Shown piece after piece: positions 1-64,000 of a DNA stretch of 64,000 nucleotides. The stretch's first letter is position 1. Every line of letters starts with the position of its first letter. Where the stretch lies: contig CP054675.1 of NCBI GenBank assembly GCA_013348845.1, positions 1,621,501-1,685,500 on the forward strand, in the 5' to 3' direction. The notes below the pieces were generated by a model, which was given only the letters and a program-made list of their open reading frames with translations, did no database searches and was not told the origin of the DNA. Position numbers and translations under genes: made by a program. Source of the stretch: Candidatus Tepidiaquacella proteinivora. GTDB taxonomy: Bacteria > Bacteroidota > Ignavibacteria > Tepidaquicellales > Tepidaquicellaceae.

Positions 1-407
1 ATAACATCCTGCTCGGTTAAAATGGCTTCGAAAACACCAGCGTTTGCATCCATACAGGAAGGGAATAAAATAGTATCTTCGGTACCGAGAAATTCAGTAA
101 GTTTTCTTTCAAGTTCTTTATGAATATCCTGCGTTCCACAAATAAATCTAACGGAAGACATACCATAGCCTCTATGCTCCAGACCATCGTGTGCTGCTTT
201 AACAACATCGGGATGTGAGGAAAGACCTAAATAGTTATTGGCGCACATATTAATGACTTTTTTCTTTTGTGAACCAATAGGAAATTCAACTTCAATTTCG
301 GAATCCTGCGGTGCGCAAATGGCTCTTTCTTCTTTAAAGAGCCCGGCGGCTTTCAATTCTTCCAGTTGTTCAGTGAAGAGGTTGCGCACTTCATTACTAT
401 ATGCCAT
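1..407 (-). CDS. kbl: Glycine C-acetyltransferase (2-amino-3-ketobutyrate CoA ligase), N-terminal part
   Basis: This is the 5' part of a gene that runs off the left edge; about 135 residues are visible. The family is PLP-dependent alpha-oxoamine synthases, which in threonine breakdown convert 2-amino-3-oxobutyrate and CoA to glycine and acetyl-CoA in the cytosol. The translation shows LFKEER near residue 23, CANNYLGL near residue 54 and the run SSVRFICGTQD, all very close to E. coli Kbl as I remember it. The start ATG is at 407, with a full AGGAGG site at 415-420 and no competing start, so the start is secure. It lies 55 bp downstream of an acyl carrier protein gene on the same strand and is probably co-transcribed with it. 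That pairing is more typical of serine palmitoyltransferase-like enzymes, so an acyl-ACP-using relative is an alternative. The catalytic lysine lies outside the window. Confidence 0.9.
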   Translation of the reverse strand, partial: MAYSNEVRNLFTEQLEELKAAGLFKEERAICAPQDSEIEVEFPIGSQKKKVINMCANNYLGLSSHPDVVKAAHDGLEHRGYGMSSVRFICGTQDIHKELERKLTEFLGTEDTILFPSCMDANAGVFEAILTEQDV

Positions 408-462
408 TATAATACCTCCTTAAATAATTCTGATAAATTTTAAAAAGAAAATTTGGGATTTA

Positions 463-717
463 TTATTCGTTTATTCCAAATTCCTTAAGCAAATTGACAA
501 TGTTATTTACGCTATCAAATGCTTCTGGGGTTGCTTTAGCATCCGGAATTTGAATGTTGTATTTATTTTCAAGGAATACTTTTAATGATACCATAGAAAA
601 AGAGTCAACAATACCACCGGAAATTAAAGGGGTATCATAGGAAACCTCGCGGTCATCGCCTTCTTCAAGGTATTCGTTTTTTACATAATCTAAAATGATG
701 TCTTTTAATGCTGCCAT
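463..717 (-). CDS. Acyl carrier protein
   Basis: An 84-residue acidic protein with the acyl carrier fold. Its phosphopantetheine attachment site is the DSF triplet at residues 38-40 (Ser39), inside the run GGIVDSFSMVSL. The family carries acyl chains as thioesters on the 4'-phosphopantetheine arm in the cytosol. The sequence differs from the usual fatty-acid-synthesis AcpP, which has a strongly conserved DSLDxVEL core, so this is probably a dedicated carrier for a particular enzyme. Its downstream neighbour on the same strand is the Kbl-type alpha-oxoamine synthase, 55 bp away. Upstream, sdhB ends 115 bp away. Which acyl group it carries cannot be read from the sequence. Confidence 0.85.
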   Translation of the reverse strand: MAALKDIILDYVKNEYLEEGDDREVSYDTPLISGGIVDSFSMVSLKVFLENKYNIQIPDAKATPEAFDSVNNIVNLLKEFGINE

Positions 718-832
718 AAGGTTTTAATTTTTATTTTTAAAAAATAATTCTAATTATAAAATTAATTAAATTATGTGAAATATAAAATTTACTAATCCAA
801 CAGATGGAATAGTTTGGAATAAAATTCAGTAA

Positions 833-1534
833 TCAGAATTCTCTTTCAAGACATTTCATTTTTAATTGTGACAGATGCCAGGTGATATTAATTTCTTTCG
901 GGCATACTTCCACACAATTAAATATTGTATGACATCGCCAGAGACCATCAGGAGTATCAATAATATCCAGTCTTTCGTTTGCAGCTTCATCACGACTATC
1001 AAAAATAAATCTATATGCTTTTAAAAGTGCAGCTGGTCCTATGTAATTTTCATTTGTCCATAAAGATGGACAGGAAGCGGAACAAGCGCCACAAAGTATG
1101 CAGTTTACAGATTCATCAATTAAGGCTCTGTCTTCCGGGCTTTGAAATCGTTCTTTTTGTGGTGGCTGTTGTTTATTAATCAAATATGGTTTTACTATTT
1201 CATATTTATCGAAGAAACTATCCATATCTACAATAAGGTCTTTAATAATAGGCAGGGCAGGTAAAGGATCTATTCTTATATATTTTTTCTTAAAATCCTT
1301 TACAAGCACCTGACAGGCGAGTTGATTTTTTCCATTAATCATCATAGCGTCGGAACCACAGATGCCGTGTGAACAAGAGCGTCTGTAAGAAAGACTGCCA
1401 TCCTGTTCCCATTTTACTTTATCAAGGCAGTCAAGAATTCTATCGGTCGGTTCAGCTTCTATTGTATATTCTTTCCTGTAAGGCTTTTCGTCCTTTTCAG
1501 GGTCAAATCTTAATATAGATAAGGTTACTTTCAT
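833..1534 (-). CDS. sdhB: Succinate dehydrogenase/fumarate reductase iron-sulfur subunit
   Basis: A 233-residue protein that passes electrons between the flavoprotein subunit and the membrane quinone site. The [2Fe-2S] ligands are visible as C54, C59, D62 and C74; the Asp at the third position is also found in E. coli SdhB and is not a defect. The C-terminal ferredoxin-like domain has C145, C148, C151 with C155, then C201, C207 and C211, the expected ligands of the [4Fe-4S] and [3Fe-4S] clusters. The start codon overlaps the sdhA stop by one base (TAATG), which indicates translational coupling. No cytochrome b subunit gene lies next to this pair. Whether the complex works as SQR or QFR cannot be decided from this subunit alone. 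Confidence 0.95.
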   Translation of the reverse strand: MKVTLSILRFDPEKDEKPYRKEYTIEAEPTDRILDCLDKVKWEQDGSLSYRRSCSHGICGSDAMMINGKNQLACQVLVKDFKKKYIRIDPLPALPIIKDLIVDMDSFFDKYEIVKPYLINKQQPPQKERFQSPEDRALIDESVNCILCGACSASCPSLWTNENYIGPAALLKAYRFIFDSRDEAANERLDIIDTPDGLWRCHTIFNCVEVCPKEINITWHLSQLKMKCLEREF

Positions 1535-3279
1535 TAGTATTTTCTCTCCTGTGGTTGATAATTTAAAATTGTGACTGGTTTATATTTTAATTTAATTCCT
1601 TTATCTGTTTTAAATGCGAAGGTATGTTTCAGCCAGTTAACATCATCCCGCTTTTCATAATCAGTACGCCAGTGTGCGCCTCTGCATTCCTTTCGTTCAA
1701 GGGCACCAAGTATAATAACTTCAGAAAATTCAAGTAAGTTACCTGTTTCAATTATTTCCATCAGTTCGGTATTAAAGACTTTTCCTTTGAACGATAGATT
1801 TACATTTTTAAATCGTTCTTTTAAAGTACGCACAGTTTCAAGGGCGGCTTTTAAATCGGTTTCATTGCGGAAGACGCCGCATTTATTTGTCATTTCTGAT
1901 TTAAGAATTTTTCGGATGACATCTGCATTTTCAGTTCCGGTGCCGGAAAACAGATGATTTATATATTCCTTATCTGATTCACCAGAATCAGTAGGTAATG
2001 GTGAAAAATCAGCTTCTGCTAAAAATTTCAAAATGGTTTTACCTGCTCTTCTTCCGTGGACTACTGCATCTAAAAGCGAATTTGTGCCGAGTCTGTTTGC
2101 TCCGTGGACGGAAATACAGGCGCATTCACCAGCGGCAAAAAATCCCTGAATGATTTTTCCTTTTTCATTTGCAAGAACATTTCCATATAAATCAGTCGGA
2201 ATTCCTCCCATAGAATAGTGAGCAGTAGGAAGAATAGGAATAGGTTCAACTGCCGGATCAATACCAGCGTATGTTTTAGCAAAGCCGGTGATTTCAGGTA
2301 ATCGTTCTTTTAATTTCTCTCTGCCTAAATGAGTAAGGTCAAGATGGACATAATCTTTACCATTAATACCACGCCCTTCGTTAATCTCGGTTTGAATGCT
2401 ACGGGTAACCATATCACGCGGTGCAAGTTCCATAACAGTGGGTGCATAATTTTTCATAAATCGTTCACGGTTGTTATTTAACAAATATCCGCCTTCACCT
2501 CTTGCGCCTTCTGTAACTAAAATGCCGAGCGGATATAATCCTGTCGGGTGGAACTGAACAAATTCCATATCTTCAAGTGGAATTCCCGCTCTGAAAGCAA
2601 TAGCGACTCCATCTCCGGAATTAGCATAAGCATTGGAAGTTACTCTATACGCTCTTCCATAACCGCCGGTAGCAAATAAAACTGCTTTTGCGTGAAAAAT
2701 ATGAATTGAGGTATCTTTCAGATTTATTGCAATAACACCCCGGCATATATTATTTTCGAGAATTAAAGAAGTAATGAAAAACTCAGAGAAAAACTTAACA
2801 TTGTTTTTCACACATTGTTCATATAAAGTATGCAAAATTACATGTCCTGTTCTATCAGCGGAATAACATGCTCTTAGGACCGGGACGCGTTTTTTATTGC
2901 CTTTTTCATCAACGACTTCTTTTGTATGTCCGCCAAATTGTCGTTGTGCAATTTTTCCTTCTTTAGTTCTGCTGAAAGGCACTCCCATATGTTCAAGTTC
3001 GTAAATAACTTCGGGCGCTTCTTTAATCATCATTTCAATAGCATCCTGGTCTCCGAGATAATCACTACCTTTAACAGTATCAAATATATGCCATTCGATA
3101 CAGTCAGGTTCTTCATTTCCAAGAGCGGCTGCAATACCACCTTGTGCGGCACCAGAATGCGAACGAGTAGGAAATACTTTTGAGATTACAGCAACTTTTG
3201 CGTGATTTGAAGTTTCCACTGCAGCCCGCAAACCAGCCAAGCCCGCACCCACTATAACTAAATCATATTGATGTATCAT
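1534..3279 (-). CDS. sdhA: Succinate dehydrogenase/fumarate reductase flavoprotein subunit
   Basis: A 581-residue flavoprotein that interconverts succinate and fumarate. The FAD-binding GAGLAG motif is at residues 11-16. The HSGAAQGG motif starts at His41, the expected site of covalent FAD attachment. Further on are the HYSMGG and [13 protein letters not shown] motifs typical of the family, with catalytic-region arginines in APRDMVTRS. The length is normal for SdhA (about 580-590). It is followed directly by sdhB. The sdhC cytochrome subunit, usually found immediately upstream in an sdhCAB order, is absent; upstream lies a livH-like gene 183 bp away with a stem-loop in between. Confidence 0.95.
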
Positions 3280-3369
3280 ATTATAATTTTTAAATAATAT
3301 TGCAAATAATATTCTTCAAAAATAATCAAAATATATAAAAAGTTAAGTTAATAAATTTAGGCAATAATT

Positions 3370-3417
3370 ACAGGGAAATGAAGTTATTTATATAAAAAAG
3401 TTTTTGGATTTCCCTGT
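3370..3417. repeat. Inverted repeat between livH-like gene and sdhA
   Basis: ACAGGGAAAT at 3370-3379 is the exact reverse complement of ATTTCCCTGT at 3408-3417, separated by 28 bases that themselves contain a T-run beside an A-run. It sits in the 183 bp gap between the livH-like gene and sdhA on the minus strand. It could be a long-looped terminator or a regulatory stem ahead of sdhA. The arms are perfect, but the long loop makes the function uncertain. Confidence 0.45.
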
Positions 3418-3462
3418 TAATAGTATTAAAAATAAATTTGATATAGATATTTGGAGTAAGTG

Positions 3463-4359
3463 TTAAACCTTTTCAGCTTCTGACTTACCAAAAATACCTG
3501 TTGGTTTGAACAACAATATAATGATTAAAATACCAAATGCAATTGCATCTCTAAATGTAGGAGAAATATATCCTACTGTAAGGGTTTCAATAGTTCCAAT
3601 AATAACACCCCCAACAGCAGCACCAGCGAAGTTACCGATTCCCCCGAGTACCGCAGCGACAAAGGCTTTTATGCCGGGAAGTAATCCCATCAGTGGTTCT
3701 ATACTTGGATAGTTTATACTATACAATACTCCGGCAGCTCCGGCAAGTGAAGAACCAAGTATGAAAGTAAAAGAAATCACATTATCAATATTAATTCCCA
3801 TAAGTGCAGAAGCGGTAAGATTGTTGGAGACAGCGCGAACTGCAATACCTATTTTTGTGTGCTTAACGATTATAGTGAGTAAAAGCATTAGTAAAATTGA
3901 AATAGCGATTACAATAATTTGATTAGAGCCAATTGAAACTTCACCAATGTTAATTTTGAAGTTTTCAAGTAAATTAGGATAAGCACGGGGGCTGGCACCA
4001 AAAATCAATTGACCTGTATATTGTAAAAACAGGGAAACACCAATGGCAGTGATTAAAACAGTAAGTTTAGTTTCTTTTCTTAATGGTTTATAAGCAACTT
4101 TTTCAATTATAACTCCGACCATAGCAGTAATAATCATCGTCGAAATAATAACGAATAAAAATCCTAAAAATGTATTGCCCTGCGCCCCGGTGAGCCCTGC
4201 AATATAATATCCGGAAAAAGCCCCCAGCATAAATACTTCGCCATGAGCAAAATTTATAAACTTCAAAATACCATATACCATTGTGTAACCAAGTGCAATG
4301 AGTGCATAAATACTTCCGAGAGAAATTCCGTTAATGAGTTGTTGTAAGAATTCGCTCAT
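3463..4359 (-). CDS. livH: Branched-chain amino acid ABC transporter permease, LivH family
   Basis: A 298-residue inner-membrane protein with about eight hydrophobic segments. It opens with the characteristic ISLGSIYALIALGYTMVYG run and contains the conserved INFAHGEVFMLGAF region of LivH permeases. The family forms a heterodimeric pore with LivM, driven by the ATPases LivG and LivF, and imports leucine, isoleucine and valine or related compounds such as urea or short amides. Its ATG overlaps the stop of the upstream substrate-binding protein gene (ATGA), so the two are coupled. No livM, livG or livF follows; the next gene downstream is sdhA. The substrate is therefore uncertain and the remaining subunits must be elsewhere if the system works. 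Confidence 0.9.
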   Translation of the reverse strand: MSEFLQQLINGISLGSIYALIALGYTMVYGILKFINFAHGEVFMLGAFSGYYIAGLTGAQGNTFLGFLFVIISTMIITAMVGVIIEKVAYKPLRKETKLTVLITAIGVSLFLQYTGQLIFGASPRAYPNLLENFKINIGEVSIGSNQIIVIAISILLMLLLTIIVKHTKIGIAVRAVSNNLTASALMGINIDNVISFTFILGSSLAGAAGVLYSINYPSIEPLMGLLPGIKAFVAAVLGGIGNFAGAAVGGVIIGTIETLTVGYISPTFRDAIAFGILIIILLFKPTGIFGKSEAEKV

Positions 4360-5498
4360 GGATTTATGGTTTCTTTATACTTAAATTTTCCGTCTTTAAT
4401 TTGAATTATAACACAGGGTTTAATTGCGTTTCTTTGTTCATTTATTGTAATATTACCAGTAACACTTTTAAAATCTTTTGTTTGTGCTAATGCGTCTCTA
4501 ATTTTTGCTCCTTCAGTTGAATTTGCTCTCTTTATAGCATCAAAAAGAATCATAGCAGCATCATATCCGAGAAAAGCGTAACAATCCGGTTCTTCATTAT
4601 ACTTTGCTCTGTATTTATTTAAGAATTCCTGAACAAGCGGAGATTGGTCTTCTTTTGACACATGAGTAGAAAAATAGCACCCTTCCAAGCTTTCTCTGGC
4701 TTTACCTTCAACAAGTTTTTCTGATTCCCAGCCATCTCCACCGAATAATGGAATTGTAATTCCTGCATCTCTTGCCTGAATAGCGATAAGATTGACATCA
4801 GTATAATACCCGGGGATAAAAATTGCTTCCGGATTTTTCGCTTTTATATCTGTTAACTGTGCTTTGAAATCTTTATCACCGGCTGAATATTTCTGTTCGG
4901 CAACGATTTCCCCACCTAAAGAACTAAATGTAAGTTTAAATGCTTCAGCTAATCCAGTTGAATATGCATTTTTCTGGTCAATCAGTAATGCAACTCTTCT
5001 TACTTTCATACTATTGATAGCAAATTTTGCATTTACAACAGCCTGAAAGGAGTCAGTGAAACATACCCTAAAAATATAGTCACCAAGTTTAGTAACTTCC
5101 GGATTAGTAGAAGCGGGGGTAATCATTGGGATTTTAGCATTCTGACAAATAGGAGCAGCTGCTTTACTTCGCGAGGAAGCAACCTCTCCGAGAACAGCAA
5201 CTACTTTATTGACATTAATTAATTTATTAACGACAGAAACAGTTTCATTATTTTTTCCCTGATTATCTTCTGTAACGACTTCAATTTGCTTACCGAGTAC
5301 TCCTCCTGTTTTATTAATTTCCTCAACAGCCATTTTAATCCCTTTATCCTGCGACTGTCCGAAAGTAGCCTCACTACCGGTTAAGGAAGCAAACTGACCA
5401 ATAACTATTATATTCTCTTTATTATCAGATTCGCAACTAATAAACAGGAAAGCGAAAATAATAACGCTAAAAAATAATAATGCTTTGTAAGTTTTCAT
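4356..5498 (-). CDS. livJ: Branched-chain amino acid ABC transporter substrate-binding lipoprotein, LivJ-like
   Basis: A 380-residue periplasmic binding protein (Peripla_BP_6 type) that would deliver its ligand to the LivH-type permease. I place the start at the ATG at 5498 rather than the upstream TTG at 5531. The ATG has an AAAGG site at 5506-5510 and gives a compact lipoprotein signal peptide whose lipobox ends FISC at Cys22. The mature protein opens with IVIGQFASLTGSEATFGQ, the typical ligand-pocket strand of the family, and later has GEVASSRSKAAAP and TPASTNPEVT, regions that contact the amino acid backbone. It overlaps livH by four bases. The exact ligand (branched-chain amino acid, amide or urea) is not determined. 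Confidence 0.88.
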   Translation of the reverse strand: MKTYKALLFFSVIIFAFLFISCESDNKENIIVIGQFASLTGSEATFGQSQDKGIKMAVEEINKTGGVLGKQIEVVTEDNQGKNNETVSVVNKLINVNKVVAVLGEVASSRSKAAAPICQNAKIPMITPASTNPEVTKLGDYIFRVCFTDSFQAVVNAKFAINSMKVRRVALLIDQKNAYSTGLAEAFKLTFSSLGGEIVAEQKYSAGDKDFKAQLTDIKAKNPEAIFIPGYYTDVNLIAIQARDAGITIPLFGGDGWESEKLVEGKARESLEGCYFSTHVSKEDQSPLVQEFLNKYRAKYNEEPDCYAFLGYDAAMILFDAIKRANSTEGAKIRDALAQTKDFKSVTGNITINEQRNAIKPCVIIQIKDGKFKYKETINP

Positions 5499-5802
5499 TT
5501 TTATACCTTTCAAAGATAAATTTTTCTTCAAAATAAGAAATTGTGTTTGATATTTATTGTAATAATAATTTAATCATTTTAAAATAGAAATGATAAAACA
5601 AATCTAATTCCTTTTTAAAAGAAGATTTCAAAGAGAAATTACTTCTAATTCACAATTTATATTCGTTTAAGAAAAAATGGCGGTTCCAAAGAATTATTTT
5701 AACAATTTCTTAACGAATTCATAATATTAATAATCCTTTCTTAATTCTTACATAACGTGGTATAAATATTTTTGAATATGAAAAAATTAAAAAACCTATT
5801 TT
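5499..5802. other. Divergent intergenic region, 304 bp
   Basis: This AT-rich gap separates the leftward livJ-like gene from the rightward TonB receptor, so it must hold promoters in both directions. The octamer TATTTTTG at 5767-5774 fits the Bacteroidota-type TAnnTTTG -7 element and lies 28 bases before the receptor ATG, but I find no good TTG-type -33 partner. I see no strong inverted repeat, RNA gene or short ORF with a ribosome-binding site here. Confidence 0.4.
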
Positions 5803-8589
5803 ATGAAAAAATTTATTTATCTCTTAATTACAATTCTACTGCTAAGTGCAGTTAGTAGTTTTTCACAATCAATTACCGGAAAAGTAATGGACGGAGTAAA
5901 CTCCGATGCTCTTATAGGAGCGACAATTAAAGTTGAAGGGACTAAAATGGGAGCAATTACAGATATGGATGGGAAATATGTAATTGAACTTCCTGCTGGG
6001 AAATACAACTTAATAGTTTCTTACATTGGTTTTAATGATAAAATCATAAATGATGTTGTTGTGAACCAGGGTTCTGTAACTTATTTAGATGTAACACTAA
6101 CCCCTTCAAATATAACAACAGAAGAAATATTAATAGAGTCCAGCGTTACTTTATCCAATGAACAAGCAATGCTTGTTGAGAAGAAAAATTCAGATAAAAT
6201 AACTGATGGGATCAGTTCTCAGCAAATAAAGAAGGTTCCTGATGCTGCTGCTTCTGATGTGTTAAAAAGAATTACTGGTTTATCGATTGTTAAAGATAGG
6301 TTTGTGTTTGTAAGAGGAACAGCGGAAAGATATAACAATACAACATTAAACGGTGCAATTATACCAAGCACTGAACCAGACAGGAAATCTTTTTCTTTTG
6401 ATTTATTCCCGTCAAATTTACTGGAAAATATTATTGTATCAAAGACTTTTACACCAGACCAACCTGGTAATTATTCAGGCGGATTAGTTCAAATCAGGAC
6501 GAAAGATTTTCCGGATGTATTTACATTCAATTTGTCTGTAAGTAGTGCACTAAACAACTACACAACCGGAAAAGAATTTTTAACATATAATGCAGGAGAA
6601 ACTAAGCTTTTATTTATCAATCTTGGTATTGATAATGGCAGCCGTGAGTTACCATCAATAATCCCAGATAAACCTATAAAAAACTCAAGATTTTCAAATT
6701 CAGAAATTAATGAGTTCAGTCGAGCATTTCCTAATAACTGGTTGCAATTAAAAAGAACTGCTCCTATAAACAGTGGTTTTCAGGCATCTGTTGGAGGGGT
6801 TTTAAAATTAGGGAAAATTCCACTTGGTTTTTTAGGGGCATATTCATATAAAAATTCATTTATAAATAAAGATATAGAAAGAAATTTGTACAATACGGAT
6901 TACACACAGTTAAGTAGTTATACGGGAAAAAGCTCAGAGTTTTCAGTTTTGTGGGGTGGATTAATTAACTTAAATGCGAAGCTTAATGAATACAATAAAA
7001 TAAGTTTGAAATCAACCTTTACACTTACCTCTGAAGATGAAACAGAACAGTATCATGGATTTTTCAATCCGGAACAGGTTGAAAGAAAACTTTATATTAC
7101 AAGATTTATACAAAGAAGTTTATCTGCTTTCCAGTTAATCGGAGAACATTACCTGTTTAATAAGTTACTAATTGATTGGAATACTTCTTATTCCGAATCA
7201 AGACGAAAAGAACCGGATATTAAGACTATGACATATCAACGGGAAATGGGAACTATAGAAGAATATTTTGCAGCGTTAAATTATAATGTGGGAAATGATT
7301 TCTCTGGTGGTCGCTTTTTTTCTCACCTAACTGATATATCAAGAGGATTAAATTTTAATATTGAGCTTCCTTTTAAATTCAATGCTTTTTCTTCAGATAA
7401 TACAATCAATTCGAAGGTAAAGTTTGGATTTGCATTATCTAATACGAACAGGAATTTTACGGCAAGAAATTTCGGACCCGCGCTATATATAAATGCACCG
7501 ATATATCTTGTGTATCAACCTATAGATAAACTATTCAATCCTGAAAATTTTGGAGATAATAAATTATTCTATGATGAATTAACAAAAGAATCAGACAGAT
7601 ATGAAGCATTTGATAATATTTATGCGGGATATTTAATGATGGATTTTTCAATAAGCAAATTCAGATTTATTTTTGGGGGGCGTTACGAATATTCCGAACA
7701 GAATGTAAGTACCGCGGGTTTTATTTCGGAAAGAATATATAATAATCTATTAAATAAAGATGTCTTACCATCAATAAATATAATTTATAAACTAAATGAT
7801 AAAACTAATCTCCGAGCAGCATATTCTCAAACTGTTGCACGACCAGAATTAAGAGAAATTGCTCCGTTTTCTTATGTGGATTTTGTTTCAGGAATAACAG
7901 TATTCGGAAATTCTACAGACCTTAAAAGAACTTTAATCAGAAATTATGATTTAAGATATGAATATTTTCCTGCTGCCGGGGAGCTGGTTTCTGTAAGTTT
8001 GTTCTATAAAAAAATAGATGCTCCAATAGAAGATGTATTTATTTCAACAAACACAAATAAACTAAAAACATTCACGAATGCAAAAAGAGGAGCGAACAAT
8101 TTTGGGATAGAAATAGAAATCAGAAAGAAACTTGATTTTATATCAAGATACTTAGAAGATTTTGCAATAATAGGAAACTTTACAATAGTTAATTCAAGAG
8201 TTAATCTTGAGGGAACAGGTACAGTATCAACAAGTAAGGAAAGAAGAATGCAGGGGCAGTCTCCATACATGATTAATGTTGGACTTTTCTATGATAATTA
8301 TGATTTAGGCTTAAACAGCAATATAGTTTATAACAGATTTGGAGACAGAATATCAGAGGTAGGTTTAAGCGGATATTCAGATATTTATGAAATAGGAAAT
8401 GATGTGATCGACTTTACAATATCAAAACAATTCTCTGTTTTCTCAAATAATATGGAAATAAAATTTAGTGTAAAAGATTTACTTAATCAGGATAAAATTT
8501 TTAAGCAACAAATAAATAATGAAGACAAAATGGTAAGAAGAATAAAAACAGGTTCTAATTATAGTATAACATTGTCATATAAATTGTAA
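5803..8589 (+). CDS. TonB-dependent outer-membrane receptor with carboxypeptidase-regulatory-like domain
   Basis: A 928-residue protein. Residues 1-22 form a signal peptide. Residues about 23-110 are a CarboxypepD_reg-like beta-sandwich opening SITGKVMDG. A plug domain follows at about 130-250, with RYNNTTLNGA and STEPDRKSFSFDLFPSNL, and the remainder is a 22-strand-type beta barrel. Such receptors import a bound ligand through the outer membrane using TonB-ExbBD energy. The DLFPSNLLENIIVSKTFTPD type of plug is common in FCB genomes, often next to a secreted protein, as here: the next gene is 32 bp downstream and encodes a T9SS cargo protein. The two are probably co-transcribed. The ligand cannot be inferred. 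Confidence 0.88.
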   Translation: MKKFIYLLITILLLSAVSSFSQSITGKVMDGVNSDALIGATIKVEGTKMGAITDMDGKYVIELPAGKYNLIVSYIGFNDKIINDVVVNQGSVTYLDVTLTPSNITTEEILIESSVTLSNEQAMLVEKKNSDKITDGISSQQIKKVPDAAASDVLKRITGLSIVKDRFVFVRGTAERYNNTTLNGAIIPSTEPDRKSFSFDLFPSNLLENIIVSKTFTPDQPGNYSGGLVQIRTKDFPDVFTFNLSVSSALNNYTTGKEFLTYNAGETKLLFINLGIDNGSRELPSIIPDKPIKNSRFSNSEINEFSRAFPNNWLQLKRTAPINSGFQASVGGVLKLGKIPLGFLGAYSYKNSFINKDIERNLYNTDYTQLSSYTGKSSEFSVLWGGLINLNAKLNEYNKISLKSTFTLTSEDETEQYHGFFNPEQVERKLYITRFIQRSLSAFQLIGEHYLFNKLLIDWNTSYSESRRKEPDIKTMTYQREMGTIEEYFAALNYNVGNDFSGGRFFSHLTDISRGLNFNIELPFKFNAFSSDNTINSKVKFGFALSNTNRNFTARNFGPALYINAPIYLVYQPIDKLFNPENFGDNKLFYDELTKESDRYEAFDNIYAGYLMMDFSISKFRFIFGGRYEYSEQNVSTAGFISERIYNNLLNKDVLPSINIIYKLNDKTNLRAAYSQTVARPELREIAPFSYVDFVSGITVFGNSTDLKRTLIRNYDLRYEYFPAAGELVSVSLFYKKIDAPIEDVFISTNTNKLKTFTNAKRGANNFGIEIEIRKKLDFISRYLEDFAIIGNFTIVNSRVNLEGTGTVSTSKERRMQGQSPYMINVGLFYDNYDLGLNSNIVYNRFGDRISEVGLSGYSDIYEIGNDVIDFTISKQFSVFSNNMEIKFSVKDLLNQDKIFKQQINNEDKMVRRIKTGSNYSITLSYKL

Positions 8590-8621
8590 TTTCAAAAACA
8601 ATAAATTAAAAAGGAGAAAAA

Positions 8622-10274
8622 ATGAAAAAAATCATTCTCGTATGTTTACTACTTATGTTTGGTGTAGTAGAACTATCCAAAGCACAAATTATATGGGACT
8701 CTACTACATTAAACAATACAAACATTACAAGTAGTATAACTCTTACAAACAATAAGAGGTATATACTAAAAGGATTTGTTTATGTTAAAGAGCCAGCGAT
8801 ACTTACAATTCAACCTGGCACTGTAATATATGGAGATAAAACAACAACCGGAACATTAATTATTGAAAGAGGTGCAAAACTTATAGCCGATGGAACTGTT
8901 TCAAACCCAATTATATTTACAAGTAGAATCCCGGCAGGGCAAAGAGGACCCGGAGACTGGGGAGGTATAATATTACTTGGAAGAGCTAAAATTAATACTG
9001 TAAGCGGGGCTGACACAGCAGCAATAGAAGGTTTACCTCCTTCTGTAAGTCCGGCTTATTATGGCGGACAAAACGATGATGATAATTCAGGAATAATCAG
9101 ATATGTTAGGATTGAGTTTCCGGGTATAAACTTAACCGGAACAAGTGGAAATGAAATTAACGGATTAACTATGGGGGGTGTTGGAAGAGGAACAATAATA
9201 GAATATGTACAGGTAAGTTATTGTGGTGATGATGCTTTTGAATGGTTTGGAGGAACCGTAAATGGGAGATATTTAATAGCATATAAAAGTGTTGATGACG
9301 ATTTTGATCAGGACAATGGATTTAGAGGAAAACTTCAGTTCTTGTTAGGTGTTAGAGATTCTAATATTGCTGATATCAGCGGATCGCACGGATATGAGGT
9401 AGATAATAATGCAAATAATCCATTTAATTATAATACCCCAAGAACACAAGCAATAGCTTCTAATGCAACAATAGTTGGTCCTAAGAGAGATACAAATACA
9501 GTAGTAAATCCCAATTTCAAACGATCTATGCATCTAAGAAGAAACATGCTTTCCAGCTTTTATAATTCAATATATATGGGATATCCAGATGCAATACTTT
9601 TCGATGGAATAGGTGTAGGAAATGCTTGTTTAGGTGACACAATACAAATAAGAAATTGTGTTTTTGCAGGATGCCCAGGTGGATTCAAAAAGACAACTGA
9701 TGCCGGTGCAAATTTCGACCCAACTACATGGATAAACACACCAAGTTTTCAGAATACCGTATATACTCTTAATTCTCAAGTACAACTAACTAACCCTTAC
9801 GGATATGAAAATAATGCTAATTTCTTACCATTAAGTGGTTCACCTATGCTTAGCGGAGCAAGTTTCTCAAACCCGAATCTTTCAGATCCATTCTTTACCC
9901 AGGTAAGTTACAGAGGTGCTTTTGGTAGTGTTAACTGGACAGCAGGTTGGGCAAACTTTGACCCGCAGAATTACAACATATCTGTAAAGAAAATTTCTTC
10001 TACAGTTCCAGAAAAATTTATCTTAAACCAAAATTATCCCAATCCATTTAACCCAACAACTAAAATAAGTTTTTCAATTCCGAAACAAGGCGTAGTTGTT
10101 TTGAAGGTATATGATATTACGGGAAAAGAAGTTAGTACTTTGATAAACGATAATTTACAGATTGGAACTTATGAATACGAATTTAATGCCTCATCATTAG
10201 CATCAGGAATATATTTCTATAAATTAAGTACGGCAGAATTCACTGAGACAAAGAAAATGTTACTTGTTAAATAG
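8622..10274 (+). CDS. Secreted protein with beta-helix-like N-domain and T9SS C-terminal sorting domain
   Basis: A 550-residue exported protein with a strong AAGGAG site at 8611-8616 and a signal peptide ending SKAQ near residue 22. Its body contains short repeating segments (LTIQPGTVIYGDK, GTLIIERGAKLIADG, NPIIFTS, GDWGGIILLG) that suggest a right-handed beta-helix or a related stacked-strand fold. From about residue 465 it carries the type A T9SS sorting domain with NYPNPFNPTTKISF, ending in a KKMLLVK tail. The type IX machinery would carry it across the outer membrane and probably anchor it at the surface. The gene follows the TonB receptor by 32 bp, so a surface-exposed partner that binds or processes the receptor's ligand is a reasonable guess. 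No catalytic motif is recognisable. Confidence 0.82.
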   Translation: MKKIILVCLLLMFGVVELSKAQIIWDSTTLNNTNITSSITLTNNKRYILKGFVYVKEPAILTIQPGTVIYGDKTTTGTLIIERGAKLIADGTVSNPIIFTSRIPAGQRGPGDWGGIILLGRAKINTVSGADTAAIEGLPPSVSPAYYGGQNDDDNSGIIRYVRIEFPGINLTGTSGNEINGLTMGGVGRGTIIEYVQVSYCGDDAFEWFGGTVNGRYLIAYKSVDDDFDQDNGFRGKLQFLLGVRDSNIADISGSHGYEVDNNANNPFNYNTPRTQAIASNATIVGPKRDTNTVVNPNFKRSMHLRRNMLSSFYNSIYMGYPDAILFDGIGVGNACLGDTIQIRNCVFAGCPGGFKKTTDAGANFDPTTWINTPSFQNTVYTLNSQVQLTNPYGYENNANFLPLSGSPMLSGASFSNPNLSDPFFTQVSYRGAFGSVNWTAGWANFDPQNYNISVKKISSTVPEKFILNQNYPNPFNPTTKISFSIPKQGVVVLKVYDITGKEVSTLINDNLQIGTYEYEFNASSLASGIYFYKLSTAEFTETKKMLLVK

Positions 10275-10293
10275 GTGTTCATAAAATAGGTTA

Positions 10294-10334
10294 AAAGCAG
10301 AAAGCAGATCTATTTTTGATCTGCTTTTTGCTTT
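10294..10334. terminator. Strong bidirectional intrinsic terminator
   Basis: Arms of 17 bases at 10294-10310 and 10318-10334 pair with a single mismatch around a 7-base loop. The hairpin is A-rich on the left and T-rich on the right (CTGCTTTTTGCTTT), so it can stop transcription in both directions. It lies 19 bp after the T9SS protein stop and 8 bp beyond the end of the convergent menA-like gene. Confidence 0.9.
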
Positions 10335-10342
10335 AATAGAAC

Positions 10343-11299
10343 TTATAAAAAGAAAAGGTATGCAACGAGTAAACCACTTGCGAGGGTTAAACCAAACTGC
10401 ATATTAAACTGAGCTGTAAGTAGATTATATTTTGTTCCATACTCAAATCTTTCAATACCATTTGAAGGAATATTTTTCGCCATCTTAATCAATTTAATCG
10501 CAGTTGGTAAAGTAATGAAATTAAACAGTGCGGGCCAAGGTAATAAGCCGGTTGCAACAAAAATAACTATTGAAAGGTAGGCGCCAATAATCAGAAAGTA
10601 ATAAAAATATTTTGAGAACTTTTCTCCAGCTAAAATCGGAATAGTTTTTATACCAAAAGATTTATCAAATTTGACATCTCTCATATTGTTTGAATGCAAA
10701 ATTGCATCAATCAAAAATCCTAACGGAATAGAAAGAATAATAGGTAGCCAGGAAAATTCTTTCACCTGTACATAATACGCACCTAATGTCATTCCTGTTC
10801 CAAAACCAAGAAATACCATAATATCACCAAGTGCTTTATATTTAAGTTGTAGTGGTGAAGCAGTATAATAGACTGAAGCAAATAATCCAAATATCATAAG
10901 ATATAGAACCAAATTACCTGTCATACGCCAGATAATAATTCCTAATATTAAAGATATTAAAAATGATATTACCGAAATTAACTTCATTTCTTTCAAAGAA
11001 ACAAGACCCATAGAAAGAACCATAGAACCACCATGAGGAATACCGGCTTTTTTGTCTTCCCTGTCTATACCTTTTTTATAGTCATAAATATCATTTACAA
11101 TATTCGCTCCAACATGCACACACATAGCACCTATTAAGGTTAAAAAGAAAAGAAGAAAATCAAATTTAATATCTTTGTTCAAAATTACAGCAAGCAAAGA
11201 ACCATATATAACAGGAATAATAGAAGCTGGAAATGCATAGGCGCGGATTGTCATCATAAATAGTTTGAATCCTTTAAAAGGTTTTTGTTCTAATTCCAT
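10343..11299 (-). CDS. menA: UbiA-family prenyltransferase, probably 1,4-dihydroxy-2-naphthoate polyprenyltransferase
   Basis: A 318-residue integral membrane protein with about eight hydrophobic helices. The first prenyl-diphosphate/Mg site is NDIYDYKKGID at residues 69-79. The second is the NNMRD...D region at residues 204-212. These two Asp-rich motifs and the GDIMVFLGFG stretch are typical of MenA, which attaches the polyprenyl tail to DHNA in menaquinone synthesis. A menaquinone-using respiratory chain would suit the sdhAB and quinone-type pyrD genes in the window. Other UbiA enzymes, such as chlorophyll or heme-side-chain prenyltransferases, are less likely but cannot be excluded because no other men genes are adjacent. 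It is monocistronic as far as can be seen. Confidence 0.8.
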   Translation of the reverse strand: MELEQKPFKGFKLFMMTIRAYAFPASIIPVIYGSLLAVILNKDIKFDFLLFFLTLIGAMCVHVGANIVNDIYDYKKGIDREDKKAGIPHGGSMVLSMGLVSLKEMKLISVISFLISLILGIIIWRMTGNLVLYLMIFGLFASVYYTASPLQLKYKALGDIMVFLGFGTGMTLGAYYVQVKEFSWLPIILSIPLGFLIDAILHSNNMRDVKFDKSFGIKTIPILAGEKFSKYFYYFLIIGAYLSIVIFVATGLLPWPALFNFITLPTAIKLIKMAKNIPSNGIERFEYGTKYNLLTAQFNMQFGLTLASGLLVAYLFFL

Positions 11300-11351
11300 A
11301 TTTTTTAATGTTTTATTGTGAAAATAATTATATTTTTTAAATTCTAAAAGT

Positions 11352-11370
11352 TAATACAATATTTGTATTA
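11352..11370. promoter_or_regulatory. Perfect palindrome in divergent promoter region
   Basis: TAATACAA at 11352-11359 and TTGTATTA at 11363-11370 are perfect reverse complements around TAT. The 19-bp palindrome lies between the divergent menA-like and DUF4175-type genes, 53 bp and 56 bp from their start codons. It has the size and symmetry of a dimeric repressor operator. AT-rich background raises the chance of coincidence. Confidence 0.4.
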
Positions 11371-11425
11371 TTTACTATCTTTATATATTGAAACAAATAT
11401 ATTTCTGAATTAGTTTTAAAATTAT

Positions 11426-14400
11426 ATGAATATTAATACTTTAACAGCAAGTGAAGACTTAGTTTTATTAGAAAAGAAACTTTCCGAGACTTATCAGAAG
11501 GAGCAAATTTTTTATTACTTAAAAAGAACATTAAGTTTAACTATAATTGCTATATTCATATCTTTTCTATTCATTATTTCAGGTGTATTTATTAATTACG
11601 GAAGTTTTATCAGAACAATAATCTTTTGGGGGATAATTTCAGGGTATATTTTACTTTCTTTGATTATTTCCACAATTTATTTAATTAAAAAAAACTTCCC
11701 CAAAAACCAGGCAAGCAATAAGTTTATAGAAAAATATGCAGAAAAACTTGAAAAAGTTCATCCTGAAATAGGGGATGATTTACCTTTTTCAGTGTCTATA
11801 TACAAATCCTTTTTAAATAACAATAATATATCTTCAGAAGAATCTGAATATTTTTCGTTCCCGCTTGCAGAATACAATCTTAAAAGAGTGTCCAATAAAT
11901 ATAAGAATAAAGATTTTTCATCTTTTATTCCATTTAATAAAATTAAAAAGTTATTAAGAGGGGGAATAATTTTAGTTTTATTTATTATTGTTTCGTTTTT
12001 ATTTTTTTCAAAACCTTTGTTTTCTTCTTTTAATAAATTTATTAATTACAATTATGAATATACATCTGACAATGAGAGCATAAGGTTTGAGGTTAATCCG
12101 GGTGATGTAAAAGTTTTAAAGGGGGGAAATTTAATAATAACAGCAAGGTTAAGTTCTCTTGATCCTGACTTAACAATAGAAAAAATTGAATTCACAACTG
12201 AAACTTTAACCTCAGAAGGGGTATGGATTCCCGACAGAAAAGAAGAAATAATAAATAATAATGAAAGGAATGTTTTTACTGTAGTGTTACAAAACATTAC
12301 TACTGAAACAAGATATTTCTTCTCCTATAAAGATGTAAAGTCATCAGAATATAAGATATCTTTATTGGATTATCCTGTAGTCAAATTTTTAAACATTAAT
12401 GTAATACCTCCGGAATATACACGAATTAAAAGATTTACTCTTGAAAATACAGATGGAAATATTTTATGTCCGGAAGGTAGTGAGATAGAGTTTCTAATAA
12501 CTTCCAACAAAGAACTATCTTCAGCCGGAATAGAACTGAGCATTGAAGAAAGCAATATAAAAAGTATTGATAAAATTAATGAACCGGATTTTATTACCTT
12601 TTCAACAGATAAAAATACTGCTAATGGTAAATTTATTGCAAAAGAAACCTGCAATTACCGATTTATACTTAAAGACAATGAAGGTTCAATAAACAGAGAA
12701 AATAACTATCATCAAATAAAAGTAATATATGACTCTCCGCCGCAGATAAGGATTATCGAACCCGTTCAAACTGAACATTCGTTAAAAGGAGAAAAATCAA
12801 TAATAATAAGGACAAGAATTTCCGATGATTATGGGTTCAGTTCTTTACAGCTGTTTTATAATATTAGAGAAAAAAATATTTCAGCAAGTTCTATTTTTAA
12901 CAGTATCTCTGTTCCAATACTTAATAAAGAGGCAACTATATTAGAGGTTCCTTATGTCTGGTACTTACCATTAATGAAGTCAGGTCAATATATAGAATAC
13001 TATTTAGAAGTAACGGATAACAATGGCAAAAGCACTAAATCAGAAACAAGGTATCTAAAATACGTTTCTCCAATAGAATTGTTAAAAAATAATGAAAAGT
13101 ACACGGGTGAAATAAAGAAAAGATTAAGTTCAATTCTTGAAGATATAAAAAATATGGAAAACGATATAGCAGAGTTAAGTAAAAATATTGAAAAGAGTGA
13201 AGAATTGGGAATAAATGAAGCACTAAAGAAAAAAGAGCTTGAAGAAAAAGTAGAAAGAATACAGGAGAACCTTGATGCATTACAGAAGAATCTCAATCAG
13301 ACTCTTGATGAACTTATGAAAAATAATGTATTAAGTGAAAAGACGCTAAAACAATTTTTAGAATTACAGGAACAGTTTAATAAGATAAATACTGAAGAAT
13401 TCAGGGAAATGTTGAAAAAGCTTCAGAAGGCGCTGAAAAATGACAATCCGCGCGATTTCAGAGAAGAATTAAAGAATATAAATTTTGATGAAGAAGCATT
13501 TAGAAAACAGCTTGAAGAGATAATGAAATTAATGTATAAGATAGAAAACTTGCAGAAATTCGGTGATTTAACAAAACAACTTAATGAAATAACAAAACGA
13601 CAAGAGGAACTCAAAGAACAAACAAAATTAGCGGATAAAAATAATTCAGAAGAAACTAAGAAACTTTCAGAAAAACAGACAGAGATTAAAAATGAGCTTA
13701 ATAATTTTAAAAATAATATCAAAGATTTAATAGAAAACATTAAAAAAACAAAAGACGATTTAAACACTGGCGATTTAGAAAAGATAAGAGATAAATTAAA
13801 TTCAAAAAAGACTTCTGATAAGATGGATAAATCTTCTAAACAGTTAAATGAAGGCAATGTTAAAGAGTCAGAGGAAACACAAGAAGAAATAATGGAGGAT
13901 TTAAACGAGTTGAATGATGAAATGATGGATGCCCTTGAAAATGCACTTGATACGGAAAATTTCTTAATGAAAATGGTAAACAAAATTAAACAGATTAAAA
14001 AAGACATTGATGAACTTAGAAAAGAACAGGAACAACTAAAAGACAAGACAAAAAAATCAGATAATCTTCAAGAACTTACTAACGAGCAAAAAAATTTAAA
14101 ATCAAGACTTTCAAAAAGTGTGGATGAAATTTTTGAATTAACTAAAGATGGTTTGCAAATACCACCTGAATTAGGGAAGGAACTTGGAGAAGCATATAAT
14201 AGAATGGAACAAGCAGAAAAAAATCTGAACAAATCTGATAAAGGTCAGGTAGTTCAAAATCAGGAAAAAGCAAAGGAATCACTTGACAAAGTATCAGATA
14301 TGCTTAATAGTTTGATTTCACAAATAGAGGAACAAGCAAAAACTGGAAATAAAAAGGGTAGGAATTCAAGATTATCATCTCTTATGGAAAAGCTTGCACA

Positions 14401-14944
14401 ATTAATTATGATGCAGCAAGGAATCAACGGTCAGTTACAAAAATTAGCCCTTGATGGTAATAAAGGTACAGACGGCAGGGGCAGATATGACAATGACATT
14501 GAAAAGAAAGATATAATAGATAAATTAAAACTTCAACAGGAACAGGTAAAAAAGTCTTTAGAAGAATTAAATGCAGAGTTTGAAAAAGAGAGAAAGAAAT
14601 CAGGGGAAAAGCTTCTTGGTGATTTAAAAGAAGTAGAAAAAGAAATGGAACAAATAATAAAAGATTTAAGTGAATATAAAATTGATCAGAAAACAATAGA
14701 ACGACAAAATAAAATTCTTTCCAGAATGCTTGAGTTTCAGTTGTCACAAAGAGAAAAGGATTTCGAACAAAAGCGAGAATCAAGACCAGGAGAAAACATA
14801 GTTAGAAATTCTCCTCCTGAAATAGTAATATCCGGTCCAAACTCACTAAATACTTTACAGGAAGACTTTTTAAGGTTAAAAAGTGAAGGATATACGGAAG
14901 AATTAGAAAAATTAATATTAAAATATTTAGAACTAATAAAATGA
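11426..14944 (+). CDS. DUF4175-type large coiled-coil membrane protein
   Basis: A 1172-residue protein. Three hydrophobic helices lie near the N-terminus, at about residues 36-57, 64-87 and 179-197. An extracytoplasmic beta-rich region of about 300 residues follows, with VIPPEYTRIKRF and SDDYGFSSLQLFYNIRE, stretches I associate with the DUF4175 family. From about residue 540 to 1120 it is a long Lys/Glu/Asn-rich coiled coil with many heptad-like QLKEL and LNEI patterns. The family is widespread in FCB bacteria and Alphaproteobacteria, is envelope-located and has no established function. It heads a plus-strand cluster with a phosphatase 20 bp downstream. The strong Lys/Glu skew creates long open frames on the opposite strand that are not genes. 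Confidence 0.8.
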   Translation: MNINTLTASEDLVLLEKKLSETYQKEQIFYYLKRTLSLTIIAIFISFLFIISGVFINYGSFIRTIIFWGIISGYILLSLIISTIYLIKKNFPKNQASNKFIEKYAEKLEKVHPEIGDDLPFSVSIYKSFLNNNNISSEESEYFSFPLAEYNLKRVSNKYKNKDFSSFIPFNKIKKLLRGGIILVLFIIVSFLFFSKPLFSSFNKFINYNYEYTSDNESIRFEVNPGDVKVLKGGNLIITARLSSLDPDLTIEKIEFTTETLTSEGVWIPDRKEEIINNNERNVFTVVLQNITTETRYFFSYKDVKSSEYKISLLDYPVVKFLNINVIPPEYTRIKRFTLENTDGNILCPEGSEIEFLITSNKELSSAGIELSIEESNIKSIDKINEPDFITFSTDKNTANGKFIAKETCNYRFILKDNEGSINRENNYHQIKVIYDSPPQIRIIEPVQTEHSLKGEKSIIIRTRISDDYGFSSLQLFYNIREKNISASSIFNSISVPILNKEATILEVPYVWYLPLMKSGQYIEYYLEVTDNNGKSTKSETRYLKYVSPIELLKNNEKYTGEIKKRLSSILEDIKNMENDIAELSKNIEKSEELGINEALKKKELEEKVERIQENLDALQKNLNQTLDELMKNNVLSEKTLKQFLELQEQFNKINTEEFREMLKKLQKALKNDNPRDFREELKNINFDEEAFRKQLEEIMKLMYKIENLQKFGDLTKQLNEITKRQEELKEQTKLADKNNSEETKKLSEKQTEIKNELNNFKNNIKDLIENIKKTKDDLNTGDLEKIRDKLNSKKTSDKMDKSSKQLNEGNVKESEETQEEIMEDLNELNDEMMDALENALDTENFLMKMVNKIKQIKKDIDELRKEQEQLKDKTKKSDNLQELTNEQKNLKSRLSKSVDEIFELTKDGLQIPPELGKELGEAYNRMEQAEKNLNKSDKGQVVQNQEKAKESLDKVSDMLNSLISQIEEQAKTGNKKGRNSRLSSLMEKLAQLIMMQQGINGQLQKLALDGNKGTDGRGRYDNDIEKKDIIDKLKLQQEQVKKSLEELNAEFEKERKKSGEKLLGDLKEVEKEMEQIIKDLSEYKIDQKTIERQNKILSRMLEFQLSQREKDFEQKRESRPGENIVRNSPPEIVISGPNSLNTLQEDFLRLKSEGYTEELEKLILKYLELIK

Positions 14945-14964
14945 ATGTTGAGGATAGAGCTTAG

Positions 14965-15675
14965 ATGGACAAAAATATAATTGCGGTAATTGGCGACATA
15001 CATGGTTGTATTAATACTTTAGAAAAACTTTATAAAAAAATATCAGATTTCAAATGTAAAGTGTATTCTGTTGGTGATTTAATTGACAGGGGAAATTACT
15101 CCAAAGAAGTTGTTCAATTTTGTATTAACGAAAAAATCCATCCCGTAAGAGGAAATCACGAACAAATTTTACTTGATGCTTTATATAGTTATAAAAAATA
15201 CTTTAATAAAGATACAAAAGACCGGTCTTTACTGGATTTTTGTTACGAATTGGATGTTTTCTATATTAATGGTGGCTACTCAACTCAAAAAAATTATACC
15301 GGAACTGAGTCCAGGGCTGAGTTTTATAAATTGGAGGAAAAACTAAAAAAATTGGAACATCTTAACTTTTTCGAAAATCTACCTATGAAAATAGAATTGA
15401 AAAATATTGTAATAACACATGCAGGTATTATTAAAGGTACACCGGAAATTTATATGTTATGGAACAGAAATACTCCTTCAAATATTGGTAAGTTTCAGAT
15501 TTTTGGTCACACACCTCATTCAAATGTAATGACGGACTATAAAAATTATATAAATATAGATACAGGATGTGTATATGGGAAAAAATTAACTTCTGTAATA
15601 TTTAATGTCAAATCTAAAAACATTGAGGAGATTATATCTGTTGAAGCAGAAATAAAAGATTATGAAAAAGATTAG
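14965..15675 (+). CDS. Metallophosphoesterase, PPP-type serine/threonine phosphatase family
   Basis: A 236-residue cytosolic enzyme with the full PPP metal-binding signature: GDIHG at residues 10-14, GDLIDRG at 37-43 and GNHE at 63-66, followed by a later THAG histidine motif and FGHTPHS. These residues bind two divalent metals and hydrolyse phosphomonoesters. Bacterial relatives include PrpA/PrpB protein phosphatases and ApaH-like Ap4A hydrolases; the short length favours the PrpA-like group. A GAGGA site lies about 13 bases before the ATG. Its 3' end overlaps lhgO by 14 bp, so the two are translationally linked. The substrate is unknown. Confidence 0.88.
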   Translation: MDKNIIAVIGDIHGCINTLEKLYKKISDFKCKVYSVGDLIDRGNYSKEVVQFCINEKIHPVRGNHEQILLDALYSYKKYFNKDTKDRSLLDFCYELDVFYINGGYSTQKNYTGTESRAEFYKLEEKLKKLEHLNFFENLPMKIELKNIVITHAGIIKGTPEIYMLWNRNTPSNIGKFQIFGHTPHSNVMTDYKNYINIDTGCVYGKKLTSVIFNVKSKNIEEIISVEAEIKDYEKD

Positions 15676-16882
15676 CTATAACTATAAAACTTTTGATATC
15701 ATTATTGCCGGAGCGGGAATTGTTGGACTTAGCACCTGCTATACTCTTCTAAAAAAATATAAGGGATTAAAAATTGCTTTAATCGAAAAAGAAAATGGGG
15801 TTTCTCTTCATCAAACGGGAAACAACAGCGGAGTGATACATTCAGGTATATACTACAAACCCGGCAGTTTAAAAGCAAAGAACTGCAGAAAAGGATATAA
15901 AATGTTATTAGAGTTTTGTAATGAATATGAGATACCCTATGACATTTGTGGTAAAGTAATTATTGCCTGTTCAGAAAGTGAAATAGAATCATTACAAAAA
16001 ATTTATGAGAGGGGAAATCAAAACGGGCTTGAAAATCTTAAGATATTAAATAGAGAAGAAATTAAGACAATAGAGCCAAACGCTAATGGAGTAAAAGGAA
16101 TATTTGTTCCTCAGACAGGAATAATTGATTTTAAAGAAGTAGCGCATAAGATTTGTGAATTAATAACTGATTTAAATGGTAAAATCATTCTCGGCGAAGA
16201 ATTAATCGATATAAAAAGTACCTCAACTAACTCAGAAATAACTATTATAACAAATAAAAATATTTACAAATCAAAATATCTAATAACCTGCACAGGATTA
16301 TATTCAGACAGAATAGCAAGGATTACAAACCCTGAATTAAAAATTAAAATTATTCCATTTCGTGGAGAATATTATTTAATTAAAAAAGAATTTAAAAATT
16401 TAGTAAACAACTTAATATATCCTGTACCAGATCCGCGTTTTCCTTTTTTAGGGGTTCATTTTACAAGAACTATTAAAGGAGACAGAGAGGTTGGACCAAA
16501 TGCGGTTTTTGCTTTTAAAAGAGAAGGATATGAAAAATATGATTTTAGTGTAAAAGATTTATTAGATAGTGTTTTCTGGAAGGGGTTTTATAATATGACA
16601 AAGAAATATTGGAAAATCGGTGTGTGGGAATTTTACCGATCATTTTCCAAAGATGCATTTGTAAAATCTTTGCAAAGACTTGTGCCAAAGATAACATCAG
16701 AGTGTATAATTCCTGGTCCCGCAGGTGTAAGAGCTCAGGCTGTAGATGCCGAAGGAAATTTAATTGATGATTTTTTATTTGTTGAAAATAAGAATATATT
16801 ACATGTTTGTAATGCTCCGTCACCTGCTGCAACTTCATGTTTATCAATAGCAGAAACAATATCAGAAAAGATTTTGTTTTAA
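15662..16882 (+). CDS. lhgO: L-2-hydroxyglutarate oxidase/dehydrogenase (FAD)
   Basis: A 406-residue flavoprotein with the FAD-binding GAGIVG motif at residues 17-22. The run HQTGNNSGVIHSGIYYKPGS is nearly the same as in E. coli LhgO. The C-terminal GPAGVRAQAVD motif is also characteristic. LhgO oxidises L-2-hydroxyglutarate, a by-product of 2-oxoglutarate reduction, and passes electrons to the membrane quinone pool. The length matches the family (about 400-420). The gene starts inside the preceding phosphatase gene and is followed 18 bp later by a TonB receptor, so it sits in the middle of a compact transcription unit. I see no functional reason for that company. Confidence 0.88.
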   Translation: MKKISYNYKTFDIIIAGAGIVGLSTCYTLLKKYKGLKIALIEKENGVSLHQTGNNSGVIHSGIYYKPGSLKAKNCRKGYKMLLEFCNEYEIPYDICGKVIIACSESEIESLQKIYERGNQNGLENLKILNREEIKTIEPNANGVKGIFVPQTGIIDFKEVAHKICELITDLNGKIILGEELIDIKSTSTNSEITIITNKNIYKSKYLITCTGLYSDRIARITNPELKIKIIPFRGEYYLIKKEFKNLVNNLIYPVPDPRFPFLGVHFTRTIKGDREVGPNAVFAFKREGYEKYDFSVKDLLDSVFWKGFYNMTKKYWKIGVWEFYRSFSKDAFVKSLQRLVPKITSECIIPGPAGVRAQAVDAEGNLIDDFLFVENKNILHVCNAPSPAATSCLSIAETISEKILF

Positions 16883-16900
16883 TTATTAAGTAAAATTTAT

Positions 16901-19324
16901 ATGAAAAGATATATAATATTTTCTTTCTTATTTCTAATTTTCATTATTCCTTTTACTAAACTATATTCCCAAAATAAAAGTGATATTAAAGGCAAAATTA
17001 TCGACATTGAAACAGGAGAAGGTATTCATAATGTTTCAATTGTACTTTACAACTTACAAAATAAATTTTATTCCAACACTGATACTGAAGGATTGTTTTA
17101 TATTAATGATGTTCCTGAGGGAGATTATACTTTAACTGCATCAAGAATAGGATATAATAATAAAGAAATATATGTAAAAGTTTTTAAATACACACAACAA
17201 AATATAATCATAAAACTAATTGCTTCTCCAATAAGAACAGAGGAAATAAATGTAACAAGTTACAGATACGAAAAATCCATAAAAGATATACCTTCTCCCA
17301 TTGAAATTATAGATAAAGAACAAATAATAAAAGCACCATCAAAAACATTATCAGAAATTATTTCAATAAAACCAGGTATATTTTTAATCAGAGACGGTAT
17401 CTGGGCGACTGATGTTAGCATTAGAGGATTAAGTAAAAATAATATTGTAACTTTAATTGATGGAAACAGAATTGAAACAGCAAATGATTTATCTGCAAGG
17501 CTATCGATGTTGGATATATCTGACATTGATAGAATAGAAATAATAAAGGGAGGAACTTCAACTTTATATGGTACGGGAGCAACAGGCGGAGTAATAAATA
17601 TCTACACGAAAACACCTGGTTATTACAAGAAAATCATCGGTGGAACGTTTCAATTCGGATATAGCACAGTAAATAATAACCCTTCAAGTAAACTGACTCT
17701 ACAAACAAGTAATAAAAATTACTATTTTAAAATCAGTGGTTCTTATTCAAATGCAAAAGACACAAGAACTCCATCAGGAATTTTACCAAACAGCCAATAT
17801 ACAGATTATTATTTGAGTGCTTCTTTAGGAATTATTCCTTTTTCAAAAAGCGAATTAAAAATTCAATATCAAAATTACTACGCAAAAGATGTTGGGATAC
17901 CGGGAGGCGTAACATTGTTTCCTCAGACAGCAATTGTAAAATATCCGCAGGAAAGGAGGCAATTATACAGCGCCGAATACAGGATAAACAATATTTCAAA
18001 ATTTTTAAATTCATTATCCTTTAAATATTATTATCATTATATTTTACGCGATGTCGAAAATATTCCAAATCAAGTTACAATTAAACCACCAAGTGGAACA
18101 TCTCCAAAACAAAGAATTACAGTATTATCTATAACTCCAAGTGGAAGGCATTATGTAAATGGAGTTCAATTGCAAGGTTTGTTGAAACCATTATACAATA
18201 ATACAATAATTACAGGAATAGATATCTGGAAAAGAATACTCGACAGCCGTAGAGAAAGAAATCAAAAAATAGAAACTTTAAGTTCAGTAGGTGATACAGT
18301 ATTATCAACCACATTTAAAACTATAGGTGAAAAACCTGTTCCTGATGCGGAATATTTAAGTGCTGGTTTATACTTACAAGATGAGTTAAGATTATTCAAC
18401 GATAAACTAAAAATTACTTTTGGGGGTAGAGTAGATAATATAAATATAAGTAATAGGGATTTATTACAACCATTATACGAAATTGTCAATGGGAATTACA
18501 ATCCAAATCCGGCAGGACAAAAATTACTTTGGAGTAAAAAAGATATATCAACTTTTTCCTGGAGCGGAAATCTCAATATTATTTATACTGTTCAAAAAGA
18601 CATAGATATTACTTTTAATATTGCGCGTTCATTCCGCTCACCAAATTTAGAAGAGCGTTATCAATATATAGATCTTGGTAACATTGTAAAACTCGGTAAT
18701 CCAGAATTAGAATCAGAAAGAGGTCTTTTCTTAGATTTAGGAATTAGATTATGGCACAATTTCCTAAACTTAAAAAATAAATCAATATCATTTACCGGTA
18801 ATATTTTTCTTAATTCGTTTAATAATCTTGTTTCTGAAACACCAACAATTTATGAGGGAAGACCAGCATATATAAAAACTAACATCGGTACTGCAAGATT
18901 ATATGGGTTTGATTTAAGTTTAATTTTCAATTTCTATAAATATATAAATACTTATATAATGGCTGCTTATGTCAGGGGAGAGGATACAGGAAATAATGCT
19001 AATTTACCGGCAATTCCTCCTTTTAACTTAAAAGTTGGAGTTCAGGGCTGGATAACAGAATGGTTATTCTTTGATGTAAATTCAATAATTTCAGCAGAAC
19101 AAAATTTAATTGCGGAAGGAGAAATAGTTACTCCAGGATATGCAATATTCAATGCTGCTTTTAGTACAGGATATTTAAATTTTCAATTTTTAAAATTGAG
19201 ATTTCTTTCAGGATTTGAAAATATCCTTAATAAAGAATATAGAAATCACCTTTCTACATATAGAGGCTTAATAATTTCAGAGCCAGGTTTTAATTTTTAC
19301 ATTAAAACCTCTGTAGAATGGTGA
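16901..19324 (+). CDS. TonB-dependent outer-membrane receptor
   Basis: An 807-residue receptor. The signal peptide covers residues 1-24. A carboxypeptidase-regulatory-like domain (SDIKGKIIDIETGEG) spans about 27-110. The plug at about 120-235 contains IRGLSKNNIVTLIDGNRIET and GGTSTLYGTGATGGVINI, after which comes the beta barrel. The protein ends in an aromatic Trp, a usual signal for Bam-dependent outer-membrane insertion. It is smaller than the receptor at 5803 and resembles siderophore or cobalamin/heme receptors more than SusC. There is no riboswitch or Fur-like box before it, because the gap to lhgO is only 18 bp. The ligand is unknown. Confidence 0.88.
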   Translation: MKRYIIFSFLFLIFIIPFTKLYSQNKSDIKGKIIDIETGEGIHNVSIVLYNLQNKFYSNTDTEGLFYINDVPEGDYTLTASRIGYNNKEIYVKVFKYTQQNIIIKLIASPIRTEEINVTSYRYEKSIKDIPSPIEIIDKEQIIKAPSKTLSEIISIKPGIFLIRDGIWATDVSIRGLSKNNIVTLIDGNRIETANDLSARLSMLDISDIDRIEIIKGGTSTLYGTGATGGVINIYTKTPGYYKKIIGGTFQFGYSTVNNNPSSKLTLQTSNKNYYFKISGSYSNAKDTRTPSGILPNSQYTDYYLSASLGIIPFSKSELKIQYQNYYAKDVGIPGGVTLFPQTAIVKYPQERRQLYSAEYRINNISKFLNSLSFKYYYHYILRDVENIPNQVTIKPPSGTSPKQRITVLSITPSGRHYVNGVQLQGLLKPLYNNTIITGIDIWKRILDSRRERNQKIETLSSVGDTVLSTTFKTIGEKPVPDAEYLSAGLYLQDELRLFNDKLKITFGGRVDNINISNRDLLQPLYEIVNGNYNPNPAGQKLLWSKKDISTFSWSGNLNIIYTVQKDIDITFNIARSFRSPNLEERYQYIDLGNIVKLGNPELESERGLFLDLGIRLWHNFLNLKNKSISFTGNIFLNSFNNLVSETPTIYEGRPAYIKTNIGTARLYGFDLSLIFNFYKYINTYIMAAYVRGEDTGNNANLPAIPPFNLKVGVQGWITEWLFFDVNSIISAEQNLIAEGEIVTPGYAIFNAAFSTGYLNFQFLKLRFLSGFENILNKEYRNHLSTYRGLIISEPGFNFYIKTSVEW

Positions 19325-19355
19325 TTTCTATTTTAACAGATATTCAAGTATTGTA

Positions 19356-21776
19356 TTACAATTTGTTGATAAACTTCACTACCTCTTTATACATATTCTC
19401 TCCGTCAAGGCCTGCTTCTTTAAGAACACTTTCTGCACTACCACTACCAAGATAATGACCTTTCATAAATGGGTGTAAAATATGTTCGCGCCCATAAGTA
19501 CCTGTTATCCATTTATACATTGTTGGTAAAGTAAATCCTGTTATACCCATTGCCACTTCTGCAACTGAATGAGGATATATTTTTTCCTGTTCTTCTTTTG
19601 GTAATAAATTAAACAATTCTGCACTTGAAACATAGTACACTTCTACATTATATCCGTCTTTATCTAATAGTGGTAATGTTTTATATACAAATTCAATTGC
19701 AACACCACTTTCCTGAAGTACTATGTAGGCATCAACCTTCGAAGATGGATTAGCTCTCCTTAATTTATATACTCCTTTTATAGATTCTTCAACAGGTGCA
19801 AGTTTCATAGCAAATCTATCCGCAACTAATTCATTAGGTCTTGTCACAAAAGGACAAAGTATTGCTGGTCTTTTCTTTAAGCCAGCTATTAATAGAGGCC
19901 ATACTTCTGCTGGTTCCCAGGGGGTTAAGGTAATTAAAACTCCCGGGGGAAAATTTTCCTGAATTAACTGCAAACATTGTGGGTCTGCATGAGTAGGGCC
20001 ATCTTCTCCGGTTTTTAAACCTGCGTGGGCATTAACTAAAATCCATGAATTATAATTTCCACCGAAATGCATAACTTTATTTTGTTCACCAATACCATGT
20101 AATCTTGCGGGAGTATGTTCCATTGCAGAAATAAAAGCTCCATAGGAAGAGCTTGCACCAATATTTTTACCAAAAGCACCAATTCCTGCCATATACCCAC
20201 CAATAGCATCTTCACATATACCACCTATTGTCAAGATTCGGGCATCCGGGTTATCGATAGAATCGAAGTATCCTGCAGGAAATCCTTCTCCAACTAAATT
20301 TATACTTGTAGAACCTAAAAGGTCTGCGGCAACACCAAAGAATGCTCCATTGGTTTTCTTATTCAAATAACCAAGTGAAGCACCTAATGCAGCTCTAATT
20401 GTAGTTGTAACACCAGGTTTTAATCCAAGTTCTTCAGGAATTTTATATTCATTTATTGATGTATCTGAATATAAATTCTCAAGATGCGGTTTATTTTCTC
20501 TTGGCACCCTGTTAAGTTTTTTCAGTCTATTTTTAGAATCACTAATTAACTTTGCAAATAATGAAAATCCTTTTTCGCTTTCTATAGCCTTTCTTATAGT
20601 CATCAAGGTATCATAAAATACCTGCTCAATATATAATCTTTTCCAATCTCCTTTATAATCCGGATATAAGGAACTGAATTCTTTTTTAATTTCTTCTACA
20701 CTTTTATCAATGAATCTTGGAACTTTAAGGTTAAATGCATTTTCAAATTCTTCACATGACTTATAGTATTCTTCTGAACAGAATTTGTGACCAGCTCCGT
20801 GAGAAGTTCTTCCTTCAATTCCATATTTCCATCCTTTTATTGTCCGATACACGATAGCAACAGGCATTTTATTAGTTAATTGCTTTGCAAATAATTGCGC
20901 TGCTAATATTTTATTGAAATCTTTTCCATCATCAACATAAATCACATTAAAATCGTGAAGATATAATAGTTCCATTGGGTTCCATTGTACATAATCACCT
21001 TTTAATTCTCCTTCCCTACAAACTCTATTCGTATCAATTGATGCCTGGTTAAAATCAATATGCATTATAATGTTATGTAATCTCATTGATGACGCTCCAG
21101 CTAATGCTTCTGCAACTCTACCGGGAGTCATACCTCCTTCCCCTTCTACTACATTAACTTTTGGAGCAGCTGAACCAAACCAATCAATAGCACCTAATGC
21201 TAATCCAAATGAAGAAGGTACACCTACGCCACTGGCACCTGTTGCAACTTTTACGAATGGGGTAGCGGGAGTAGGATGACCATCTAATGCCTTAGATTTA
21301 AATTTTAAAAATAAAGGTGTATCATTTGTCGGATTTCTTCTAAAACCAAGTAAATCTTCAAATCTAACCTGATTTTTTGCGTCAGAAGGAAGTAACTCAG
21401 GTTCAAAAACTCTAACAAACTCATTTCTTAAAGCATACATTGCATACAAGCCCATTGCTTTATGTCCTGCAGCATAAACAATCATATCGTTTTTTTCGTC
21501 ATGCGGGTTTGTAAAATCATAATCAGCTGTTTTATAAACAATTGATTGCACAAATCTGCCCGATGAAATGGAACCACCGGGATGGCCACTTGTGGGCACA
21601 AAATTATAAAGAACACCACATAATGTTCTATAAATAATATCCATCTTTTCAAAAAGTTGTAATTCATCCTCAGAAAAAGTTGAAACTTTTTTCATAATAT
21701 CATTTACTTCATAATATTCCCCTCTTCTTGGTCCAAAACTTAAAACATTTTTGTTAACTTTTTTTTCTCTAGCCAT
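19356..21776 (-). CDS. Transketolase-family ThDP enzyme, atypical long form
   Basis: An 806-residue thiamine-diphosphate enzyme. Transketolase marks are clear: SGHPGGS at residues 63-69, the ThDP/metal loop GEGG...DFNQ at 212-244 (Glu where the usual GDG has Asp), HGAGHKF near 336, a pyrimidine-domain CED near 521-523, and GEDGPTH at 590-596. The family moves two-carbon ketol units between sugar phosphates in the pentose phosphate pathway. The protein is about 130-180 residues longer than common transketolases, with extra sequence in the first 150 residues and around 340-450. The length recalls phosphoketolase, but its motifs do not match that family. It is convergent with the TonB receptor gene. 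Substrate specificity should be regarded as open. Confidence 0.8.
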   Translation of the reverse strand: MAREKKVNKNVLSFGPRRGEYYEVNDIMKKVSTFSEDELQLFEKMDIIYRTLCGVLYNFVPTSGHPGGSISSGRFVQSIVYKTADYDFTNPHDEKNDMIVYAAGHKAMGLYAMYALRNEFVRVFEPELLPSDAKNQVRFEDLLGFRRNPTNDTPLFLKFKSKALDGHPTPATPFVKVATGASGVGVPSSFGLALGAIDWFGSAAPKVNVVEGEGGMTPGRVAEALAGASSMRLHNIIMHIDFNQASIDTNRVCREGELKGDYVQWNPMELLYLHDFNVIYVDDGKDFNKILAAQLFAKQLTNKMPVAIVYRTIKGWKYGIEGRTSHGAGHKFCSEEYYKSCEEFENAFNLKVPRFIDKSVEEIKKEFSSLYPDYKGDWKRLYIEQVFYDTLMTIRKAIESEKGFSLFAKLISDSKNRLKKLNRVPRENKPHLENLYSDTSINEYKIPEELGLKPGVTTTIRAALGASLGYLNKKTNGAFFGVAADLLGSTSINLVGEGFPAGYFDSIDNPDARILTIGGICEDAIGGYMAGIGAFGKNIGASSSYGAFISAMEHTPARLHGIGEQNKVMHFGGNYNSWILVNAHAGLKTGEDGPTHADPQCLQLIQENFPPGVLITLTPWEPAEVWPLLIAGLKKRPAILCPFVTRPNELVADRFAMKLAPVEESIKGVYKLRRANPSSKVDAYIVLQESGVAIEFVYKTLPLLDKDGYNVEVYYVSSAELFNLLPKEEQEKIYPHSVAEVAMGITGFTLPTMYKWITGTYGREHILHPFMKGHYLGSGSAESVLKEAGLDGENMYKEVVKFINKL

Positions 21777-21840
21777 AATAATTTATTTTTGTTAATAAAA
21801 TTATAGTTAATATAAAATCTAAAATAAATTTTATAATTCC

Positions 21841-22803
21841 TTACAAAGCGAATCCTAAGCCAGCTGTAATAAGAAACCGTTTTCCCATATTTAATTCAAA
21901 GTTTGCCATCATAGTTAAAATAGTTAAACTTGCGCCTGCAACTCCCCTGAAATTTGCACCACTTTTTTGTGAAATAGAAACAGGAACAACAATATTTGTT
22001 GACGGATTACGATAATTATAGTTTAGTTCAAGATCAAACGTTTCATACTGTCCACCCCCGTAAATAGTAACAAACGGGAATTTCTTTGCAAATTGTAACC
22101 CTGCAACATAGCCGTTAGCATCAAAATATTTTACCCCATCATCATTTCTAATGCTGAAATTCTGAAACCCGCCGTGTAAACCAATCTCAAATGGAATACC
22201 CCGTATTAAGTAACTTAAATTATATCTGAAAACCACACCCGAATAACCAAGGTCACCATAATTTGACAAGTTTACACGCGGAAGAAATCTTACAATAACA
22301 TCAGCACCATAGAAAGAACCTAAACCTATTTGTGGAATAATGAATGGATAAAATTTAGTATCAACAATTCCACTTGCTAAAGTTAAATCAGGAGCCGGGA
22401 TTTGAACACCTGCTGCATAGTAATACCCCTTTGCAACCGCGGGGGTGGTAGGACCAAAAACAGTTGGCGCTCCTGTAACATTATAGTAAGCAAGAAATTT
22501 TTGACCACCAACAAGTATTGAATCTGTAAAACTTAAATCAAAAAACCTATCTTCATCAGTCAAAGCTATCGCGGACAATTTAACCCCTGCATATAAATTT
22601 GTTTCAAAAGGCAATTTACCCACGCTTTGCATTCTGCCATCTATAAAATGTGAGTTAAAAGCAATGCCAAGCCCATCGGTAAATGGTTGCATATACTTTT
22701 CGGCATATTTAGCGCCTATTTTTGATAAATTATCATTTAATACTTGAGAAAATAAAATGTTGCAAAAAATAAAAATAAAAGCCACTAATAAAATTTTTTT
22801 CAT
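21841..22803 (-). CDS. Outer-membrane beta-barrel-like protein, resembles DUF6588
   Basis: A 320-residue exported protein. The signal peptide is at residues 1-19 (ending ILFSQ), followed by a short helical stretch (LSKIGAKYAEKYMQPFTDGLG) and then alternating beta strands rich in Gly and aromatics, ending FLITAGLGFAL. This is the pattern of a small outer-membrane barrel. I think the N-terminal helix followed by an IAFNSHFIDGR-like segment matches the DUF6588 family of FCB bacteria, but this is from memory. It lies 64 bp upstream of the transketolase gene and 72 bp downstream of the six-repeat protein on the same strand. No function can be assigned. Confidence 0.65.
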   Translation of the reverse strand: MKKILLVAFIFIFCNILFSQVLNDNLSKIGAKYAEKYMQPFTDGLGIAFNSHFIDGRMQSVGKLPFETNLYAGVKLSAIALTDEDRFFDLSFTDSILVGGQKFLAYYNVTGAPTVFGPTTPAVAKGYYYAAGVQIPAPDLTLASGIVDTKFYPFIIPQIGLGSFYGADVIVRFLPRVNLSNYGDLGYSGVVFRYNLSYLIRGIPFEIGLHGGFQNFSIRNDDGVKYFDANGYVAGLQFAKKFPFVTIYGGGQYETFDLELNYNYRNPSTNIVVPVSISQKSGANFRGVAGASLTILTMMANFELNMGKRFLITAGLGFAL

Positions 22804-22875
22804 AAAATTATTATTACTTTAATAGGGTTGGGGAAAAATATAATTGAAATTAAATATCATCAAAGCTCTAACTAA

Positions 22876-23238
22876 TTAATTCCATCCTGCTTCACTCTTA
22901 TACTTTGTAAAATATACAACTACATCAGCTTCACTTTTATATTTCGTGAAATATATTATCCAATCAGCTTCACTTTTGTATTTTGTATAAAACCAAATTC
23001 CACTATAAGGTTGAGCTTCGCTTTTATACTTGGTTTCATAAACAATTAAATCGGCGTCACTTTTGTATTTCGTAACATAAATTACTTTATCAGCTTCACT
23101 CTTATATTTTGTTATGTATACAACTTGCGATTTTGATTCAGTTACAAATAAACATAGAAATATAAATATAACCCCTAAAATTATATAAGATTTTGATTTA
23201 TACATATATATTAAGTTTTTATAAAAATATAACTTCAT
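22876..23238 (-). CDS. Six-repeat protein matching the Septknot (DUF6150) knotted family
   Basis: A 120-residue protein. Residues 1-38 include a hydrophobic signal-like helix ending ESKSQ. The remaining 82 residues are six copies of a unit with consensus YxTKYKSEAD. The KYKS cores fall at residues 44, 57, 70, 86, 99 and 112, a spacing of 13-13-16-13-13: two sets of three units joined by a short insertion (QPYSG). As I recall, this TKYKSEAD signature defines the DUF6150/Septknot family, whose small members fold into a 7(1) torus knot. Most known members appear cytosolic; this copy would be exported. The start could also be the ATG at 23205 (residue 12), which shortens the signal peptide; neither has a clear ribosome-binding site. 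The function is unknown. Confidence 0.8.
   Translation of the reverse strand: MKLYFYKNLIYMYKSKSYIILGVIFIFLCLFVTESKSQVVYITKYKSEADKVIYVTKYKSDADLIVYETKYKSEAQPYSGIWFYTKYKSEADWIIYFTKYKSEADVVVYFTKYKSEAGWN
22879..23124. repeat. Imperfect in-frame tandem repeats of about 39 bp
   Basis: Six diverged units of a 39-bp repeat (the fourth preceded by 9 extra bases) make up the coding region of the Septknot-like gene. On the plus strand each unit shows a variant of GCTTCACTTTTATATTT. The DNA copies differ at many third positions while the protein units stay alike, which points to old duplication under selection on the protein rather than recent expansion. Confidence 0.8.
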
Positions 23239-23413
23239 AAATTAAATATAAATACAAAAACACACAGTTTATAAAATATCATATTCTCCATGTTATAAAT
23301 TCATCTTTAGAAGCTCAAATCTGAAAATATTTAAAGGGTTAAATAAAAACCTTTAATAAATAACTAAATATTCTTAATTTTTTATTTTAATAAAAATTTC
23401 TTTGAAATTTAAT

Positions 23414-23436
23414 TCCTGAAAACTAATAATTCAGGA
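23414..23436 (+). promoter_or_regulatory. Inverted repeat overlapping a ribosome-binding site
   Basis: TCCTGAA (23414-23420) and TTCAGGA (23430-23436) pair perfectly across a 9-base loop. The right arm overlaps the first half of the purine-rich AGGAGAAAGGAG site that serves the ornithine cyclodeaminase-like gene. In mRNA this could partly hide the site; the second AGGAG (23440 onward) stays free. A protein operator is an alternative. Confidence 0.35.
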
Positions 23437-23449
23437 GAAAGGAGAATAA

Positions 23450-24427
23450 ATGTCTTTAATTCTTACTAGAGATGACCTAATAAAAATACTACAAATGTCA
23501 GATTGTATAAATGCTGTTGAGAAAGCATTTGCAGAATTAACGAATGGCACTGCGGTTCTACCATTAAGGATTGGTATAAAATCAGATATGGGTTTGAATT
23601 TATATATGCCGGCATATCTAAAAGAAAGTCAGGCATTGGCTTGTAAAGTTGTTTCTGTTTATAAAGATAATCCTATTAAATTCGGGTTACCAACTACAAT
23701 TGGAAAAGTCTTACTACAAGATCCCGAAACAGGAGAGGTAAAATGTATTATGGACGGTGGATATTTAACTGCTGTAAGAACAGGGGCAGCAAGCGGAGTT
23801 GCAACTAAGTATTTAGCAAATAAAGAAACGAATGGAATAGTTGGTATATTTGGTGCAGGTGTTCAGGCAAAAATGCAGTTATGGGCTATATACGAAGTCA
23901 GAAAAATAAAAAAAGCAATTGTTTTCGACTTATTAGAGGATGTTGCAAACAATTTTATTAACGAGATGAGTAAGAAGCTTAATTTGGAAATTACAAAAGC
24001 AAATTCTCCGGAAGAAGTACTTGAGGGAGATATAATCTGTACTGCTACCTCATCTTCAACTCCCCTATTTGATGGAAATAAAATCAGACCCGGAACACAT
24101 ATAAATGGTATCGGAAGTCATACACCAAATACCCGTGAGCTTGATACAATAACAATTAAAAGGTCTTTAGTAGTAGGTGATTCAACAGAAGCATGCTTCA
24201 ATGAAGCCGGAGATATAATTATTCCATTTAAAAATAAAGAAATTACACAATCACATTTTTATGGTGAACTTGGTGAAATAATAACCGGTAAAAAGCAAGG
24301 TAGAACAGATGCATCTCAAATTACATTATTTAAATCAAATGGTTTAGCAATACAAGATGCAGCTACCGCAAAGTTGGTCTATGATAAAGCATTAGAGATG
24401 GGAATAGGTACTAATGTCAATATATAA
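23450..24427 (+). CDS. Ornithine cyclodeaminase/mu-crystallin family protein
   Basis: A 325-residue NAD(P)-binding enzyme. The N-terminal dimer domain contains MPAYLKESQALACKVVSVY and KCIMDGGYLTAVRTGAASG, with the conserved Lys and the Arg-Thr-Ala/Gly substrate site. The Rossmann loop is GIFGAGVQAKMQ. The family includes ornithine cyclodeaminase (ornithine to proline plus ammonia), delta1-pyrroline-2-carboxylate reductase, alanine dehydrogenase and ketimine reductases. Those cannot be separated by eye. The next gene encodes a PutP-type Na+/solute symporter, which makes a proline or hydroxyproline link plausible. The ribosome-binding site AGGAGAAAGGAG is the best in the neighbourhood. Confidence 0.85.
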   Translation: MSLILTRDDLIKILQMSDCINAVEKAFAELTNGTAVLPLRIGIKSDMGLNLYMPAYLKESQALACKVVSVYKDNPIKFGLPTTIGKVLLQDPETGEVKCIMDGGYLTAVRTGAASGVATKYLANKETNGIVGIFGAGVQAKMQLWAIYEVRKIKKAIVFDLLEDVANNFINEMSKKLNLEITKANSPEEVLEGDIICTATSSSTPLFDGNKIRPGTHINGIGSHTPNTRELDTITIKRSLVVGDSTEACFNEAGDIIIPFKNKEITQSHFYGELGEIITGKKQGRTDASQITLFKSNGLAIQDAATAKLVYDKALEMGIGTNVNI

Positions 24428-24472
24428 TTTAAAAATATAAAAATTAGTTACAAAAACTAAACAAGTTATTAT

Positions 24473-25918
24473 TTGATAGTAATATTTTTTGCATACTTAG
24501 TTATTGTATTAACTATCTCTTTAATATCAGCCCTTAGAGTTAAAACAACTCATGATTTTATTTTAGGTGGTAAAAAATTCTCAGGGGTTTCTCTTGCTTT
24601 ATCGGAAAGAGCTACAGGAGAATCAGCATGGTTATTGCTTGGTTTAACCGGAGAAGCTTATTTACTTGGCTTTCAGGCAATCTGGATTGCTCTTGGATGT
24701 ATCATCGGAATAGGATTCATTTGGTTTGTTATGGGAAATAGGTTAAGAGAAGAAACTGAAAAGTACAATACCTTTACTGTTCCGGGATTACTTTCTAAAA
24801 GATTTCCGGGGTCTGAAAAACTAATTGGAATTATCTCTGCATTAATTGTTGTGTTTTTCTTCACATTTTATATAGCAGCGCAATTTAGCGGTGGCGGAAA
24901 AATCCTTGAGGATACTTTTGGATTAAATCCCTTTTGGGGTATGGTGCTAAGTTCTGTTATAGTTATTTTTTATTGTATGATTGGAGGATTTGTTACCGTC
25001 GTTGTTACTGATATATTTCAATCTATACTTATGATAATAACTTTAATCGTACTGCCTATTATACTTATTTCAATTGCTTTAATCAATAATGTTGACGCTT
25101 TAGCTATGCTTGCGACAACAGGAAAAACTTCATTGGTTGAAAATAATGGTTTCGTAGGGGTATTATTTATTTTAAGCGGGCTGAGTTGGGCTTTTGGATA
25201 TACAGGACAACCACAATTATTAACGAGAATGATGGCTATAAAAAACGAAAGAGATGTTATTTACGCAAAGTGGACAGCAATATTCTGGACTATATTTGCA
25301 TATATTGGTGCTTTAATTATAGGATATATGGGATTTGTTTTTGTGAAGAGCGGCTTTTTAAATATAGAGCAGACAAGTCTTATAAAAGATTATGAAACTG
25401 TACTACCTGTTTTAATAAACTTTTTCACTGCACCAATTATTGCAGGTTTATTATTATCAGGAGTTATATCTGCAACTATGTCCACTGCATCCTCAGAAAT
25501 AATCGTAAGTTCTTCCTCTATTACAGAAGATATTATTATGAATCTCAAAAAGAACAATAGTGTTAATCAATTAGAACACTCAAAACTTTGGGTAAACAAA
25601 ATTATTACACTCTGCGTAGGAATAGTTGCATTAATTCTTGCGATAACAGTTAAGGATACTGTATATGGATTAGTTTCTTATGCCTGGTCGGGAATTGGTT
25701 CTTCGTTCGGACCCGCTTTAATTTTACTTTTATTCTGGAAAAGATTATCAAGGGTAGGTGTAATTTCATCATTATTAGCTGGGACAATTGGTACTATAAT
25801 ATGGAAAAATTTCCTTTTAATTCCCACAGGTGTTTCAGAAAGGCTTGGTAGTTATGTTTTTGCGCTACTAATGGCTATTATTTTTTCACTAATATTTCCA
25901 GAAAAAAACAATCAATAA
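24473..25918 (+). CDS. putP: Sodium/solute symporter (SSS family), PutP-like
   Basis: A 481-residue inner-membrane protein with about twelve to thirteen transmembrane helices. Motifs typical of sodium/proline symporters are visible: DFILGGKKFSGVSLALSE, the ATGESAWL run, LGFQAIWIALGC, an SGLSWAFGYTGQPQLLTR region and SATMSTASSEI. PutP couples Na+ entry to proline uptake. I assign a TTG start at 24473: an in-frame TAA lies 15 bases upstream, and the first in-frame ATG is far inside the first helices. The gene follows the ornithine cyclodeaminase-like gene by 45 bp and precedes ogt by 2 bp. Proline is the most likely substrate, but other solutes carried by this family are possible. Confidence 0.83.
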   Translation: MIVIFFAYLVIVLTISLISALRVKTTHDFILGGKKFSGVSLALSERATGESAWLLLGLTGEAYLLGFQAIWIALGCIIGIGFIWFVMGNRLREETEKYNTFTVPGLLSKRFPGSEKLIGIISALIVVFFFTFYIAAQFSGGGKILEDTFGLNPFWGMVLSSVIVIFYCMIGGFVTVVVTDIFQSILMIITLIVLPIILISIALINNVDALAMLATTGKTSLVENNGFVGVLFILSGLSWAFGYTGQPQLLTRMMAIKNERDVIYAKWTAIFWTIFAYIGALIIGYMGFVFVKSGFLNIEQTSLIKDYETVLPVLINFFTAPIIAGLLLSGVISATMSTASSEIIVSSSSITEDIIMNLKKNNSVNQLEHSKLWVNKIITLCVGIVALILAITVKDTVYGLVSYAWSGIGSSFGPALILLLFWKRLSRVGVISSLLAGTIGTIIWKNFLLIPTGVSERLGSYVFALLMAIIFSLIFPEKNNQ

Positions 25919-25920
25919 AA

Positions 25921-26379
25921 ATGAAAGATTTTTATTATAAAAGTCCAATAGGGGTTCTTAAAATTACTGGTGATAATGATTATATTTACGGAATTGAATT
26001 TTCAAATAAGGAGAAAAAATCTCAAACCCCAACATATGAAAGTATTAAAGAATGTAAGAAACAACTTACTGAATATTTTAAAGGAAAAAGAAAAAAGTTC
26101 GATTTGAAAATAAGGTTATCAGGCACTCCTTTTCAAATAAAAGTATGGAATGAATTAAAAAAAATACCATATGGAAAAACTATTTCTTACTCAACAATAG
26201 CAAAGAAAATTGGTTTCCCAGGTGCATATAGGGCAGTAGGAAATGCAAATAATAAAAATAAATTCGCAATTGTAATCCCATGTCACAGAGTAATTGCAAA
26301 AAATGGTTCTCTTTCAGGCTATGCAGCAGGAATTGATAAGAAAAGATGGTTAATCAATTTAGAATCATCTAACAAATAG
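25921..26379 (+). CDS. ogt: Methylated-DNA--[protein]-cysteine S-methyltransferase
   Basis: A 152-residue DNA repair protein that removes methyl or other alkyl groups from O6-alkylguanine and O4-alkylthymine by irreversible transfer to its own cysteine. The active site IPCHRV contains Cys121. The wing/helix-turn-helix region has the expected GTPFQIKVWNELKKIPYGKT and a YRAVGNANNKN segment. The length is typical of single-domain Ogt, with no Ada-type N-domain. It starts 2 bp after the symporter stop, so it is almost certainly read from the same transcript. A clear terminator follows at 26389. Confidence 0.93.
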   Translation: MKDFYYKSPIGVLKITGDNDYIYGIEFSNKEKKSQTPTYESIKECKKQLTEYFKGKRKKFDLKIRLSGTPFQIKVWNELKKIPYGKTISYSTIAKKIGFPGAYRAVGNANNKNKFAIVIPCHRVIAKNGSLSGYAAGIDKKRWLINLESSNK

Positions 26380-26388
26380 AAATATATA

Positions 26389-26419
26389 AAAAGGGATTGC
26401 AATGTCAGCAATCCCTTTT
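26389..26419. terminator. Bidirectional intrinsic terminator after ogt
   Basis: AAAAGGGATTGC at 26389-26400 and GCAATCCCTTTT at 26408-26419 form a perfect 12-bp stem with a 7-base loop. The T-rich right arm and A-rich left arm suit termination from both sides, between ogt and the convergent T9SS protein gene. Confidence 0.9.
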
Positions 26420-26446
26420 AAAATAAAAACCTACCTTACTATTTTC

Positions 26447-28414
26447 TTACTTCAATAGTATCATTGATTTTACATCTGTAAATTCTCCAGCGATAAGCTT
26501 GTAAAAATAAATTCCGGAACTAAGATTACCGGCATAAAATACCGCTACATGCTTTCCTGCCTGTTGGTTAGGATAAGAAAAACTTGTAACTTCACTTCCA
26601 AGACTGTTATAGATTGCTAATTTTACATCTGCTGTTTTTGCAAGATTATACTCTATCTTGGTAACGGGATTAAATGGATTTGGATAATTCTGGAATAACT
26701 GGAAGTTATTTACTACTTTGGGTTTCTCACCTGTTCCTGTAACTAAAGGACTTACATAAATTGTTGCTGTTCTCGTATGTACCGGAGTTCCATTAGGTCC
26801 TTTTGCAGTTACAAGTAATGTATAAGTTCCGGTGGTAACTCCACCTGTTCCTGTAATATTTATAGGAACATTCCCGGGAAACGTTGATAATTTATTTCCT
26901 GATGGGAAGGTAATATTTATCGTTCCTGATGGTGGTGTCGGAGAGATTGATGCCGAAACAATTACTGTATCTGTGTATAGTTTCACACTTGGCACCTGCA
27001 TTTGAATTATAATGTTTCCATTATTGGAATTTAAGCTATCTTGAGTTGGATTTAATCGCATAGCAAAATCCGGGAAATATGCTGACATACTTGTATAATT
27101 ATTATATCTGAAATCACACCATACAGGAACTGAAACTTTACCGTTAGACATAATTGCATCATAATCACCCTGATATGCCGGTGGGCTACCTGAGCTTGAA
27201 AGTTTCGTTTTTGCTATTTGATTTGTAATTCTCTGATTTGGAGCGAAAGTATTTCCTCCATCCGTAGTATAAGTAGCATATACATCCATACTATCACTTG
27301 TTGGGCAATTTCTTGTATCATACCATTTTATATAAAGATACCCCGTCTTATTATCACACCAGATTGCAGGAAAGAAGTTGTGATTGTTTTGTGTATTGGG
27401 ATCATCATTTACAGTTTTTCTTGCTGACCAGGTTACTCCCTTATCAGTTGAGTATCTTAGAAATATATCAGGTTTATTTCCATTTCCTGCCGGCTCATTT
27501 GAAGCATATACACAATAAAGTCTACCTCTATAAGGACCCCAACTGTTATCAGCAGCAATAAAAGGATATGGTCTGGTTCTCATACCATTTACAGTAGAGC
27601 GACCTGAAATCTCTGTACCTATATAATTTGACCATTGTACTGAAGACTGCTGTGTAAAGTTTGCGCCACCATTTGTAGATAAAAAGAATGTATATACACC
27701 AGCTCCATTTGTTCCGCTATGAGTAACTGCATAAACACAACCACCAGAAATATTACCATTAGGTCCAACGCATACCATTGCGCCAGGCAATGAGTGCGGG
27801 GTTAGGGTTGCTGTTTCTGCAAAGGTAGTTCCTATATCTGTGCTTCTCCAAAACTTTGCTGTTCCAGAACTCGTCATTGTAGAATAAACATAATTCGAGT
27901 ATGGTCCTGCGGTCATATCACAAGTAATCCAGTTCTTATCATTTCCACTTACAGCCGTTACATTGGTATAAACCCAGTTGATACCAAAATTTGTCGATTT
28001 AGCAACCCAACATCCGGTAATAGGACTTTTCATTGTTTCATAATAAAGGTTGCCTAAACTATCAACAGCGGTAACCGGGTCCCCTGCAGCATTGGGAAAT
28101 GAAACAGTTGTCGTAAGCCAATCTAACCCATTATGGTTGTAAAAAGCAACATTAATGTTCCAACCAGTAAAAAATTGTAAGGGGTTTTTAGGATTAATTG
28201 AAATATGCCCCTCGGAATATGTGGTTCCCATAATAAAATTATCATAGTCATTAATTGTAATAACAGCATAAGGAACATAAACTACAGGCATATTCAAATT
28301 ACGAAAATTCGGGGGAATTTGATCCAGTGTCGGATCATCAATTTGGGCAAATACAACACTTATAAACAAAGTAAGTGTTGTAATAAAAAAAAGAAATAAG
28401 AATGCTTTCTTCAT
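26447..28414 (-). CDS. Secreted sialidase-fold (BNR repeat) protein with T9SS sorting domain
   Basis: A 655-residue exported protein. The signal peptide is at residues 1-23 (ending VFAQ). Residues about 60-470 form a sialidase-like beta-propeller with several BNR-like boxes, such as STDIGTTFAE, STNGGANFTQ, STDKGVTWSA and TTDGGNTFAP. An Ig-like region comes next at about 480-565. The type A T9SS domain begins near residue 570 with NYPNPFNPVTKIEY and ends SMILLK. The catalytic residues of true sialidases (arginine triad, Asp, Tyr/Glu) are not obvious, so a binding or structural role at the cell surface is as likely as hydrolysis. The gene is divergent from another T9SS propeller gene across a 272-bp gap holding a perfect inverted repeat. 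Confidence 0.82.
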   Translation of the reverse strand: MKKAFLFLFFITTLTLFISVVFAQIDDPTLDQIPPNFRNLNMPVVYVPYAVITINDYDNFIMGTTYSEGHISINPKNPLQFFTGWNINVAFYNHNGLDWLTTTVSFPNAAGDPVTAVDSLGNLYYETMKSPITGCWVAKSTNFGINWVYTNVTAVSGNDKNWITCDMTAGPYSNYVYSTMTSSGTAKFWRSTDIGTTFAETATLTPHSLPGAMVCVGPNGNISGGCVYAVTHSGTNGAGVYTFFLSTNGGANFTQQSSVQWSNYIGTEISGRSTVNGMRTRPYPFIAADNSWGPYRGRLYCVYASNEPAGNGNKPDIFLRYSTDKGVTWSARKTVNDDPNTQNNHNFFPAIWCDNKTGYLYIKWYDTRNCPTSDSMDVYATYTTDGGNTFAPNQRITNQIAKTKLSSSGSPPAYQGDYDAIMSNGKVSVPVWCDFRYNNYTSMSAYFPDFAMRLNPTQDSLNSNNGNIIIQMQVPSVKLYTDTVIVSASISPTPPSGTINITFPSGNKLSTFPGNVPINITGTGGVTTGTYTLLVTAKGPNGTPVHTRTATIYVSPLVTGTGEKPKVVNNFQLFQNYPNPFNPVTKIEYNLAKTADVKLAIYNSLGSEVTSFSYPNQQAGKHVAVFYAGNLSSGIYFYKLIAGEFTDVKSMILLK

Positions 28415-28510
28415 TGGCGAGATTTAATTTATTAATTAGTTTATTAAAATGTAGTTTTTTATCATCAATAAAAAATATAATATTCAATAAAAATCATCTA
28501 ATTATTCAAC

Positions 28511-28541
28511 AATTATCTTTTCAATAGTATAAAAGATAATT
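28511..28541. promoter_or_regulatory. Perfect 11-bp inverted repeat between divergent T9SS genes
   Basis: AATTATCTTTT (28511-28521) and AAAAGATAATT (28531-28541) are exact reverse complements with a 9-base spacer. The site lies 97 bp from the left-going gene and 146 bp from the right-going gene, a suitable place for a shared operator controlling both secreted propeller proteins. A terminator is unlikely because nothing converges here. Confidence 0.5.
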
Positions 28542-28686
28542 TAAATATTACAAAATTTCTATATAAACTCAACAAGTATTTATTTGAAAAAGTTCTTAGA
28601 TAAATAATCTTCATAAAAATAATTTAATATTATTATCATTGAGATTCAAAGTTTATAATCATAGTTTTGAATAAATAAATAAAAAT

Positions 28687-29907
28687 ATGAACAAAATAAC
28701 ATTTATAATTATTTTTTTATTTATAGTCTCTTCTCTAAATTTATATTCTCAGTGGATTCCGGTAGGATTAGGAACACCTTTAGGAGGAGATATCAATGAG
28801 TTAAAAGTATATAATTCAAAAATGTATGCTGGTGGTACTGTTACTCTGTTTCGTTCAACAGATAATGGTAATAACTGGAACGGATGTATTCAAGGATTTG
28901 CTCTTTATGCATGGAATATTGCGAAAAATAATTATGCTATTTATTGTGGTCTTGGCTCATCAACAATGTATTATTCAACAGATGATGGTGAAACCTGGCC
29001 TCAAATGACAACCTTTCCACAATTAGCGGGTGGTATACATGATATTGAATGTGATAATAATTTTATTTATACGCAGACTGCAATGTATTTTCTAAAATCA
29101 TCAAATAATGGACAAAATTGGGTAACTGAAAATAATCCCGGTGGGTTTGTGCTTTTTTACTCAAACGGTAGACTATATTCCGCTGGAGCAGGATTAAAAG
29201 TATCAACAAATAACGGAACTAATTGGACAGTAATTTTTAATCAACCAACAACATCTATATTTGTTGAAGACTCGGTAATATTCGCAGGTTCTCAAGATAA
29301 TGGACTCTATCGCTCCGGAAATTATGGTCAGAATTTCATTAATATTATTCCCGGTTATATAAGAGTTAATGCAATTTATAAATATAATGATTATGTTTTC
29401 GTTGCTGCAGATACTATGAATCCGCCTTTCTATACAGCACATAATCTTTATGTATCAACTAATAAAGGATTTAGTTTTATAAAGAGGAATCAGGGATTAG
29501 ACAGTGTATCAATTACCTCTTTTACTTATCACGATAATTATATTTATATTTCGGTTGGAAATTACGGAACTACAAATGTTGCGATTTATAAGCGTCTCTT
29601 ACAAGATATTATTGGTATAAAGAAATATGAAGGTATTGTTCCTGAATCCTTTGAGCTTTACCAAAATTATCCGAACCCATTTAATAAAACTACAATAATA
29701 AAATTTCAAACTAAATCTAATGGTTTAGTAGAGCTAAAAGTTTTTGACTTAAGCGGAAAAGAGATTAAAACACTAATAAATGAAAACCTTAATGCAGGTT
29801 TATATCAAGTTGAATTTGATTCGGAAAGTTTAACAAGTGGAGTATATTTTTATAAATTAGTCACAAATGGTTTTGAATCTGTTAAAAAAATGATTTTGGT
29901 AAAGTAA
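28687..29907 (+). CDS. Secreted beta-propeller (BNR/Ycf48-like) protein with T9SS sorting domain
   Basis: A 406-residue exported protein. The signal peptide is at residues 1-21 (ending LYSQ). About five short propeller repeats follow, each with a box such as STDNGNNWNG, STDDGETWPQ, SSNNGQNWVT, STNNGTNWTV or STNKGFSF, spaced about 40-50 residues apart as in Ycf48-like or sortilin-like propellers. The C-terminal T9SS domain starts near residue 322 with YQNYPNPFNKTTIIKF and ends KKMILVK. The protein would be delivered to the cell surface or medium. It is divergent from the sialidase-fold T9SS gene and ends one base from the convergent tsaC gene. No enzymatic motif is seen. Confidence 0.8.
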   Translation: MNKITFIIIFLFIVSSLNLYSQWIPVGLGTPLGGDINELKVYNSKMYAGGTVTLFRSTDNGNNWNGCIQGFALYAWNIAKNNYAIYCGLGSSTMYYSTDDGETWPQMTTFPQLAGGIHDIECDNNFIYTQTAMYFLKSSNNGQNWVTENNPGGFVLFYSNGRLYSAGAGLKVSTNNGTNWTVIFNQPTTSIFVEDSVIFAGSQDNGLYRSGNYGQNFINIIPGYIRVNAIYKYNDYVFVAADTMNPPFYTAHNLYVSTNKGFSFIKRNQGLDSVSITSFTYHDNYIYISVGNYGTTNVAIYKRLLQDIIGIKKYEGIVPESFELYQNYPNPFNKTTIIKFQTKSNGLVELKVFDLSGKEIKTLINENLNAGLYQVEFDSESLTSGVYFYKLVTNGFESVKKMILVK

Positions 29908-29908
29908 T

Positions 29909-30550
29909 TTAAAGATATTGATATAAATCTCCTGCTCCTTGTCTTAAAATTTTAAATTCATTATCGGAGCAATCAACTATTGTTGATGGTCGAATTCCCC
30001 CTAAACCGCTATCAATTACAATATCAACAAGTTTAGAATATTTTTCATATATCACAGCAGGGTCTGTTTCTACTTCACTTACCTCTACAATCTCAATATC
30101 TTTATCACGAAGGGAAGTTGTAATTATAGGATTACCAAGTAATTTAACTATTTCAAGGGGTACTTTGTGATCAGGAATTCTAATTGCTACAGTTTTTTTC
30201 TTCTTTTTCATCCAAAGAACTCTTGACGGGACTTTATTATTTGCTTTAAGTATAAACGTGAAAGGTCCGGGGAGCGCTTTTTTCATCACCCTAAAAACCA
30301 TATTATCAATAGGAACAGTAAAATCTGATAATTGGCTGAAATTATCACACAAAATTGAAAGCGTTGCTTTCTCAATATCTAATCCTTTAATTCTACACAA
30401 CTTTTCTACTGCTTTTTGATTATATATATCACAACCCAAACCATATATTGTATCGGTGGGATATATAATAACACCACCATTATTCAGGCATTCAACAACT
30501 GTTTTAATTTTTCTTTGTTCCGGGTTTTCCGGATGAATTTTTAACAACAT
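29909..30550 (-). CDS. tsaC: Threonylcarbamoyl-AMP synthase (TsaC/Sua5/YrdC family)
   Basis: A 213-residue YrdC-domain protein. Threonylcarbamoyl-AMP synthase makes the activated intermediate used to build t6A37 on ANN-decoding tRNAs from threonine, bicarbonate and ATP. The typical N-terminal strand GGVIIYPTDTIYGLGCDIYN is present, as are the KALPGPFTFILKAN region, the IRIPDH motif and the closing RPSTIVD. There is no Sua5 C-domain. The long linker and IKGLDIEKATLSI segment resemble the YciO-like subgroup, whose activity is less certain. It lies 21 bp downstream of pfkA and probably shares its transcript. Confidence 0.85.
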   Translation of the reverse strand: MLLKIHPENPEQRKIKTVVECLNNGGVIIYPTDTIYGLGCDIYNQKAVEKLCRIKGLDIEKATLSILCDNFSQLSDFTVPIDNMVFRVMKKALPGPFTFILKANNKVPSRVLWMKKKKKTVAIRIPDHKVPLEIVKLLGNPIITTSLRDKDIEIVEVSEVETDPAVIYEKYSKLVDIVIDSGLGGIRPSTIVDCSDNEFKILRQGAGDLYQYL

Positions 30551-30571
30551 TTAATAAAAGTTAAAATACTT

Positions 30572-31615
30572 TTAATTAAAAAACACTTTTGCAACATTAT
30601 ATATTTCCAGGTCAACAGTTTTCAGTTTAGAAATTGCAAGTTTAATTGTAATATCTGTTATTTTATTTGACTGAATTGCACACATACGACCGAATTTTTT
30701 ATCCCTCACCATCTCAACGGCATAAACTCCAAATCTTGTACCAAGCATTCGATCAAATGCAGATGGTACTCCTCCTCTCTGAATATATCCAAGTATTGTC
30801 GCTCTGGTATCAAACCCTGTTCGCTTTTCAATTTCCTCGGCAAGAAAATAACTTACTCCACCAAGCCTTGCTCTTCCAAAGTCATCAAATTTTTGTTTAA
30901 TAATTGACTTTTTTTCTTTTCCGAATATTTCCTCTTCAATAAAAGTAGCTCCTTCTGCAACAACAATAATAGAAAACAGTTTACCTCTTTTATATCTGTT
31001 TTTAATTACTTTTACAATTTCGTTAATCTTTGTCTTTTTCTCTGGTATAATAACCACATCAGCTCCACCTGCAATTCCGGAATATAATGCTATCCATCCA
31101 GCATGCCTTCCCATAACTTCAAGTATCATAACTCTATGGTGTGATTCAGCAGTAGTATGTAAACGGTCAATTGCTTCTGTTGCTATATTTACAGCAGTAT
31201 CAAATCCGAATGTGTAATCCGTTCCATATATATCATTATCAATAGTTTTAGGAACTCCAACTACATTAATACCTATTTCATAAGCTTTCTGAGCAATATG
31301 CATAGATCCTTCCCCCCCTATGGCGATAATCGCATCAAATTGTTCCTTTGCTATTTTATGTTTCAAAATCTCATCACCATTTTTTTGTTGAAACGGGCTA
31401 AAGCGAGAAGTACCCAAAATAGTTCCACCACGATTAATAATTCCTGCAACAGAATTCAAATTAAGCGAAATATAACTTTCATCAAATAATCCTTTCCATC
31501 CTTGCTTTATTCCAACAGCATTAAAACCTAACTGATCACACTTTCTTGTAATTGCACGAATAACTGCATTTAAACCGGGGCAGTCCCCTCCACTTGTTAA
31601 AATACCAACTTTCAA
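30572..31615 (-). CDS. pfkA: 6-phosphofructokinase, group III type with ATP-type residue
   Basis: A 347-residue glycolytic enzyme that phosphorylates fructose 6-phosphate. The GGDCPGLN phosphate loop is at residues 9-16. GGEGS is at 100-104; Gly103 is the position that is Gly in ATP enzymes and Asp in PPi enzymes. The catalytic PKTIDND is at 122-128, with the Lys found in PPi and mixed-substrate enzymes where classic ATP-PFK has Gly. The combination and the long run TAESHHRVMILEVMGRHAGW resemble group III (actinobacterial-type) PFKs. ATP is the likely phosphoryl donor. It lies 106 bp downstream of a second, PPi-type PFK gene, with tsaC 21 bp further on. Confidence 0.9.
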   Translation of the reverse strand: MKVGILTSGGDCPGLNAVIRAITRKCDQLGFNAVGIKQGWKGLFDESYISLNLNSVAGIINRGGTILGTSRFSPFQQKNGDEILKHKIAKEQFDAIIAIGGEGSMHIAQKAYEIGINVVGVPKTIDNDIYGTDYTFGFDTAVNIATEAIDRLHTTAESHHRVMILEVMGRHAGWIALYSGIAGGADVVIIPEKKTKINEIVKVIKNRYKRGKLFSIIVVAEGATFIEEEIFGKEKKSIIKQKFDDFGRARLGGVSYFLAEEIEKRTGFDTRATILGYIQRGGVPSAFDRMLGTRFGVYAVEMVRDKKFGRMCAIQSNKITDITIKLAISKLKTVDLEIYNVAKVFFN

Positions 31616-31721
31616 TATCTGAAAATTAATTTATAAATATATTATGAATAAAAGTTAAATATTTTAATAAATTCTAATTTAATTAAATGCCAAAATTATC
31701 ATACAATATCTGAAAGGCAAA

Positions 31722-33101
31722 CTATTTTTTACTTTTACCTTCTGTTTCTGTTTTATCTTTATTCTCTATATTAGAATCACTTTGAAGTTCTGTTGTTATT
31801 GTATGTTTATAAGTTTTGGTTACATCTTTAACTGGTGGATCATTTATTAAATATTTGAACCGCTTTACAAATTCACTGGAAGTCATTTTTCCTATAAGGG
31901 CAAGTCTTGCAACGTTTTTAACTTCATCAAAATCATTTTGCTCTATTCTAATCATATATTTTCTTGCAACTTTATAACTGTCTGAATCTATATCGACTTC
32001 CCTTACTTTTATTTTTCCATCTTTACCAATTATATCGCCAAACTTTATTGGAATTAATTTCCCCTTATCTACTGTTACAATCGCTCCACTATGCCCGCTA
32101 AGTAAATATCTTACAGCTGCATATCCCAAATCCTGTGTATATTCACAATCAAAGGGTATTGGGTCTGCACATCTAAGTTCGTATCCTATGTCTTTATTTA
32201 CTATTGTTATATCTACATTTCTCTCTCTTAATCTTCTTCTTACTTCGTCTTTAGCAATACGGCCTAAATCAATTTCAGACAACCGAATATTACCATGTGT
32301 ATCTTTTTCTAAATTAACATAAGGATGGTTTTTCAATTCTTCCTGGTCAACTTTATAAATTATTCCTTCAGCAAGTACTGCAACACCATAGGGGTGTCCC
32401 ATAGACATACGTTTAATAGCCGCTCCTTCAAGAATATCACAAATAGTATCAAACTTTATAGTTCTGTCCCTAAATTCTTCTCCTATTATTGTAAGGGTTG
32501 CACCTGCTGCTTTTCCAATACCAAGGGCTAAGTGTCCAGCGCTTCTACCCATTGTAACGACATAATACCATCTTTTAGTAGTTGAGGCATCCATCATAAG
32601 AGACTGTACAATATTAACACCCATATGTCTTGCAGTTTGAAATCCAAATGTCGGCATATTACCCGGTAATGGCAAATCATTATCAATAGTTTTGGGAACA
32701 TGAGCAATTTCAAGTTGCCCTTTTGTTAAAGATTCAATTGTATAAGCACTTGTAGCGGTATCATCACCACCAATAGTAACAATATAGTCAAGTTGTAATT
32801 CTGTAAGTGCTTTAATGGTCAATTCAAGTTTTTCTTTAGAGGTAGTAGGGTTCTCTCTTGATGTTCCAAGAATACTCCCTCCAAGAAAATGAATTCTTGA
32901 AACATCATCAATTCTTAATTCTTTTACATGGGTAGAATCCCCTTTCACAAGATACTGAAATCCATCAAGTATACCTATAACATTCAAGCCAGAGTTAATC
33001 GCCTCAATAGTTACTGACCTAATTACCCCATTAATACCTGGGGCAGGTCCTCCTCCTACTAAAATTCCAAGAGATTTTTTTCTAAAATGGTCTTTAATCA
33101 T
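31722..33101 (-). CDS. pfp: Pyrophosphate-type 6-phosphofructokinase
   Basis: A 459-residue PFK-family enzyme. The phosphate loop is GGGPAPGING at residues 16-25. GGDDT is at 111-115, where the second Asp blocks the ATP alpha-phosphate site and marks PPi dependence. PKTIDND is at 136-142, followed by an insertion (LPLPGNMPTFGFQTA) typical of long-form PPi-PFKs. The enzyme catalyses the reversible reaction fructose 6-phosphate + PPi to fructose 1,6-bisphosphate + Pi, serving both glycolysis and gluconeogenesis. The C-terminal tail after about residue 430 is charged and probably disordered (NKDKTETEGKSKK). It heads a minus-strand unit with the ATP-type pfkA and tsaC. Confidence 0.9.
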   Translation of the reverse strand: MIKDHFRKKSLGILVGGGPAPGINGVIRSVTIEAINSGLNVIGILDGFQYLVKGDSTHVKELRIDDVSRIHFLGGSILGTSRENPTTSKEKLELTIKALTELQLDYIVTIGGDDTATSAYTIESLTKGQLEIAHVPKTIDNDLPLPGNMPTFGFQTARHMGVNIVQSLMMDASTTKRWYYVVTMGRSAGHLALGIGKAAGATLTIIGEEFRDRTIKFDTICDILEGAAIKRMSMGHPYGVAVLAEGIIYKVDQEELKNHPYVNLEKDTHGNIRLSEIDLGRIAKDEVRRRLRERNVDITIVNKDIGYELRCADPIPFDCEYTQDLGYAAVRYLLSGHSGAIVTVDKGKLIPIKFGDIIGKDGKIKVREVDIDSDSYKVARKYMIRIEQNDFDEVKNVARLALIGKMTSSEFVKRFKYLINDPPVKDVTKTYKHTITTELQSDSNIENKDKTETEGKSKK

Positions 33102-33264
33102 TACAAAAATTTATTTTATCATATAATATAAATAAATTTATCTTTAATCTCAACTCATCGAAAAAAACATTGAATTTTTAAAAAATTATATTAAAGTAAA
33201 ATCGTTTATATTTTAAATAATTTTCCACTCCAATAAATTTATAGAAGATAATAAGTTAAGTTAA

Positions 33265-35808
33265 TTATTTCAGAATCAGTTCTTTTTCATTGTTGAATGA
33301 AAATTTCAGAAATAGAAGAAAAGCTACAGAATATATAATAGCTGAAATAACATAGATTAACTTAAATCCTGAAATCATAGAAATTAGCATAATAAGGGCA
33401 GTACCTATGACGGAAAAGAAACCATTTACTGCCCAGCAAATTGGTATTGTACTTTTATCCAATATGCCAAGTTTTGTTATACCAAGAGGGAAAGGCATAC
33501 CCATAAAAAAACTGATCGGAAAAATAATTATGATTGAAAATAAAACTTTTAAAAATAAACTTGTTTTTACTAATCCGTAGAAAATGTTTGGGACAACTAA
33601 ACCAATAAATAGACAGCATAAAACAATTAACAGAAAAATGTATCTAATATATTTCTCGGGCATATTTTTCGATACTCTACTTCCAATACCAGAACCAACA
33701 AGCATAGTTGAAATTACAGTAAGCATTGTATATACTGGTTGCCCTAAAAATAAGGTAAATTTTTGCATCATTGAAATTTGAATCATAATATAACCCAACC
33801 CAAGTAATGAAAAATAAATTATAAAATATTTTTTTACATTTTTACTACTTTTATTAATTAAAACTTCTGAATCATTTTTCTTCTGGAATACAAATGGAAA
33901 AATTAAAAACAAACAGGAAATAATTATAATTTGAACTAATAAAATTATAATTGTAACTTCTGCAACTGGTTTATCCTTAATTGCAAATATAGCACTTTTA
34001 TCTTGTGAGAGTACTTCTTTAATATTATCAAAATTTAATCCTCTAAATCCGATGTTGTTATCAAAAAAAGGTTTATTATCTGTAGCGGGGGTAATATCAA
34101 GATTATATTTATTTTTGATATTTAAAATTTCTTCATTAATATCAGGGTTTTCAATCAAATTCCCAATATCTGATTCAGGTAAAGATTCTTCTTCTATTTG
34201 GGGAAAATATAAAGTCTCTAAATTTAAATCTATTGCTTCAAGTTTAATATTATAAACTTCTTCAGGTGAAAATCCATTCTTTTTATAAATTACCCCCGCC
34301 AAAAAACTTTTTCCTTCTTCAAGTTCAAGTGAAGTTGGTTTTCTTTTAAAGACAATAATTTTTTCTTTAAAATTACAATAATCAGAATTTTCACTAATAT
34401 TATTTCTTTTTTCAACCCCACTTCCAAAATCTTCACTATCAACTACTCTTAGGGTTGTAATCAATTTGAATAGTTGAGTTTCTGGACGGGATATGTATAA
34501 AACTCCAGAATCAGTAAGTTTTCCAATGTATTCACTTATTGCTTCTCTGGTAAGGATGTAATTTTCTACCATACTCATAGCACCACTTGAAACTGCGGAT
34601 GCTGAAATTGTATGAGCAGATATAATTACGTCAAATTTCTCATCTCTTTTATTTAGTTCTGCTCTTGCATCGTTAGTAATAAGTTCAACCGATTTGTTAT
34701 TTTTTATAAGGGGTCCCGTCCAGTATGATAATTTATTTGAAATTAAGTTATTAAGAATACCATTAATTTCTACTCCAACAACTTTTTTTGCTTTATGGTA
34801 AAGACTAACAAGAATTTCTCCTCCCCCTGCAGACCCAATAATAAAAACATTTCTGTTTGAATCTGTTCCATATTCTTTATTCGCAAAAGCAAGATTCGAC
34901 GCATCTGCAGGTTTTCTCAATATTGGAAGCGATTTAACGAATGGAATATTTGTATTCGCATTTCCAGCATCAATTATTCCAATATATAATCTATATCCAT
35001 CAATAGGTTCATCTTCATCCGAAACTACATCAACTTTTGAAAAAGAATTCCATTCTGTTAAAATCTTCAAATCAGGTCTGAGCTCAGCAAGATTCACAAT
35101 TTTTTTGTTTGGCGATACATTAATTTTTAAAACCGTACTCTTATTATAAAGCACAATTATTGAAATAAAAATTAATGCAAGGGAAACAAAAATTATTTTT
35201 CTGTATTTCTTATATGAAAAAACAACGGAAGATAAAAATCCAATAATAGCAACTATTGCGATTGTCCCATCGCTACCCACTAAAGGAACAAAAACAATAA
35301 ATACAAAACAGGCAAAACCAGCTCCTAACAGATCAAAAAAATATAATGTGTGTATATTCTTTTCAAACTTTGTTATTAATAAAGCAATAATCAGACCCGC
35401 GAAAAAAAACGGTATTGTAATCAGAATATAATATAACGGTAAATAAATAAGTTGTATTCTTTCTGACAGTAAGCTAAATGGATCAACCGGTATCAAATTC
35501 ATAATATAGAATGAAATCAGAACAGTTGCACCAAATACAATTGATAATACGGAAGTTGTTAAACTATTTTTCCTGCTTTGAAAAATTTTGAAGTTTGCAA
35601 GAAACACTCCACTTATACCGAATCCAAGCAATGCAATACTTATAATCATAAATGCAAAATTATACCATAGGGAAACTGATAATACTCTTGTTAAATTAAA
35701 TTCATGAATCAGAACCGCCATAGATATCAAAAATATTCCTATGTAATTATTAGCAGTAAAACTTTCTTCAAAATTTTTAAGGGGCTGTTTAGCATTAATT
35801 TTTTTCAT
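33265..35808 (-). CDS. Multi-pass membrane protein with spermidine-synthase-like (SAM-fold) domain
   Basis: An 847-residue protein. Seven hydrophobic helices (about residues 20-235) come first. A Rossmann-fold domain like spermidine synthase follows at about 300-480, with NVFIIGSAGGGEILVSLY as the SAM-type glycine loop and VVGVEIN as the acidic strand. After a linker of about 140 residues, six further helices close the protein (about 625-845). FCB and other bacteria have many such membrane-embedded SpeE-like proteins with no proven aminopropyltransferase role. The glycine loop GSAGGGE departs from the usual GGGDG of SpeE, so the substrate is uncertain. The gene is divergent from ccmB. Confidence 0.78.
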   Translation of the reverse strand: MKKINAKQPLKNFEESFTANNYIGIFLISMAVLIHEFNLTRVLSVSLWYNFAFMIISIALLGFGISGVFLANFKIFQSRKNSLTTSVLSIVFGATVLISFYIMNLIPVDPFSLLSERIQLIYLPLYYILITIPFFFAGLIIALLITKFEKNIHTLYFFDLLGAGFACFVFIVFVPLVGSDGTIAIVAIIGFLSSVVFSYKKYRKIIFVSLALIFISIIVLYNKSTVLKINVSPNKKIVNLAELRPDLKILTEWNSFSKVDVVSDEDEPIDGYRLYIGIIDAGNANTNIPFVKSLPILRKPADASNLAFANKEYGTDSNRNVFIIGSAGGGEILVSLYHKAKKVVGVEINGILNNLISNKLSYWTGPLIKNNKSVELITNDARAELNKRDEKFDVIISAHTISASAVSSGAMSMVENYILTREAISEYIGKLTDSGVLYISRPETQLFKLITTLRVVDSEDFGSGVEKRNNISENSDYCNFKEKIIVFKRKPTSLELEEGKSFLAGVIYKKNGFSPEEVYNIKLEAIDLNLETLYFPQIEEESLPESDIGNLIENPDINEEILNIKNKYNLDITPATDNKPFFDNNIGFRGLNFDNIKEVLSQDKSAIFAIKDKPVAEVTIIILLVQIIIISCLFLIFPFVFQKKNDSEVLINKSSKNVKKYFIIYFSLLGLGYIMIQISMMQKFTLFLGQPVYTMLTVISTMLVGSGIGSRVSKNMPEKYIRYIFLLIVLCCLFIGLVVPNIFYGLVKTSLFLKVLFSIIIIFPISFFMGMPFPLGITKLGILDKSTIPICWAVNGFFSVIGTALIMLISMISGFKLIYVISAIIYSVAFLLFLKFSFNNEKELILK

Positions 35809-35960
35809 TTTTCTTCGGGTTGTTAATTATTTTTAAAATTAATCATTTAATAATAAAATTTTAATATTAAAAATTAAATTTTCCGTATATCTATTAAGTA
35901 TTCATTATTCATTTTTTATTTAATAATTTTTAATTTAACTTTGAACAGTAATAATTTTTG

Positions 35961-36629
35961 ATGAAATTATTAAAGTTATCTTTTTTAATTCTAAAAAAAG
36001 ATTTAAAGTCCGAGATAAGGGATAGATATGCTTTAAACTCTCTTTTAATGTTTGTGCTGGTTATAATTTTAATTATAAAGTTCTCTTTCGGAAATGAAAA
36101 TATTTCCTCTGAAATTTTATCCGGTATTTTTTGGATTGCTATATACTTTACAGCGGCAAGTGGCTTATCAAGGGTTTTTATTAAAGAAGAAGAAAGGGAA
36201 ACTTCCATTGCTTTAAAGGTGACAGTAAATCATACGGAAATATTTATTGGAAAATTACTTTTTAATTTTAGTTTAACTTTATTTTTAAATACTATCATTC
36301 TTTTTTTATTTTTATTAATAATTGAATTTAAAATAAAGACTTTGCCCGGCTTTTTATTTATATTTACCTTAGGTAATTTAGGATTAATAATATCTTCAAC
36401 TATAATCGCCGCAATAATATCAAAGGCAAATGTAAAAGGAGCATTATATCCAGCTCTTTCATTTCCGGTTTTGTTACCTATCTTAATTTCGGTCATAAAT
36501 GGTACAAATCTTACTTTAAATACAAACAATTTTGAAGAATTACTCCCTGATATACAAATACTAATTTCATATTGTATTGTTGTGTTAACAATATCTTTAA
36601 TGGTCTTTAAGTTTATATGGGAAGATTAA
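35961..36629 (+). CDS. ccmB: Heme exporter protein B
   Basis: A 222-residue inner-membrane protein with six hydrophobic helices. CcmB is the permease subunit of the CcmABCD(E) system that supplies heme for periplasmic cytochrome c maturation (system I). The opening FLILKKDLKSEIRDRYALN and the RVFIKEEERETSIAL loop match the family well, and the length is normal. I take the ATG at 35961 rather than the adjoining in-frame TTG at 35958. Partners ccmA, ccmC, ccmE and ccmF are not adjacent; the next genes encode an exported protein of unknown function and a GT-C type membrane protein. FCB genomes often scatter ccm genes, so this need not be a remnant. Confidence 0.85.
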   Translation: MKLLKLSFLILKKDLKSEIRDRYALNSLLMFVLVIILIIKFSFGNENISSEILSGIFWIAIYFTAASGLSRVFIKEEERETSIALKVTVNHTEIFIGKLLFNFSLTLFLNTIILFLFLLIIEFKIKTLPGFLFIFTLGNLGLIISSTIIAAIISKANVKGALYPALSFPVLLPILISVINGTNLTLNTNNFEELLPDIQILISYCIVVLTISLMVFKFIWED

Positions 36630-36668
36630 TTAAAAAAGTTTTATATAAAAAATAAAACCATAATATAA

Positions 36669-37496
36669 ATGAGATATTTGTTTTTATTATTGTTCCTTAC
36701 TTTTCCTGCAATATTATTGTCTCAGGAAGGTATTATTTTAGAAAAGATAGAGTTTTTTGAACGGGGATATGAAGCGCCAAAAGAAGAAATAACCTATGCA
36801 ACTGATTTCTCAAAAGAAAATACAAGGTATATTTGGACAAGGGTATTTGTGCAGAATCTGTTTTACCAAAAGACAGACCAATCTCATTTAGTTCTATTTA
36901 GATATTATAATCCATATGATTCACTTATTGCAGAATTTACCGCAACATTGAATATAAAAAGAGAGCAGGAAAAAGCTTATGCCTCAAGGGGATGGGGCTG
37001 GGAAGAGCCGGGGCGCTGGAAAAATGGTATATATAGAGTAGAAGTATATATTGATGAAATTTTTATGGGAGAAAAACAATTTATAATAATTGAGCAAAAA
37101 TATCTTCAACCCGCAGAGCAAACAGTAGAACTTATCAAAATAAAATTTTGGGAGAGCCCGGAAAGTGGTCTTGAAATAAATAAACGGGTTTATACCAATA
37201 AATTTTTAAAAAGTAAAACAAGATATATTAATACAACATTAGAAATAAAAAACTTACAATATGGAATTTCCGATAACACTGTAAATTTATATTTAAAATA
37301 TTATTTACCAGATGGTACATTATGGGAAATACCTAAAATTAGTGTTGTAATTGAACAAGACTGGGAATATGCAGAAATTTATAATGGGTGTGGTTTTAGC
37401 GAACCGGGATTTTTCGAACCAGGTACATACAGGGTAGAGGTGCATTATTGCGGAGAAATTTTTGCTGTTGGATATTTTACCATTACTACTCAATAA
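36669..37496 (+). CDS. Exported protein of unknown function with two duplicated domains
   Basis: I do not recognise the family. The 275-residue protein has a signal peptide (residues 1-19, ending LLSQ) and then two copies of a domain of about 120 residues (about 22-140 and 152-274). Each copy opens with an I/L-x-K-I-x-F-x-E strand, has an aromatic core (TRYIWTRVFVQNL in the first, TRYINTTLEIKNL in the second), a conserved x-EPGxxxxGxYRVEV strand (WEEPGRWKNGIYRVEV and FSEPGFFEPGTYRVEV) and a final F-x-I strand. The predicted form is a pair of beta-sandwich domains in the periplasm or on the surface. It sits between ccmB (39 bp upstream) and a GT-C-like gene (6 bp downstream) and is probably co-transcribed with both. 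Confidence 0.75.
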   Translation: MRYLFLLLFLTFPAILLSQEGIILEKIEFFERGYEAPKEEITYATDFSKENTRYIWTRVFVQNLFYQKTDQSHLVLFRYYNPYDSLIAEFTATLNIKREQEKAYASRGWGWEEPGRWKNGIYRVEVYIDEIFMGEKQFIIIEQKYLQPAEQTVELIKIKFWESPESGLEINKRVYTNKFLKSKTRYINTTLEIKNLQYGISDNTVNLYLKYYLPDGTLWEIPKISVVIEQDWEYAEIYNGCGFSEPGFFEPGTYRVEVHYCGEIFAVGYFTITTQ

Positions 37497-37502
37497 AATA
37501 TA

Positions 37503-39080
37503 ATGCTGTTAAATAAAATTAAATTTAACTTAACACAAAATTTTAGACAAAATATATTATTACATTATGCTATTATTATCCTTTTATGTATAATAATCCT
37601 TATTCCTTCATTTAAAAATGGATTTTTCGGAGATGATTATTCCTGGCTATTACAAGCAAAGGAAAGCTCGCTTAAGAAAGTTGGGGTAATATTCTTTGAG
37701 CCTGCACCTTATGAATATTTCAGGCCAATTCCAAAGGTAATATTTGCTGTTCTTTGGAATATATTTCCTCTATCTCCTATAGAAAAAGAAGGTAATATAT
37801 TTTATTACAGATTTTTAGTATTGTTAATTAATATTTTAACCACAATAATTTTATATAACTTAATATCACAAAAATTCAATAAGTCAATCGCGTTTATTAC
37901 AGCTTGTTTTTTTTCTGTAATTTCCTGCCATTCTGAAGCTCTTTATTCCATAAATTGTTTAAACGAACTACTTTCAGCTTTGTTTATTCTTTTAGGTTTG
38001 TTTTTATTTGTTAAGTCAAAACATTTTATTTCAGCTAAAATTTTCTTTTCAATAATTTGTTTTTTACTGGCAGTACTCTCCAGAGAAAGTGCTTTTTGTT
38101 TTATATTTTTATTGTTCTTGTTTGACTACTCCCCGAAATATCAAGGGGAAAAAAGCAGTGTAAACTTTTCACAAAAAATTGTAATTATATTAGTTGTTTC
38201 ACTACTTTATATAATCCTGAGATTAATTTCTTATCATTACTACTTTGAATTATATTCCTCCGGGAATTACGGTATTATAGACACAAATATATTTCGATAC
38301 TTCTATAAAATTTTTCATTACTTTATCAATATAATTTTTCCAGTTAAGACTATATTTTATATAATTGGTTTTGAAAATTACGAAAAGCTTAGAAATGCCT
38401 TTCTTAATCCCGCTGATAATATAAAATTGTTTTCTTTTCTCGTTTTCTCATCAATCATAATATTGTCAATTTTAATTTTCTTATTCAAAGTCCTTTTTAA
38501 ACCTCAAAAACTACCAAAAGATAATTTATTAGGTTCAAACTATTTTAGTTTTGTTTTTCCTTTTTTATTTACATTATTTGCTTTAATCGTTTATTTACCG
38601 CTAAATGGTACAGCGGAAAGATTTTTATATCTTCCTTCGATCGGAATATGTTTATTGTTTGCTGTTTTTGCAGAGAGGTTTTTCGAGGGTTATAAAAAAG
38701 CATCTTCAAAGGCTGTAGTTATCTTGGTTGTGTTTATTTTAATTTTTATTTATTCCGCATCAATGTACCAAAGAGCATTTATGTGGAGAGAGACATCACT
38801 AAGAACTAAACACTTATTAATTAAGTTAGAAGAAAAAATTAATAATTCTATATTTGAATCCCAAAATCAAAATTTTGAGATTAATAATAAGAAGACTTTG
38901 AATATACTTCTATTAGATATACCAACAATAGAAAAAGGAACTTATTTTGTAAATCAGTACAATTTTAATCATATCTGGAAATTCTATTACCCGAAAGAAA
39001 ATGTAAGATTTTGGTTTTATAATAAACCAGATAATCTTGAGGTTGACTTGACCTTTTCTATTAACGAATTAAAAGAATAA
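37503..39080 (+). CDS. Multi-pass membrane protein, GT-C glycosyltransferase-like
   Basis: A 525-residue protein with about eleven to twelve hydrophobic helices. The first extracytoplasmic loop has FFGDDYSWL with Asp44-Asp45, the position of the catalytic acidic pair in GT-C enzymes such as ArnT and protein mannosyltransferases. Further features are SRESAF near residue 195 and NGTAERFLYLPS near residue 368, a motif frequent in bacterial TMTC/DUF1736-like proteins. Such enzymes use polyprenyl-phosphate sugars to modify proteins or glycans at the outer face of the inner membrane. The C-terminal 100 residues are soluble. It ends a ccmB-led transcription unit. The precise activity is not determined. 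Confidence 0.7.
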   Translation: MLLNKIKFNLTQNFRQNILLHYAIIILLCIIILIPSFKNGFFGDDYSWLLQAKESSLKKVGVIFFEPAPYEYFRPIPKVIFAVLWNIFPLSPIEKEGNIFYYRFLVLLINILTTIILYNLISQKFNKSIAFITACFFSVISCHSEALYSINCLNELLSALFILLGLFLFVKSKHFISAKIFFSIICFLLAVLSRESAFCFIFLLFLFDYSPKYQGEKSSVNFSQKIVIILVVSLLYIILRLISYHYYFELYSSGNYGIIDTNIFRYFYKIFHYFINIIFPVKTIFYIIGFENYEKLRNAFLNPADNIKLFSFLVFSSIIILSILIFLFKVLFKPQKLPKDNLLGSNYFSFVFPFLFTLFALIVYLPLNGTAERFLYLPSIGICLLFAVFAERFFEGYKKASSKAVVILVVFILIFIYSASMYQRAFMWRETSLRTKHLLIKLEEKINNSIFESQNQNFEINNKKTLNILLLDIPTIEKGTYFVNQYNFNHIWKFYYPKENVRFWFYNKPDNLEVDLTFSINELKE

Positions 39081-39093
39081 ATTCATTCTTACA

Positions 39094-39864
39094 TTATATT
39101 TTTGCGGGGGGTAAATCAAAAGATGTATCTTTTTTTTCCATTGCTCTCCATAGATTCTGACAGGGAAATCTGTTTTCGTAAATTGCTCTTGAAATCATTA
39201 CAGAATCTACTCTTGGTATGTTTAAATCCATTATCGATTTTAAATGCATGTAAGATCCGATACCGCCTGCAACCGTAATTTTAAGAGACGTATTCTGCGC
39301 CAATTCAACAATTCTTTCAAGGAAAGGACCACTATAATTTCCTACTCTTGTTACATCCTGGTAAATTATTCTTGTTGCACCACATTTTTCAACCTTCTTT
39401 GCAAATTCAAGGGGAGTTATATTAGCATAATTAATCCATCCGTTTGTAACAACATTATTGAGCTTTTCGTCTATACCAACAACAATTTTAACCGGGGAAA
39501 ATTTATCAACTAATTTATTAATAAAACCCGGGACAGTAATAGCAGCCGTTCCAATTACAAGTCTATATACTCCAAGTTCTTTTATCATCTTTTCTGCAAC
39601 TTTAATATTTCTAATTCCACCCCCAAGTTGAATTGGCATATCAACCGAATGTGCAATTTCCTTAATAATACCATAGTTTTTCATTTCACCATATAAGGCA
39701 CCATCAAGGTCTGTAATATGGAGGGCTTTAAAGTTCTCTCGCCTTAACAATTTTGCCACTTTTACAGGATTATCAGTATAAAATTCAGTTTTATCATCAA
39801 GCCCCGAAAATATACGCAAGCATTTTCCATCCATTATATCTATCACAGGTATTACGAGCAACAT
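39094..39864 (-). CDS. hisA: Phosphoribosylformimino-5-aminoimidazole carboxamide ribotide isomerase
   Basis: A 256-residue (beta/alpha)8 enzyme of histidine synthesis that performs an Amadori isomerisation of ProFAR to PRFAR. It opens with VIPVIDIMDGKCLR, containing the catalytic Asp on strand 1. The first phosphate-binding loop is LGGGIRN, the acceptor Asp is in the strand-5 motif YQDVTRVGNYSGP, and the second phosphate loop is AGGIGS. These show the internal half-barrel repeat of the HisA/HisF group. It is slightly longer than usual (about 240-245) because of a Pro-containing tail. No other his gene is nearby, so the pathway is dispersed or this copy has another use. Confidence 0.82.
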   Translation of the reverse strand: MLLVIPVIDIMDGKCLRIFSGLDDKTEFYTDNPVKVAKLLRRENFKALHITDLDGALYGEMKNYGIIKEIAHSVDMPIQLGGGIRNIKVAEKMIKELGVYRLVIGTAAITVPGFINKLVDKFSPVKIVVGIDEKLNNVVTNGWINYANITPLEFAKKVEKCGATRIIYQDVTRVGNYSGPFLERIVELAQNTSLKITVAGGIGSYMHLKSIMDLNIPRVDSVMISRAIYENRFPCQNLWRAMEKKDTSFDLPPAKI

Positions 39865-39935
39865 AATAACTATTAAAATTAAAAATTAACTTTTTAAAAA
39901 GTACTATTATAAAACGGAGGTTGTATTAGACAGTT

Positions 39936-42287
39936 TTATCTTCTTACAATTGCTAATTTTCCCTTCCCAACTTTACTTCCATCTTTATTATATGCAACAA
40001 CAATATAAATTCCTGATGGAACAAGATTTCCATTTTTATCAAGGCCATTCCAACTTGCTATTCTTCCACCGGGAGAAGTAAGCTCTGCAATTACTTCACC
40101 TGTTAAAGTAATAATTTTTACATTAGAATTTTCTACTAATCCATCAATCTTTAACTGAACATTAGATGGAAGTATATATGGGTTAGGTTGGCAAATAATT
40201 TCATTAAATTCTTCTAATGGTCTTATTGCATCAGTGCTTACAACTGATAAACCTTTATTTGTTCCGAAATATGCTTTACCTGTTCTGGGGCTAACAATAA
40301 TGCAATTAACTTTATTATCAGTTATTGGGCTATTAGAAATATTAAACTGCTCAATTAATGTACTACCATCTTCAGATAAATGAAATATTCCATTGGATTC
40401 CGTTCCAATCCATTTGTGGTTTAAAACATCAACGGCAATACATCTACAATTTTCTGTAAATGGAACTTTAAGCCCTCCAGAAATTAAACTAACTTTTACG
40501 GGGGCGGGCTTTTTAGAGGGGTCCTTTATTGCTGCTAAGGGATTACTTATTATAAACACACCATTATTTGAAGCAATCCAGACCTCATTTTTTTTATCAA
40601 CAATTACATCAGTAATATCATCAACAGAAAAGTCACTTAAATAATAGAATCCATAAACATCATCATTTGTATTACCAATAGTATTATTGTCATTGAAGAA
40701 ATAGAGACCTTTGGGTGAAATTTCTCCTGATACAACCCATTTTGTATTGTATGCATCAATAGCAACTTCTTCAAGGTTGCTTGATGAAATTACCGGTGGA
40801 TTAGTAAAATCATAGAAAATGGAGTCGCCATTATAAGCATATAACGATTTATTGGAATTTTGCACATAAAAACTTAACCAGAATCTGCCACTATTATCAA
40901 AGGCTCCGCCAGAAGGGACGCAAAATGTAGGGGCGTTTGGTATGCCAGGTAGGTTAGAATTTGTAGGATTATAATTTTTCATCGTACCATCAGAATAAAT
41001 TATAGTTGCACCACCACCAAAGCTAAGAGCCCAAACAACATTGTATCCTGCAATAACTTTACTTATATTATTATTGTTACCAAGTTGCGGATAAATTTCC
41101 TTAATATATGGATACCAGTTCACACCATCAAATTTATAACATCCTGCATCCAAATTTGCGCCAGCTGCCCAAATATTTCCAAAATCATCTTCTGTTAAAT
41201 AGTTAAAAATATTCCTATGGGGACCAGATGGATAAAACTTTATAAATTGCCCATTGATAAAAATAATCAATCCGTTTTCTCGTTCTGCTATCAGTGGATT
41301 TCCGGAATTATCTTTCGATATAACATTAAAATCTCCGTTTTGGTAATATTTAAATATATTTCCTAAGTCATTTTTAAAAGCGTATTGAATATTTGTATCA
41401 GTTACTATGAATAGTTTATCTTCAATTGCTTTAGCGAATTTTACTTTTGCAGTAGCTATCAAAGGGTTGGGATAGGAATACCAACTTCCGTTGAAATAAT
41501 AACTAAACCCAAAATCAGATCCGGCAAAAACTTTACCATCAAAGGGTTCAATTGTATTAATATTTCCATCTAAGGGAGATGAATTATAATTACTCCATGA
41601 TGATGGATTGTTTAAATTCCCTGTTATTTTAGCGTATGCAATTCCAGATGCGGTTCCTGCAAATATAGTATCATTAGAAATTGCTAATCTATTTACTTTC
41701 GTTTTAAAAGAAAATGTTCCCAATTGATAATAAGGTGCGTCTACAAAATTTAAATTAATAAGTGATATTTTTTGAATACCATAACTTGTAGCAACAAAAA
41801 TATAATTTCCATAAATAATGAAATCATTAATCGATTTGTTAGTCTCGGTAGAGTTTTTGATGTCATAAATATATTTCCATTTTTTATCGTTCAGATTATA
41901 AATGGAAATTGAACCATCTGAAGCCCCAATCCATAGTCTATTCTGACCATCAATAATAACAGATAAAATATCATTATTAATCAGCCCACTAATATTAGTA
42001 AATTCTCCCTCAATTTTACCTGTCACAACATTTATAAAGAAAAGTCCACCTTCAGTAGCACAATATGCAATGTTATTTGAATTACTTACGGCAATTGAGC
42101 GGATATTCTTCTTATTCGTATATATTTCCCATTTTCTCCCATTAAATGACACTGCTTCTTTATCTTCGGCAGCAAAAGTGTTACTCATATAAAGAACAAA
42201 AATTCCCAATAAAACCTTCAAGATTAAATTAAGAATTTCATAATCTTTTTTAAAAAAAATACCTGAATATTTGTTTTTTATACACAT
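39936..42287 (-). CDS. Exported two-component-regulator-type propeller protein, PorZ-like
   Basis: A 783-residue protein with a signal peptide at about residues 20-41 (ending NTFA). The body is made of two beta-propellers built from short blades with motifs such as NRLWIGASDGSISIYN, GNIWAAGANLD, NEVWIASNNGVFIISN and KAYFGTNKGLSVVS. The last 80 residues form a FlgD-like/T9SS-type beta-sandwich with WNGLDKNGNLVPSGIYIV. Two propellers plus a C-terminal sandwich is the plan of PorZ, a surface protein needed for T9SS cargo processing in Porphyromonas gingivalis. The C-terminus lacks the NYPNPFN motif of the cargo proteins in this window. Other propeller proteins with the same parts exist, so PorZ is a candidate only. 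Confidence 0.72.
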   Translation of the reverse strand: MCIKNKYSGIFFKKDYEILNLILKVLLGIFVLYMSNTFAAEDKEAVSFNGRKWEIYTNKKNIRSIAVSNSNNIAYCATEGGLFFINVVTGKIEGEFTNISGLINNDILSVIIDGQNRLWIGASDGSISIYNLNDKKWKYIYDIKNSTETNKSINDFIIYGNYIFVATSYGIQKISLINLNFVDAPYYQLGTFSFKTKVNRLAISNDTIFAGTASGIAYAKITGNLNNPSSWSNYNSSPLDGNINTIEPFDGKVFAGSDFGFSYYFNGSWYSYPNPLIATAKVKFAKAIEDKLFIVTDTNIQYAFKNDLGNIFKYYQNGDFNVISKDNSGNPLIAERENGLIIFINGQFIKFYPSGPHRNIFNYLTEDDFGNIWAAGANLDAGCYKFDGVNWYPYIKEIYPQLGNNNNISKVIAGYNVVWALSFGGGATIIYSDGTMKNYNPTNSNLPGIPNAPTFCVPSGGAFDNSGRFWLSFYVQNSNKSLYAYNGDSIFYDFTNPPVISSSNLEEVAIDAYNTKWVVSGEISPKGLYFFNDNNTIGNTNDDVYGFYYLSDFSVDDITDVIVDKKNEVWIASNNGVFIISNPLAAIKDPSKKPAPVKVSLISGGLKVPFTENCRCIAVDVLNHKWIGTESNGIFHLSEDGSTLIEQFNISNSPITDNKVNCIIVSPRTGKAYFGTNKGLSVVSTDAIRPLEEFNEIICQPNPYILPSNVQLKIDGLVENSNVKIITLTGEVIAELTSPGGRIASWNGLDKNGNLVPSGIYIVVAYNKDGSKVGKGKLAIVRR

Positions 42288-42669
42288 TTTTCAAAAGTAT
42301 ATTTTAAAATAGTTCAATAATATTTATCCGAAACATTAAAATGAAATAATTTATTATAAAAATCAATACTTTTAGGATTATTCACACATTATATATTAAA
42401 ATAACAGTTTTAAATTTTAAATTAATATATTATAATCAACAGTTAGAAATCAAATTATCTATAGTTTTTACTTAATCATTTTCACAAAGAGACTTATAAA
42501 ATTGTCTATCAACTAATATTTAACATTTTACATTTTACATTTATTATGTATTTTTAAATTGTTATTTATTATTGTTGAATATTTTAAATATTAAACTTTA
42601 AAAAATAACTTATAAAAACAGCAAGTTATATAATTACAAATGGTATATAAATAAAAGTTGAAATTTTTT
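42288..42669. other. Divergent intergenic region, 382 bp, very AT-rich
   Basis: This gap lies between the left-going PorZ-like gene and the right-going glycosyltransferase gene and must contain both promoters. It includes a short run of imperfect repeats around TTAACATTTTACATTTTACATT (about 42520-42541). A related run occurs before nuoJ at about 49208-49235. I see no RNA gene, terminator or convincing short ORF. Confidence 0.5.
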
Positions 42670-43608
42670 ATGGATGAAAAAAACAAAATATCAATAGTAA
42701 TCCCGTTATATAATGAAGAGGAATCCTTAGAAGAATTACATAAATTAATAAAAGTGGTTTTAGAAAGAAATAGTTCTGATTATGAAATTATTTTCGTAGA
42801 TGATGGAAGTACAGATAATTCCTGGGAAAAGCTGAAAGAAATAAAAAAGAGGGATCCATTTGTAAGGTGTATAAAGTTGAGAAAAAATTATGGTAAATCG
42901 TCTGCTCTTGCAATTGGGTTTAATCACTGTACTGGAGATATTATAATAACGATGGATGCAGATTTACAAGATGATCCGGAAGAAATACCTGAACTTGTTT
43001 CTAAAATAAATTCAGGGTATGACCTTGTTTCCGGTTGGAAAAAAATCAGACACGATCCGTTTATAAAAAAACATACATCAAAATTTTTCAATTTTGTTAC
43101 TTCAAAAATTTCGGGAATAAGATTACATGATTTTAATTGTGGATTAAAAGCATATAGAAAAGAAGTTATAAGTTCAATTAAGGTATATGGTGAACTACAT
43201 AGGTATATACCAGCCCTTGCCCATATGCAGGGATTCAAAGTAACAGAAAAAATAGTCAAACATCACCCAAGAAAATACGGAAAGACAAAGTTTGGTGCAA
43301 GCAGATTTGTAAAGGGATTCTTTGATTTATTGACTGTACTATTTACAACGCGTTTTATTAGAAGACCATTACATCTTTTTGGTACATTAGGGTTAATATC
43401 TTTTATAGTTGGAGCAGGTATAACTATTTACCTCACAATAATGAAATTTCTCTACGGGGAATACTTAACGAACAGACCTCTTTTTCTTGTTGGAATTTTA
43501 TTTATAATTTTAGGTGTACAACTATTTTCCATTGGTTTAATAGGAGAAATGATTACAAAATCTTTAAATACTGAAAAAGATATACTCGTAAAAGAAATTT
43601 TAGATTAA
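42670..43608 (+). CDS. Family 2 glycosyltransferase, DPM1/ArnC-like with two C-terminal helices
   Basis: A 312-residue protein. The N-terminal GT-A domain starts ISIVIPLYNEEESL and has the UDP-sugar/metal motifs DDGST at residues 44-48 and DADLQDD at 96-102. Two hydrophobic helices near residues 236-258 and 268-295 anchor it in the inner membrane. Relatives transfer a sugar from a nucleotide donor to polyprenyl phosphate (ArnC, GtrB, dolichol-phosphate mannose synthase). I choose the ATG at 42670 over the in-frame TTG at 42658 because the family normally starts a few residues before ISIVIP. Downstream genes lpxA, panB and nrnA follow in the same direction with short gaps. It could supply a lipid-linked sugar for a GT-C enzyme such as the one at 37503. 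Confidence 0.85.
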   Translation: MDEKNKISIVIPLYNEEESLEELHKLIKVVLERNSSDYEIIFVDDGSTDNSWEKLKEIKKRDPFVRCIKLRKNYGKSSALAIGFNHCTGDIIITMDADLQDDPEEIPELVSKINSGYDLVSGWKKIRHDPFIKKHTSKFFNFVTSKISGIRLHDFNCGLKAYRKEVISSIKVYGELHRYIPALAHMQGFKVTEKIVKHHPRKYGKTKFGASRFVKGFFDLLTVLFTTRFIRRPLHLFGTLGLISFIVGAGITIYLTIMKFLYGEYLTNRPLFLVGILFIILGVQLFSIGLIGEMITKSLNTEKDILVKEILD

Positions 43609-43625
43609 TTAATTTATTGATAAGT

Positions 43626-44393
43626 ATGATAAGCAAAAAAGCACAAATAGGAACAAATGTAAAGCTTGGTGAATCTGTTACAATTGAAGATGATGTTATT
43701 ATTGGAAATAATGTTGAAATAGGTAGTTGCGTTTTTATCGGCAATGGCGCAAGAATTAATGACGGTGTAAAAATTTTTCATGGTGCATGTGTTTCCGGTA
43801 TCCCGCAGGATTTAAAATTTAAGGGGGAGGTTTCTATTGCTGAAGTTGGAAAAAATACTGTAATAAGAGAATTTGCAACGATACATAGGGGAACAGCCTG
43901 GAGTTATAAAACTGTAATTGGTGAAAATTGTTTGCTAATGGCATATTCACATATTGCACATGATTGTGTATTAGGAAATAATGTTATAATAGCAAATGCA
44001 GGTAACCTTGCAGGACATATAAAAATTGATGATTTTGCAATTTTAGGGGGGTTATCAGCTATTGTCCAGTTTAATAATGTGGGAAAGCATGTAATGATTG
44101 CGGGAGGTGTGGTAATAAGAAAAGATATTCCCCCGTTTATTTTAGTTTCTCATCCTGAAGATGTAAGATATTCAGGAATTAATATTGTAGGATTAAAAAG
44201 AAGAGGATTTTCAAATGAAAGAATAAAAAAAATTAAAGACATATATAAAATAATTTTTGAATCCAAGTATAATGTTTCTGATGCATTAAAAAAGATAAAA
44301 GACGAATTTGAACCAGATGATGATTTAAAAGATATAGTAAGTTTTATTGAAACGAGTAAGAAGGGAATTGTTAAAGGAATTAGAGGAAAATAA
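43626..44393 (+). CDS. lpxA: Acyl-ACP--UDP-N-acetylglucosamine O-acyltransferase
   Basis: A 255-residue left-handed beta-helix enzyme that performs the first step of lipid A synthesis, transferring a 3-hydroxyacyl chain from ACP to UDP-GlcNAc. Hexapeptide repeats run from residue 7 to about 180 (KLGESV, IIGNNV, VIGENC and others). The GIPQDLKFKGE segment and AYSHIAHDC, with catalytic His112 (equivalent to E. coli His125), confirm LpxA rather than LpxD. The C-terminal helical domain contains GLKRRGFSNERI. The ATG at 43626 is used; the in-frame TTG at 43617 would add three residues. No lpxB, lpxC, lpxD or fabZ is adjacent. The gene shows that the organism makes a lipid A-type outer membrane. 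Confidence 0.92.
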   Translation: MISKKAQIGTNVKLGESVTIEDDVIIGNNVEIGSCVFIGNGARINDGVKIFHGACVSGIPQDLKFKGEVSIAEVGKNTVIREFATIHRGTAWSYKTVIGENCLLMAYSHIAHDCVLGNNVIIANAGNLAGHIKIDDFAILGGLSAIVQFNNVGKHVMIAGGVVIRKDIPPFILVSHPEDVRYSGINIVGLKRRGFSNERIKKIKDIYKIIFESKYNVSDALKKIKDEFEPDDDLKDIVSFIETSKKGIVKGIRGK

Positions 44394-44407
44394 TTTAACT
44401 TAAAAAA

Positions 44408-45241
44408 ATGACAACAAGCAAAAATATCATAGATGTAAAAAACATTACCACAAAGGTTCTGCAAGCGATGAAAGACAAAGGCATTAAAATAACGATGCTT
44501 ACTGCTTATGATTATTTAACGGCTAAGCTTCTCGATCTTGCAGGAATTGATGTAATTCTAATTGGAGACTCTCTAAGTAATGTAATACAGGGAAATGAAA
44601 CTACTTTACCTGTAACTCTCGAGGAAATGATATATCATACAAAAATTGTAAGAAGAGCAGTAAAGAAAGCCTTTGTTGTTGCTGATATGACCTTTATGAG
44701 TTATCAAGTAGGGGTAACAGAAGCAATAATTAATTGTGGCAGGGTTATGAAAGAAACAGGCTGTGATGCTGTAAAAATGGAGGGAGGCGCATACCTGGCT
44801 GAAACAGTAAGACGTTTAGTAGAAATCGGTATTCCTGTTATGGGACATCTTGGTTTAATGCCACAATCTATAAATAAATACGGTAGCTATAAAACCCGTG
44901 GAGAAGATAAAGAGGAGGCGGAACAAATTTTAAAAGATGCTCTTATTCTTGAAAAAGCAGGAGCCTTTGCAATTGTGTTGGAAAAAATTCCTGCGTCGCT
45001 TGGCAAAAAGGTTACGAAGCGCCTGAAAATTCCAACTATTGGTATTGGCGCTGGTCCATATTGTGATGGACAGGTGCTTGTAACACATGATATGCTTGGA
45101 TGGGTAGATCCAGATAAACATGCAATGCCAAGATTTGTAAGAAAATATATGAATCTTTCAGACGATATGAAAAATGCTTTTCAGAGATTTATAAAAGATG
45201 TCCGTACAAATAAGTTTCCTTCAAAGAAAGAAAGTTACTAA
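44408..45241 (+). CDS. panB: 3-methyl-2-oxobutanoate hydroxymethyltransferase
   Basis: A 277-residue (beta/alpha)8 enzyme that makes ketopantoate from 2-oxoisovalerate and methylene-tetrahydrofolate, the first step of pantothenate and CoA synthesis. The family motif MLTAYDYLTAKLLDLAGID is at the start. The metal/substrate residues appear in LIGDSLSNV, and further on come VADMTFMSYQ, KMEGG, GHLGLMPQS and IGIGAGPYCDGQVLV. The length is normal for PanB. It lies 14 bp after lpxA and 84 bp before nrnA. No panC is adjacent. Confidence 0.95.
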   Translation: MTTSKNIIDVKNITTKVLQAMKDKGIKITMLTAYDYLTAKLLDLAGIDVILIGDSLSNVIQGNETTLPVTLEEMIYHTKIVRRAVKKAFVVADMTFMSYQVGVTEAIINCGRVMKETGCDAVKMEGGAYLAETVRRLVEIGIPVMGHLGLMPQSINKYGSYKTRGEDKEEAEQILKDALILEKAGAFAIVLEKIPASLGKKVTKRLKIPTIGIGAGPYCDGQVLVTHDMLGWVDPDKHAMPRFVRKYMNLSDDMKNAFQRFIKDVRTNKFPSKKESY

Positions 45242-45325
45242 AAATATTATAAATTCAGGCACAACTTTTAAAAAATAATTTTTGTTAGAATTATATTAGA
45301 AAGTAATTAAAATAATTTTTAGTTA

Positions 45326-46330
45326 ATGCAATATTCAACCATTTTCAAGAAAATAGAAAGACTTATTTTAACCAGTAAAAATATAGTTTTAACCACGCAC
45401 CTAATTCCAGATGGAGATGCTATTGGTTCCGAACTTGCCTTTTATTATTATCTCAAAGCAAAAAATAAAAATGTAAATATTATCAACCATTCTCCCACAC
45501 CAGATAATTATAAATTTCTTGATTCAAAAAATGTAATAAAAATTTTTTCAGAAGACATAGTAAAAAATATAGAATTAATTGAGAAAAGTGATTTGATTTT
45601 TCTATTAGACACAAATGAATACAATAGAACTAAAGGTTTATCAGAATATTTAACTAAATCTAAGGCAAAGAAAATTTGTATCGATCATCATTTAGGATTT
45701 AATAAAAATTTTTTCGATATTTATCTTTCTGATACAACAGTACCAGCTACTGCAATATTAGTGTATAAATTAATTAAAAATGATAACCCTAAATATATAA
45801 ATAAAAAAGTTGCTATTAATTTATACGCCGCTATAATGACTGATACTGGTTCGTTCAGGTTTCCCCGCACAACAGCAGAGACTTTCTTAATTAGTGCTGA
45901 TCTTATAAATAGGGGGGCAGACCCTGTAGTGATATATGAGGAAACATACAATAAATTAAGAAAAGAAAAGATAAAATTACTTGGGAAATTCATTGATAGT
46001 TTAACTTTTCACAGTAAAAACTCACTCGCTATTGGAATTATTACACAAAAAGATTTAAAAGAACATAACTCTGATGCACAAGATTTAGAAGGATTTTCAA
46101 CATTAATAATGTCTATTAATAAAATAAAAATGGGAATTGTTATTGTTGAAATGAAAAACGATATAAAATGTTCTTTCCGGTCAAAAGGAAACTTAAATGT
46201 TAGAAACTTTGCAAAATATTTTGGAGGGGGAGGACATAAAAATGCGGCAGGGGCAACATTTCCTTTACAGAACCCTTATCATCTCAAAAGAAAACTTATA
46301 AATCATTACAATAAGTTTTTCACTAAATAG
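45326..46330 (+). CDS. nrnA: DHH/DHHA1 phosphoesterase, NrnA-type oligoribonuclease/pAp phosphatase
   Basis: A 334-residue cytosolic phosphoesterase. The DHH domain carries PDGDAIGS at residues 28-35, LLDTNE near 103-108 and DHH at 120-122, all metal ligands. The DHHA1 domain near the C-terminus has GGGGHKNAAGATF, which binds the substrate. NrnA degrades short RNA oligonucleotides (and pGpG) and dephosphorylates 3'-phosphoadenosine 5'-phosphate. The length matches the family (310-340). It is the last gene of the glycosyltransferase-lpxA-panB run and converges on trxB. Confidence 0.88.
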   Translation: MQYSTIFKKIERLILTSKNIVLTTHLIPDGDAIGSELAFYYYLKAKNKNVNIINHSPTPDNYKFLDSKNVIKIFSEDIVKNIELIEKSDLIFLLDTNEYNRTKGLSEYLTKSKAKKICIDHHLGFNKNFFDIYLSDTTVPATAILVYKLIKNDNPKYINKKVAINLYAAIMTDTGSFRFPRTTAETFLISADLINRGADPVVIYEETYNKLRKEKIKLLGKFIDSLTFHSKNSLAIGIITQKDLKEHNSDAQDLEGFSTLIMSINKIKMGIVIVEMKNDIKCSFRSKGNLNVRNFAKYFGGGGHKNAAGATFPLQNPYHLKRKLINHYNKFFTK

Positions 46331-46345
46331 AAAATTAATTTCTTT

Positions 46346-47290
46346 CTATTCAATAGAAGCAAGGTATCTTTCTGCATCAATTGCCGCCATACATCCAGTA
46401 CCTGCTGCAGTTATTGCTTGTCTGTAATAACTATCCTGTGCATCACCACAGGCGAAAACGCCCGGGATTTTTGTTTTTGTGGATTTTGGCTGAGTAATTA
46501 TATATCCAACTTCATCCATATCAAGCCAGTTCTTAAAAATATCAGTATTGGGTTTATGACCAATTGCAATAAATACTCCTTCACACTCGTGAATAAATGT
46601 TTCTTCTGTTTTTACATTTTTTAACTTTACACCTGTTACTGCTTTTTTGTTATCTTCTTCTTTGCCTAATATCTCTTCAACTACTGTATTTAAAATAAAT
46701 TTAATTTTAGGGTTTTGTTTTACTCTATCAACCATAATCTTGGATGCTCGAAACTCATCTCGTCTATGAATAATTGCAACCTCTGAGGCATGTCTTGTTA
46801 AATAATTAGCTTCTTCCATTGCAGTATCACCACCACCTACAACAACAACTCTTTGGTTTCTAAAGAAAAAACCATCACAGGTCGCACAGGCAGAAACTCC
46901 AAAACTCATATACTTCTTTTCTGATTCAATACCAAGATATTTAGCGGAAGCTCCGGTTGCTATGATTACTGCATCCGATTTATATTCGATATTATCATCT
47001 GAAAAAACTGAATAGGGGCGTTTTGAAAAATCAACCTTAACAACTGTTCTGAAAATACATTTTGCTCCGAATCTTTGTGCTTGTTTTCTCATTATATCCA
47101 TAAGTACCGGACCAGAGATCCCATTTTCAAAACCGGGAAAATTTTCTATCTCCGTTGTTATCATTAATTGCCCACCTGGTTGAGTACCTTCAAAAACAAG
47201 TGGTTCTAAATTCGCTCTTGCGGTATAGAGTGCTGCTGTCAAACCAGCGGGACCTGTACCAATTATAATTACTTTGTGATAGTTTTCCAT
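46346..47290 (-). CDS. trxB: Thioredoxin-disulfide reductase
   Basis: A 314-residue FAD/NADPH enzyme that reduces thioredoxin. The FAD-binding GTGPAGLTAALYTAR motif starts at residue 11. The redox-active CATC is at residues 135-138, followed by DGFFF. The NADPH-binding GGGDTAMEEANYL comes next, and the C-terminal FAD motif is GVFACGDAQD. The length is typical of the low-molecular-weight bacterial enzyme. It starts 7 bp after the TPR protein gene, so the two are probably co-transcribed. Confidence 0.96.
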   Translation of the reverse strand: MENYHKVIIIGTGPAGLTAALYTARANLEPLVFEGTQPGGQLMITTEIENFPGFENGISGPVLMDIMRKQAQRFGAKCIFRTVVKVDFSKRPYSVFSDDNIEYKSDAVIIATGASAKYLGIESEKKYMSFGVSACATCDGFFFRNQRVVVVGGGDTAMEEANYLTRHASEVAIIHRRDEFRASKIMVDRVKQNPKIKFILNTVVEEILGKEEDNKKAVTGVKLKNVKTEETFIHECEGVFIAIGHKPNTDIFKNWLDMDEVGYIITQPKSTKTKIPGVFACGDAQDSYYRQAITAAGTGCMAAIDAERYLASIE

Positions 47291-47297
47291 ATTTTTC

Positions 47298-49067
47298 TTA
47301 TTTATTTAATGAATTAATTTTCTCTTCAAGATTTTTGTTTTTAGGGTTCAATTCTAAGGCGATTTTCCAATGTTTTAAAGCATTTATCTTATCTTTTAAT
47401 GCAAAATATACATCACCTAAATGTTCCTGAACAACAGCTGAACCTGCATTAATTGCAATTGATTTTAAAATGTAATCAAGCGCTAAATCGTATTCTTTAA
47501 GTTTATAATAAATCCAACCCATAGTATCAAGAAAGTTTGGATTTTTCGCATCTTTACTTAATGCTTTTTTAGCCATTACAAGTGCTTTATCAAGTTTTAC
47601 CCCCCTGACGGCTAAGTTATATGCGTAATTATTCAGAATTAATGCATCGTCAGGACTTATTTGTAATGCTTTTTCATATATTTCTTCTGATTCCTGATAG
47701 CGTCCTAATGTGTTATATGTAAGAGCAAGAGTAGAAAGTAAAGAAATGTTTTCCGGTTCTTTTTTTAATGCTATTTCAAAATATTCAACTGCCTTTTCAT
47801 TATTTCCTTCTCTTTGATATATTAATCCATATAAAAAATTTAATCTGAAATCATCCGGAAATAATCTTAAGCCTTTTTCCGTTATTGTTTTTGCTTCTTC
47901 ATATTTTTTCTCATCATAAAAAGAAAAGGCAACTAATGAATAAGGATCGGGAATGTTAATGTTGCCTTCTTCTGCAATTTCTATAGTTTCTTCAAAATAT
48001 TTATAATAATTTACATCCTTTTCAGCAATACTTATTGTGCCAAGATAGTAATAAGGCTTCCACTTATTAATTGTGTTTGAATCATTAATAAAATTAGTGA
48101 CTAAATATAAAAAAATATTCTTTGATATGTATAAATACTCTTTCCCCTGTGAAATAAGATTGTAATAAATCTCTCCAACCTGAAGTTTTTCATCATAATT
48201 AAGTTCTTTCTTATTTGTGCTTTCTGCAAGCAATTGAAAGCCTTTTTCTACATAATTATTCAAGAAATATAACTTTATTAATTCCGTCTGAATGCTTTTA
48301 TCATTCGGGTTTATTCTAAACAGATTTTCATATACTGTTAAGGATTTCTGAAATTCTCCGGTCATTCTATATAATGCTCCTAACCTGAGGTTGGTAGAAA
48401 TATCATTGGGGTCGAGCTTAAGAATATATTCAAGAATTCTACTTGCTTGTACAAAATTTTTTGTATTCAAATATATATCATATAGTCTATTAAGTACATT
48501 TATATCAAAGCCATATTGGTCTGTTATCATCTCATAAAGCTCTACTGCTTTTTGCTTGTTATTTTGTTCTTCATAAAGCCTTGCAAGCGAATATTGTATG
48601 TTTGTGTTCTCGGGTTCTTTTTCTAATATAGATTCATATATTTTAATAGCGTTTGGAATATCTTTTAAATAAATATATAAATTTGCTTTATGAATTAAAT
48701 AATTTGTCTTTTCCCCTCCTTTAATAATTGCTTTGTTTACTTCGGTAAGCGATTCTCTGTACTTTCCGATTTTCATATAAACTAATGAAATAGCATAATA
48801 AATTTCCGGTGCATCATCATATTGAAGTGCTTTTTTATACATTGTGAGCGCAGATGTATAATCCTCAACAAGTTCATATATTTTCCCGTCAATAAAATAC
48901 TCAACAGCATAATAATTCAGAGAGTCTTTAAAATTGAAGGAAAACAATAAATGTTCACTTGAAAGTAACTTTTCAGCATTGCTAAAATTTATTAACACAA
49001 AGAAGAAGATAAAATATGTTAAAAGTGTATTTGCGGTCTTACTATTTTTATTACCGATATTACTCAT
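47298..49067 (-). CDS. Exported tetratricopeptide repeat protein
   Basis: A 589-residue protein with a signal peptide at residues 1-31 (ending FSNA). More than a dozen 34-residue TPR units fill the rest, with typical W/L-G-Y-A-F-A-P pattern residues, for example in YFEIALKKEPENISLLSTLA and YEKALQISPDDALILNNYAY. TPR arrays hold protein partners together. Exported long TPR proteins are common in this bacterial group and some are envelope assembly factors, but nothing here identifies the partner. trxB follows 7 bp downstream. The upstream gap to nuoJ is a divergent promoter region. Confidence 0.85.
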   Translation of the reverse strand: MSNIGNKNSKTANTLLTYFIFFFVLINFSNAEKLLSSEHLLFSFNFKDSLNYYAVEYFIDGKIYELVEDYTSALTMYKKALQYDDAPEIYYAISLVYMKIGKYRESLTEVNKAIIKGGEKTNYLIHKANLYIYLKDIPNAIKIYESILEKEPENTNIQYSLARLYEEQNNKQKAVELYEMITDQYGFDINVLNRLYDIYLNTKNFVQASRILEYILKLDPNDISTNLRLGALYRMTGEFQKSLTVYENLFRINPNDKSIQTELIKLYFLNNYVEKGFQLLAESTNKKELNYDEKLQVGEIYYNLISQGKEYLYISKNIFLYLVTNFINDSNTINKWKPYYYLGTISIAEKDVNYYKYFEETIEIAEEGNINIPDPYSLVAFSFYDEKKYEEAKTITEKGLRLFPDDFRLNFLYGLIYQREGNNEKAVEYFEIALKKEPENISLLSTLALTYNTLGRYQESEEIYEKALQISPDDALILNNYAYNLAVRGVKLDKALVMAKKALSKDAKNPNFLDTMGWIYYKLKEYDLALDYILKSIAINAGSAVVQEHLGDVYFALKDKINALKHWKIALELNPKNKNLEEKINSLNK

Positions 49068-49247
49068 AAATACTCTAAAATAATTTTAATAATTTCAATC
49101 AAAAAGTCAAAATACTACATTTTACCTTGCTACATTAAATCTTTTATTACTATCAAAATAAATCTTTCCATAATGAATTAATAAATCAAAAAGGTAATAT
49201 TGTTCAGCATTTAACATTTAACAATTAACATTTATATTTACATAAAT

Positions 49248-49778
49248 ATGGAAAATATAGAAAAGTACATTTTTTATATCCTTGCGGTATTAGCCATTGC
49301 TTCAGCTATTCTCATGGTTACGCGAAAGAATCCTATAGTAAGTGCTTTATGGTTAATATTTAATTTCTTTACTGTCTCAGGAATATACTTACTTTTAAAA
49401 GCGCAATTTATTGCAATAATACAGGTTCTTGTATATGCTGGTGCTATAATGGTATTATTTCTTTTTGTCATAATGCTCCTGAATCTGGACAAAATAGAAA
49501 CTGTTGTTATACCTGAACCCGTAAAATCAAAAAATGACTATAAAAAGCTAACCGCAGTTTTACTTTCAATATTTTTGATGTTATTACTTGCTTATTCAGT
49601 ATATTTTGCCTTTAGCGGAAAATATGAAGTGGCAAGTCCAGATGCTTTAAATATAGGTAAAGCAGAATTTTTAGGAAATAAACTTTTTCTTGAATATTCC
49701 TATCAGGTTGAAATTATCGGAATTCTCCTACTTGTCGCAATAATAGGTGCGGTTATTTTGGCAAAGAAAAAACTTTAA
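49248..49778 (+). CDS. nuoJ: NADH-quinone oxidoreductase subunit J
   Basis: A 176-residue inner-membrane protein with five hydrophobic helices. NuoJ is part of the proton-pumping arm of respiratory complex I. The characteristic helices are present: a KNPIVSALWLIFNFFTVSGIY segment and, in helix 3, QFIAIIQVLVYAGAIMVLFLFVIMLL, with the conserved Tyr-Ala-Gly-Ala region. No other nuo gene is adjacent: the gene is flanked by a divergent TPR gene and a convergent serS, whose stop overlaps the nuoJ stop by 3-4 bases. The short linker after helix 3 is charged. This is either a displaced subunit of the main complex or an extra copy. Confidence 0.9.
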   Translation: MENIEKYIFYILAVLAIASAILMVTRKNPIVSALWLIFNFFTVSGIYLLLKAQFIAIIQVLVYAGAIMVLFLFVIMLLNLDKIETVVIPEPVKSKNDYKKLTAVLLSIFLMLLLAYSVYFAFSGKYEVASPDALNIGKAEFLGNKLFLEYSYQVEIIGILLLVAIIGAVILAKKKL

Positions 49779-51049
49779 ATTACATCAAATCCCGTATATT
49801 TCTGAAGAACTTCCGGAATAATTATATTTCCATTTGATGTTTGATTTGCTTCAAGCAAACCCACCATCAACCTTGAAGTAGCAAGCCCGGAACCATTTAA
49901 AATATGAGCAAATTCAATTTTTTGTTTACCTGTTCCACCTCCCCTTTTAATTCTTATCATTCCACGTCTCGCCTGAAAATCAGTACAATTACTTATACTT
50001 GATACTTCAAGCCACTTCTTCTCTGCATAGGACCAGACTTCGAGGTCATAACATTTGCTTGCAGCAAACCCAAGGTCTGCTGTGCATAATTCTACTATTC
50101 TATAATACATTTTTAGTTCATCAAGAATTCTACATGCATTGAGAAGCATATTTTCCATTTCTCTATACGAATTTTCCGGTAAACAAAAATTAATTAATTC
50201 AACTTTATTAAACTGATGTACCCTTAAAAAACCTTTTGTTTCTTTCCCGTAACTTCCCGCTTCTCTTCTAAAACAATTAGTAAAGCCACAATATTTTTTA
50301 GGTAATTCTTCCTCATTAAAAATTTCGTCTCTGTGAATATTTATTATCGGAACTTCAGCAGTCGGAATTGCAAATAAATCATCTTCCTCTATTCTATACA
50401 TATCATACTCAAACTTAGGTACTTTTTCTGCCGCTTCCATTGATTTTCTGTTTACCAGCACGGGTGTCAGAACTTCCTCATATCCGTTAATAATATGAGT
50501 ATCAAGCATAAAATTTATCAAAGCTCTTTCAAGAATTGCTCCTTTCCCTTTATACAAAGGGAATCCTCTTCCGGTTATCTTCGTTCCACGCTCAAAGTCA
50601 ATAATATCGTGAAGTTCTCCAAGTTCAATATGATCTTTTACTTTAAAATCAAATTGCTTTTCTTCCCCGCAAACCTTAATTACAACATTATCTTCCGGAC
50701 TATTACCAATTGGACAACTATCTGACGGAAGAGCGGGAATATAATAAAGTAAATCCTGAATTTGTTCTTCTAATTTTTTTATTTCATCATCAAGAGATTT
50801 GATTTCATCAGAGATTTTTTTCATCTCTTCTACTTTTTCGGTAGTATCTATTCTCTTAGCTTTAAGCTTACCTATTTCCGCAGATGCTTCATTGCGGATT
50901 TTCTTCAAACTTTCTACCTTCGTTAGTAGGCTCCGTCTTTGTTCATCAAGACTTTTTATTTTATCAATGTTTTCAGTATTTTCTCCCCTTAATTTTAACT
51001 TTTCAATTACAAGTTCAGGGTTTTCTCTTATTAATTTAATATCAAGCAT
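49775..51049 (-). CDS. serS: Serine--tRNA ligase
   Basis: A 424-residue class II aminoacyl-tRNA synthetase. The N-terminal antiparallel coiled-coil arm that contacts the tRNA-Ser long variable arm covers about residues 27-100, rich in Lys/Glu/Leu. The catalytic core has motif 2 as FRREAGSYGKETKGFLRVHQ and motif 3 near the end (NGSGLATSRLMVGLLE). The serine-pocket TAEVP run is at about residue 233. The length matches family members (420-430). It is the last gene of a minus-strand run behind the rmlD-like gene, 92 bp away. Confidence 0.97.
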   Translation of the reverse strand: MLDIKLIRENPELVIEKLKLRGENTENIDKIKSLDEQRRSLLTKVESLKKIRNEASAEIGKLKAKRIDTTEKVEEMKKISDEIKSLDDEIKKLEEQIQDLLYYIPALPSDSCPIGNSPEDNVVIKVCGEEKQFDFKVKDHIELGELHDIIDFERGTKITGRGFPLYKGKGAILERALINFMLDTHIINGYEEVLTPVLVNRKSMEAAEKVPKFEYDMYRIEEDDLFAIPTAEVPIINIHRDEIFNEEELPKKYCGFTNCFRREAGSYGKETKGFLRVHQFNKVELINFCLPENSYREMENMLLNACRILDELKMYYRIVELCTADLGFAASKCYDLEVWSYAEKKWLEVSSISNCTDFQARRGMIRIKRGGGTGKQKIEFAHILNGSGLATSRLMVGLLEANQTSNGNIIIPEVLQKYTGFDVI

Positions 51050-51141
51050 AACAATTGATTAAAGGTTATTATTCAAAATATGAAAACTCCTTACTTTATT
51101 AAAGTCAAGATACGATACTAAATGGTAAAATAATTTTGATT

Positions 51142-52107
51142 TTAGAGGTTCATTTCAAATTTGAGCAACTGAATCCCTTCTTTTGAGGTCATTGTATTTA
51201 ATCCGAGTTCTGTTTTTGCTTTAAGAGTAATTAATCCTGATTTTAGCGGTCTTGGCGCCGGTTGGTGTAGTTCAGAAGTCAGAATCGGGGTTATGAGTTC
51301 TTTATCAAAGCCAAAAATTTCACACATATAGTATGCAAAATCCAATCTTGAAATAATATCTTCACCTGCAATATTGTAAATTAACTTAATATCCTGTTTC
51401 CCTTCCACTTTTTCAATCGATTTAAGAATAGCATAGGCAAGATCATCAGCATGTGTAGTATTTCCTATCTGGTCTTTCACAATTCTTACCTGCCTTGAAT
51501 TTCTTAACTCATCAACTAACCATAAAGCAAAATTTGGTTTTATTTTATTACCATAACCATATAATACTATTGTTCTTAGTATAATATAATCTACTCCGCT
51601 TGCTTTCAATGCATTTTCACTAGCAAGTTTAGATCTGCCATAAAAAGATATAGGATTTGGAGTATCGGTTTCATTATATGGACCATTTTTACCATCAAAT
51701 ATGTAATCAGTAGAAATATGAATAATTTTAGCATTGCTGATCCTTGAGGATATTATTAGGTTTTCAACTGCATCAACATTAAGTTTCCAGCATAATTCTT
51801 TTTCTGTTTCACAAGCATCTACATTTGTAAATGCTGCACAGTTAACAATAAATTCAGGTTTATATTTTTGTATAATCTTCTTTGTTTTTTCTTTGTTTGT
51901 TATATCAAGAACTTCATAAATATATCTTTTTTCATATTTATCAGATGAAACACCTAATTTTTCTGAAAAGTCCTTTAAGTCAAAAAAAGATTCTTCTTCA
52001 ATTGAAGTAATAACAATATTATATTCCGATTCTCTTAAAAGTATTTTAGTCAAATTTTGACCCAGCAATCCATTTGAACCTGTTACAAGTATATTTGCAG
52101 TATTCAT
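51142..52107 (-). CDS. SDR-family sugar nucleotide reductase, RmlD-like
   Basis: A 321-residue extended short-chain dehydrogenase. The NAD(P)-binding glycine motif is VTGSNGLLGQN at residues 8-18. Asp in the CAAFTNVDACETEKE run, ISTDYIFDG and the catalytic YGRSK (Tyr-x-x-x-Lys) correspond closely to dTDP-4-dehydrorhamnose reductase (RmlD). That enzyme makes dTDP-L-rhamnose for cell-surface polysaccharide. The usual partners rmlA, rmlB and rmlC are not in the window. S-adenosylmethionine synthetase regulatory subunit-like members of the same family are a less likely alternative. It lies 18 bp downstream of a PfkB-family kinase gene. Confidence 0.8.
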   Translation of the reverse strand: MNTANILVTGSNGLLGQNLTKILLRESEYNIVITSIEEESFFDLKDFSEKLGVSSDKYEKRYIYEVLDITNKEKTKKIIQKYKPEFIVNCAAFTNVDACETEKELCWKLNVDAVENLIISSRISNAKIIHISTDYIFDGKNGPYNETDTPNPISFYGRSKLASENALKASGVDYIILRTIVLYGYGNKIKPNFALWLVDELRNSRQVRIVKDQIGNTTHADDLAYAILKSIEKVEGKQDIKLIYNIAGEDIISRLDFAYYMCEIFGFDKELITPILTSELHQPAPRPLKSGLITLKAKTELGLNTMTSKEGIQLLKFEMNL

Positions 52108-52125
52108 AATAATTTAACTTAGTAA

Positions 52126-53148
52126 TTAATTATCCTTTAATTTATAAAGTTCTTGAATTCCTTCAAAAGAGGTTTTATATGATGCAATACGGTTTGCAAA
52201 ATATAAACTTTTTATAAAATCTTTACTACGGGAATAATTCAACATAAATGCTGATGCAAAAACATCACCGCAGCCTGTAGTATCTTTTATATTGGGGTTT
52301 TCAATTGCTCTGACTTCGTGTTTATCAAGGTCGGTAAAAATTTTACCTGCATAGTTTTTAATTTTTTTCTGATAACCTGATACTCCATTATTTCCTCTCG
52401 TTATTATTACACCCTCTAAACTAATCTTACTTAAATCAAATTTCTCAGAAGATTCTTCTTCTTTGAAGTGAAATAACTTTTTTAAATTTTTTTCAGAGTT
52501 TATAAGTAGCTCTTCCAATACTTCGTATTCAGTTCTTTTAGTTTTAGAAAGAGATTTCACTTCGTATTCATTCATCTGTACTGTATTTGCACATAGACAC
52601 CAAAGCTGCCAATTTTTTAAGTTAGTATGAACTCTGGTTCCATCAGAATTGGTTTTCATTACAAGATTGTGAATGTCAAGATGAATATAGCTGTTAAAGA
52701 ATTGCCTTACCTTCAACATTGTATTCAATGTAATATCAACCCCAGAAATCATATTTACCAAAATTCCATCTACCTCATTAAAATCAGAAGAAATTGTAAG
52801 GTCAATTATTTCTTCAAAACTTATAGGATATGTTGGTTTTGTTGAAGTCTCAAATCTTGCCGATAATCCCGATCTATAATTAGTATAAAACAAATTAACT
52901 TTTCTTGTGGGGTGGTTAACTTTTTTTATCCCGTTTAAATCAATATTTGGATATTGTTTTAATAAATCAGAAATGTTTTCGAATTCATCTTCTCCTAAAT
53001 TCATTATTGGTTTAACAATGTCGTCAGGTCTACAAAGAACCGCAAGAGAAATAATTGAATATAGAATTCCCCCATAACTTTGAATTACGGCTCCATCTGG
53101 TTTATGTATTAAATCAATACAGGGTTCTCCAATAACAATGTATTTCAT
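52126..53148 (-). CDS. PfkB-family carbohydrate kinase
   Basis: A 340-residue ribokinase-fold enzyme. The N-terminal strand IGEPCIDLIHKPDG and GGILYSIISLA correspond to the first PfkB signature region. The C-terminal signature is DTTGCGDVFASAFM, whose Gly-Cys-Gly-Asp forms the anion hole and supplies the catalytic Asp. Substrates in this family include ribose, fructose, fructose 1-phosphate, adenosine and ADP-heptose precursors; the sequence does not choose between them. The linked RmlD-like reductase (18 bp downstream) might suggest sugar-nucleotide work. The upstream PorV/PorQ-like gene ends 25 bp before it. Confidence 0.82.
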   Translation of the reverse strand: MKYIVIGEPCIDLIHKPDGAVIQSYGGILYSIISLAVLCRPDDIVKPIMNLGEDEFENISDLLKQYPNIDLNGIKKVNHPTRKVNLFYTNYRSGLSARFETSTKPTYPISFEEIIDLTISSDFNEVDGILVNMISGVDITLNTMLKVRQFFNSYIHLDIHNLVMKTNSDGTRVHTNLKNWQLWCLCANTVQMNEYEVKSLSKTKRTEYEVLEELLINSEKNLKKLFHFKEEESSEKFDLSKISLEGVIITRGNNGVSGYQKKIKNYAGKIFTDLDKHEVRAIENPNIKDTTGCGDVFASAFMLNYSRSKDFIKSLYFANRIASYKTSFEGIQELYKLKDN

Positions 53149-53173
53149 TCTTTGTAAATATTAATTAAAAAGA

Positions 53174-54046
53174 CTACTTAATTTCCACACCTCCGAAATT
53201 AATGGTAATAGTACCCTGATGGGTAAATCCTAAATCCTGATGTTTTTTAAAAGCATAATCAACCTGAAATAAACCAAGAAACACACCAACTCCTGCGGAA
53301 AAATTAGTAGGTTCACTACCAACTCCTGCCCGTAAATCTATTCTACTATTTAAATTAGAAATCGCATTAGGGATAAAAATTGAATATTCAAATGCACCTT
53401 TAAAAGAAAATGGATATTTTACATCTTTTTCCGTTTCTAATATAAATTTAATATCATCCCTTGCCTGAAACATAAATCCAGTTTTAAAAACCTGGGCAAT
53501 TCTCTCTTTTGATTGACCAATTTTACTACCGGTTAAATTTTTACAAAAGAATCCCCATTTTAAGAAATCAGTTATCTGTGCCATAGCCCCTAAGTCAACT
53601 CCGAAGGAAGAAGCGGAGTTGTAATTCTTAATATTTAGATAATACAGATTAAGATTTATACCATAATATATTTTATTTCGGTAATTATTTCCATAAGAAA
53701 CAACGCTTGTTAATTCCCGGTATAAATCAAATCCATATGATTTGATTCCTAACCCGAAAGTTCCGATTTTGGTAGGTTCCGCATAAGTTAACGCAGTAGT
53801 AGATAATTCTGAAATCCCAAACGGAGCAGGACTATAAAAAAATGAAACTTCCCTGAATTTCAACTGTCCCAACCCGGAAGGATTATAAAAAATTGCAAAA
53901 GAATTATCAGACACAGAAGTAAATGCTCCGTTAAGAGCAGCTGGTCTTGCCCCAATATCCGTAAATTCGAATTGTGCAAATGAAACTTTTACAAGCAAAA
54001 TGGATATAATAAAGACAGAAGCAACAAATGTTAGAGTTTTTGTCAT
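53174..54046 (-). CDS. PorV/PorQ-family outer-membrane beta-barrel protein
   Basis: A 290-residue protein with a signal peptide at residues 1-24 (ending SFAQ). The mature start, FEFTDIGARPAALNGAFTSVSDNSFAIFYNPSG, is the hallmark of the PorV/PorQ/UPF0164 family, relatives of FadL-type barrels. The rest is a 14-strand-like pattern ending INFGGVEIK. PorV shuttles T9SS cargo from the translocon to the attachment complex, and PorQ is associated with PorZ in the attachment machinery. Which of these this copy corresponds to cannot be decided by eye. It is divergent, over 150 bp, from a PorD (DUF4835)-like gene, which supports a T9SS link. Confidence 0.8.
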   Translation of the reverse strand: MTKTLTFVASVFIISILLVKVSFAQFEFTDIGARPAALNGAFTSVSDNSFAIFYNPSGLGQLKFREVSFFYSPAPFGISELSTTALTYAEPTKIGTFGLGIKSYGFDLYRELTSVVSYGNNYRNKIYYGINLNLYYLNIKNYNSASSFGVDLGAMAQITDFLKWGFFCKNLTGSKIGQSKERIAQVFKTGFMFQARDDIKFILETEKDVKYPFSFKGAFEYSIFIPNAISNLNSRIDLRAGVGSEPTNFSAGVGVFLGLFQVDYAFKKHQDLGFTHQGTITINFGGVEIK

Positions 54047-54196
54047 TTTTTAAAGACTTTTGTATAATAATATAAAAATTTTGAATCTGCCAAACTCCAA
54101 TATCTAATTAGAAAAATGCAAAATAATAAACTAAATGAATTGACATTTAAAAATAAGAATTCAAAATTTAATTATAAACTAACTTCGTTTAAAAAT

Positions 54197-55108
54197 ATGA
54201 GCAAATATATAGTATTGGGAATTCTTACAGTGTTTTTTATGAATGTAGCAATACCACAAGATTTTGATGCAACTGTCATTTTAAATGTAGATGCACTTCC
54301 ATCAGATGCAAAGGATAGGTTAAAAGATCTCAAGCAACAAACCGAAGATTATTTAAACAAAAATAAGTTTGCTGATGGTCAGATATATAAAATAAAAGTT
54401 ACACTGCAATTTAATTTTAGGGGAACAAATGGTTTTGATGGTTATGATGCTCAGTTAGTTGTTATTAGTCAAAGAATTGTTGATGATTCAATAAAACAAT
54501 GGCAGCCCAAATATGTAGTTGCTTTCAGGTATTTAGATGAAAAATGCTCTTTTACATATAACAGATCAATGCCTTTTATAAAAAATGATGTAAGGTTTGA
54601 TTCTTACCTTAGCTTGCTTGATTATTATGCTTATGTAGTATTGGGGTATGACGAAGACTCTTTCTTTCCAAAGGGCGGAAATAAATATTTTCAAAAAGCT
54701 CTTGATATTTGTAACAAACCGATGCCAGATAGAAAAGGGTGGACTACAGATGTTGGTGGTGGAAAACCAAGCAGGGCTGAGTTAGTACAGGAACTTCTTA
54801 ATTCCAGAATGGACGACTTCAGATTAAGTTATTATAAATATCATTGGGAAGGGGTAGATATGTTTTATATAAATCCGTTCAACCAAAAACCTGCGTTAGA
54901 TAAGATGTTGGAAGCGCTTGAAAAAATCGGAGAACTAAAAAAGAAGGAAGTAAAAGCATATAATATAGATTATTTCTTTGATGCAAAAGCTCAAGAAATT
55001 GGACAATTCTTTTTGTCTTACGGTGATAAAAGTGTGTATGATAAATTATCTAAAATTGACCCTTCTCACCAAAGAATTTATGAAGATTTCAAAATTAAAG
55101 GGAAGTAA
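54197..55108 (+). CDS. PorD-like (DUF4835) type IX secretion-associated protein
   Basis: A 303-residue exported protein. I place the start at the ATG at 54197, which gives a compact signal peptide (ending IPQ near residue 21). An in-frame ATG at 54116 would add 27 low-complexity residues before it. The mature protein begins DFDATVILNVDALPSDAKDR and includes the FRYLDEKCSFTYNRS, LDYYAYVVLGYDEDSF and GGNKYFQKALDIC segments that I associate with DUF4835, named PorD in T9SS annotation. The molecular role of PorD is not established. The divergent neighbour is a PorV/PorQ-like barrel. Confidence 0.78.
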   Translation: MSKYIVLGILTVFFMNVAIPQDFDATVILNVDALPSDAKDRLKDLKQQTEDYLNKNKFADGQIYKIKVTLQFNFRGTNGFDGYDAQLVVISQRIVDDSIKQWQPKYVVAFRYLDEKCSFTYNRSMPFIKNDVRFDSYLSLLDYYAYVVLGYDEDSFFPKGGNKYFQKALDICNKPMPDRKGWTTDVGGGKPSRAELVQELLNSRMDDFRLSYYKYHWEGVDMFYINPFNQKPALDKMLEALEKIGELKKKEVKAYNIDYFFDAKAQEIGQFFLSYGDKSVYDKLSKIDPSHQRIYEDFKIKGK

Positions 55109-55156
55109 ATAAAATATTTAAATAAATCAGTATTGTAAATTTTTAAAGACATTATA

Positions 55157-55984
55157 ATGCTAAAGACTATAAGAATAAAGAATAAGCATAATAACATCTT
55201 ACTTACCGATATTAGATACCCCAACAATAACAGTAAAAATTTACCTTTATTAATATTTTGCCATGGATTCAAGGGATTTAAGGATTGGGGAGGATTTCCG
55301 TATATGTTAGAAAAAATTTCTGCATCAGGTATTTTTTGTGTTAGTTTTAACTTCTCATACAATGGAATTGGAGAAACAGATTTAACAGAATTTACAAGAT
55401 TGGACTTGTTTGCTAAAAATACAATTTCAAGAGAATTAGATGATTTACACGCGATCATTAATTATTTTGATGAAAATAGAAATTTATACAATTATGATTT
55501 CAATGCCTTAACTCTTATGGGACATTCCAGAGGGGGTGGAGTTGCAATAATAAAAACAGCTGAGGATAAAAGAGTAAATAAATTGATTACTTTAGCCGCA
55601 GTTTCAACTTTTAACAGATATACAGAGGAACGCAAAAAAGAGTGGGAACGAAAAGGATATTTAGGGGTTCTTAATACAAGAACACAACAAATGATGAAAA
55701 TAAATTATTCTTTTTTAAAAGATTTAGAGAAAAACAAAAACCGTCTCAATATTAAAAATGCTGTAAAAAAAATTAATTGCCCGTTTTTAATAGTGCATGG
55801 AAAAGAAGACCTTTCTGTAGATTATTCTGATGCCTTAGAGTTATACGAAGTAAGCAATAAAACAAATACTAAACTTATAACTATAGAAAATACAGGACAC
55901 ACTTTCGGGGTCTCGCATCCGTTTATCGGAACTACTCCATACTTTGAAACAGTAATTTCCGAAATTATTAAATTCATTATTTAA
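55157..55984 (+). CDS. Alpha/beta hydrolase (dienelactone-hydrolase/acyl-peptidase-like)
   Basis: A 275-residue cytosolic serine hydrolase. The oxyanion strand is LLIFCHGFKGFKDWGG near residue 32-47. The nucleophile elbow is GHSRGGG near residue 122-128. The acid lies near FLIVHGKEDLSVDY, and the histidine is in the ENTGHTFG motif. All three members of the catalytic triad are therefore visible. The family covers esterases and peptidases of many kinds, and I cannot assign a substrate. It lies 48 bp downstream of the PorD-like gene. Confidence 0.82.
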   Translation: MLKTIRIKNKHNNILLTDIRYPNNNSKNLPLLIFCHGFKGFKDWGGFPYMLEKISASGIFCVSFNFSYNGIGETDLTEFTRLDLFAKNTISRELDDLHAIINYFDENRNLYNYDFNALTLMGHSRGGGVAIIKTAEDKRVNKLITLAAVSTFNRYTEERKKEWERKGYLGVLNTRTQQMMKINYSFLKDLEKNKNRLNIKNAVKKINCPFLIVHGKEDLSVDYSDALELYEVSNKTNTKLITIENTGHTFGVSHPFIGTTPYFETVISEIIKFII

Positions 55985-56075
55985 TAAACTTCCGTTTAAA
56001 GAATCATTACCTAATGTAAAAGCTGGGAACTTTTTAAATATATTTTCAATTTTACTTTATAAATTAATAACAACT

Positions 56076-56720
56076 ATGAAAAACTCTAATTATTTATTTG
56101 CTTATTTAATATTCTTAATGTTATTCGCAATCAAATCTTCACCGGCTACTACCCATATTGTAAATGTATCAAACTATGCATTTACCCCTCAAAATTTAAA
56201 TGTTTCTGTTGGAGACACTATTAAATGGGTTTGGATATCAGGAATCCATACAACCACTTCAACAACTATACCTCAGGGGGCACAGCCCTGGGATGAAATA
56301 ATCAGTAACACTAATCAAACATTTTCTTATGTTGTCAGCGTTGTTGGGCTTTATAATTATGTTTGTACACCACATATTACAATGGGTATGATTGGCTCGT
56401 TCAATGCATCACCAAGTTATATCTCCTCTATTGGTACAAATGTTAATAATTATCAACTTTATCAAAATTATCCAAATCCATTTAATCCGGTAACAAAAAT
56501 TAAATTTAGCATTCCTAAATCTGAATTCGTTACTTTAAAAATTTATAATATTTTAGGTGAAGAGGTTGTAACCCTTATTAATGGCTTTCTGTCTCAGGGT
56601 ATTTATGAATATATATTTGACATTAATAAAAATAATTTAAACTTATCAAGCGGAGTTTATTATTACTCGTTAAGGACAGAAAATTTCTACGAAACGAAAA
56701 AATTGCTTTTAAGCAAATAA
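56076..56720 (+). CDS. Cupredoxin-domain protein exported by T9SS
   Basis: A 214-residue exported protein. The signal peptide is at residues 1-25. Residues about 26-112 form a plastocyanin/pseudoazurin-like domain with the blue-copper ligands visible: His58 in SGIHTTTS, then Cys97, His100 and Met105 in CTPHITMGM, the same spacing as the CSPHxxxGM motif of pseudoazurin. A short linker leads to the T9SS sorting domain beginning NYPNPFNPVTKIKF near residue 131 and ending KKLLLSK. Cupredoxins carry single electrons or bind copper; this one would act at the cell surface. It stands alone with no adjacent oxidase or reductase. Confidence 0.85.
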   Translation: MKNSNYLFAYLIFLMLFAIKSSPATTHIVNVSNYAFTPQNLNVSVGDTIKWVWISGIHTTTSTTIPQGAQPWDEIISNTNQTFSYVVSVVGLYNYVCTPHITMGMIGSFNASPSYISSIGTNVNNYQLYQNYPNPFNPVTKIKFSIPKSEFVTLKIYNILGEEVVTLINGFLSQGIYEYIFDINKNNLNLSSGVYYYSLRTENFYETKKLLLSK

Positions 56721-56767
56721 AAAATTTTTCTGGTCTTTTTTATAAAATTTGGGTCTCTATTGAGCTG

Positions 56768-56802
56768 AATTCCATAATACCCATCAGATTCTATGGGGAA
56801 TT
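56768..56802 (+). terminator. Possible weak terminator after the cupredoxin gene
   Basis: AATTCC near 56768 pairs with GGAATT at 56797-56802, and ATA with TAT inside it, leaving two bulged G residues. A T-rich stretch (GACTTTTTATTTTTC) follows. The stem is imperfect, so the call is tentative; it lies 48 bases after the stop codon. Confidence 0.35.
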
Positions 56803-56908
56803 GACTTTTTATTTTTCTTTGTTTCCAAAAGTTTATCTTTAATTATTGCTTATTTATAATTAATTTTAATAGATGATTATTTAAACAAAAATAATTAAAA
56901 CTTAAATT

Positions 56909-58672
56909 ATGAAGAAGTTAATTTTTATTTTAATCTTAACTCTTTTTGCTACAGTAATTTCTTTTTCACAAGTTCCGTTCTCATCTAATTTAAATAAAGC
57001 AATTCCCGATGTGATGAATAATATCAGGATTCTTGATGTTTTTTCTAATAATGCTTATACTGTTAATCTTGATTCTTTCCCGGTTTTTTTCGGTTTTCCA
57101 GTTACTTACACCGGATATAATTACGAAGGAGGCATCTATTGCAATATGGATAGCGACCCTGAGTTAGAAATTGTTTATTCTCTTGCCTATACTATTTATG
57201 CTTTGAATATCGATGGTACTCCTGTTGCGGGTTGGTCTAAAACCGTATCTTCCTATCCTATTGATGGTGCACCTGCGTTTGGAGATATAGACGGAGACGG
57301 TTCTGAAGAAATTGTAGTTACAAATCATGGTGCCACTTCTGGAGGGTATATTCACGCATTCAAAAAGAATGGAAGTGTTGTTCCGGGATTTCCAATAAAT
57401 CATGGTTATTCTTCAAGAACCCCGGTGTTAGCAGATTTGGATAATGACAATAAATTGGAAATTATTGTTAATAAAAGAATATATCCCCTCGGAGAAGTAT
57501 GGGTTTATAAAGGCGATGGGACAGTATACCCTGGATGGCCAAAATCTATGGGACATGTACCAGCTTCAAGTGCAGCGGTTGGTGATATAGATAATGATAA
57601 TATTATGGAAATTGTAGCTGAATCTTATACTGGACTTTATGTTTGGAAGGCAAATGGGGATTCTATGCCTGGCTTTCCTTTTATGATGCCTAACGGGGAT
57701 GTTAACTCGTATTCATCACCTGTGCTTGTCGATGTTGATAATGATAATAAAAAGGAAATCATTTTTGGAACTCATGTCTCAGGAGGTGGTGGTTATGTTT
57801 ATATTTTAAAATATAATGGAACAATTTTTCCGAATTGGCCCAAGTACACTTCATATTGGATATATGGTCCTCCTGCAGTAGGATATATTGATAATGATAA
57901 CATTCTTGACATAGCGGTAGGAGACCAGGTTATGAGCGCAACTCCTGTTGATAAATTATATGCATGGAATGTAAATGGTGTTTCATTAAGTGGTTTCCCA
58001 ATTTCATCATTAAATGCAATTAATATACAAGTATTATTAGCTGATATTGACAATGATAATCAGACAGAGTTAATTATTGATGATAACTCAGCTCCTGGTG
58101 GTCAGGGTCAATATCTTGCCTTCAACCACGATGGTACACCTGTCAGCAACTGGCCTATATATACAAACGGAAGTTCATTCTATGTAAATCCCTGTTTATT
58201 CGATGCCAACAGAGATGGTATAATAGATATGACAGGCGGAGGTATGAGCACTTCACCCCAGCAAACTACTATTTATATTTGGAATTTACAATCTCCATAC
58301 AATGCGCAAAAGATGTATGTTCCTATGTTTCAGTTTAATCCAAGACATAATGGTGTTTATGGAGATTTATATCTTACTAATATTAAACCCGTTAGAAACG
58401 AAATTCCTAAAACATTCAGTCTTGAACAAAATTATCCAAATCCTTTCAACAGCTCAACTATTATAAAATATAATCTCCCGAAATCTACTGATGTATTATT
58501 GGTTGTTTATGATATAACAGGTAAAAATATTTCAACTCTTGTAAATGCATATCAGAATGCAGGTATATATGAGATTAATTTTGAAGCGAATAATTTAACA
58601 AGTGGAGTTTACTTCTATAAAATAATTACTGACAAATTTACAGAAACGAAGAAATTTATTCTTATCAAATAA
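56909..58672 (+). CDS. Secreted FG-GAP/VCBS-repeat protein with T9SS sorting domain
   Basis: A 587-residue exported protein with a signal peptide at residues 1-21 (ending SFSQ). At least six repeats carry Asp-rich calcium-binding-like loops: DIDGDGSEEIV, DLDNDNKLEI, DIDNDNIMEI, DVDNDNKKEI, DNDNILDI and DIDNDNQTEL, each followed by a GTPVAGWS-like or DGTVYPGWP-like segment. Together they should form an integrin-alpha-type beta-propeller. The C-terminal T9SS domain begins near residue 508 with NYPNPFNSSTIIKY and ends KKFILIK. Such proteins usually act in surface binding. The gene ends at a strong terminator shared with hypE. Confidence 0.85.
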   Translation: MKKLIFILILTLFATVISFSQVPFSSNLNKAIPDVMNNIRILDVFSNNAYTVNLDSFPVFFGFPVTYTGYNYEGGIYCNMDSDPELEIVYSLAYTIYALNIDGTPVAGWSKTVSSYPIDGAPAFGDIDGDGSEEIVVTNHGATSGGYIHAFKKNGSVVPGFPINHGYSSRTPVLADLDNDNKLEIIVNKRIYPLGEVWVYKGDGTVYPGWPKSMGHVPASSAAVGDIDNDNIMEIVAESYTGLYVWKANGDSMPGFPFMMPNGDVNSYSSPVLVDVDNDNKKEIIFGTHVSGGGGYVYILKYNGTIFPNWPKYTSYWIYGPPAVGYIDNDNILDIAVGDQVMSATPVDKLYAWNVNGVSLSGFPISSLNAINIQVLLADIDNDNQTELIIDDNSAPGGQGQYLAFNHDGTPVSNWPIYTNGSSFYVNPCLFDANRDGIIDMTGGGMSTSPQQTTIYIWNLQSPYNAQKMYVPMFQFNPRHNGVYGDLYLTNIKPVRNEIPKTFSLEQNYPNPFNSSTIIKYNLPKSTDVLLVVYDITGKNISTLVNAYQNAGIYEINFEANNLTSGVYFYKIITDKFTETKKFILIK

Positions 58673-58696
58673 TTTTATATTTTAATCTTTACATAT

Positions 58697-58736
58697 AAAA
58701 ACTGGTTTCTACCCGGCGTGGTGGAAATCAGTTTTT
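58697..58736. terminator. Strong bidirectional terminator
   Basis: AAAAACTG at 58697-58704 pairs with CAGTTTTT at 58729-58736. The inner part (TTTC with GAAA, ACC with GGT) extends the stem to about 15 pairs with G-T/T-G mismatches around a GC-rich tip. A/T-rich arms on both sides allow termination from both the FG-GAP protein gene and the convergent hypE. Confidence 0.85.
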
Positions 58737-58740
58737 ATTT

Positions 58741-59841
58741 TTAGCAAATTCTTGGTAATTGTTCTCCCGAAATCATATCCAAAACTCTATTATTACCTAA
58801 AACTGTTCTCATAACCACTTTTTGAATGTTGGTATCCGTAATTTCTCCGATAATTTCTGCTTTATTACCTTCGGGAAGTGATTTAATTACTTTTAAAATT
58901 TTATCTGCATAATTACCTGCTACAACCGCAATTAATTTGCCTTCATTTGCAACATACATTGGGTCAAATCCAAATAATTCACATGCTCCTAAAATCTCTG
59001 GTAAAATAGGAATTTTATCTTCATAAATTTTTATTCCTATCTTCCCTGCCTTTGCAATTTCATTAAGTGTGCTTGTAAGACCTCCCCTTGTAGGATCTCT
59101 CATAACTTTAATGTATCTCCCATATCCGGATTTTTCAATCTCTTCAACAATTCTATTAACAGGATTAACATCACTTTTTATTTCTGTTTCAAATTCAATT
59201 TTCTCTCTTGCAGAAATGACTGCTATCCCATGCTCTGCGATGCTTCCACTTAATATAATTGCATCTCCGGGTTTACAGTTTAAAGGTGAAATTCTCATAT
59301 CTTCATATACAATACCAATCCCACTTGTGTTAATATAAATATTAGCATTTATATTGTTTAATTTGTTTTGGTTATCCTGTAATTTATATGAAGACTCAAT
59401 AACTTTAGTATCCCCGGTAACAATTTTTACTCCAGTATTATCTGCTGCATTTTTAATCGATATTACAATCTCTTCAAGGTCAGATATTGGAAATCCTTCT
59501 TCAATTATAAAGCTAACTGAAATAAATTCTGGTTTTGCTCCCGACACCGATAAATCGTTAATCGTTCCATAAACTGCAAGTGCACCAATGTTTCCACCGG
59601 GGAAAAAGATTGGGTGAACAACATAAGAATCTGTAGTAAATGCATATCGTGATGTGTTTTTATCATAATCAATTATTGCGGAATCATTCCCTTGTTTCAA
59701 AATATCATTATCAAAATACTTTTTAAAAAGTGACTCTATTAAATTATGCATCAGTGTTCCTCCTCCGCCGTGTGCAAGGAGAATTTTATCATATTGATTT
59801 ATAGGAGTTGGGCAGGAAAAACTTTTAGAATTGTTTGTCAT
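58741..59841 (-). CDS. hypE: Hydrogenase expression/formation protein HypE
   Basis: A 366-residue protein of the PurM/SelD fold. HypE accepts a carbamoyl group from HypF on its C-terminal cysteine and dehydrates it to a thiocyanate, the source of the cyanide ligands of [NiFe]-hydrogenases. The required C-terminal motif PRIC is the very end of the protein. ATP-binding residues are in LAHGGGGTLMHNLI, DPTRGGLTSTLNEIA and VVTGDTKV-type segments. The length is slightly above the usual 330-350. It follows hypD by 40 bp in a pyrD-hypC-hypD-hypE run. The carbamoyl supplier HypF is not in the window. Confidence 0.95.
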   Translation of the reverse strand: MTNNSKSFSCPTPINQYDKILLAHGGGGTLMHNLIESLFKKYFDNDILKQGNDSAIIDYDKNTSRYAFTTDSYVVHPIFFPGGNIGALAVYGTINDLSVSGAKPEFISVSFIIEEGFPISDLEEIVISIKNAADNTGVKIVTGDTKVIESSYKLQDNQNKLNNINANIYINTSGIGIVYEDMRISPLNCKPGDAIILSGSIAEHGIAVISAREKIEFETEIKSDVNPVNRIVEEIEKSGYGRYIKVMRDPTRGGLTSTLNEIAKAGKIGIKIYEDKIPILPEILGACELFGFDPMYVANEGKLIAVVAGNYADKILKVIKSLPEGNKAEIIGEITDTNIQKVVMRTVLGNNRVLDMISGEQLPRIC

Positions 59842-59881
59842 ATAATTTTTCTACACAGAATTTAATAATATATTTTAAAAA

Positions 59882-60982
59882 TTAATTTAATTTCTTATAT
59901 CTTAAATATGCAGAACAGGTACCCTCAGAGGAAACCATAGGTGCTCCTAAGGGTGACTCCGGTGTACATAAATTCCCAAATGCTTTACATTCAAGAGGGG
60001 TTTTCTTTCCCTGCATTATTTCTCCTGCTATACAAATTGTTCTGCTTTTGTCCGGCTTAAGTTCGCTTTCGGTTTCTTTGAATAAATTAAAAAAACTATA
60101 TATTTTATATTTTCCTTTTAAATCGAATCCACTCCTGGGAATAATTCCTATTCCTCTCCACTCCATATCTGTAATATCAAAGACTTCCTCAATTACTTTT
60201 TTAGAAGAAATATTTCCGGTTTGTTTTACAACTCTTTTATACCTATTAACAACCTCATATTTACTCTTTTCAAGTTGTAAAATGGTTTCCAAAATCCCAG
60301 ATAAAATATCTGCGGGTTCAAATCCAGTAATAACTATTGGTACTTTAAATTTCTTGCTTATAGGTATATATTCTTCATATCCCATAACTGTACACACATG
60401 ACCAGCTGCTAAAAATCCGTTAATTTTATTTTCCGGATCTGATAATAAAAATTCAATAGCGGGAGGTACCCTAAACATAGAAGAAAGGATAAAAATATTT
60501 TTTATTCCTTTTTTATCTAATAAACTAATTAAATGAGCGTTTGGAGATGCTGTTGTTTCAAATCCTATTGCAAAAAAAATTATGGTTTTATCGGGGTTAT
60601 TTTCAGCTATTGAGATAACTTCTAACGGGGAGTAAATTGTTCTTATATCACAACCATCCGCTTTTACTGACAGCAAATCTGTGCTGGATCCAGGTACTCT
60701 AAGCATATCTCCATAAGATATGAGAATTACATCTTTTTGTCTCGAAGCATATATTGCTAAATCAATTTTCGACGCAGGAGTAACACACACGGGACAGCCC
60801 GGCCCATGTAACAATTTTATATTATCAGGTAAAAATTCCTCAAGGTTGTATTTCATAATTGCATGAGTTTGTCCTCCGCATATTTCCATAATTCGCCAAT
60901 TACCAGTAGAAACTGATTTTATTTTTTCAGAAAGATCTTTTACCAATTCAGCATTTCGATATTCACTTAGATGTTTTAACAT
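59882..60982 (-). CDS. hypD: Hydrogenase maturation protein HypD
   Basis: A 366-residue iron-sulfur protein that, with HypC, forms the scaffold on which the Fe(CN)2CO centre of [NiFe]-hydrogenase is assembled. The family motifs are clear: MEICGGQTHAIMKY near residue 32-45, LHGPGCPVCVTP near 58-69, FFAIGFETTAS, GFLAAGHVCTVMG and the C-terminal cysteine cluster in CKAFGNLCTPESPLGAPMVSSEG that binds the [4Fe-4S] cluster. The start codon overlaps the hypC stop by 7 bp. The length is typical (360-380). Confidence 0.96.
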   Translation of the reverse strand: MLKHLSEYRNAELVKDLSEKIKSVSTGNWRIMEICGGQTHAIMKYNLEEFLPDNIKLLHGPGCPVCVTPASKIDLAIYASRQKDVILISYGDMLRVPGSSTDLLSVKADGCDIRTIYSPLEVISIAENNPDKTIIFFAIGFETTASPNAHLISLLDKKGIKNIFILSSMFRVPPAIEFLLSDPENKINGFLAAGHVCTVMGYEEYIPISKKFKVPIVITGFEPADILSGILETILQLEKSKYEVVNRYKRVVKQTGNISSKKVIEEVFDITDMEWRGIGIIPRSGFDLKGKYKIYSFFNLFKETESELKPDKSRTICIAGEIMQGKKTPLECKAFGNLCTPESPLGAPMVSSEGTCSAYLRYKKLN

Positions 60983-61215
60983 ATTTCTTCAGTATTATCT
61001 ATATCTCTAATTAATTTAAGGGTTTCTTCTGCTTCTTTCTCATCAATAATATTCAATGCAAATCCAACATGTACCAAAACATAATCTCCAACTTTTGCTT
61101 CAGGAACCCAATCAACACAAATGTTTTTAATGGCACCTCCAAAACTTACTTTTGCCATTTTAGGGTTCGAGTTTTCTTCAATAGAAATTATTTTCCCAGG
61201 AATTGCTAAACACAT
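60976..61215 (-). CDS. hypC: Hydrogenase maturation chaperone HypC
   Basis: A 79-residue member of the HypC/HybG/HupF family. It starts with the family signature MCLAIPGKI, in which Cys2 (after removal of Met) binds the iron precursor and contacts the large-subunit precursor. The remainder (VDWVPEAKVGDYVLVHVGFALNIIDEKEA) is the expected OB-fold. It lies 11 bp downstream of pyrD and overlaps hypD, so all four genes look co-transcribed. No hydrogenase structural genes are in view. Confidence 0.96.
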   Translation of the reverse strand: MCLAIPGKIISIEENSNPKMAKVSFGGAIKNICVDWVPEAKVGDYVLVHVGFALNIIDEKEAEETLKLIRDIDNTEEIC

Positions 61216-61226
61216 AGAAATACTAT

Positions 61227-62285
61227 TTATTCTTTATGCAATAATTTTTTTATAATTGAAGGTCCTTCATATACGAACCCAGTATAAACCTGAACAAGAG
61301 ATGCACCGAGAGTGATTTTCTCTTTAAAATCCTTTTTTGTAAAAACACCACCAGAAGCAATTAAAACAGGTTTATACTCGCTTGATTTTCTTAAATCATT
61401 CAACAAACTTAAAATATTATTTGACATTTCTTTCAATGGCTTTCCACTTATACCACCTTTAAATATACCCTGTTGTGTTTCGGAATTCTTTAATAAAGGA
61501 AACGAATATTTATGATTTGTTGAGGTATTGGTTGCAATAATACCTGTTATTGCATGTTTTCTTGATATTTCAAATACTTTGTTAACCTCATTTTTACTCA
61601 AATCTGGTGATATCTTTATAAAAACTTCTTTGGGCATAGTATTTTTTTTGACAGATAATTCTTTATTCTTTGCTTGTATAGCATAAAGTAATTCTGAAAG
61701 ATATACTTCATTTTGTAAATTTCTTAATCCTTCAGTATTTGGCGATGAAATATTAATTGTAAAATAATCTGCTACATCAAATAATTTTTCAAAACAAATA
61801 ATATAATCTTCAACGGCTTTTTCAAGAGGGGTATCCTTGTTTTTACCTATATTAACACCTAAAACAAAATTAGAATTCCTTAATTTCTTCCTGGCTTTTT
61901 GAATGTTAGATTTTACTTTGTCAGCACCGGAATTATTAAAACCCATTCTATTTAATAGCCCGCCTTCTTTTACAAGTCTGTACAGCCTTGGTTTCGGATT
62001 TCCCTTCTGAGGCTTCGGGGTTATTGTACCAATTTCTAAATGTGAAAATCCTATTAACTCCCAAAACAGAATTGCAATACCATCTTTATCCATACCTGCG
62101 GCAAGACCAAGTCGGTTTTTAAACCTGCAATTGTTTAATATAAATTCTTCATTCCTTTCCTTAAAACGAAATGATTTTTTTAAAAGGGGATAAAGTATAT
62201 TAATTTTAGAGGCACAAAAAAGAACAAAGTTGTGCGCTAACTCAGGGTCAAGTAAGAACAATATTTTTCTTATTAACTTATACAA
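61227..62285 (-). CDS. pyrD: Dihydroorotate dehydrogenase (quinone), class 2
   Basis: A 352-residue FMN enzyme of pyrimidine synthesis that oxidises dihydroorotate to orotate and reduces membrane quinone. Class 2 is shown by the N-terminal helical membrane-association segment (residues 1-40, IRKILFLLDPELAHNFVLF) and by the catalytic Ser in NISSPNTEGLRNLQ. Other motifs are GLAAGMDKDG, GTITPKPQKGNPKPRLYRL, NRMGFNNSGAD and the phosphate/FMN site in GASLVQVYTGFVYEGP. It heads the pyrD-hypCDE unit, an association with no obvious metabolic logic. Confidence 0.95.
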   Translation of the reverse strand: MYKLIRKILFLLDPELAHNFVLFCASKINILYPLLKKSFRFKERNEEFILNNCRFKNRLGLAAGMDKDGIAILFWELIGFSHLEIGTITPKPQKGNPKPRLYRLVKEGGLLNRMGFNNSGADKVKSNIQKARKKLRNSNFVLGVNIGKNKDTPLEKAVEDYIICFEKLFDVADYFTINISSPNTEGLRNLQNEVYLSELLYAIQAKNKELSVKKNTMPKEVFIKISPDLSKNEVNKVFEISRKHAITGIIATNTSTNHKYSFPLLKNSETQQGIFKGGISGKPLKEMSNNILSLLNDLRKSSEYKPVLIASGGVFTKKDFKEKITLGASLVQVYTGFVYEGPSIIKKLLHKE

Positions 62286-62415
62286 AATAATTTACAATTA
62301 GAAAAATTAAGAATTAAATTATAATAATGATATTCAAATTAAATAGTTAATCTTTGGGTTTATATTTTTATTCATTTAAACAAAAATAAAATTTTGTTAT
62401 TTTTATATTGAAAAC

Positions 62416-62490
62416 CGGAGCGTAGCGTAGCCTGGATATCGCGCCTGCTTTGGGAGCAGGAGGTCGCTGGTTCGAATCCAGCCGTTCCGA
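62416..62490 (+). tRNA. tRNA-Pro (anticodon TGG)
   Basis: A 75-base cloverleaf. The acceptor stem CGGAGCG (62416-62422) pairs with CGTTCCG (62483-62489), with one G-T pair. The D arm contains AGCCTGGATA, and the anticodon stem CCTGC/GCAGG encloses the loop TTTGGGA, which gives anticodon TGG. The T arm GCTGG-TTCGAAT-CCAGC is perfect. The discriminator base is A, and CCA is not encoded. No other tRNA is adjacent. Confidence 0.96.
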
Positions 62491-62813
62491 CAGGGAAATT
62501 ATATATATCATCATAAAAAAATTTCGACAAAAATCTTAATTAAAGTGTATTCGAATTTATTCAGTAATTCTCTTTTCCTATCTTTCAACTGAAAATAAAT
62601 ATTTTTCAGGAAAGGATTTTCATATATTTCAATAATACCATTTTAAAAAGTTTTTTTCATTAATTAACAAATTTGAGCATTTATTTATAATTTAGTCTTA
62701 GTAAGAACTAAGGATCTTACTTTTAAGAGAAAAAAAATTACATTTACTTTAATAGAAAATTTACATAAAATAAAATGTTAAATTAATTATTAAACTTTAA
62801 AAAAGGAGTTATT
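62491..62813. other. Intergenic region, 323 bp, with overlapping small inverted repeats
   Basis: The gap lies between the tRNA and the DUF5684 gene. Near 62697-62721 two inverted repeats share bases: CTTAGT/ACTAAG (62697-62702 and 62707-62712) and AGTAAGA/TCTTACT (62700-62706 and 62715-62721). They cannot form at the same time. The region also holds the AAGGAG ribosome-binding site at 62803-62808 for the next gene. I see no further gene in it. Confidence 0.4.
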
Positions 62814-63275
62814 ATGAAAATTTTAGCTTTACTTTTAAACTTCATCATTCTTCAAACAAGATATCGATATTATGAATATGATGATAGAGAAGCAGTGGGG
62901 ATTGCTGTTGGTCTCTTAATTTTTTATATCATTTTGATATTAATATTTATAGCTCTTTACATTATTCCGTTATGGAAAATTTTTGTAAAAGCGGGAAAAC
63001 CAGGTTGGGCGGCTATAATACCAATTTATAATACTATTGTTCTTCTTGAAATTGTCGGGAGGCCAATTTGGTGGATAATATTGTTCCTTATTCCTTGTGT
63101 AAATATTGTGTTTAATATAATTGTTTGTATTGATCTTGCAAAGTCTTTTGGCAAAGATGCTGCTTTTGGAATTGGATTAGCATTACTTTCAATTATTTTC
63201 TTCCCGATTCTCGGGTTCGGAAGCGCCCAATATATTGGTCCATCTGTAAACCCTGAAAAACCTTCATCTATTTAA
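62814..63275 (+). CDS. DUF5684-type small membrane protein
   Basis: A 153-residue membrane protein with four hydrophobic helices. The segment KIFVKAGKPGWAAIIPIYNTIVLLEI is typical of the DUF5684 family (sometimes described as a signal-peptidase-like neighbour domain), followed by GRPIWWIILFLIPCVNIV and CIDLAKSFGKDAAFGIGLALL. The family is widespread and has no known function. The start at 62814 is well supported by AAGGAG 5 bases upstream. The following DUF2752 gene starts only 15 bp later and carries a perfect hairpin near its start. Confidence 0.85.
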   Translation: MKILALLLNFIILQTRYRYYEYDDREAVGIAVGLLIFYIILILIFIALYIIPLWKIFVKAGKPGWAAIIPIYNTIVLLEIVGRPIWWIILFLIPCVNIVFNIIVCIDLAKSFGKDAAFGIGLALLSIIFFPILGFGSAQYIGPSVNPEKPSSI

Positions 63276-63290
63276 TTAAGATTTTCTATT

Positions 63291-63674
63291 TTGATTTTCA
63301 AAAATCAAAAATTAAAAACAGCTGCGGTATTATTTACCGCAGCTGTTTTAATCATTATATTATACACATTAAATCCAACAGAATATAAATATTATCCCCC
63401 GTGTTATTTTAAAGAAATAACAGGATATTTATGTCCTGGCTGTGGCGGAATAAGGGCAACTCATTTATTGTTAAGGGGGCAAATTTTTGAAGCTGTTAAG
63501 AGTAATTTGTTAATTGTATTATTTATTCCGATAATTTCTTATTATTTAATATCAGAAATTATATTTTTAATTTTCAATAAAAAACTACCACCTTTCAATC
63601 CTCCTTTATTTGTTATTATTGTTTTTATAGTTATAATAATATGTTATTGGATACTTAGAAATATAAATATATAA
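63291..63674 (+). CDS. DUF2752 membrane protein
   Basis: A 127-residue protein with three hydrophobic helices (about 11-25, 76-97 and 104-122). The DUF2752 signature is clear: YPPCYFKEITGYLCPGCGGIRATHLLLRGQ, with the CPGCGG motif at about residues 46-51. The start is a TTG at 63291, since there is no ATG before the conserved domain; ATT codons nearby are alternatives. The function of the family is unknown. A perfect 15-bp hairpin lies within the codons for the first helix, so expression of this gene may depend on readthrough of a terminator-like structure. Confidence 0.8.
   Translation: MIFKNQKLKTAAVLFTAAVLIIILYTLNPTEYKYYPPCYFKEITGYLCPGCGGIRATHLLLRGQIFEAVKSNLLIVLFIPIISYYLISEIIFLIFNKKLPPFNPPLFVIIVFIVIIICYWILRNINI
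63315..63349 (+). terminator. Perfect 15-bp hairpin, terminator-like, inside the DUF2752 coding start
   Basis: AAAACAGCTGCGGTA at 63315-63329 is the exact reverse complement of TACCGCAGCTGTTTT at 63335-63349, with loop TTATT. The GC-rich middle and the T-rich exit arm are those of an intrinsic terminator. It begins 40 bases after the DUF5684 stop codon and encodes residues 9-19 (TAAVLFTAAVL) of the DUF2752 protein. It may end part of the DUF5684 transcripts. Confidence 0.7.
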
Positions 63675-63730
63675 TTACCCCAATATTTCAGAAATGATTA
63701 ATTATTGAATAAAATTTTTAGTTTACAAAT

Positions 63731-64000
63731 TTATTTAGTAAATTGAAATGATTCTATAACCGCTTTAAATCTATCTTTATAATTAAGGTACATCCCAACA
63801 GGAACTGAAGACTGAATAAAATAAAAGAATGATTCTCTTATTATATAATAATCAAGAAAGGTAATTTTTTGTTGTTTTCCGCCTCTTACTTCTGTGGCGT
63901 CATATTTTAAATGCGCAGCAGGAATACCATCAACTGTTGTATAGATTTTCAAATCAACCCGTAAATCTTTTCTTTTTTCCCTTATTCCTTCAATCAATTC
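63731..64000 (-). CDS. C-terminal part of a protein, possibly PsbP/DcrB-like
   Basis: This is the 3' end of a gene that enters from the right edge; about 90 residues are visible and the start is outside. It contains DLKIYTTVDGIPAAHLKYD and YIIRESFFYFIQSSVP, and ends FKAVIESFQFTK. The pattern of a short beta strand, a hydrophobic helix-like segment and a final VIESFQF helix resembles the C-terminus of DcrB/PsbP-fold lipoproteins (DUF1795-like). That is a weak structural impression only. No operon context is available. Confidence 0.6.
   Translation of the reverse strand, partial: ELIEGIREKRKDLRVDLKIYTTVDGIPAAHLKYDATEVRGGKQQKITFLDYYIIRESFFYFIQSSVPVGMYLNYKDRFKAVIESFQFTK

What the first reader, a model, noticed from the sequence alone, without database searches (positions are those of the whole stretch)
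22876..23238. Exported six-repeat protein of the Septknot (7(1) knot) type
The mature part is 82 residues made of six YxTKYKSEAD units spaced 13-13-16-13-13. From memory this signature belongs to DUF6150/Septknot, one of the deepest known protein knots, made by a very short chain. This copy has a signal-like N-terminal helix, so it would have to cross the inner membrane unfolded and knot outside the cytosol. That would be an unusual folding problem, and no function is known for the family.
Basis: partly seen in the sequence, partly recalled or inferred. Interest (0 to 1): 0.75.

Follow-up and report, generated by a model that had tools for sequence, protein, structure and literature searches.

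The report
Exported six-unit relative of knotted protein
The gene makes a small, exported bacterial protein built from six nearly identical units; it is a distant relative of the most complexly knotted natural protein known, but whether this one is knotted, and how, is not settled, so it is a good natural test of whether a chain can tie itself outside the cell's interior.

Summary
Window 22876-23238 (-) encodes a 120-aa protein whose mature part has six YxTKYKSEAD units spaced 13-13-16-13-13. It matches Pfam PF19647 DUF6150 (55 bits, cut-off 27). Export is well supported: a crude Sec/SPI test scored 114 of 126 distinct family members as signal-bearing, 108 with Gln at +1 (the Bacteroidetes Q-rule), and homologues start at the second Met, 23205.

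The 7(1) knot is not shown. Pfam here does not call the family Septknot, and the crystallised 7(1) protein Q9PR55 does not hit PF19647. A bridging protein, L133, links them by sequence. AlphaFold2 models of the window protein and of the exported homologue L097 both find the Q9PR55 structures first in the PDB, but superpose badly (TM 0.33-0.36, 10 Å). Same units, global arrangement unproven.

New here: exported and signal-less branches; exported copies on tailed-phage contigs; a histidine kinase directly upstream in Bacteroidales; six units that change together in amino acid without codon homogenisation. Function unknown.

The parts
22876..23238 (-). Open reading frame of the DUF6150 protein, 120 aa, including the stop codon
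   Evidence: PF19647.4 DUF6150 E = 7.2e-15, residues 35-119
22876..23205 (-). Probable real coding sequence, from the second Met (109 aa plus stop)
   Evidence: 29 homologues start at or next to this Met; same predicted cut site with both starts
23128..23205 (-). Sec/SPI signal peptide MYKSKSYIILGVIFIFLCLFVTESKS, cut before Q
   Evidence: Crude scan: SKS|Q; no twin-Arg motif or lipobox; position conserved in relatives
22879..23127 (-). Mature domain, 83 aa, six beta-strands with short helical corners
   Evidence: AlphaFold2 best model pLDDT 97.1, pTM 0.84; the other four models 62-36
23089..23106 (-). Unit 1 corner motif YKSEAD
   Evidence: position
23050..23067 (-). Unit 2 corner motif YKSDAD
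23011..23028 (-). Unit 3 corner motif YKSEAQ, followed by the 3-residue longer central spacer with the conserved G-x-W
22963..22980 (-). Unit 4 corner motif YKSEAD
22924..22941 (-). Unit 5 corner motif YKSEAD
22885..22902 (-). Unit 6 corner motif YKSEAG, followed by the C-terminal WN
21841..22803 (-). Downstream neighbour, exported DUF6588 (PF20230) protein, 320 aa; possibly same transcript
   Evidence: PF20230 E = 2.8e-36; next to DUF6150 also in same-genus L031; both genes absent from the third genome of the genus

Best explanation
A small envelope protein of an Ignavibacteria-type bacterium. It is made with a Sec signal peptide, crosses the inner membrane unfolded and is cut before Gln; that Gln would probably become pyroglutamate. 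It then folds outside the cytosol into a compact domain of six beta-strands and short helical corners, three strands on each side of a longer central spacer. It belongs to DUF6150, which shares ancestry with the 7(1)-knotted Q9PR55. My estimates: exported 0.95; same superfamily as Q9PR55 0.9; knotted in some way 0.7; the same 7(1) knot 0.4. The units are kept alike by selection on the protein, most simply because equivalent residues of different units contact each other. Function is inference only: a stable periplasmic partner or ligand of envelope sensing, as the histidine-kinase pairing in Bacteroidales hints (about 0.25).
For: Pfam match. Signal peptide and Q at +1 in 108 of the 114 members scored signal-bearing; Ignavibacterium album has a 77% Q-value (PMC5837995). 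Bridge: L133 passes the PF19647 cut-off (33.8 bits), hits Q9PR55 (phmmer E = 1.6e-8; BLASTP 45% over 65 columns) and the window protein (41% over 69). Q9PR55 entries are PDB hits 1-4 for both models. Unit co-change: within-protein agreement 0.94 against 0.53 shuffled at Y/W, 0.84 against 0.41 at E/D/Q; codon identity at equivalent unit positions 0.507, at non-equivalent positions with the same residue 0.512. Kinase upstream in seven Bacteroidales-type loci, overlapping by 4 bases in L061.
Against: Global superposition on Q9PR55 fails (TM 0.33-0.36, about 10 A). Four of five AlphaFold2 models of the window protein are poor, as expected if interchangeable units confuse the method. The shuffle test ignores relatedness, and the masked tree is weakly resolved (59 columns; 4 Y/W and 12 E/D/Q changes). 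The kinase link is absent at the window locus. Signal prediction was a home-made rule, not SignalP, and it also passed 21 of 46 long ORFs of the window.
Confidence: 0.7

Rival explanations
1. The exported branch with 13-residue units folds into a different arrangement from Q9PR55: another number of windings, the opposite handedness, or no knot. The two extra residues per corner change how the strands cross.
For: Both models rank Q9PR55 first but superpose at TM 0.33-0.36 and about 10 A. All five models of the less repetitive homologue L097 are confident (92.7-94.7). Q9PR55 and its 48% identical relative P73136 were predicted with different knots, 7(1) and 5(1) (PMC9278004).
Against: No coordinates, so no knot was computed. 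AlphaFold ignores chain crossing and can give confident wrong topologies (PMC10672856). The strand order and central spacer of Q9PR55 look the same by sequence.
Confidence: 0.35
2. The N-terminal helix is not cleaved and anchors the domain to the inner membrane, so the domain is a membrane-tethered module.
For: The window's N-terminus is longer than in most homologues and would allow an anchor. A distant relative, L131, has a membrane segment, though after the units.
Against: Small residues at -3 and -1 and Gln at +1 are kept in 108 of 114 signal-scored members, which a mere anchor would not need.
Confidence: 0.05
3. The six units look alike because of recent tandem duplication or gene conversion in the DNA, not selection on the protein.
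For: A few genes (L066, L083, perhaps L073) show more shared codons at equivalent positions than expected.
Against: Over 79 genes, shared codons at equivalent unit positions (0.507, 8546 pairs) do not exceed non-equivalent positions (0.512); window 0.52 against 0.57.
Confidence: 0.07

Closest known systems
Pfam PF19647 DUF6150
   Same: Full-length domain match above the curated cut-off; six units and central G-x-W spacer
   Different: Unknown function; the family also holds signal-less members (L133, L142-L146) and a five-unit fusion (L131)
Q9PR55 / UU089.1 of Ureaplasma (PDB 8IWA, 8IWB, 8JRM), experimentally 7(1)-knotted
   Same: Six strands with short corners and a longer spacer after strand 3 (strands of Q9PR55 inferred from sequence); top PDB fold match; sequence kin through L133
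   Different: Corners are SFPD with 11-residue spacing; does not match PF19647 at E <= 1; global superposition with our models fails
Designed knotted tandem-repeat proteins (Doyle et al. 2023, PMC10598012)
   Same: Tandem near-identical units that can in principle stand in for one another
   Different: Artificial and all-helical; the five-unit design misfolded into a trefoil, possibly because its units were identical, whereas the natural family keeps its units alike

Membership tests
PF19647 DUF6150 | HMM score above the curated cut-off of 27 bits | tested here: met
   55.2 bits, E = 7.2e-15; 57.9 bits in the genome search
Septknot (Q9PR55-type 7(1) knot) | Detectable sequence kinship with Q9PR55 | tested here: met
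   Only through the intermediate L133: PF19647 33.8 bits, Q9PR55 E = 1.6e-8, window protein 41% over 69. Direct searches failed
Septknot (Q9PR55-type 7(1) knot) | Global fold superposes on 8IWA | tested here: not met
   Predicted models only: Q9PR55 ranks first, but TM 0.33-0.36 and rmsd about 10 A
Septknot (Q9PR55-type 7(1) knot) | Backbone forms a 7(1) knot | not testable with these tools
   Model coordinates are not released to the session
Sec/SPI-exported Q-rule protein | Basic n-region, hydrophobic core, small residues at -3 and -1, Gln at +1 | tested here: met
   SKS|Q, same pattern in relatives and in exported neighbours of the window
Sec/SPI-exported Q-rule protein | Pyroglutamate at the mature N-terminus | not tested
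   Needs mass spectrometry; glutaminyl cyclase was sought only as the broad M28 family, which is uninformative

The most novel reading that the evidence does not exclude
The exported DUF6150 branch is a natural, sequence-symmetric torus-knot family whose members tie themselves in the periplasm, with a knot type or handedness different from Q9PR55, and whose six units are held identical by residue ladders between units; tailed phages have recruited it.
Probability: 0.25. Interest if true: 0.85.

Novelty: new variant of a known kind. Interest (0 to 1): 0.55.

Why it matters
The one solved 7(1) protein, Q9PR55, comes from a mycoplasma. An exported relative would have to knot after passing through the Sec channel, away from the ribosome and cytosolic chaperones, and with nearly interchangeable units. 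A designed knotted repeat protein with identical units mis-threaded (PMC10598012), so a natural family that selection keeps symmetric makes the question of how such a chain finds one topology directly testable. Exported and signal-less branches of one family give a built-in comparison. The phage copies and the histidine-kinase pairing are the first leads to function that I know of.

Tried and rejected
Direct sequence searches of the PDB with the protein and two profiles found no Q9PR55; L133 gave the link. hhalign of the profiles with Q9PR55 residues 24-88 found nothing significant. Plasmid and phage collections had no match by tblastn. The viral structure library gave only noise. PHROGs and PADLOC have no model for the protein. 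Codon homogenisation as the cause of unit likeness was tested and rejected. A Tat signal and a lipoprotein signal were considered: no twin-Arg motif in any member, and no lipobox in the window protein. The M28 peptidase search for glutaminyl cyclase was too broad to say anything. My first gene extraction read some loci on the wrong strand and was replaced. No paper in the library names DUF6150 or Septknot.

Full report
Observation. The minus-strand ORF 22876-23238 is real and translates as reported. The six units start at residues 8, 21, 34, 50, 63 and 76 of the 83-residue mature part, spacing 13-13-16-13-13. The only significant Pfam family is PF19647, DUF6150, 55.2 bits against a cut-off of 27. 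The genome has one copy.

Start and export. Thirty aligned relatives begin at or near the second Met, 23205. A simple rule for Sec/SPI signal peptides scored 114 of 126 distinct family sequences as positive, 108 with Gln just after the cut. The rule is home-made and lenient: it also passed 21 of 46 long ORFs in the window, some of which are plainly not secreted, so the count alone is weaker than the conserved Q-rule position. Of the 12 negatives, six are L133 and L142-L146, which start directly at the domain or were trimmed at the domain start; the other six include two phage copies and a truncated start whose sequences look signal-like by eye. No twin-Arg motif was found, and the window protein has no lipobox. 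Ignavibacterium album is reported with a Q-value of 77% (PMC5837995), so the pattern fits the lineage.

Distribution. 31 of 59 relatives, 37 of 245 genomes of the class and 20 of 395 of the phylum have the family, as do 7 of 300 genomes of the order of L097. It is common in the window's order and patchy elsewhere. Named relatives are mostly Ignavibacteria and Bacteroidota, with Polynucleobacter and a few other proteobacteria. Eleven viral contigs carry it, with signal peptides and Q at +1 in most. Neighbours include a terminase (L115), a phage-type GroEL and ribonucleotide reductase (L117), a clamp loader (L121) and a baseplate wedge protein (L122) by PHROGs. PHROGs has no family for the protein itself.

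Kinship with the knotted protein. Q9PR55 was predicted and then shown by crystallography to have a 7(1) knot (PMC9278004, PMC13352647). Direct searches do not connect it with DUF6150, and Q9PR55 residues 24-88 do not hit PF19647. L133, an 87-aa protein without a signal peptide from a genome of the same family of bacteria, does connect them. It mixes SFPD corners (units 1, 2, 4, 5) with SKSEA/SKSLA corners (units 3, 6), scores 33.8 bits for PF19647, finds Q9PR55 at E = 1.6e-8, aligns with it at 45% over 65 columns, and with the window protein at 41% over 69. Residues 24-88 of Q9PR55, read from a PDB alignment, suggest six strands with a longer spacer after strand 3, as in the window protein. 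Repeated units make such alignments shift easily, so I treat this as strong but not final.

Structure. The best AlphaFold2 model of the window mature protein has pLDDT 97.1, but the other four score 62 to 36. For L097, an exported homologue with less uniform units and a more diverse alignment, all five score 92.7-94.7. Both models find the Q9PR55 entries first in the PDB, with nothing else credible, yet TM is 0.33-0.36 and rmsd about 10 A. The number of alignment columns (72-75) is about what an in-register alignment with two extra residues per corner would need; this is my inference, as the alignment itself is not shown. So the local unit is shared and the global arrangement is not demonstrated. 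No coordinates could be read, so no knot was computed. AlphaFold is known to ignore chain crossing (PMC10672856).

Units that change together. Over 56 aligned members, 50 have the same residue at Y/W in all six units. Within-protein agreement is 0.94 against 0.53 when unit columns are shuffled among proteins, and 0.84 against 0.41 for E/D/Q. In the motif, K goes mostly with E or D, and E or D goes with Q. At DNA level, shared codons at equivalent unit positions (0.507) do not exceed those at non-equivalent positions with the same residue (0.512), over 79 genes. So the likeness is kept at protein level, with a few exceptions. The shuffle control does not remove relatedness; a weakly resolved tree on the other columns gives 4 Y/W and 12 E/D/Q changes, and mixed proteins (such as WYWWWY) exist. 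Contact between units is the simplest reason but is not shown. This matters because a designed five-unit knotted protein with identical units misfolded, and its authors suggested breaking the symmetry as a cure (PMC10598012); here nature seems to keep it.

Context and function. In the window and in same-genus L031 the order is DUF6150, DUF6588, transketolase; both DUF genes are missing in the third genome of the genus. In L061, L062, L076, L084, L095, L099 and L104 a roughly 1240-aa sensor histidine kinase (HisKA and HATPase; HAMP and Cache matches are weak) lies directly upstream; the full-length copies are 40-56% identical to each other, and the L061 fragment is 81% identical to L062. In five Polynucleobacter- and Steroidobacter-type members (L097, L101, L103, L109, L141) a Cys follows the motif of units 2 and 6, a possible disulfide. 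From this I favour a stable periplasmic partner in envelope sensing, at low confidence.

Verdict. Export and family are sound; the deep 7(1) knot is plausible but unproven; function is unknown. It is a new variant of a known kind.

Noticed in passing
L115-L125 (for example L118:1661-2041, L117:4947-5255, L124:4944-5252): Tailed-phage contigs carry signal-bearing DUF6150 genes; in L118, L119, L122 and L123 the gene lies just before an HD-type phosphohydrolase-like gene (PHROGs match on L118). The Gln at +1 suggests Bacteroidota hosts.
   Followed up: partly
L061:2-2328, L062:1274-5309, L084:1163-5294, L104:442-4564: A large sensor histidine kinase directly upstream of DUF6150, orthologous across loci, with a 4-base overlap in L061.
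   Followed up: partly
L131:86-805 (-): A five-unit version with YAYEAD motifs, no signal peptide, a serine-rich linker, a membrane segment and a weak SH3_3 match.
   Followed up: no
L097:4983-5303, L101:4980-5285, L103:4974-5288: A Cys directly after the motif of unit 2 and another after unit 6; a disulfide there would close a 54-residue loop.
   Followed up: no
L143:1423-1773, L144:1492-1767, L145:1468-1743 (-): Burkholderiales members that appear to lack a signal peptide and whose units are far less alike.
   Followed up: partly
26447-28414 and 28687-29907: Exported proteins ending in NYPNPFN-type tails that resemble type IX secretion sorting domains, from memory and not tested.
   Followed up: no
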